IMG/VR virus record: IMGVR_UViG_3300030060_003880
Span: 1-29,681 of that record
Length of the DNA stretch: 29,681 bases
Strand: one strand, 5' to 3'
DNA from: a virus
The notes beneath the pieces were generated by a model. The model did not search any database. It was given only the letters and a program-made list of their open reading frames with translations, and was not told where the DNA came from. Position 1 is the first letter of the stretch. Every line of letters begins with the position of its first letter. Position numbers and translations under genes: made by a program. Shown here one piece after another: positions 1-29,681 of the stretch.

Positions 1-3000
1 TTATTACCAAATTTACCTTTAATTTTTTGTGCTAGTTCAAAGAAAGGACCTTTTGTTGCTCCTTTAACCTTTTCAAATTGTTTAAAATCAAATTCAGCGC
101 CATCTAATTCTAGTTGCTCTGCTTTTTCCGCAAACTCTTTAGCTGTTAATTCACCCTTTGTGCCATCAGGCATTGTGTATAAAACTTTTTCTTTTGTATT
201 AGCTAATGTTTGATCAAAATCAAATATTGATATTCCTTTTTCTGGAGCGTTGGGATCTCTAGCAACTTTAAGGGCTTTGTCTATTTTTTTATGTCTTTTA
301 CCATGCTCCTCATTACTCATGTTTTCATTAACAGATTTAGAATACTTTATATTTACTTTTTTAGCACCTTTTCTACCTAAATCTCCTTTTATATAACTAT
401 CTATTTCAGCTTGAGGATCAGCAACAACTTCTTGTTTACTTGTTATTCTATTTATAATTTCAGCTTGTTTAATCACCACATCGGGATTATTATGGTATTT
501 TTTATCAACTTCAACACCATACTTTTTAGCATATTCAGTTTTATTTGCGTTCAAATATACATACTTGTTAAAGTATTTAATATCAGAAAGTGGAACCTCA
601 TCAGCTTTAATTTCACCTCTTGCTAGTTTATCTAAACCTTCTTTTAAAAGTGGGTATTCATCAAACTTAAGATTAACGCCATCTTTCTTTGCCTCTTGAT
701 TATTATCAATTTTGTTAGCTGTTTCTTTTTTTAATGCAACTTGATAATAATTATCACCATCAATAAACCATTCTAAAAACTGATCCCATGTTTTTTTAGA
801 TTTGGTTGAAAATTCTAATACTCTTTTTGCCGCGTTTATTGCTTGAAAAACGTGTTCTCTTGTTACTTCACCCTTTTTTAAACCTAGTTCTTTTTGTAGC
901 GTGGCCGCAAGATTTCTAATAAGATTAAAATTTGCTTTACCGCTTGGGTGATATAAAAACTCTCTAACCTCAGCTATATTTTCTTTTGTTAAATTTCTAA
1001 AAGAATTTAATACAATTTTAGCACCTTTTTTACGAATATCTAACATCTCCTTGTTTTTTGCTATACTCTCTTCGTTTCTCTTTGTAGCTGCTTCTTTTAT
1101 AGCTTTATAATCATCCGATCTAAGTATAGCATCCATATCTACACCTTTATTTTTAACTAGTTGATAGGCTTTTGCATAAACAACCGTAACATCTGCTATA
1201 ACACCATCTTGAATTAAATAAACTGTATCACCATATTTATATTTTTTATTCTTTTCGGTTCTATTTTTATCTAAAGGCGTACGTTGTAAATCACCAATAA
1301 ATCTTACTGGATATTTTTTGTTAGCAGATAAAGCTCTTAAACCCTCATTACCTGTAAACCCTAGATTACGTGAGTTGATTAACTGTATTAATGCTGGATT
1401 TTCATTAACTAATTTTGTTGTTAAAAAATCTGTCATTTTTTTAGTTCCCTCTCTACCATCTTTAGTAGGCCCAGTTTTTAAAACCTTACTTCCACTTTTT
1501 TCAACAATTTGATTCATACCTTCATTTCCTCTATTATCACTCTTAGCAAATAATATTCTACTTTTACCATCATCAATTGCTTGTCGTGCTTCTTTTTGCT
1601 TTATAGGATCAAGATTCTTTTTAATAGCTTGATTGGTCATTGCTTTACCAGTTTCATTCATTAAAGCTGATACCATCCCAGATACTTGAGTTTGGTTTTT
1701 AACCTTCATTACTTCACCAGCAACAATACCAAATGCATCTAAAAATTCTTTTTTATTAAATGGTTTTTTAATTCTTACTTCTGATCCTTGCTTGCTTCTA
1801 CCTAATGCAGCTTCTTTTCTTACTCCAGTTTTATCATAAAACTTATCTAATATTAATTTTCTTATACCAGTTGATTTTCCTTGTTCATTTAATGCCTCAG
1901 GTAATAAGTTATATAATAACTCAGCATTTTTTCTTATAAAAGTTCTTGCCGCAATAACATCTTCTTTTCTTAATGATTTTTTTGGATCAATATATTGTTT
2001 TGGATCAACACCAAATAACTCAGCTGTTAATTCTGGGTTTAAATCTTTTACTGCTTTATAGCTATCAGGTATTTTAAAGTTTTTAGATTTCATTTGTTCG
2101 TTAACAGCTTTATCTATTTTATTAAAATCTAATTCTTTTGATAATACTTTTTTAGTAACTTTTTCTTTTTTATCAACTTTAGCTTTTACTTCTTCTTTAA
2201 CAGCAACACCTTTTGCTTCTGATATATCTTGTTCAAATTCAGTTTTTAATACTCTATTTGCTGCTTCAATAGATCTAGCGCTGATATATTTATTTATATA
2301 AGCAGCTAATGGTACACCCGTTTCTGGTTTGTATTCTCTTACTAAATCAAAAATACCACGTTTACCTGTTTCAATTTCGTCAGTTAACATTTGTCTATCA
2401 AAACCAGGTACATTTTGATATTTATTTACAATGTTATTAACCATTGGTTTATATTCATTGAGTATATCCATTATACCATCAACACCTTGTTGTTCGTATA
2501 TTTGTTGAACATTATCGCTTTCTGTTTTTGATAATTTTATTGTTTCAGCTTTTGCAGCAACGGTTTGATCTATACCTTTTCCAATACTAGCACCTTCTTC
2601 ATACATTCTTTGCATTCCTTTTCCAAGCTTACCATCTTTTACACTTTTGTTATAATCTTTAATAAAATTATATACATCTCTACCACTATTAAAATGCGTT
2701 TTTACTCCCATTGAATTCATAACTCCTCTAATTACATCACCTAATTTAGTGAATAAGTTTTCATCAAACTTTATTACGCCTTGCATTGTAGCATCAGAAA
2801 ACAACGTAAGCATTTCCTCTGCTTGTATTTCCTTTGTGTTATTTTGGTACTGAGCTAATCTATTTGCTAATCTGCTGCCCGGTGCTATAGATTGAGGATC
2901 AATATCTGCTATTGTATTATGTAGTGCTGTACTTAAACCAATTATAGCATTTGGATTTTTTTTCATTGTCTGAAGCAATAAAGCATGCGCTAACTCATGT

Positions 3001-6000
3001 GATCTTGTTGTTATTGCATTATCATTTTGAGAAACATCGTTATTTATAACTATTGTTTGTGTTCCGTCAGCTCTTTGTATAATAAAACCCTGTTCTAAAG
3101 CTGCGCGCTCTTCATCAACCTTTTCTATTTGTTTTCCATCTTTAATCTCTTCTTTAGATAATTTTTTATTGTGATCATCTATTTTTTTATTCTCCTCATT
3201 TATTATTTTCTTTACCTTATTAGTGTCTCCATCCTGCATATCAACACCGTCAAGTTTTTTCACAATGTTTTCAGTTCCTTTTACTATTTTTTCAGCTAAT
3301 TCTTCTTTACCTTTTGTAATATCACTATCTGCAATTTTTTTGTCAATAATTTCTATTTGTGAATTAATTTCATTATGAAAAGAAGAATCTTTATTTTGTT
3401 TATCCCTTATTAGTTTTTGTTTTTGAACCAACAAATCTATCTGTTCATCATTAACATGTTCTGGTGATAAATTTATAGCATTAACAACATCCGCGCCATA
3501 ATTCATAGCTTGTTGTATTTCTTTTTTACTTTTTTCTAAGTCTATTTTTTTACTTGGATTAGTTTCATTGGATAATCTTTTTTCTATAACTGCTAAATCA
3601 GCTTTTAAGTTATTTAAAGTTGTTATTGGATCTTTTCTATATTCTTGATAAACTAATTTTCTTGTGTTTTTTAAATCTTGTGATACTTGAACAGAACCTA
3701 AAGTACCAGAAAGTAAAATAGTTCCTGCTATTACTTGTTTTTGTACTTCTGTATCAAAAAATTCAGTTTTATCCATACCAAGCCCCATGCTTAATTTAGT
3801 AAAATCACCCAATATTACATCAACTTCTTCCTCCCCAAGTTCTCCAACTAAATTACTAGCGTATCCTGCTATTGCTTTAGTGTAAGCTTTTCTTGTTGCT
3901 GCTTTTTTTAGATTATTAACAAGACCATTTAATGTAACTTTTCCCGCCACGGTACCAAAGAAATTAACATCTGGCATTATTGGCTGTGATATAGCTGTAC
4001 CCATTGATTTTAGTGTACTATATATCATAGCTTTATCACCAGTTAAACCATAACCCTCTGCCTCTTTCATGTTATCAAATGTTGTCATTCTAAAAGCGGA
4101 TAGTTGCATTGCTTTTGCCTGACCACTCAAAAACCTTTTTCCAAACCAAGTTCCAGAAAGCATACCTTTAACGTTTTTAAAGTTACCTTTTCTAGCATCG
4201 TACGCAATTTGCAACGTAAATGGAAGCATATCACCAAAATTTTTAGAAAGTGATCCAATATTAAAGTTATAACTACCATCTTCATTTAGTAAATTGTACT
4301 GCTCTGATGTTGAAACTTTAGCAATATCAGATTTTCTTAATAGTGTTTCAAAGCTATCATTTAATGCGTCAAATCTATCATATCTATTAGGATCTTTTTG
4401 CCCTGTAATTGAACCTAAAAGATTTGTACCCCATACACCCATACCAGCATATCCCTTTAATACAACATTTTTCATTTCATTTCCAAAACTTAACACACCA
4501 GTTCCAAGTTGACCATGCCAAGTATTATCCCATGTCTTACTTAAAGCTTCTAACTCATCTGTTGTTTTAAAACTATTATCAAAAGCTCTATTTACAGCAT
4601 CCCATTTTAATTCTGCAATAGCACTATCTCCCTTTTTAATAGCTTCATTTATTTGTTTTATTTTTTCTTCTTTACTAAAAGGTAAATCATTTATTCTTTC
4701 AATTTCTTTCTGTACGTTATCAACTGTAGAACCTAATACTTGAGATTTAGCATTAGCAATAACTAGTTCTTTACCGCTCAAACCAAGTCTACCATATGTT
4801 TGTGCATTTATTCCAAACTTATTAGCGTAATATCCAATCTTATAATCAAAATCCTCCTCTTTTAAAGATTCATTTCTTAACATATTTAATGTACTAGGAT
4901 CATCTTTAATATCAACATATATTTGTCTTTTAACTTCTTCAGACAATTCAATAGTTTCTTTGATGTCAACTTTTGGAATATCTGGAATCACACCTAAATT
5001 TAAAATATTACCTATATTTCTTAATAAACCTTGATTTTCTACTTTACTTGCAACCTGTAAGTTTTCTATAGCTGGCTTTGTAAATTTATTATATTTATCA
5101 AGTCCTATTTGTTGTGATTTACTTAGTTGATTATAATAATTTGGATTGTTTTTTATTTTCTCATTAAATTGTTCGAATATAGCAATTTCAGCATCAGCTG
5201 CTTTAAGTTTTATATCATTTAATTTTTTTGCATTGTCTTTGAATGGATCAATTATATCCTGTGATTCACCTTGAAATTCGGCTTTTTTCATTTCGTTTTG
5301 CTGATCAATATACTCTTTGTCAGTCATTTTTTCTAACATAGCTTTTACATTAGGCGACGTAGCATTATCAATTGCCTCTTGTCTTTTTGATTTAATATAA
5401 CCTTCCCCAACTTCATCTGCTCCCACGGCCCAGTTGTACAAATTTCCAAGCCAATTACTTCCACCTTCATCTCCAGTGTTTTCTTTTATTAACTCTACCG
5501 TTCCTTCGTCTATAGCATCTTGAAATGTTTTAACCTTAGATGGTGTATTTTGCTCAATTAATTTATTTAATTCATCACCTCTAACACTAAGATCGTTAGC
5601 TGAATCCTCTAATATTTTTCTTTCATTCTCAAGCTCTCCTTGTTGTGAAGATAAACTATCACGTATACCTATAGCTTTTTTTTGTTTTTCTTGGATTTTT
5701 TCTAATTGTGGAAATAAATTTTCTTGAATAGATTGTGCTCTTTTAAAGTCATCTGAATAATATACTGAACCATCACCCTGATCAACGGAATAATAACCTC
5801 TTCCTTCATTTTCTTTATATTCTTTTGAGAAACTCTTATAAAAATCAAGGTCTTCTTGATTTTCCTCATAAAAACTAGTTATTTCACCTGTAATATTATT
5901 TAAAAGATCAATGTCCTCTTTATTATCTTCGTTGAATTTTGTTACTTTACCCTCATATTCAGTTTTTTTGTTAGTATAGCTATTAACTTCATTATCATAA

Positions 6001-6233
6001 AAATCTTTTAGTTCATTAACACTAAACTCATTTTCCCCTGAATTTTCTGTGTTTTCACTTACTTGGATTTTATCATTTGGATTTGTTTCTGTAGGAATTG
6101 ATGTAGGCACTGGTTTATCTACTTGTTGATAACCTTCTTTTATTATAACAGCTTCTGTTTGAGAAAGGTATTTCTTAAAAAGATCATCGTAGCTTGTGGG
6201 TGTACCATTAACATTATAATATTTTTCTCCCAT
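1..6233 (-). CDS. giant multidomain virion/ejection-type polyvalent protein (C-terminus beyond window)
   Basis: The frame starting at ATG 6233 (MGEKYYNVNG...) stays open to the window edge, giving at least 2077 residues; the C-terminus is missing. Seen in order: a charged, coiled-coil-rich region (about 60-400), hydrophobic Gly-rich stretches near 585-614 and 830-850, more coiled coil (about 880-1030), a zincin-type HELAH at 1079-1083 with later acidic candidates E1135, E1139 and E1140, a sigma-70 region 2-like segment (1245-1337), a long Lys-rich helical region, and a HAD motif I (IFDFDQTLANT, D2005/D2007/T2009) close to the edge. It is the last of three consecutive internal-protein-like genes, 15 bp after the 325-aa gene. 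Giant phage proteins that join a peptidase, HAD and other domains are known as polyvalent proteins. Inference: a capsid-internal protein injected with DNA, acting in the host cell. The open frame is certain; the sigma-like and zincin calls are motif-based, and enzymatic activity is unproven. Confidence 0.85.
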   Translation of the reverse strand, partial: MGEKYYNVNGTPTSYDDLFKKYLSQTEAVIIKEGYQQVDKPVPTSIPTETNPNDKIQVSENTENSGENEFSVNELKDFYDNEVNSYTNKKTEYEGKVTKFNEDNKEDIDLLNNITGEITSFYEENQEDLDFYKSFSKEYKENEGRGYYSVDQGDGSVYYSDDFKRAQSIQENLFPQLEKIQEKQKKAIGIRDSLSSQQGELENERKILEDSANDLSVRGDELNKLIEQNTPSKVKTFQDAIDEGTVELIKENTGDEGGSNWLGNLYNWAVGADEVGEGYIKSKRQEAIDNATSPNVKAMLEKMTDKEYIDQQNEMKKAEFQGESQDIIDPFKDNAKKLNDIKLKAADAEIAIFEQFNEKIKNNPNYYNQLSKSQQIGLDKYNKFTKPAIENLQVASKVENQGLLRNIGNILNLGVIPDIPKVDIKETIELSEEVKRQIYVDIKDDPSTLNMLRNESLKEEDFDYKIGYYANKFGINAQTYGRLGLSGKELVIANAKSQVLGSTVDNVQKEIERINDLPFSKEEKIKQINEAIKKGDSAIAELKWDAVNRAFDNSFKTTDELEALSKTWDNTWHGQLGTGVLSFGNEMKNVVLKGYAGMGVWGTNLLGSITGQKDPNRYDRFDALNDSFETLLRKSDIAKVSTSEQYNLLNEDGSYNFNIGSLSKNFGDMLPFTLQIAYDARKGNFKNVKGMLSGTWFGKRFLSGQAKAMQLSAFRMTTFDNMKEAEGYGLTGDKAMIYSTLKSMGTAISQPIMPDVNFFGTVAGKVTLNGLVNNLKKAATRKAYTKAIAGYASNLVGELGEEEVDVILGDFTKLSMGLGMDKTEFFDTEVQKQVIAGTILLSGTLGSVQVSQDLKNTRKLVYQEYRKDPITTLNNLKADLAVIEKRLSNETNPSKKIDLEKSKKEIQQAMNYGADVVNAINLSPEHVNDEQIDLLVQKQKLIRDKQNKDSSFHNEINSQIEIIDKKIADSDITKGKEELAEKIVKGTENIVKKLDGVDMQDGDTNKVKKIINEENKKIDDHNKKLSKEEIKDGKQIEKVDEERAALEQGFIIQRADGTQTIVINNDVSQNDNAITTRSHELAHALLLQTMKKNPNAIIGLSTALHNTIADIDPQSIAPGSRLANRLAQYQNNTKEIQAEEMLTLFSDATMQGVIKFDENLFTKLGDVIRGVMNSMGVKTHFNSGRDVYNFIKDYNKSVKDGKLGKGMQRMYEEGASIGKGIDQTVAAKAETIKLSKTESDNVQQIYEQQGVDGIMDILNEYKPMVNNIVNKYQNVPGFDRQMLTDEIETGKRGIFDLVREYKPETGVPLAAYINKYISARSIEAANRVLKTEFEQDISEAKGVAVKEEVKAKVDKKEKVTKKVLSKELDFNKIDKAVNEQMKSKNFKIPDSYKAVKDLNPELTAELFGVDPKQYIDPKKSLRKEDVIAARTFIRKNAELLYNLLPEALNEQGKSTGIRKLILDKFYDKTGVRKEAALGRSKQGSEVRIKKPFNKKEFLDAFGIVAGEVMKVKNQTQVSGMVSALMNETGKAMTNQAIKKNLDPIKQKEARQAIDDGKSRILFAKSDNRGNEGMNQIVEKSGSKVLKTGPTKDGREGTKKMTDFLTTKLVNENPALIQLINSRNLGFTGNEGLRALSANKKYPVRFIGDLQRTPLDKNRTEKNKKYKYGDTVYLIQDGVIADVTVVYAKAYQLVKNKGVDMDAILRSDDYKAIKEAATKRNEESIAKNKEMLDIRKKGAKIVLNSFRNLTKENIAEVREFLYHPSGKANFNLIRNLAATLQKELGLKKGEVTREHVFQAINAAKRVLEFSTKSKKTWDQFLEWFIDGDNYYQVALKKETANKIDNNQEAKKDGVNLKFDEYPLLKEGLDKLARGEIKADEVPLSDIKYFNKYVYLNANKTEYAKKYGVEVDKKYHNNPDVVIKQAEIINRITSKQEVVADPQAEIDSYIKGDLGRKGAKKVNIKYSKSVNENMSNEEHGKRHKKIDKALKVARDPNAPEKGISIFDFDQTLANTKEKVLYTMPDGTKGELTAKEFAEKAEQLELDGAEFDFKQFEKVKGATKGPFFELAQKIKGKFGN

Positions 6234-6248
6234 AACATTGTATTATTT

Positions 6249-7226
6249 TTAATTAGTTTCTTGATTTGGATCTGGTTGTTCAGCAACCTTCTCTTTCATT
6301 TCATTTTGTTTAGACGTATATATATCATAACCCGCTCTCCATTGCGTTGAAACTTGTTCTAATAACCACTGAACCATACCACTCATTACCATTTTTGGAT
6401 CTACTTTAATACTTTGTTTAATCCAACCATCGTCATAAATATCCTCAGCAACCCAATTGTTTGGATCTCTTTGAGGATCTTCATTTAACCAATCAACAAA
6501 ACTAGGATTACCATTTATTCTATCATACGCTAATGATAATAATCTTTCTATTTTAGCCCTTGGATCTACGGTACCTTCTAAACCAGACTCGTTATTTAAT
6601 ATTTGATATATTCTATCTCTTAGCATTTTTTCATTCCACGAGTCTTTTCCTCTTTGTAATGCACTATTGTAAGATTCATTAGCAATAAGCATGAATTGAT
6701 TATTTTCTTTTGATGCTTTTCTAAACATATTATTATACATCTTACTAACAGATGCCATTGGTATTTTGTTTTTATCTTCCATAACAAATACTGGTTGGTC
6801 ATCTTCTATTATAAATTCTTTATAATTACCAGAAAACATATCAGCTAAATATTTTAAGTGCATCCTGTCATTAGCATCAGAAAAACTACCAACATGTAAA
6901 GGATAATCTTTTGATATTTGTTGAAATTGCTCTAGTAAAGAATTTAATACTTCAAATTTATTTTTTACATCTTCTCTAGCTTGTAAAATCTCATCATACA
7001 TAGGATCCATCATGTCAACATTTGATAACTCGCTTGATGCCATAGAATATACATTTTTTTGCTTCATTAAATATCTTGTAATAACTGGCTTAAAATAATA
7101 TGGTATTTTTTCTGCATTAACCCCAGCACTACCAACATTTTCAATATAGTTTGATTCTGCTATACGAGCTTGTTGTAATAGCATAGCCTCAATTTCATTT
7201 CTTTTTTGTACTAATTCTACTGACAT
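6249..7226 (-). CDS. probable internal virion (ejection) protein, 325 aa
   Basis: No catalytic motif is recognised. The protein is mainly helical and charged, has no signal peptide or transmembrane segment, and ends in a hydrophilic tail (EQPDPNQETN). It contains several Trp/Asp-rich turns in its last third (residues about 240-300, around DPQRDPNNWVAEDIYDDGW). It lies between a small Gln-rich protein and the giant multidomain protein, in the same order as ejection protein genes at the end of podovirus tail operons (compare T7 gp14-gp15-gp16 or P22 gp7-gp20-gp16); this comparison is by position and size, not by sequence. The ATG at 7226 is preceded by an A/T-rich leader without Shine-Dalgarno. 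Likely role: a soluble internal protein of the injected set. An alternative is a tail-hub accessory protein. Confidence 0.6.
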   Translation of the reverse strand: MSVELVQKRNEIEAMLLQQARIAESNYIENVGSAGVNAEKIPYYFKPVITRYLMKQKNVYSMASSELSNVDMMDPMYDEILQAREDVKNKFEVLNSLLEQFQQISKDYPLHVGSFSDANDRMHLKYLADMFSGNYKEFIIEDDQPVFVMEDKNKIPMASVSKMYNNMFRKASKENNQFMLIANESYNSALQRGKDSWNEKMLRDRIYQILNNESGLEGTVDPRAKIERLLSLAYDRINGNPSFVDWLNEDPQRDPNNWVAEDIYDDGWIKQSIKVDPKMVMSGMVQWLLEQVSTQWRAGYDIYTSKQNEMKEKVAEQPDPNQETN

Positions 7227-7250
7227 AATTATATTTGTTTAATTTATATT

Positions 7251-7874
7251 TTAACCTCCCATGGCACCAGCAGCAGCCTCTACACCACCACCTACATAAT
7301 CAGTTATTCCTTGCATTAATCCTTCTTTTGCTTGTTCTCTTGCTTCATCAGCAGCAGACTTTCTTTCAGCGCTCATTTGAAGCATTTCTCCTTGTAATGC
7401 TGCTCGTCTTTCCTCTTGTTGTGATGCACCATAAGCTTTTCGCATTTGTATTTGAAGTCCTTGTTGTGCTGCCATTTGTTGATTTCTTTGCTCTTGTAAT
7501 CCTATACTAGCAGAAGCTCTTTGCATACCTTGTTGCTGTTGGTTTGCCATTGCTTGCGCTAAAGCAGCTATACCTGATCCACCAGCCGCGCCTTGCATAC
7601 CACCCATTGTGTTAGCTAATACTTGTTGTTGTTGTTGCGCTTGAAATTGAGCTTGTTGTTGATTTACAGTTAAATCTTCAGCGGTATTTTGAAGATTTGC
7701 ATATGGGTTTGTTATCTCTTGATTTGCATAAGACGCTTTAGCTAATTCAAATTCCTTTTGAGCCTCTCTTTGCTCTGCCCTTCTTTGCCCACCACCAATA
7801 CTACTAGTTATTATGTTAGCTACACCACCTATTGTTTTTACCGCGCCCTGCGCAATCGCCATTGGATTTATCAT
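7251..7874 (-). CDS. small Gln/Ala-rich probable internal virion protein, 207 aa
   Basis: Low-complexity protein. The N-terminus (residues 1-30) is Gly/Ile/Val-rich and moderately hydrophobic. The centre is dominated by Gln-rich helical repeats (QQQAQFQAQQQQQ near residues 70-85 and NQQQQGM near 112-118), and the C-terminus ends in a Gly/Ala-rich segment (DYVGGGVEAAAGAMGG). Such composition, with amphipathic or membrane-seeking ends around a helical core, is common in small podovirus ejection proteins that form a pore in the cell envelope. The family link is by composition and gene order only. It precedes the 325-aa and giant proteins by short gaps, so the three are probably one transcription unit. 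A purely structural tail role is also possible. Confidence 0.6.
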   Translation of the reverse strand: MINPMAIAQGAVKTIGGVANIITSSIGGGQRRAEQREAQKEFELAKASYANQEITNPYANLQNTAEDLTVNQQQAQFQAQQQQQVLANTMGGMQGAAGGSGIAALAQAMANQQQQGMQRASASIGLQEQRNQQMAAQQGLQIQMRKAYGASQQEERRAALQGEMLQMSAERKSAADEAREQAKEGLMQGITDYVGGGVEAAAGAMGG

Positions 7875-7919
7875 ATCTTTATTTTAATTTTATATATTTA
7901 TAATTACACTTTTTCATGT

Positions 7920-8252
7920 TTATTTACTACTTGTAAATATTTCCGATCCCACCGCATATAATTCTACAGCACTGGTTTCGTCATTTTTCATTTCTACTTC
8001 AGCATAATACCCACTTAATGAGGATAAATTTGCTTTATTATCTTTACTAAACATAATAAAATTACTAGTTGTAGGTCTAGTTGTACCTACACCAATATTA
8101 CATGTTATTGTTGTTGATGTTACTGCTGTAACCGTACCCATTTCTACTGGAGTTGCACCAACACCACTTGTTACAACACAGTAATACGCTGTATCTCCTA
8201 CCTGAACGGATACGTTAATGTATTTAGCGAATGTCATTGTTATTGTTGCCAT
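7920..8252 (-). CDS. conserved small virion protein, 110 aa, unknown function
   Basis: A short beta-rich protein with Thr/Val/Ser-rich strands through residues 1-75 and a C-terminus (SLSGYYAEVEMKNDETSAVELYAVGSEIF) that resembles small proteins encoded next to the large tail gene in marine phages; that recollection is from general familiarity, not a search. It sits 29 bp after the 2577-aa tail gene and 45 bp before the 207-aa gene, in the same orientation. The start is ATG at 8252 (MATITMTFAKYINVSVQ). No enzymatic motif is visible. It may be a small tail or capsid decoration protein. Confidence 0.6.
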   Translation of the reverse strand: MATITMTFAKYINVSVQVGDTAYYCVVTSGVGATPVEMGTVTAVTSTTITCNIGVGTTRPTTSNFIMFSKDNKANLSSLSGYYAEVEMKNDETSAVELYAVGSEIFTSSK

Positions 8253-8281
8253 ATTTTGTTTTTTATAATACTTATTCTACT

Positions 8282-11200
8282 CTACCCAGTGCTATATCTT
8301 ATACCAAATTTTATTTTATCTTGTATTGCATGCCACTCAGCACCACTAGCACCAATTGTGTTATTAAAGTTTATTTGAATTGGTCCGATATAAACCCATT
8401 GGTATTCTCTACCAGTTTTTCTAACGTAACTAGTTGGATAATTATGATAACCTGGACTAAAACTTGGGTTGCTAGGTCCTGTTATAGAAAAAATAGGAGA
8501 TCCACCTGTTGGAGTAGTTGGATCATAAAACACATCGCTTGGTATATAATAAGATAATGTTATATCTTCTTTTGTTAATCCTTCCGCGTGTTTATATATA
8601 AGACCTTGGATATATACGTTTTTAAGTTGTTGTGCGGCATCACCATCACCATCTGCCAACTCAGCAGTGTCCTTAGTTACATTTTCATACGTAGCATTGT
8701 CGTAATCATAAGAACCAGCATCATTAACACCTAATGTTAATAATCTATTTTCTGTTACGGTTAAGTAACGTAAATTAAATGTTGCTGTTCCTGAAACTGC
8801 AGCTGTAGCAGCTGTTGCATCTTTATACCCATCATTTGTTACTTTTAATTCTGATTGTGGTCTATCTGCAGCATCGATTTGTATTGCTTTATTGCTATCA
8901 AACAAGAAACGATCCATATTTAACATCATTGTTCTATGTGATGTTCCAAAATTATGTATACCAGTGGATCCAGTTAAAGTATATACACCTTTTTGGGTAT
9001 TACCAGCTGCTGGTGCTATAAGTGTACCTGATACATTTCGCATTCCAATTCTCCAATTGTCTGGTTGTTCAAAATATAATAATGTATCTTTAGCTAAACT
9101 TTGTGGTGAAGATAAAGTAACTGTTTTAGTTAAATAATTCCACCCAGCAACTGTAACGTAATCTTCGTTATTTGCTGTTTTTATTTGATAATTACCATCG
9201 GTATCGGCGTACGCATCTCGAACTTTCATACCCGGGAATGAACTCAAACCAATATCTGTTTTATCACCACCACCAGTTCTTGGATCTAATTTTCCATCTC
9301 CATTGCTAGCATATATAGCATTATTTGTACTATACAATACTGCTGTTGTAGAATTTTCTGTTGCAGCAGAAACCCTACCAGTTACAAACGTATTTCTAAA
9401 ATCTAAACCAGGTATTGGGTCTCTCAAGTTCTTAAATTTTAACGCCGCCCTATCAGCTTCAACACCACCATCATGACTATATATTATAGTAAAGGGAACA
9501 AAATTACCACCATCTTCTTCTCCCGCAAAAGCTTTAGGTCTACCAAATTGTTGTGCATATGGTGTAACGCTATATTTCTTTTCTGATGTAGTATCACCAG
9601 TTACTGTCACGGTATAACCACCTGAACTTGCTGTTGCAATACCAGTTGTACTTAATCTATTACCTGATGCGGTTAAAAGCGTGAAGCAGACTCTATTATA
9701 TTGATATACTGAAGCTGGGTTTGTGTCAACAAACGTACTTGATAATGACCCTGGGTTTACTGGGCTAACCTCATATTCAAACTGCCTAGTATCAACACTT
9801 GATATAGTTGGATATAATTCTTTATATAAATAAACTCCACCAGAAGGTATGGTAAGATCAAATGGTTCCAGTTCATAACCAGTGTGATCATATGCATTTC
9901 CTTCCCCAACCTCTGTTTCTGTGTCATTATAATGATGCCAGTCATTAGTTGTTACTGTACTACCTACTGTTGTTATAATTCTTCTTGCTAATCTAAACGT
10001 CGCATTTGGTGGTCCAGTTATTCTATGAGTTAATTCTTCGCTTTTTAATCCAGATATAATTGTTTTTTCATATTCATAATTCCAATCTTGTAATGTAAAT
10101 CCTGTTATTTTATCAGCTTCTGCTACAACAGTTGTAGGTATTTTTATAGCCTTTGCATTAAAAACTAATACGTCACCGGTAATATTTTTTGCACCATGTT
10201 TATATGTGATTGTAAATGTTACAGCTGTAACGTTATCATTAGCATCTGTTGTTGTGTTTGATGATGTTATTGTGTAATAACTTTCTACGTCATTATCTTG
10301 TGTATCTATATCACAGGTTGGTGTTGTTGCGAAATGATAACCAGAATCTGCTGTAAATACTTTATTCCATGTTGAACTTGTTGCGCTATCTGTAAACGTT
10401 GGTGTAGAAGTTGCTTCATAAATTCCAGAAGAACTGTATGTGCCCTCTGTATTATAAGTATCAGAGCTTACATATGCATTCTCCGCGTTTACTTGATATG
10501 AACCACTTAATGTATATGAACTAGCTGTTGCTGTTGTGCCTAACGTAACAGTAATGTTTCTATCCGCAGCTAAAGTGTGTGCACTTAAATCAAGCGTTAA
10601 TACACCAGATGACCACGTGCTACCAGATCCTATAGCAGAAACACTACTAGATGGACTTTGCGAAGAAATAGTTTGACTAGATGGTAATGAATATCCTGAA
10701 TCAGCTTTAAATGTTAATATAGGGTTTGCTATGTTTGATGTATTACCAATATCAGTTCCAGTTGCTACGTTAAGATAAACAATTTTATTACTACCAGTTT
10801 CTAATACCCAATTTCCACCCGATACACTTTCTACGGACATACCAGTAATATCACTTATTGTAATGCTTAAATCAAACCCACCAATTGATGTGTCACCACT
10901 AATCGAAGCAAATTGACCAATACCTTGTACGGAAAATTCTTGTGTATCTAAATTTGATGAAGTTGTTGAGCCATCTGCAGCAGTATGCGTTGTTGTATCA
11001 CCAATAAGGTAGTTATACCATATACCTTCTTTTTCTACAAACTCTTTAACATCTCCAGTTTGTTCATTTGTTGTAACAGAATTACAATACCAACCTTTTG
11101 TAAATGTGGTATTAGCTGGTGTATCATGATCATATGTATATTTTCTTGATTTTGTTCCTTCATAATTTAATGTTTTAAATCCTTTAATAAAAGATGGTGA

Positions 11201-14200
11201 GTCATTCAATATAACATTAATAGAGGATTCATGTGTATTATGAAATGATAAAATTACATCATCGGATATTGTTTGCGCTGAAGATAAAACTAATGCAGTG
11301 CCACTTATTGAGGCAACGGTTACTGTATCAACAGTTATGCCAGTACCTTTTACAATTTGCCCAACTGCAATATTGCTATTTGAAGAGTCTAATGTTACGT
11401 TTGTGCTATTGCTAACATTACCGTTTACCTTAGCAATTGCTCCATAGAAACAATTTCTTAAACTATTATTATGTATATATAAATCTCCATTTTTAAATGT
11501 ATAATATTTGTTATTTAATGATAAACCAGATTCTGGAATAAATGATTTAAAACTTGTCCAACCATTAATTCTCTCATCAAAACTAACTGTATAATCATTT
11601 GTTCCTTTTAATGTAAGATTATAAGAACCTTTGTTTTCATTATATGTACCTAGAAGCGTCGTAGATGTTGCTAGATTGTCTTTAAACCAATCTGTCATGC
11701 CATTGGCCGCAATATTGTTTAAACCATTTCTAGACAGCCTTAAAACAGCTCCTCGAGACTTATCAGCAAAGTATGCTCTATATGCGTGAGAAATAAATGA
11801 TTCTGGGTTTTTTGATATTCCATATTCACCAGGGTATGGTGCGGCAACTCCCAATACTTTATTGCTAGCTGTTAAGTTAGCAGAACCATCAGCATTAAAT
11901 AGTAAATCTTTGTTTGCGGGAATATTTAATATTTTATCTTCACATAATGCAATCAAATCATTATCTCTTGTGTGTAATTTTTGTATACTACCATATTGTG
12001 GGTTAAGATCTTTTGTAATGGGTTCTGCTTGAATAAATTGATTTAATCTATTTATACCACTTCTTGAATTAAATAAACCAGAAAAAATTAAACCATTTGG
12101 TTTGTGTTCTTCTTTGTATTGCTCTGATAACGTGGTTGATACCCTTGGTCCTTTATCAATAAACATAGCATTAAAATCATCATTTATTCGATTAGATTCA
12201 ACGCCATTTCCAAATGAATAACAATTAAACCAACTAAGTTGATGTTTTTGACCATGTACTTGTCCACCATCTATTTTAATTACCTTTTGTCCACTTGCTA
12301 TTGCTCCACTTGTTGTTACATTAAAACTATGTACATTATCTGAAGATGTAATTGTTAACTCAATAGGAGAAGCAGCTGTAACAGCACCGGCTAAATTTTG
12401 ATTAATTGTAAACTCTAATACATCAGTAGTTTTATTTGGTTTATTTACAGATTTAATAGTTGAATTTGCAGGTACAATACTAGTACCACCACTTTTTTCT
12501 TTAATTTTCATGCTAGGTTTAATAATAGGAATTGCATTACTAGCTTCATAATATAAATCCAATTCAGCTGTTTCTATTGGTTCTGTTTCAAATATTGCTG
12601 GATTTTTTGATGATATAGTGGTGTTACCAACTTTTAAATCTTGCTTTACAATATCTATTCTTGATATTACTTTACTACTATTACTGTGATCAAATGTTCC
12701 TGCGGTTTCAGCCCAACCAGTTGTACCATCACCACCTGCTCTTTTAAATTTTATTTTATATTCAATTCTTTTTCCATAAATTCTATCTAAATGTTCTTTC
12801 ACCTTACCCCAATCACCTTGGTATCTATATTGAAAATCTTTTTCACCATTTAAGACTTCATAAACTAAACTTTTATCCCCATTATCATTTCTAAATTGAA
12901 ATTGTGTACCGACTTCAACTAATTGTTCTAAAAGTGGATTAATATCAGCATTTTTATTATGTAATACACCTTTTTTTCCTTTACCTTCCTCAATTGTACC
13001 TTGATCTACTTTTCCCTTTGACATGCTGCTTTTACTCCAAGAATCACCATAATCTACACCAGACCAAAATACTGAAAATTCTTGCTTATCATTTTCATTA
13101 GTTGTTGAATTAGTTTGATCACCTGGATAATTTAAAGCGCCCGCATTAAAATTATCACGAGTTTTCTTGTTGTGTGTTTCTGAATCACTATGGTTTGTTG
13201 GGTTTTTTACAACTATATCTACGCCATCCCTATCTTCCCAAGCAATTCCCTGTATGTTTTGCCACGGGTGACCATAATACGGTGGATCGTTTTCGTTTTC
13301 TGGTATATTAACACTATTAGCATCTACACGTCTACTATTTGTAATGCTATATTCTATACCAGATGATGTAAATGAACTAACAATATTTGTATCAAAAACT
13401 GCATCTCTATTAATTTTAACAAAAAATCTTCCCTCATACTCTGGTTTTAATATTTCTTTTTCCTCATGTAAAACAATAGTAAACTCATCTTCAGCATTTG
13501 TGTTAGCGGATTTTAATATCTCTGCTTCTGTGTCTTTAAATCCTTCTTCTAATGTAACAGTATATACATGCTTTGCTCCTGTAGATCCAACAAGTTCTAC
13601 TTCACCCGTTAAACCACCACTTACTATTCTATATTTATTTGTTGTACCACTACCTGTAGTGATTGATAATACACCATCTGAATTAAAACCACTAGAAAAT
13701 GTTGGATTCTGTGTTGCTTCTGGTCCTCTAAATTTAAAGCTACTAACACCAATACCAGGAGCATTGTTACCTGAATTTAATATTCTACATAACGCACTTC
13801 CCTTTGAACTAGTTTGTAATGTGATAAACTTTGGTGGTTCATTTTTTATATCAAGCACTTTATATTTAGCGTCAACTTCAACAGGTTCATCAGAGTTGTG
13901 TTGTTTTTTTAATATTAGATATGATTCTTCTGTTAGTTTATTTCTTTCTGATGATGGAAAACTTAACCAAACATTTCCATCTTCTGCTGGATAAAACCTA
14001 TCCAATGCTAAATTATAATATTCATTAGATGGTTCTTTTATATAATATTTACAATGTGTCGCAAAAGCTGGAGGATTGTTAAGTAATTGACATTCTAATT
14101 TATTTACATTATCAGCAAAAGACTTACCTAATTTTATAGATGCGTTATTATTAGAAAAAACAGGTGTTTCTCTACCATATAAATCTTTATATACCACACC

Positions 14201-16015
14201 AGCTTGATATGTTCTTTGTGTTTTTATAGATTTTTCAGGTTTCTTAACCGTTAATATATCATTATTTTTAATACTAATTGCTACATCAGGTGTATTTTGT
14301 TTTAATATTGTATATTGTTGTTTATAATTACCATATATTAATCTATTTGCAGTAACCTCTTGACTTAATGCTTTTTTAGGTACATTATCCCATGGTCTTA
14401 ATAATTGATTTGATGGTACTGTTGCACCAATAATTTCAGAACTTATTTCATAAGATAAAGCTGGAAATCCAGTAACAGTAGTTGTTCTATCTTTTATTGT
14501 ATCAACAACATATACGTTTGTGCTATTTGATTCTTTATATAATATATCGACCTCATCTACGTTATCTGGTTGTGTATCTAAATCATGTATAATTAACCTT
14601 CTCAATGCGTTACCCATACCAACATTATACCCGTTTGATGATTCGTATTTAAATTCACTTGGTAAAAATGCAACTTCTGTAAATGGAGAAAACGTAGAAT
14701 ATTCTCCATCTTTATATTTCCATCTATAACTAAAACGAACAAATTTTTCTTCAAATAAAGGATCTGCCTCATCTAATACTATCTCCCATTCTACAGCTCT
14801 ATTTGGCACCTCAAATGGAATACTTTGTATTTCAATATTTAGTGGACTAATAGGATTATCATCTATAACTTTTGCTTTTATTTTATAAACATCACCACCT
14901 TCTTTATATGTTAACGTTATAATGTCATTTTTTCTATAATCAAAAACTGATTTATCTCCAAATGAAACGCCAATATCCGGTAATAAAGTAAGATCTTTTT
15001 GTTTATTAATTTTTTCCCTTACTATAATAGCACTACCTACAGCAGGGGCACCACTAGTTGTTGTTGGGGAAAATGTTATCACACCACCAGTACTAGTAGA
15101 ATAACTATACGTCCATATTGTTGTTGGTGTATTTATTTGTTCTTCTCCATCAATAAAAACTTCAAGATTATTTTTGTTTAAATTTTCTATTTCAGTTTGA
15201 AAATAATCACTTAAAAGTGTAAATGATTTTTTATTACCATCTCCTTCAAATTTTTGTCCAGCCCTTATTTTATTACTTGGAAAATCTGAAAAATCTTTTT
15301 TTGCATATAACTTATCGCCGCCTTCAGTTCCAATACCACCACGTTTGGATGAAAACATTGCTAACTTAGGAGCTTTAAGTGGTCCTAATTTTATTGTTGT
15401 AATATCATTCTCTGTAAAATCATCACCAGTACCAACTGTTCCTGTAATTAAATCACTTGTAAATTGCGTATGTGTATTAAAATTAGTACAACCTGATTTA
15501 AATATTCTAATATTTATCTTTTTGGGTTCTGTTTGATTATCTGTCCATAATAAAAAATCTGAAATATTACCCTCTGAAGAACCAAGTACATTAACACCTG
15601 TAATAGGATAGTCTGTACTAAAATTTAAAATACTATTTTTATCTACTAATACCGGCGCAACAACGCCTGTTGCTTCATCATATTCAGCAATAGCACTTAC
15701 TCCAGTAGCTACAATAAACCAATAAATTTTATTATTTTGTGTATCAGCGATCGATCCAATACATTGAGGTGAGGTTAAATCTTTAATAGAATTAGATGCA
15801 ACATCCCAAGCCGTTGTTGCTGCTGTGCTATTATTATATGTTTTTATATCTTTTAATGTTGTTCCAACAACATTTTGAACAGATCCCACGTCAGAACCTT
15901 CTGATGTAGTTATTTCTATATTTTGAGCGTCACGGTATTCACCGTTTGGAACAAGTCTCTCATCCAGATCCTTGTTCATTCTACCGGCTCTAAAATGATG
16001 TTTAATATCTGGCAT
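8282..16015 (-). CDS. very large tail protein (nozzle/ring/fibre-like), 2577 aa
   Basis: Starts MPDIKHHFRAGRMNKDLDER, a beginning typical of large structural proteins in marine podovirus-like phages. The N-terminal third is beta-rich and includes a domain (residues about 253-335, core GQKFEGDGNKKSFTL...VFIDGEE...GAPAVGSAIIVRE) that recurs in the neighbouring 375-aa protein. Around residues 1300-1480 there is a propeller-like stretch with DKSRGAVLRLSRNGL near 1410. The C-terminal half is low-complexity Ser/Thr/Gly beta sandwich material with two related segments, FKADSGYSLP near 1769 and FTADSGYHFA near 1888, suggesting duplicated Ig-like units. Six bases separate it from the upstream 375-aa gene. 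Likely role: the main tail body below the connector, perhaps also carrying host-contact domains. No lytic, peptidase or lyase motif was found by eye. Its length is far above that of T7 gp12-type nozzle proteins (about 800 aa). Confidence 0.8.
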   Translation of the reverse strand: MPDIKHHFRAGRMNKDLDERLVPNGEYRDAQNIEITTSEGSDVGSVQNVVGTTLKDIKTYNNSTAATTAWDVASNSIKDLTSPQCIGSIADTQNNKIYWFIVATGVSAIAEYDEATGVVAPVLVDKNSILNFSTDYPITGVNVLGSSEGNISDFLLWTDNQTEPKKINIRIFKSGCTNFNTHTQFTSDLITGTVGTGDDFTENDITTIKLGPLKAPKLAMFSSKRGGIGTEGGDKLYAKKDFSDFPSNKIRAGQKFEGDGNKKSFTLLSDYFQTEIENLNKNNLEVFIDGEEQINTPTTIWTYSYSTSTGGVITFSPTTTSGAPAVGSAIIVREKINKQKDLTLLPDIGVSFGDKSVFDYRKNDIITLTYKEGGDVYKIKAKVIDDNPISPLNIEIQSIPFEVPNRAVEWEIVLDEADPLFEEKFVRFSYRWKYKDGEYSTFSPFTEVAFLPSEFKYESSNGYNVGMGNALRRLIIHDLDTQPDNVDEVDILYKESNSTNVYVVDTIKDRTTTVTGFPALSYEISSEIIGATVPSNQLLRPWDNVPKKALSQEVTANRLIYGNYKQQYTILKQNTPDVAISIKNNDILTVKKPEKSIKTQRTYQAGVVYKDLYGRETPVFSNNNASIKLGKSFADNVNKLECQLLNNPPAFATHCKYYIKEPSNEYYNLALDRFYPAEDGNVWLSFPSSERNKLTEESYLILKKQHNSDEPVEVDAKYKVLDIKNEPPKFITLQTSSKGSALCRILNSGNNAPGIGVSSFKFRGPEATQNPTFSSGFNSDGVLSITTGSGTTNKYRIVSGGLTGEVELVGSTGAKHVYTVTLEEGFKDTEAEILKSANTNAEDEFTIVLHEEKEILKPEYEGRFFVKINRDAVFDTNIVSSFTSSGIEYSITNSRRVDANSVNIPENENDPPYYGHPWQNIQGIAWEDRDGVDIVVKNPTNHSDSETHNKKTRDNFNAGALNYPGDQTNSTTNENDKQEFSVFWSGVDYGDSWSKSSMSKGKVDQGTIEEGKGKKGVLHNKNADINPLLEQLVEVGTQFQFRNDNGDKSLVYEVLNGEKDFQYRYQGDWGKVKEHLDRIYGKRIEYKIKFKRAGGDGTTGWAETAGTFDHSNSSKVISRIDIVKQDLKVGNTTISSKNPAIFETEPIETAELDLYYEASNAIPIIKPSMKIKEKSGGTSIVPANSTIKSVNKPNKTTDVLEFTINQNLAGAVTAASPIELTITSSDNVHSFNVTTSGAIASGQKVIKIDGGQVHGQKHQLSWFNCYSFGNGVESNRINDDFNAMFIDKGPRVSTTLSEQYKEEHKPNGLIFSGLFNSRSGINRLNQFIQAEPITKDLNPQYGSIQKLHTRDNDLIALCEDKILNIPANKDLLFNADGSANLTASNKVLGVAAPYPGEYGISKNPESFISHAYRAYFADKSRGAVLRLSRNGLNNIAANGMTDWFKDNLATSTTLLGTYNENKGSYNLTLKGTNDYTVSFDERINGWTSFKSFIPESGLSLNNKYYTFKNGDLYIHNNSLRNCFYGAIAKVNGNVSNSTNVTLDSSNSNIAVGQIVKGTGITVDTVTVASISGTALVLSSAQTISDDVILSFHNTHESSINVILNDSPSFIKGFKTLNYEGTKSRKYTYDHDTPANTTFTKGWYCNSVTTNEQTGDVKEFVEKEGIWYNYLIGDTTTHTAADGSTTSSNLDTQEFSVQGIGQFASISGDTSIGGFDLSITISDITGMSVESVSGGNWVLETGSNKIVYLNVATGTDIGNTSNIANPILTFKADSGYSLPSSQTISSQSPSSSVSAIGSGSTWSSGVLTLDLSAHTLAADRNITVTLGTTATASSYTLSGSYQVNAENAYVSSDTYNTEGTYSSSGIYEATSTPTFTDSATSSTWNKVFTADSGYHFATTPTCDIDTQDNDVESYYTITSSNTTTDANDNVTAVTFTITYKHGAKNITGDVLVFNAKAIKIPTTVVAEADKITGFTLQDWNYEYEKTIISGLKSEELTHRITGPPNATFRLARRIITTVGSTVTTNDWHHYNDTETEVGEGNAYDHTGYELEPFDLTIPSGGVYLYKELYPTISSVDTRQFEYEVSPVNPGSLSSTFVDTNPASVYQYNRVCFTLLTASGNRLSTTGIATASSGGYTVTVTGDTTSEKKYSVTPYAQQFGRPKAFAGEEDGGNFVPFTIIYSHDGGVEADRAALKFKNLRDPIPGLDFRNTFVTGRVSAATENSTTAVLYSTNNAIYASNGDGKLDPRTGGGDKTDIGLSSFPGMKVRDAYADTDGNYQIKTANNEDYVTVAGWNYLTKTVTLSSPQSLAKDTLLYFEQPDNWRIGMRNVSGTLIAPAAGNTQKGVYTLTGSTGIHNFGTSHRTMMLNMDRFLFDSNKAIQIDAADRPQSELKVTNDGYKDATAATAAVSGTATFNLRYLTVTENRLLTLGVNDAGSYDYDNATYENVTKDTAELADGDGDAAQQLKNVYIQGLIYKHAEGLTKEDITLSYYIPSDVFYDPTTPTGGSPIFSITGPSNPSFSPGYHNYPTSYVRKTGREYQWVYIGPIQINFNNTIGASGAEWHAIQDKIKFGIRYSTG

Positions 16016-16021
16016 GTTTTA

Positions 16022-17149
16022 TTAATGTTTAATTTGTTTCGACTTACCTCGCATTACTTGAGTTATCTCTTCTAACTTAATATTAGATAATCTTAATTTA
16101 GCTTTTCTAGTTTCAGCAAATCTTTCTTTTTTAAATCTTGCTACAATATATTCAGGTACGTTAATTCTTGTTGACATGATTGCATATATAATCCATTTGT
16201 ACATTGCTTCTTCTGCAAACTTATGTACTCTCATTTCATCATCAGTACCTAAACTATCACTTACATACTTTAATGTTACAGTTTTAGCATTCATATTTGA
16301 ACTAAAGTATATTTTACCTTTATTTTCATCTATAAAAAAACTACCGTTATTTTGTGCAAATTCTGGTTCTAATCCCCATCGTTGACCTAAATTTAAATCT
16401 GCTACATCTTCAGCATTCTTTTTATCATCTGTTGCTTCTTCTGTTGTGTTATTTTTATATTTTTCCCAACTAGTAGAATTATTACCATGTAATAAATCGC
16501 CAGTTGTTTCATCAAACATGTAATCAAAATTTGTATCTTGTATAATTGCAGTTGGATTACTTGTTTTTCTTGTTGGATATAATACCCTTTCAATACCACC
16601 ATCTTCACACCATGTAATTTTTACGTAATTTACATAATCATGAGGTAAGATCATAGTTAATGATTCTGGTATTTCAATTTCTTGTGATTTAATTGATTTA
16701 AATGTATCGTAACTTAATTCTTGTATTGCTCTTTGTGCGTGAAAAGCTATTGTTGTTCTTGATGCTTTTGGTACAATTTTATCTTCACCAACATAAGCAA
16801 TCATAAAGTTATTTATAATATCTTTTAGTTTTATAAATTGATAATTACCATATTGTTCTGTTTCTTTTACCTCTCTTACTACAACTGTATTTCCACTTAT
16901 TGGAGCACCAGTGGATACCTGCACATCAAGATTAACATCAGTTGATGAAAATGTTAAGGTTGGTGATGAATAACTATAGTTTGAACTTGATATTTGTGTT
17001 CCCTCTATAAATACTTCAAATTCTGTTTCAGCTGAAGGTAATGTAGTAAAATAAGTTGTTGTTAAAGTAAACGCGGTAGTTGAACCATTACCAGTAAAGG
17101 TTTGACTTTGATTATAATATGCTTCTTGAGTTTTTGATAATAATGCCAT
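16022..17149 (-). CDS. connector/tail adaptor structural protein, 375 aa
   Basis: Two parts are visible. Residues about 16-94 form a beta domain (FTGNGSTTAFTL...FEVFIEG...GAPISGNTVVVREV) that also occurs in the next gene's product. Residues 100-375 contain a mixed region (QFIKLKDIINNFMIAYVGED, then a helical RAIQELSYDTFKSIKS stretch) and a basic C-terminus, in the style of head-tail adaptor or upper tail proteins of short-tailed phages. Its place after the 245-aa adaptor-like gene (4-bp gap) and before the giant tail gene supports assembly at the portal-tail junction. An exact equivalent (T7 gp11-like or P22 gp4-like) cannot be decided from sequence alone. Starts at ATG 17149 (MALLSKTQEAYYNQ). 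Confidence 0.7.
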   Translation of the reverse strand: MALLSKTQEAYYNQSQTFTGNGSTTAFTLTTTYFTTLPSAETEFEVFIEGTQISSSNYSYSSPTLTFSSTDVNLDVQVSTGAPISGNTVVVREVKETEQYGNYQFIKLKDIINNFMIAYVGEDKIVPKASRTTIAFHAQRAIQELSYDTFKSIKSQEIEIPESLTMILPHDYVNYVKITWCEDGGIERVLYPTRKTSNPTAIIQDTNFDYMFDETTGDLLHGNNSTSWEKYKNNTTEEATDDKKNAEDVADLNLGQRWGLEPEFAQNNGSFFIDENKGKIYFSSNMNAKTVTLKYVSDSLGTDDEMRVHKFAEEAMYKWIIYAIMSTRINVPEYIVARFKKERFAETRKAKLRLSNIKLEEITQVMRGKSKQIKH

Positions 17150-17153
17150 TTAT

Positions 17154-17891
17154 TTATTGTTTTTCTTGTTGTAACGTTTCTATTTCTTCTTTATCAACTA
17201 GTTGATATAAGCTAGGATCTTTTATAACTATACCAGCTAATTCTAATACTTTTATTACTAATTTTGTTTCCTCTGCTGCGTGTAATTCATAATCAGTACT
17301 TGAACTTGCGTTATATAATGATTGATCATTAACAACTGTATATGCCCACTCAACATCAGCTGGTTTTTTAATATAATTATAATTAACAGCGGATGAACTT
17401 GCAAAAGTTGCTGTTGGATATAAATCTATAGTTGTTGCTGTTTTTCTAACAAAATAAGGTCTTTCTGCTGTAGATCTTGTAAGTGGAGACATTTCTAATT
17501 TAGCTAAATCACCTGGTTCAATTTCTTCTATTTCTAATAAAAATGATGTTGCTGTTGATCCAGTTGCTGATCTTCCTGTAAAAACAACTGTACCAAGTTT
17601 ATGTACATTTGAAGCTAAAGTACCAACACTACCTGAACTTACAGACATAACTGTTCTCCATTGTTGAAATGGTTTTATTTTTTCATTAATACTATCAACC
17701 ATATCTGAGTATTCTGTATTGTTACCTGGAAGTCTTCCAAATTGATTAATGTCATGGAAGTATTGCTCGAAGATTTCTAATTGAGCCTGATTTGCCAATA
17801 AGTTATATTCCTGAGGTGTAATATAACCCCTCTGTTCTTTATTTGCTATTGCTAATACCCTTTGATATACTGTATCTATACTTACTGACAT
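17154..17891 (-). CDS. head-tail adaptor-like structural protein, 245 aa
   Basis: Begins MSVSIDTVYQRVLAIANKEQ and continues with a helical N-terminal part (YITPQEYNLLANQAQLEIFEQYF, residues about 24-44), a form seen in conserved small structural proteins next to connector genes in marine phages. The middle is beta-rich (residues 80-160); the C-terminus is helical and ends EEIETLQQEKQ. No catalytic motif is present. It is the first gene of the tail block, after a long hairpin at 17906-17942 and before the 375-aa connector gene. Likely role: an adaptor or gatekeeper ring attached to the portal. The functional assignment is from context; the coding call is firm. Confidence 0.65.
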   Translation of the reverse strand: MSVSIDTVYQRVLAIANKEQRGYITPQEYNLLANQAQLEIFEQYFHDINQFGRLPGNNTEYSDMVDSINEKIKPFQQWRTVMSVSSGSVGTLASNVHKLGTVVFTGRSATGSTATSFLLEIEEIEPGDLAKLEMSPLTRSTAERPYFVRKTATTIDLYPTATFASSSAVNYNYIKKPADVEWAYTVVNDQSLYNASSSTDYELHAAEETKLVIKVLELAGIVIKDPSLYQLVDKEEIETLQQEKQ

Positions 17892-17905
17892 AATTTCTTT
17901 TTATT

Positions 17906-17942
17906 TATAGTGTAGTCACCCCATAGAGATGACTACTCTATA
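17906..17942 (-). other. long imperfect hairpin between 291-aa and 245-aa genes
   Basis: Inverted repeat with 12 paired positions and one T-T mismatch: TATAG plus GTAGTCA (17906-17918) pair with TGACTAC plus CTATA (17930-17942), around an 11-base loop. On the minus strand it is followed by AAATAAAAAG, not a T-run, so it is not a standard intrinsic terminator. It lies 14 bp before the start of the 245-aa gene and could be an RNA processing, stability or regulatory structure. Confidence 0.6.
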
Positions 17943-17952
17943 AAGTGATTAA

Positions 17953-18828
17953 TTATTTTAATCTTTTTTCAATGGTGTTAAACATTTCAACCCCATCATC
18001 TGTTTTAAAGAATGCAGCTAATGCTGAATAAGGATTCTCATCAAAAGGTACAGTCATGATTTTTCTATCATTACTTGCCCAATGAAAAGTTCTATTATCT
18101 CCAGAAATATTTATTATACCAGCTTCAACAGCTTTAATACCAACATTTCTTAAACTAACATTCTCATCTTGAACTAGATCCATAAATAACTTAGGTGATC
18201 TTCTAGCAAAAAGTAAAGCATCTCTTTTTATTTCTTTAGATTTCATTTCACTTACTTTATTGCCTTGTTCAACCCTAATTATTGCTTCTGCTTGATCTAC
18301 TTCTAAGTTTTTAGCTATATTTAAAGCTTCTATTTCCATCTCTATATCAAACAAATCATCTTTTGCTTCTTCTGTAGCATCAAATTCATTGTAAACTCTT
18401 CCTTTTTCTGGATGATATAATGATAATAATTTTTGTAATGTTTGTTTTTCTTTAGGAACATTTAAAACGCCATCTTCAAAAACAATGTGACCTAATCTCG
18501 CGTCACCTTTAAATTCATCTACAAAAACTGTTCTTTGATTAGTAGTATATTTTAATTCTCTTTCATATCCCACACCCTCATCAAACCAATAAAGTCCTCT
18601 ACTTTTTATTGTGTAAGTTAATGGGGATAAACCCTCTCTTAAATAATATACTCTATCTTTAATCTGCCAATCATCTACTGTGCTTTTTGCATCTTGAGTA
18701 CCTAATGTAGGAACTCTTTGCTTAGTGGCAGGTTGTAATTTTTCCATTTTAAAACCCCTTTTCTTTGCTGCTTCAGCACCAGACATAGCGGTTTCCACTT
18801 TTCCTTGTGTTTTTTGCTTTTTTGCCAT
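17953..18828 (-). CDS. conserved protein downstream of major capsid gene, 291 aa
   Basis: I do not recognise a named family. The N-terminal 45 residues are basic and probably disordered (KKQKTQGKVETAMSGAEAAKK). A beta-rich part follows (residues 50-125, with a Trp/Tyr-rich GLYWFDEGVGYERELKY), then an acidic helical part (EEAKDDLFDIEMEIEALNIAKN, about 150-180) and a helical C-terminus. The gene stands between an intrinsic terminator after the capsid gene (18851-18895) and a long hairpin at 17906-17942, so its transcript dosage may be lower than that of the capsid gene. A virion or head-completion role is inferred from position only. Its A/T-rich leader resembles the leader of the scaffold gene. 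Confidence 0.6.
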   Translation of the reverse strand: MAKKQKTQGKVETAMSGAEAAKKRGFKMEKLQPATKQRVPTLGTQDAKSTVDDWQIKDRVYYLREGLSPLTYTIKSRGLYWFDEGVGYERELKYTTNQRTVFVDEFKGDARLGHIVFEDGVLNVPKEKQTLQKLLSLYHPEKGRVYNEFDATEEAKDDLFDIEMEIEALNIAKNLEVDQAEAIIRVEQGNKVSEMKSKEIKRDALLFARRSPKLFMDLVQDENVSLRNVGIKAVEAGIINISGDNRTFHWASNDRKIMTVPFDENPYSALAAFFKTDDGVEMFNTIEKRLK

Positions 18829-18850
18829 AATATAATATAATTAAATAGTT

Positions 18851-18895
18851 AAAAAAAAATAAAGTGCTAGGTGCCGAAGCACCTAACTCTTTATA
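18851..18895 (-). terminator. intrinsic terminator after the major capsid gene
   Basis: On the minus strand a 7-bp stem (TAGGTGC/GCACCTA, 18868-18874 and 18879-18885) closes on a canonical C(UUCG)G tetraloop (18875-18878). Outer A/T pairs extend it, and a TTTATTTTTTTTT run follows (complement of 18851-18863). It begins 12 bp after the capsid stop codon. This fits a rho-independent terminator that would separate capsid from tail transcription, perhaps with partial read-through. Confidence 0.85.
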
Positions 18896-18906
18896 AAAAT
18901 AATGTA

Positions 18907-20343
18907 TTAGTTAAGTAACATGAAGTTATTCGCTCCTTGTACTACTAAACATCTTTCTGATAGATAATGGACCTCCATTGCATCAAGGTCTGAAGTGATG
19001 TTTCCACCAACTGAACCAGTGATCCATGATTTCATTTTTCTATCATCAGTTTGAGAAGCTCTGTATCTTACGTGTAAGAAAGGTCTTTTTAAGTTTTTAC
19101 CTAAAGACTGATCATAAACTGTTGATACACCAGCTGGAATGACTACACCTCTTACGTCTGAGATATTTGTCATACCTCTAAGAGTAGAATCATTTAAATA
19201 TTTCCAGTCAGTTTTATAGAAGTCATAAGAACCTCTTCTGAAACCAGAAAATCCTAAATTTAATGCCATATCCTCATCGTTGTTGAATACTCCATAAGAA
19301 GTACCACCAGCACCATAAGAATTTTGCGATGCTAACATATCATCGATAGCTAGAGAAACGCTTCTGTTAACATATAACATGTTTTCTTCGATCGCACCTT
19401 GTCCATCAAATTTCTTAAGAATCTCATCAAAAGATCCTAAGTCATCAGCTGCACTAGTACCAGCGATACCAGAAGTAACGTGACCTCTATCATTGATTGC
19501 TGCGAATAAACCTTCAGTACCTGCAGTGTCATCAGAACCAGCTGTTCCTAGTTCAGTATCTACACCACCTGTAGCTTTAGCTAATTCACCTTCAACGCAT
19601 GCCATTTCTAAGTAATCAGCGAATCTAGCTCTAGTATCACCTTCAGCTTTTAAATACCATAGGTAACCATTTTGACCTTCTTCACCTGAAATTTCAACCC
19701 AACCAATAGCTGCTGTGTCAGAACCACTAACTTCAAATTTATCTTTGATGATAATTGGTTTGTTCACAAAAGTTTTGTGTTGAGGGGTAACTGCGTTAGT
19801 CATACCACTATCTCCTTTTTTAAATTCAGATCCGTAAACGAAAAAGTCTACTGTTCCTGAAACAGAGAATCCACTAACAGCACCTACAGTTGCACCTCCT
19901 GAGTAAGGAATTACAGTTAATGTAGTGTTGTCAGCTGCGATTGCTTTAACCCAGCATTTTATAATTGTTGGAGTTGCTTGGTTGTCACTTAATACGATTG
20001 TTTGACCAATACGTACAGCGTGAGTTCCAGAACTCGCGATTGTAATAACACCAGCACTAGTAATTGCTGCACCAGTGTATGATAGATGTAATCTACCTTG
20101 TTCTGACCAGATAACTCTGTCAGAAGCCATAGACTCTTCTGCACCTACTTGATTAAGAAAGCCTGAGATAGTTCTGTTTCCAAAAACCTCAGCTTCTTTC
20201 TCTATAATATCAGGTAGATATTGTTGAGCCCATCCTTCAGTAGCAGAAGATGTAAAGTCTACATAATTGCTCTGAAGCGTTTGTTTAGTCGGCGCTGGAG
20301 TTGAATTTAAATTCGACCCAGCGGTCGGAGTAATTGCTGCCAT
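18907..20343 (-). CDS. major capsid protein, 478 aa
   Basis: Assigned from size, composition and gene order: portal, small protein, Lys/Glu-rich scaffold, then this gene. The protein starts MAAITPTAGSNLNSTPAPTK and has a helical segment (YLPDIIEKEAEVFGNRTISGF, residues about 43-63) as in N-arm and spine-helix parts of HK97-fold capsid proteins. A beta insertion follows (residues 85-170), then a long mixed region. Codons look more regular than in neighbouring genes, with relatively many C- and G-ending codons, as expected for a highly expressed gene. A strong intrinsic terminator lies 12-56 bp past the stop codon. The leader is A-rich without Shine-Dalgarno. HK97 fold is expected for this class but is not proven here. 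Confidence 0.85.
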   Translation of the reverse strand: MAAITPTAGSNLNSTPAPTKQTLQSNYVDFTSSATEGWAQQYLPDIIEKEAEVFGNRTISGFLNQVGAEESMASDRVIWSEQGRLHLSYTGAAITSAGVITIASSGTHAVRIGQTIVLSDNQATPTIIKCWVKAIAADNTTLTVIPYSGGATVGAVSGFSVSGTVDFFVYGSEFKKGDSGMTNAVTPQHKTFVNKPIIIKDKFEVSGSDTAAIGWVEISGEEGQNGYLWYLKAEGDTRARFADYLEMACVEGELAKATGGVDTELGTAGSDDTAGTEGLFAAINDRGHVTSGIAGTSAADDLGSFDEILKKFDGQGAIEENMLYVNRSVSLAIDDMLASQNSYGAGGTSYGVFNNDEDMALNLGFSGFRRGSYDFYKTDWKYLNDSTLRGMTNISDVRGVVIPAGVSTVYDQSLGKNLKRPFLHVRYRASQTDDRKMKSWITGSVGGNITSDLDAMEVHYLSERCLVVQGANNFMLLN

Positions 20344-20365
20344 TTGTTTTAAATTTTAAAGTTTA

Positions 20366-21622
20366 TTATTTATTTTTAATTTTAAAGCGGAGTTTATTAG
20401 AATCATCACCGCTAATCGCTCTTACTTTCATTCCACCAGTTTCAACGGTTTCATGTCCTTGTCTAGGCTTCATGTCTATATTCTTAGCGTTTTGAACACT
20501 AGATTTAACACCATCAGCCTTTCCTTGTTCGTAAAAATGATTTGCAATAGCATCAGCGTTCATGGCTGTAAATAAAGATTTATGATAATCCACAGCGTTT
20601 TCCATTTCTTGTTTTTTATTAGTAAATTTACTAACAAAATTATTAATGTCACTTTGTGTTTCTCTTGTTTTATTTACATCCTTAACATTAAATCTAAATT
20701 TCTTTTCTCCAACGTTATATTCAAAACCTTTGAATTTATCGCCAAAAACCTGTTTGGTTTTATCTTGAAATATAGATCTTCTTTCTTCTGCTAATTGATC
20801 GTTCTCTTTCTGCTCCTTGTTGTATCTATTAAAAAAATCAATAGCTTTTTGTTGCTCTGGAGCCAACTTGGATCCTGATTTGATTTCTTCGTAGTACTTA
20901 GATTTTAACCCGTTCATATGGGATTTCGCGTTGGCAACTTGCTCTTTAAACGCTAATTTCTTTCTCTTGATGTCTATTTCCTCATCTGTATCTTCATCAT
21001 AATTAAAATTATCTTCGATTAAAAAGTTAATTTCATCTGTATTTAAATGAGGTTTAGTTTTGTTATAATATTCTCTTAATAATGCTTCATCATCAAGCTT
21101 ACTGTAATCTTGATTTAATTTTACATAATCTTCAAGATCACCACCAGTTTCATTCATAAAGTCTACAACTTTTTGAATATTTTCTGGAATATCATTACTA
21201 GTTTGTTCAGGAGTTTCAACTTCTTTTTCAACTTCATCTCTAGTTTCCTCAACCTTATCTCCCTGTTGTTCGGTTTCCTTTTCTTCCACTTTTTCTTCAG
21301 TGATTTCTTCGATAACAGGTTCATCTATTTTTTCTTCGTTGTTGACCTCTTTGCCTTCATCACCCACTTCTTTGCTAGCTGTGGTTTGTTCTTGAACATC
21401 CACCTCATCTGTTTTTGACTCTTGAATGGACTCATCTTTTTCTTCTGTTTTAGGTTTACTTAAATCAACCTTAATAGGTTCATCGTTATTTTGCATTGAT
21501 TTCATTGAAGGTTTTGTTTTTTTAACCTTTAATTTACCATCTTCAGTTGCTCCTTTTGTTTCAACAACTTTGTCAGTGGTTTTTTCAGCCACCTCTTCTT
21601 TTTTTGTTTTTACTTTTGCCAT
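20366..21622 (-). CDS. probable capsid scaffolding protein, 418 aa
   Basis: Very Lys/Glu-rich. Residues 1-30 are basic, residues 40-150 are acidic and disordered with Glu/Val/Thr-rich repeats (EEKVEEKETEQQGDKVEET), and residues 150-345 are helical with coiled-coil character. The C-terminus is basic (DDSNKLRFKIKNK), as in scaffolding proteins that bind the capsid shell by a basic C-terminal helix. It lies directly upstream of the capsid gene (22 bp gap), the classical scaffold place. No protease triad is seen. Starts MAKVKTKKEE at ATG 21622; the leader contains two ATGTATAC copies. Function is inferred from composition and position. Confidence 0.7.
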   Translation of the reverse strand: MAKVKTKKEEVAEKTTDKVVETKGATEDGKLKVKKTKPSMKSMQNNDEPIKVDLSKPKTEEKDESIQESKTDEVDVQEQTTASKEVGDEGKEVNNEEKIDEPVIEEITEEKVEEKETEQQGDKVEETRDEVEKEVETPEQTSNDIPENIQKVVDFMNETGGDLEDYVKLNQDYSKLDDEALLREYYNKTKPHLNTDEINFLIEDNFNYDEDTDEEIDIKRKKLAFKEQVANAKSHMNGLKSKYYEEIKSGSKLAPEQQKAIDFFNRYNKEQKENDQLAEERRSIFQDKTKQVFGDKFKGFEYNVGEKKFRFNVKDVNKTRETQSDINNFVSKFTNKKQEMENAVDYHKSLFTAMNADAIANHFYEQGKADGVKSSVQNAKNIDMKPRQGHETVETGGMKVRAISGDDSNKLRFKIKNK

Positions 21623-21648
21623 AATATAATATTATATAATTAAACATA

Positions 21649-21668
21649 ATGTATACTAAAATGTATAC
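21649..21668. repeat. two direct copies of ATGTATAC before the scaffold gene
   Basis: ATGTATAC occurs at 21649-21656 and 21661-21668, 12 bp start to start, each with a palindromic GTATAC core. They lie 27-46 bp upstream of the scaffold start codon. A regulator or polymerase binding site is possible; chance is also possible in this A/T-rich context. Confidence 0.3.
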
Positions 21669-21675
21669 AAATTTC

Positions 21676-22029
21676 TTATTTTCCTATGTATGCTATTATT
21701 TGTCCTGCATTAACATCAATTTCAGTATATCTACCATAAATTGTTATACCAGATTTTAAATCTAAGTTTGTATTTGTTATTTGAACACCACCAGATCCTT
21801 CACTTGCTGTTTCGGAATCTGCCGCTAAATCACCAGCAGCATCTTCTGTGTTAGCCCAAACCGTTGCTGTTTCAGCAACTAAACCACCAGAAGCATCAAA
21901 ATCAGTGTCAGTTAAAGCTGTTATAGCGACAAACACATGACCTGTAGGAGGTTTTATAGCATCACTTGAAGCTGTTGTAAAAACAGATCCAGTTATTTTA
22001 CCAGTCCAATCTTGTACTACGTTTCCCAT
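21676..22029 (-). CDS. small beta-rich virion protein, 117 aa
   Basis: A small acidic beta-rich protein between portal and scaffold genes. The N-terminus is MGNVVQDWTGKITGSVFTTA; the C-terminus (GITIYGRYTEIDVNAGQIIAYIGK) looks like closing strands of a compact beta domain and is the most distinctive part. The middle is an Ala/Asp/Gly-rich loop. No cysteine or catalytic residue pattern is seen. Position and size fit a head decoration or head-assembly factor, but this is inference. It is preceded by 28 bp and followed by a 53-bp gap containing the ATGTATAC repeats. Confidence 0.55.
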   Translation of the reverse strand: MGNVVQDWTGKITGSVFTTASSDAIKPPTGHVFVAITALTDTDFDASGGLVAETATVWANTEDAAGDLAADSETASEGSGGVQITNTNLDLKSGITIYGRYTEIDVNAGQIIAYIGK

Positions 22030-22057
22030 TTTGTTATTATTTATTTGTTATTAAAAA

Positions 22058-24484
22058 TTACATAGGACTTAATGCACCTAAATTAAAATCCTCATCTAAT
22101 ATATTATCACTTGTAGATTCGAATTTTTTAGGTGGTGATCCCTTTTGTCTTTGATCTATTAATTCAGACTGTTGAGATGCTTGAATTTTAGTTCTTTCAT
22201 CTTTACGATCTTCTTTTATAGTTTCTTTATTAGTTAATGCATCAATTTCCATTTGCTTTAATTTCATTTGAATTTGGAACTCATGATTCATTAAATCTTT
22301 TTTCAAAATATTTTCTTGTTGAAGTTTTTGATTTTCTAGTTTTATCTTATTTTCTTCAAGTTCAATTTTACTTTGATTTAAAGCTTTTTGTTTATCAACT
22401 TCTGCTTGTGCGGCAACTTGTTGAGATTGTGCGTTTGCATCAGCTTGAGCTTTAATATTTTCTTGTTGTAATTGTTGGTCTTGCTTAACCTTCTTTTTTC
22501 TTCTAATCTTTAACAATTGATTTGCTAGTTTAACATTTTTTATTTCCCTAATATCAATAGCATCTTCTAAATCAATACCTTGTTGTGCAATTGCTGCTTG
22601 TATATTATTTTCTAATAATTGTTTTTCTTCATCATCTGGAGCTAACTCAATAAATATACCAAAATCATGTAAATGTAAGCTTGATAATTCTTCTAAAGTT
22701 CCTACATTATGCGCTCCAATTTGTTGTATAAAAGCATCTTTAGTTGGTGAATATTCTAATATATCAGAAACACGTAATGATAAACACTCTGCTAACTCAG
22801 CAGTTAATAATAAACCACCTTGTAAAATGTGTCTTGTTGCTGTGTTTGAATTTGCTGCTGCAATTTTTTGAATACCAACTAATGAATATTCACTAGGTGT
22901 ACTAGCATCTCTTGCTTCATTTAATCCAGTCACATCTCTTATCATTTGTAAATAATAATTATATGTTTGAATTAATGATTGCATTTTTGCTCCACCACTA
23001 CCACTTGCAATTTCTTGTATTGGAACTTTACCAGGATTACCATCACCATCTTGTGTTAATGATCTACCAATAACACTACCAGTTTGGAAGAACATGTTTA
23101 GTGCTTCTTGTGGATTATAATTTGTTCCGTTACCAAGATCAACCTCAGCTAAACCATCAGCATCTAAATATACACCATCAGGTACTAACCTAGACATAAC
23201 TTGTTGAAGTTTTAAATGAGTTAATTGAATCATATCAGCAAAACCAGTTGTTCTACTAACTAAAGATTCAATTTTTCCTTTATAAACTCTTGGAGCAACA
23301 ATTGAATAGTTCATTTTTACTTTAGTATAATCACTTTTAGGTCGCATCATGTTTTTTGACATCTCCCATTTAAGTAATTTTTTTGTTCCTAATACTAAAG
23401 CACCTTCATATAAAACTTCTATTGATTTTGATAATCTATTAAAATCACCATCTAATACTTCCATTGGAGGATTAAATGAATCATCTTTTATTAATACTTT
23501 TGATCCACCGCTACCAGTTGATTTAATTTTATATACTTCGTTTTTGTATGTCTTATAATTAAAATATAAAACCTGAACAATATTATTATCTAAATTTGTT
23601 ATATCATATACATTATTTCTATTTAAAGAACCTCTATGTACAGCTTGCTGTGTTACTTCTGTTAAATCCTCTTCTGTTAAATCAGGAAATTGTTTTTTCA
23701 ATTCATTTATTGGTACATTTTTTACCTCACCAACATAATATATATCATCAAAATAAGGTGAATCCGTATGTGACCAAACTAAATTAGCTGGATCAACATA
23801 TTCTACAGTAACACCTTGCGATGTTGAAAAGTTATTTTTTACCGCACCAATTCCAATAACAGTTAAGTCATAATAAAATCTTCTTTTTGTTAAATCATAT
23901 TTATTACCATCAAGTATTGTATTAATTGCTTGTTCTTGAGCTAACTCAATAGATTGTTTATATGTTAATTGCATATGAACAGAAAGCTCATCTTCATCTT
24001 CTGGTAATTTTTCAGGATTATTTTCCCATAAATTTATACCAAAAGCTTCATTAACAAAATCATTAAGCTCTCGTGTTTGCATATCCCTCATCATTGATTC
24101 CATGTAAGATGTTCTCTTACTTACACCAAAAGGATCTTGTGAGTATGCTTTAACATCGTATGCTCTATCTGCAATACCATTTACAACTATATCAACAAAT
24201 TTAGGTATAATAGGTACTGGCTTCCAATCTAAATTAAGATAAGATAAATCACCATTAATTGATAATTCATCTTTATATTTCTGTATAGATTGTTCTCCTC
24301 TAGCATATAATCTTAATCTATGAAATTCTGCTTGATTAGCATTAAATCTATTCATTCCAGAAACATTACCAAACCATTCTGCCTCAATAGCTTGAGCAAC
24401 TTCTAATCCATATTCTCTACCAGCCTTTTCAAGATCGCTAGCTATCTGACTTGGAAAATAACCTTTTTTTATTTGGTGTGCCAT
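22058..24484 (-). CDS. portal protein, 808 aa
   Basis: Directly follows the large terminase (4-bp gap). The body (residues about 80-620) has the mixed helical/beta pattern of portal proteins, including PIIPKFVDIVVNGIADRAY near 91-109 and a helical stretch with GIQKIAAANSNTATRHIL near 537-554. Residues about 655-780 are one long Gln/Lys/Glu-rich helix with coiled-coil pattern, ending in an acidic tail (DNILDEDFNLGALSPM). A long C-terminal helix is found in the P22 portal, where it forms a barrel inside the head; the same may hold here. The length (808) is above P22 gp1 (725) and fits portals of large podoviruses. Twelve copies would form the DNA entry ring. Confidence 0.85.
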   Translation of the reverse strand: MAHQIKKGYFPSQIASDLEKAGREYGLEVAQAIEAEWFGNVSGMNRFNANQAEFHRLRLYARGEQSIQKYKDELSINGDLSYLNLDWKPVPIIPKFVDIVVNGIADRAYDVKAYSQDPFGVSKRTSYMESMMRDMQTRELNDFVNEAFGINLWENNPEKLPEDEDELSVHMQLTYKQSIELAQEQAINTILDGNKYDLTKRRFYYDLTVIGIGAVKNNFSTSQGVTVEYVDPANLVWSHTDSPYFDDIYYVGEVKNVPINELKKQFPDLTEEDLTEVTQQAVHRGSLNRNNVYDITNLDNNIVQVLYFNYKTYKNEVYKIKSTGSGGSKVLIKDDSFNPPMEVLDGDFNRLSKSIEVLYEGALVLGTKKLLKWEMSKNMMRPKSDYTKVKMNYSIVAPRVYKGKIESLVSRTTGFADMIQLTHLKLQQVMSRLVPDGVYLDADGLAEVDLGNGTNYNPQEALNMFFQTGSVIGRSLTQDGDGNPGKVPIQEIASGSGGAKMQSLIQTYNYYLQMIRDVTGLNEARDASTPSEYSLVGIQKIAAANSNTATRHILQGGLLLTAELAECLSLRVSDILEYSPTKDAFIQQIGAHNVGTLEELSSLHLHDFGIFIELAPDDEEKQLLENNIQAAIAQQGIDLEDAIDIREIKNVKLANQLLKIRRKKKVKQDQQLQQENIKAQADANAQSQQVAAQAEVDKQKALNQSKIELEENKIKLENQKLQQENILKKDLMNHEFQIQMKLKQMEIDALTNKETIKEDRKDERTKIQASQQSELIDQRQKGSPPKKFESTSDNILDEDFNLGALSPM

Positions 24485-24488
24485 ATAC

Positions 24489-26711
24489 TTATTTTATTAA
24501 TTTGGATAAAAAACCGCTATTTTTATATTTAGCGATGTTTAAACTTACTTTTTCTTTTTTTATTGCAGCGTTTGGCGTATACAAATGTCTATTGCATGCC
24601 ATAATTGCTAAACCAGAACTTATTGAAGCATCAAATTGAGTTCTTTTATTTATATCAAATCTAGCCCAGTCATTTAAAGTTATATTAAAATACATATTAC
24701 CATAACTATTATCAGCTTTTAAACCAACATGATCTTGAATATACATTTCAACAGCAGCCGCGTGAGCTTGTTTAATATCTTCACTTGAATTTGGAATACC
24801 ACCAACTTCTTTTTCAGCTGAAGATAGTTTATTCCATATTTTGTCTGGTCTGTTCATACTAAATCCTCTATAACCTCTTCTTCGTAAATAGTATAATAAT
24901 CTAGGTTTATTATTCTCTGCTAATAAAGGCATTCCGTAAAATACTAATGCCATTAATACATCTTCAAAAAATATTTCAGCAGTTTGTGGTCTTGCTATAT
25001 ATTCTAAAAAGAATTGATTAGCAGGAACTTCTTCCATACTAAATTTAGTTAAACCATGTAAAGAACCTTTTGATCCTTTATTATCCACTGTGCCAGATAT
25101 ATCATAACTATCACATCCAAATGCTCCTAAGTGCTCATTACCTGGATATTTAATACCATTTTTTATAACAATATTATTTTGTAAATGAGCTTTTGGTGTC
25201 CAACTAATCTTAAATCTACCAGTTGGATCTGGATAAAATATTACTTTACTATCTTTTATACCATTAACCCATTGGAAATTACCAGTTGATATTCCAATTG
25301 AGTTCTTTAAATCTTCATTAAAATCTATTTGTTCATATATTTTAACAAGATTAAAAATGCTATTTTGAGTTTCATCTCTAAAAGCATGTTCTTCGGTTCT
25401 TGGAAATTGTCTATAAAATTCATTTAAAGCATCTTGATCGTTTCTTAATCCTTCAACTTCATTATCCCAATGATCTATAACACCAGTATCAACTAAGTCA
25501 TCATAGAGATTATATATTTCTTTTTTAGGTGTATTAAAAACTGGTATACCATACTTATCCATAAACCCTTCATAGTTCCATTCCATTGGTATAAACAAAC
25601 TATATAAACCAGATTTAGTTTGTCCATTTAAATTTCTTTTTGTTACATTAGAGTCTCTATATAATTTTTTAAAATTATCACCACCTTTATCTAACGCGTT
25701 TGATGTACTCCCCATCATACATTTACCAATAACCCTACTACCTAATCGTAAACATGTTTTTGTTACTCTCCAGTTATTTAGTATATTTTCAGGTTTTTCC
25801 CACTTACCGCTTTCATCATGTACAAGCAGGTTAAGTTTTTCTCCATCATAACTATTATCAGCTGTATTCTTCCAATCTATAGTGGTATCTAAACCTACAA
25901 TTTCTTCAATTTGTTCATTCGTTTGAAGTTTCTTACGAGTAAACTTTTGAGCCGGTACCCTATACGCGAGTTCACTCTTTGGTCTATCCATTCCATCTTG
26001 TATTGGTTTAAAGAAAAACGGATAATTAATAGATATTGGTACAACCTTATCTGTAAACATCTTTTTAGAGTCCCAACCAGTTTTTGATAAGATACCAAAT
26101 CTTGCGTCACTCGAGATAGTAGCAAGATTAACTGCTTCCGAACTTGCCATGAACGAGAAACCAGATCGTCTATTTTTAAGGTAACATATTCCATAACACC
26201 GTTTATCTGCTTTGCAAGCTTCCCAAAATAAGTAGAATAATCTATTGGATTCTCTAAATTCAGGAGCACCCACATCAATTTTTGACCACTGAAGATACAT
26301 ATAGTGAGTGCCGGTGATATAAGTAGGCACACCATTATTATAAAACCAAAAACCATTTTCTCTTCTATCAAATTCTTCATTTATATAATCATACCATTGA
26401 TCTTTAGAATTATCAGGATATGCTCTCCAATCAAAAATTGTTTTAATATTTTTTAAACCATCTTGATCTTTAAATTTTTCCCAATATTGATCTTTTTTAT
26501 TTTTATTTCTTTTATAAACACTTGTTGGTTTAGGTAATGCTATTTTTAAGTTTTGAATTTCATATATATCACCAATTTCACCAGTTTTACTTACAACTAT
26601 AATATCATGTTCTTTATTATAGCCGTATTTCCATTTCTTACTTTTATTAAGTCTTTTAAGTGTGTTAATTCTTATTGGCTCAATAATTTTATATAACGTT
26701 TGTTTATACAT
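24489..26711 (-). CDS. terL: terminase large subunit, 740 aa
   Basis: ATPase plus nuclease that packages DNA into the procapsid. The N-terminal region contains YITGTHYMYLQWSKID (131-146), typical of Bacteroidetes and marine phage terminases. A variant P-loop KNRRSGFS lies at 179-186, with Lys at the beginning as in lambda gpA (KSARVGYS), instead of GKS/T. Walker B is LLVHDE at 295-300 (D299, E300), and motif III-like GSTSN is at 334-338. The RNase H-like nuclease part begins around AFGCDSYD (D534 and D537), with further acidic residues near E583/D584. The start ATG overlaps the stop of the 91-aa gene (TAATG), indicating translational coupling. Length is larger than T4 gp17 (610). High confidence in the family; the nuclease acidic residues are assigned by eye. 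Confidence 0.9.
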   Translation of the reverse strand: MYKQTLYKIIEPIRINTLKRLNKSKKWKYGYNKEHDIIVVSKTGEIGDIYEIQNLKIALPKPTSVYKRNKNKKDQYWEKFKDQDGLKNIKTIFDWRAYPDNSKDQWYDYINEEFDRRENGFWFYNNGVPTYITGTHYMYLQWSKIDVGAPEFRESNRLFYLFWEACKADKRCYGICYLKNRRSGFSFMASSEAVNLATISSDARFGILSKTGWDSKKMFTDKVVPISINYPFFFKPIQDGMDRPKSELAYRVPAQKFTRKKLQTNEQIEEIVGLDTTIDWKNTADNSYDGEKLNLLVHDESGKWEKPENILNNWRVTKTCLRLGSRVIGKCMMGSTSNALDKGGDNFKKLYRDSNVTKRNLNGQTKSGLYSLFIPMEWNYEGFMDKYGIPVFNTPKKEIYNLYDDLVDTGVIDHWDNEVEGLRNDQDALNEFYRQFPRTEEHAFRDETQNSIFNLVKIYEQIDFNEDLKNSIGISTGNFQWVNGIKDSKVIFYPDPTGRFKISWTPKAHLQNNIVIKNGIKYPGNEHLGAFGCDSYDISGTVDNKGSKGSLHGLTKFSMEEVPANQFFLEYIARPQTAEIFFEDVLMALVFYGMPLLAENNKPRLLYYLRRRGYRGFSMNRPDKIWNKLSSAEKEVGGIPNSSEDIKQAHAAAVEMYIQDHVGLKADNSYGNMYFNITLNDWARFDINKRTQFDASISSGLAIMACNRHLYTPNAAIKKEKVSLNIAKYKNSGFLSKLIK

Positions 26712-26986
26712 TACTTTGATCTTCTTTCAGCAAAACCTGAAAAAGATTCTTCTTTTTTATCTTTCATAGGCTTGTTCTCTAAAATATTGTTTTCCTCTTG
26801 AATTCTATTAAGTATCTCAAAAGCATCGAATATAGCTAATTTTTTAGTTGCAGCAGCGTTTTTTAATCTATCAGCAGACACATCATCATCAGAGTCTACA
26901 ATTTTTTCTTTTGCTACTTTAATTAATTCCTTAACTGCCTTGTGCCCAGCTTGGATTATATTCTTCTTCGTCTCCTTGATATTCAT
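26711..26986 (-). CDS. candidate small terminase subunit, 91 aa
   Basis: Immediately precedes and overlaps the large terminase by one base (TAATG), where small terminase genes commonly stand. The protein is helical and charged: a basic N-terminal part (KETKKNIIQAGHKAVKELIK), an acidic turn (DSDDDVSADR, residues 31-40) and a central helix (AAATKKLAIFDAFEILNRI, 44-62), then a charged tail. At 91 residues it is shorter than most small terminases, so it could be a minimal version or an unrelated packaging factor. The start at 26986 overlaps the end of the 199-aa gene by 56 bases in another frame. No helix-turn-helix can be claimed by eye. Confidence 0.5.
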   Translation of the reverse strand: MNIKETKKNIIQAGHKAVKELIKVAKEKIVDSDDDVSADRLKNAAATKKLAIFDAFEILNRIQEENNILENKPMKDKKEESFSGFAERRSK

Positions 26987-27530
26987 ATTTAATTGAAATT
27001 GAATTTGTTAATACTCTATATAATCTTTCACCATCAATAATAAATTCATATTCACTATGTGGTGTGAATCCAACTAAATCATTTTGTTTAATATCTTTAA
27101 TCGTATTATCAGTATATTTTATAATACCAATTAACGGTCTTTCTTTTTTAACACTAAACTTATCAATTGACTTTATTGGTTTTACAAAACAATATCCTTC
27201 TAAAGATTTCCAGTTTTTATTTCTTTTGTATGCAAATATTTGATCTTGAAAAACAGTATATTTATTTTTCTTGATCCAACTTCTGCTATTTTTTTCAACA
27301 CCTTTTATATTATGCCATCTTCTAAACACATTGTGATGAACAATAATATTATCACCTTTTTTAATTTGTGTTTTGTTTACAATTGGTGCTTGCAAAACAA
27401 CAGCTTCTCTATTTACATATTGATGATTAAAAATTTCAGTGTTTAGTATTAATTCTTTATCATCAACATTTTTAATATTGTTATATCTATTGCCCTTTGG
27501 TTTAATTATAAAATTGTAAATACCACGCAT
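26931..27530 (-). CDS. tandem GroES-like (co-chaperonin-like) protein, 199 aa
   Basis: Two beta-barrel-like halves are visible. Half 1 (residues about 5-101) starts NFIIKPKGNRY, continues with VVLQAP...IKKGDNIIV and ends YTVFQDQIFAYK, which follows the GroES order (VIV.R..., GEVLAVG..., KVGDIVIF, ...ESDILAIVE). Half 2 (residues about 112-184) repeats it: GYCFVKPI, PLIGIIKYT, IKQNDLVGF, then YEFIIDGERLYRV and SISIKYEY. A duplicated co-chaperonin arrangement is known from plastid Cpn20, and phages such as T4 (gp31) encode GroES replacements for capsid folding. A mobile loop for chaperonin binding is not evident. It stands in the packaging block and overlaps its neighbours. The fold assignment is my own motif comparison; the alternative is an unrelated beta-barrel head protein. 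Confidence 0.4.
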   Translation of the reverse strand: MRGIYNFIIKPKGNRYNNIKNVDDKELILNTEIFNHQYVNREAVVLQAPIVNKTQIKKGDNIIVHHNVFRRWHNIKGVEKNSRSWIKKNKYTVFQDQIFAYKRNKNWKSLEGYCFVKPIKSIDKFSVKKERPLIGIIKYTDNTIKDIKQNDLVGFTPHSEYEFIIDGERLYRVLTNSISIKYEYQGDEEEYNPSWAQGS

Positions 27531-27751
27531 TAATATTCGAGATTATATTCTACTGATATTGCCATATTTTTATTAAAATCTTTCCAGGGTAAAACCTCTT
27601 TATTTTTTTTAATATAAATACTAAATTTATCAGTACCTTCTAATATATCACAAATAGTATGCCCGCCGTAAACTTCTTGGCCTACGGCATAATGCATAGC
27701 TTCGTTTTTATAATCTTTACCAATACTTATCTTACGTATTAGCTTGCTCAT
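27530..27751 (-). CDS. small conserved protein, 73 aa, unknown function
   Basis: Compact, beta-leaning protein with MHYAVGQEVYGGHTICDIL at residues 19-37 as the most distinctive segment; C-terminal residues are hydrophobic-aromatic (AISVEYNLEY). The stop and the next gene's ATG share one base (TAATG), and its start lies inside the end of the 93-aa gene, so it is part of a translationally coupled block ending in the terminase. No catalytic motif is visible. No function is assigned. Confidence 0.55.
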   Translation of the reverse strand: MSKLIRKISIGKDYKNEAMHYAVGQEVYGGHTICDILEGTDKFSIYIKKNKEVLPWKDFNKNMAISVEYNLEY

Positions 27752-28013
27752 TTTGTCTTGGTGTTATAGAACCATTTTGTATGTCTATATTGACATCGCC
27801 GTATTCTTCTTGTAGAGATTTTTGTTTCTCTAACAATTGTTTTTGCAATCCTTGTATCCCTTGCAACAATGAATACTTTTGTGATTCTGATTGACCCAAG
27901 CTTAATTGGGCAGTATTTATTCTATTAACGATTTCTTGAAGTTCCTTTAACTGAAATTCAGTTATTTTTTTTGGTTCTTCAGCTATTTTATTATTGTTTT
28001 TGTTTTTATTCAT
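27732..28013 (-). CDS. small coiled-coil protein, 93 aa
   Basis: An N-terminal Asn/Lys-rich tail (MNKNKNNNK) is followed by a continuous helix (residues about 15-70, QLKELQEIVNRINTAQLSLG...LLEKQKSLQEEYG) with heptad-like hydrophobic spacing, then a short beta-like end (VNIDIQNGSI). It is the first gene after a 117-bp intergenic gap, so it probably starts the packaging operon. The C-terminus overlaps the 73-aa gene by 20 bases. The function is not known to me; the coiled coil suggests an oligomeric assembly factor. Confidence 0.55.
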   Translation of the reverse strand: MNKNKNNNKIAEEPKKITEFQLKELQEIVNRINTAQLSLGQSESQKYSLLQGIQGLQKQLLEKQKSLQEEYGDVNIDIQNGSITPRQNEQANT

Positions 28014-28130
28014 AATTAATTAAATTTAAGTTTATTACATGTTATTACTATTACATAAATAATAATATTCTTAATAAGCTATTGTCATAGCTATAATTTT
28101 TTATCCTTTTAATGTCTATATTATTTTACT
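28014..28130 (-). other. intergenic gap before the packaging block
   Basis: The longest gap in the window (117 bp), extremely A/T-rich. It separates the fibre-like gene from the packaging block and is the best place for a promoter of the latter, but I find no convincing -35/-10 pair or Bacteroidetes TAnnTTTG element. A small hairpin (6-bp stem AGCTAT/ATAGCT, loop of four bases, 28077-28092) lies inside it; no T-run follows on the minus strand, so it is not a standard terminator for the fibre gene. Confidence 0.3.
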
Positions 28131-29681
28131 TTATAATAATCTTCTAAATCGAATACTTAAATCTGTACCAGGTGCATTTGCTCCAACTTTAAGCTCTAAT
28201 CTTATATTTTCTCCAGGAGAACCACCAGCACTTGATGTTGCATTAGCTAATCTTGCTTCTAAAGTTCTACTGTTATCAGAATGACCAGCTCTTTGTAATG
28301 TTATAGGATATGTAATATTTTGATTTGTTGCACCTTTATACCAAGAAATAATAGCACTCCAATACATACCATACCAATATGGTTCATTAGGTGAATGATC
28401 ATTACTATATATCTGCATAAGATATGTTCCAGATGCGCCTAACTGATAAGAACCTGAATTACTATATATTCCTGTATCAATCCAATCACCATCTGTAAAA
28501 TCTATATTTATATCAAATATTTCTCTAGTATCTATTTGAGCTCCAGTTCCATCCGCGATATCTAAACCTTTATGTGATACCGTTCCTGAAAAAGCTGCAT
28601 TGCCACCCTCTGATGTATCAAAAGTCAACATATTAATTGTACTACCACCATCATTACCTCTTATTCTAAAATCTTCATCAGCAGTAGTGTTTGTCAACAT
28701 TACATCGCTACCAGAATGTGTAAGATATGCATATGTTGTACCTGCATCTTTAAAGTAAATATCATCACCACCAGCATCTAATACAATATCTCCTACCGCA
28801 TCAATAGTAAAATCACCACTACCACTTTCTGTTAATGTTGTTGCGTTGCTGCCGTCACTAGATATAGATACCACTCCAGCCTGTGATATAATAAACTTAT
28901 CAACAAGACTAGCAACCGCATCCGCTGATCCACTACCCACTGAGCTAAATGTAAAAGCACCACCACTCATTGCTAGTATACCTGCACCTGCAGCGTATTT
29001 ATATCTCCAACTTTGAGCACCACCAGTTTGATAATAATATAAGTTTTGAGTTAAATAAAAATCGTGTGCTTCCCTAAATAACACTCCACCACCACCCCAC
29101 GAGACATTTGAATATCCTGGATTTTGGTCATATGGTAATGTGTATCCATCTGCACCCCCAACTCCTCTAAACTCAACTTGACCTGTTGATGGAATTGTTA
29201 ATAATTTTGTAGCTGAATCTGGATCGCTATTTCCCGTACCAATAAAAAAGTCTTTTGCTGTTCCACCATCTGATTCAAATATTAAACCAAGTCCAAGGGT
29301 ACTATTTACCGCCATTCCATAATTTCCTGTACCATCAAAATATAATCCATTACCCGCTGAAGAACCAATAAATTTATTTGATTGAAAACCAACAGCAACA
29401 TTACCTGCAAAAGTTGCGTTTTGTGATGAGTCTAACGTTAGAGCTAAAGTAGGTGCTGAACCTGGTCCTGTGCTTGTTGGTTTAGTATAAAATAACATAT
29501 CAGCTCCTGCTGCGCTACCACTATGATTTCCATCAGCTATAGCTTCTATCATTGCTTCTGCGGCAGCGTTTGTGTTTGCACTATCTGTACCTTTCCACGC
29601 GAATGTACCCAAACTTTCATTATCACTAGGTGAACCAGTTTCTCTTACTAACTGTATTCCACCACCTTGACCACCAGTTAA
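28131..29681 (-). CDS. tail fibre-like / receptor-binding protein (N-terminus beyond window)
   Basis: The frame is open to the right edge, giving 516 visible codons; the true start lies outside. A TTG at 29612 could be read as a start, but in-frame codons continue upstream (GGGIQLVRETGSPSDNES), so that start is unlikely. The body consists of Gly/Ser/Asp-rich beta repeats of the kind found in marine phage fibres, with NATFAGNVAVG, GDFTIDAVGDIVLDAGGDDI and NAAFSGTVSHKG as variations on one theme. The C-terminal about 130 residues form a distinct domain (from TREIFDINIDFTDGDW to SIRFRRLL, with YWSAIISWYKG and LQRAGHSDN) resembling C-terminal heads of marine phage fibres. Such domains contact the host surface. 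No chaperone or peptidase motif is seen. It is followed by the intergenic gap. Confidence 0.75.
   Translation of the reverse strand, partial: LTGGQGGGIQLVRETGSPSDNESLGTFAWKGTDSANTNAAAEAMIEAIADGNHSGSAAGADMLFYTKPTSTGPGSAPTLALTLDSSQNATFAGNVAVGFQSNKFIGSSAGNGLYFDGTGNYGMAVNSTLGLGLIFESDGGTAKDFFIGTGNSDPDSATKLLTIPSTGQVEFRGVGGADGYTLPYDQNPGYSNVSWGGGGVLFREAHDFYLTQNLYYYQTGGAQSWRYKYAAGAGILAMSGGAFTFSSVGSGSADAVASLVDKFIISQAGVVSISSDGSNATTLTESGSGDFTIDAVGDIVLDAGGDDIYFKDAGTTYAYLTHSGSDVMLTNTTADEDFRIRGNDGGSTINMLTFDTSEGGNAAFSGTVSHKGLDIADGTGAQIDTREIFDINIDFTDGDWIDTGIYSNSGSYQLGASGTYLMQIYSNDHSPNEPYWYGMYWSAIISWYKGATNQNITYPITLQRAGHSDNSRTLEARLANATSSAGGSPGENIRLELKVGANAPGTDLSIRFRRLL

Follow-up and report, generated by a model that had tools for sequence, protein, structure and literature searches.

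A Giant Phage Protein Combining Zincin, Sigma Domain 2-Like and HAD Modules at the End of a Virion Operon

Introduction

What might a phage do with a protein of more than two thousand residues that is encoded at the end of its virion genes and joins several unrelated domains? This question is raised by a stretch of viral DNA of 29,681 bases, hereafter called the window, one end of which is occupied by a single giant frame. An earlier note, made from the sequence of the window, proposed that the frame encodes an injected protein combining coiled coils, a HELAH motif, a segment resembling sigma-70 region 2 and a HAD motif I, preceded by two small ejection-like proteins and comparable in its delivery to the virion polymerase of phage N4. 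Few of the weapons of phages are as poorly understood as giant injected proteins, and we have followed up this proposal with family profiles, predicted structures and comparison of gene order.

The Giant Gene and Its Complete Homologue

The frame, on the minus strand, starts with ATG and proceeds for 2077 codons until it runs open into the end of the contig (table 1), which bears out the earlier claim of an uninterrupted frame of at least this length. Since the window begins at the first base of its source record (36,262 bases), the missing 3' end of the gene reflects the assembly and not the biology of the virus; another contig, which matches at 99% identity across residues 1-1305, likewise ends within the giant gene. 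The completion that the earlier note had proposed was obtained from a complete homologue of 2418 aa (P0006, in contig L010), which was located by searching with the sigma-like segment and supplies the remainder of the HAD domain, followed by about 650 residues predicted as helices. Used alone, the window protein gave nothing significant in Pfam, PHROGs and PDB sequence searches, in which matches were obtained only with family profiles, and neither this protein nor its sigma segment alone had a tblastn match in 50,697 phage records. Four heptad-like windows in residues 1-700 (shuffled sequences giving a mean of 0.08 and a maximum of 3) lend weak support to the proposed coiled coils, although none of them is strong. 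Alignment of the family additionally reveals two unassigned conserved blocks (table 1), of which that past the sigma segment (residues about 1380-1521) is without Pfam match; the profile of the mid-region retrieved nothing relevant from the PDB.

Table 1. Position of the giant gene, its segments and the genes upstream of it in window numbering (residues refer to the giant protein).
Feature	Window position	Strand	Remarks
Giant polyvalent protein, residues 1-2077	3..6233	-	3' end cut by contig
HAD phosphatase domain start, residues 1991-2077	3..263	-	Motif I DFDQT, residues 2005-2009 (window 207-221)
Conserved block, residues ~1790-1900	533..866	-	Alignment; E1793 nearly invariant; pattern EH, YxQ, K, D, YxN
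Conserved block past the sigma segment, residues ~1380-1521	1671..2096	-	Alignment; P1445 nearly invariant
Sigma domain 2-like segment, residues 1230-1339 (approximate)	2217..2546	-	Family profile, model, reversed control
Zincin-like metallopeptidase domain, residues 1041-1208	2610..3113	-	HELAH, residues 1079-1083 (window 2985-2999); third ligand E1140
Residues 710-1037	3123..4106	-	Common to three relatives only (L020, L025, L026)
N-terminal region, residues 1-700, hypervariable	4134..6233	-	No detectable relative in 80 family members
325-aa protein between the 207-aa virion-type protein and the giant	6249..7226	-	Fast-evolving; family detected in 10 loci
207-aa Q/A-rich protein	7251..7874	-	Family in 70 of 80 loci
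110-aa protein	7920..8252	-	phrog_18548, unknown function
Muzzle-like tail protein, 2577 aa	8282..16015	-	crAss_MUZ_C, E 4e-6; phrog_14478, virion structural protein

Virion Operon and Lineage

The giant gene is the last of a virion operon, lying on the same strand after the genes for TerL (phrog_6681, E 1e-168), the portal (phrog_6547), a capsid-like virion protein (phrog_13704), two more virion proteins and a crAss-like muzzle; a ring-like gene is also among those preceding it. It thus has the location beside virion genes that characterizes polyvalent proteins. Of the two small upstream proteins that had been described as ejection-like, the 207-aa one belongs to a family homologous to Gundel gp72 (E 7.5e-13), phi38:1 gp99 (E 3.4e-9) and elemoF gp20 (E 1.3e-6), which are flavophage proteins annotated as virion or structural, whereas such homology is marginal for the 325-aa protein.

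The TerL of the window shows 62% identity to that of the Manatee Spring podovirus and approximately 45% to those of Elemovirus phages of Flavobacterium. It is 70-80% identical in twelve relatives reached via the giant protein (one of them in pieces, at 65-80%), which therefore form one lineage. (GroES, together with the end of GroEL, is likewise encoded in the record from which the window derives, a feature shared by Elemovirus and the Manatee virus.) Contigs bearing the core of the giant protein that have been placed in bacterial genome bins belong mostly, not solely, to Bacteroidota; a host of this phylum is consequently likely, and the virus is read as a crAss-related podovirus, probably of marine Bacteroidota.

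The same gene order, with the gene of a giant protein in last position, is found in the cultured phages Elemovirus, phi38:1, phi13:2 and Panino and in the record of the Manatee Spring virus. The Tenacibaculum phage Gundel_1 departs from this order, its giant lying after the counterpart of the 207-aa protein yet ahead of the portal; the product carries the annotation 'structural protein'. Gundel_1 gp74, elemoF gp18, phi38:1 gp101 and phi13:2 gp127 are all giant structural proteins encoded by the corresponding gene of the virion block, but neither a sigma nor a HAD module has been detected in them. The giants of phi38:1 and phi13:2 have no sequence match to any of the modules and are thus linked to the protein of the window by synteny only.

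Family and Modular Architecture

Using the C-terminal 859 residues of the complete homologue as query, we found this end of the protein in at least 155 related viral contigs from the ocean, and kept 80 for the analysis of the family. The usable set comprises 70 proteins, namely 69 relatives longer than 2200 aa (lengths from 2252 to 4311 aa with a median of 2917; a small number extend to the contig end) plus the window protein. All 70 contain the HAD module, 68 an HExxH motif, 63 a match to the zincin profile and 37 the sigma-like segment; the three modules occur together in 33 proteins, where the zincin invariably comes first, the sigma segment second and the HAD module last, with the sigma segment beginning 51-169 residues past the zincin. 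Such a polypeptide presents the assortment of unrelated domains that is a further trait of polyvalent proteins: a zincin, a sigma domain 2 fold, a HAD domain and a helical C terminus. The closest relative of the window protein differs by segment, residues 1-700 matching none of the 80 relatives and residues 710-1037 matching three; this mosaic is the pattern expected from module exchange. (The apparent split genes of contigs L043 and L049 were considered as well and are read as frameshifts or assembly errors, the two frames of L049 overlapping just before HAD motif I.)

The earlier note had allowed that profile searches and predicted structures might show none of the three modules. When tested against the relatives the modules are present, and both the composition of zincin, sigma region 2-like and HAD parts and the setting among virion genes draw support from profiles, from predicted structures and from synteny, as detailed below.

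The Zincin and HAD Modules

The HELAH motif noticed in the window protein has zinc ligands that are conserved among the relatives. Four residues are invariant across 56 aligned zincin domains, the H, E and H of the HExxH motif together with an E further along the chain (H41, E42, H45 and E102 of the alignment), so the domain possesses both the motif and the third zinc ligand that define zincins. Its predicted structure runs from strands to the helix with HExxH and then to a later helix bearing the E. The zincin profile finds only weak matches in the PDB, the best being snapalysin (E 0.26), and there is no zincin fold among the structure-search matches listed for a two-domain model, all of which are sigma factors. 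(Searches with single sequences give Pfam hints for this region, namely SprT-like at E 0.095 and, in the L041 relative, Peptidase_M1 at E 0.03.) Among phages with the same gene order, the profile matches the giant structural protein of elemoF (gp18) with E 1.3e-10 and the Manatee Spring giant more weakly (domain E 1.3e-5), the whole-protein E-value of the latter not being significant. The module is probably a zinc protease.

The HAD motif I that had been recognized in the window stands at the start of a domain that is complete in P0006. Among 55 rows of aligned HAD domains, D22, D24, T26, L100-T101-A102-R103, K138 and D157-D158 are invariant or nearly so. The homologues thus display motifs I to IV (DxDxT, T(AR), K and DD) and their model has a Rossmann-like fold matching HAD phosphatases, whereas the window holds motif I only. 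The model is closest to the phosphatase domain of T4 Pnkp (Z 12.5, rmsd 2.3 over 126 residues), and its top six matches are either T4 Pnkp or bacterial Pnkp1, with Z values of 11.4-12.5 that compare with 10.9 and below for other HAD phosphatases; the only PDB matches of the sequence profile, at a non-significant E of about 1.1, are likewise PNKP. Because Pnkp and Pnkp1 domains top the matches of the model, our leading guess is that the module would act as a 3'-phosphatase of nucleic-acid ends. The resemblance to T4 polynucleotide kinase 3'-phosphatase extends to all four HAD motifs and to the arginine after motif II, in addition to the closest fold, but the HAD domain of the giant has about 15% identity to it, is without the kinase domain and lies within a giant protein of the virion operon.

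The Sigma Domain 2-Like Segment

A profile of the sigma-like segment built from 36 family members, with no sigma factor among them, retrieved 45 PDB sequences at E values up to 10. Sigma factors of RNA polymerase account for 39 of them, the match falling in their region 2 (best E 9.5e-6). The same search with reversed sequences gave eight matches, none to a sigma factor (best E 0.047), and Pfam Sigma70_r2 matches three members weakly (best E 0.003). The AlphaFold model of the segment, with pLDDT mostly above 85, superposes on sigma domain 2: the 50 matches listed by VIA-align are all sigma factors, with Z values reaching 8.7 across some 90 residues (190-292 of the model). Values of 6-9 are modest alone for a small helical domain, and a Z below 13 can arise by chance for helical domains. 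Foldseek with the two-domain model produced no E below 0.001. Given the agreement between two independent methods, profile and structure superposition, we accept homology to sigma domain 2, as the earlier note had anticipated; the segment has the domain 2 fold that marks the sigma-70 family.

Its functional residues tell a different story, for which we compared the 36 rows with the sequences and contact positions of sigma-70 and sigma-S. No row has a tryptophan at either column of the W433/W434 dyad, which reads the -10 element, and the positions contacting the polymerase or its clamp are poorly kept, the equivalents of E407 and M413 being variable. The rows do retain an acidic residue at the position of D403 (28 of 36) and an aromatic one at those of F419 (36 of 36) and Y430 (33 of 36). 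No Sigma70_r4 was detected by Pfam in the giant proteins. Hence the segment, which shares with sigma-70 family domain 2 the fold over about 90 residues and the core pattern, differs from it in lacking both the tryptophan pair and region 4 and in being embedded in a giant protein; it does not amount to a functional sigma factor of the ordinary kind. Most large relatives, moreover, have another gene for a canonical sigma factor, some 250 aa long and comprising both region 2 and region 4, which was not found in the partial record of the window. A lineage possessing its own canonical sigma factor probably redirects host RNA polymerase at some stage.

It is therefore a serious possibility, though one we place short of likely, that the segment is not functionally sigma-like and constitutes a helical nucleic-acid-binding or packing domain keeping only the fold of domain 2. 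The loss of the -10-reading tryptophans, the variable clamp contacts, the absence of region 4 from the giant and the existence of the separate sigma factor all point this way, whereas the fold and the core pattern at the equivalents of D403, F419 and Y430 have been kept across great divergence and the segment holds a similar place past the zincin. This alternative concerns a single module and is compatible with an injected polyvalent protein.

Packaging and Delivery

The helices that follow the HAD domain in P0006 form the most conserved part of the family, and this C-terminal region is shared with the giant structural protein of Gundel_1 (gp74, E 6.8e-11). In a Foldseek search against viral models it retrieved four close relatives from uncultured viruses and many distant viral matches (E 1e-13 to 1e-4), several of which are named after polyvalent-protein domains; with rmsd above 8 at that length, these alignments represent resemblance and not a detailed fold match.

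We consider it reasonably likely that the giant is a polyvalent cargo protein which is made late, packed into the head of a crAss-related podovirus and ejected via the portal and muzzle. Packaging and ejection are suggested by genomic context and homology, and an attack on, or reprogramming of, the host at entry may follow; the giant is probably shipped in the particle into the host cell. The annotation of the Gundel_1 protein as structural favours its packaging, with the reservation that annotations in relatives could be transferred. The size of the protein is no obstacle, since virions of crAss001 contain proteins of 155-277 kDa (PMC10172136).

In such a scheme the C terminus would serve packaging or ejection, and the giant would be ejected together with the DNA at infection. 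During or after delivery the zincin may cut the giant polypeptide or a host protein, so that the modules would separate. The HAD module would remove 3' phosphates from nucleic-acid ends, for instance repairing ends left by host nucleases. The sigma-like module, in what is the weakest step, could engage host RNA polymerase or its sigma-binding surface and bias transcription before phage expression. Combining the last two activities, one may envisage an alternative to an injected RNA polymerase, in which a sigma domain 2 module injected from the virion binds host RNA polymerase at entry and an end-repair phosphatase undoes nuclease damage, the full sigma factor of the phage coming later; we regard this more specific version as rather unlikely.

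An improbable explanation is that the giant serves chiefly in the structure of the particle or as an ejection (channel) protein, a role carried out by its helical C terminus, with modules that are decorative or degenerate and non-catalytic. The C-terminal region is indeed the most conserved and mostly helical, and the N-terminal regions are unrelated even between close relatives. However, proteins that have diverged very far from one another retain the catalytic residues of the zincin and HAD modules with little or no variation, which speaks against decoration because a decorative domain would not keep them; moreover, neither the window protein nor its complete homologue showed a hydrophobic stretch of 19 residues exceeding KD 1.5. 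Less probable still is action late in infection instead of on entry, with the zincin serving as a protease that matures the head proteins or the giant, while the other modules work in the producing cell: the gene is of the late operon and processing of polyvalent proteins by their own zincin, before or after packaging, has been discussed (PMC5512222), but this leaves the sigma-like and phosphatase modules beside virion genes unexplained, and relatives annotate the corresponding product as structural, i.e. in the particle.

Comparison with Known Systems

The delivered polyvalent protein that we favour counts among its nearest counterparts the N4 virion RNA polymerase and the cargo proteins of crAss001 (gp45, gp47, gp49 and gp50), which are also giant, encoded with virion genes and packed in the head; a crAss-related muzzle is present in the operon of our giant too. 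N4-type virion RNA polymerases are known to be fused to zincin domains (PMC5512222, PMC10172136). The parallel with N4 drawn in the earlier note consequently holds for the logic of delivery but not for the content, for Pfam detects no RNA polymerase domain in the complete homologue, and the giant carries instead a sigma domain 2 fold and a HAD phosphatase. A literature search for injected proteins bearing sigma domains, which covered a minority of subscription journals, returned none.

With at least 155 contigs the family is well represented in metagenomes; its core is stable while modules are swapped around it, and Gundel_1 is a distant member available in culture. One can therefore test whether phages that package no polymerase seize host transcription by means of a sigma-like domain delivered from the virion. 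If a Pnkp-like phosphatase does enter with the DNA, this would also suggest that ends cleaved by defence nucleases of the host are repaired at once.

Zincins are the commonest domain of polyvalent proteins, which in phages adjoin virion genes (Iyer et al. 2017, PMC5512222). The main text of that study uses none of the terms sigma, phosphatase, haloacid or polynucleotide kinase, so that the sigma domain 2 and Pnkp-like HAD modules appear undescribed there; as far as could be found, both are new to polyvalent proteins. No Pfam polyvalent model (LPD or PolyVal) matches the sequence of the giant, either. In other respects the giant is much like the phage polyvalent proteins of that study, being a giant multi-domain protein encoded beside virion genes with a zincin hub, variable effector modules and, at its C terminus, a helical domain similar to proteins whose names refer to polyvalent domains.

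Variable modules and separate sigma factors

The giant proteins of the cultured phages Panino and elemoF (Elemovirus) occupy the same position as the giant protein of the window but carry modules other than its own. That of Panino has a tRNA methyltransferase-like module (phrog_4752, E 1.7e-16), and that of elemoF has DUF3293 (E 1e-12). The slot is shared and the domains differ. A second HAD-like motif, VIDFDQSL, lies close to the N terminus of the giant (residue 130) in two relatives (loci L057 and L060).

A separate sigma factor of about 250 aa, containing regions 2 and 4, is present in 10 of the 12 large relatives reached through the giant protein (G001-G007, G009, G011 and G012), with two copies in G001. 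No such gene was detected in Elemovirus, phi38:1 or the Manatee Spring podovirus, nor in the incomplete record that holds the window. The stretches listed for this gene (L103-L110) were drawn from records G001, G002, G004, G006, G007, G011 and G012.

Coordinates of the features discussed
Feature	Location	Strand
Panino giant	L009:18229-23718	
elemoF giant	L006:38719-49803	
Stand-alone sigma factor, relatives' records	L103:210-959	+
Same	L104:296-1045	+
Same	L108:672-1421	-
Same	L105-L107, L109, L110	
TerL of G012	G012:C1:23204-25365	-
Muzzle-like protein	window 8282-16015	-
Long fibre-like frames	L003:2132-7427 (record 28131-33426)	
GroES and GroEL C-terminal part	L003:9540-10263 (G000:C1 about 35539-36262)	

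Other genes

In G012, TAA and TAG stops together with frame changes leave the TerL gene in pieces, which suggests that the gene has decayed in this record or that its sequence contains errors.

At 2577 aa, the muzzle-like protein of the window far exceeds those of related phages, which range from about 950 aa (Panino) to about 1610 aa (phi13:2). Its added C-terminal stretch appears to be rich in threonine and serine and of low complexity.

The long fibre-like frames of the window's record contain repeated segments and are interrupted by an assembly run of N. The far end of the record encodes GroES, together with a C-terminal portion of GroEL. GroEL/GroES are also present in phages related to the window's virus.
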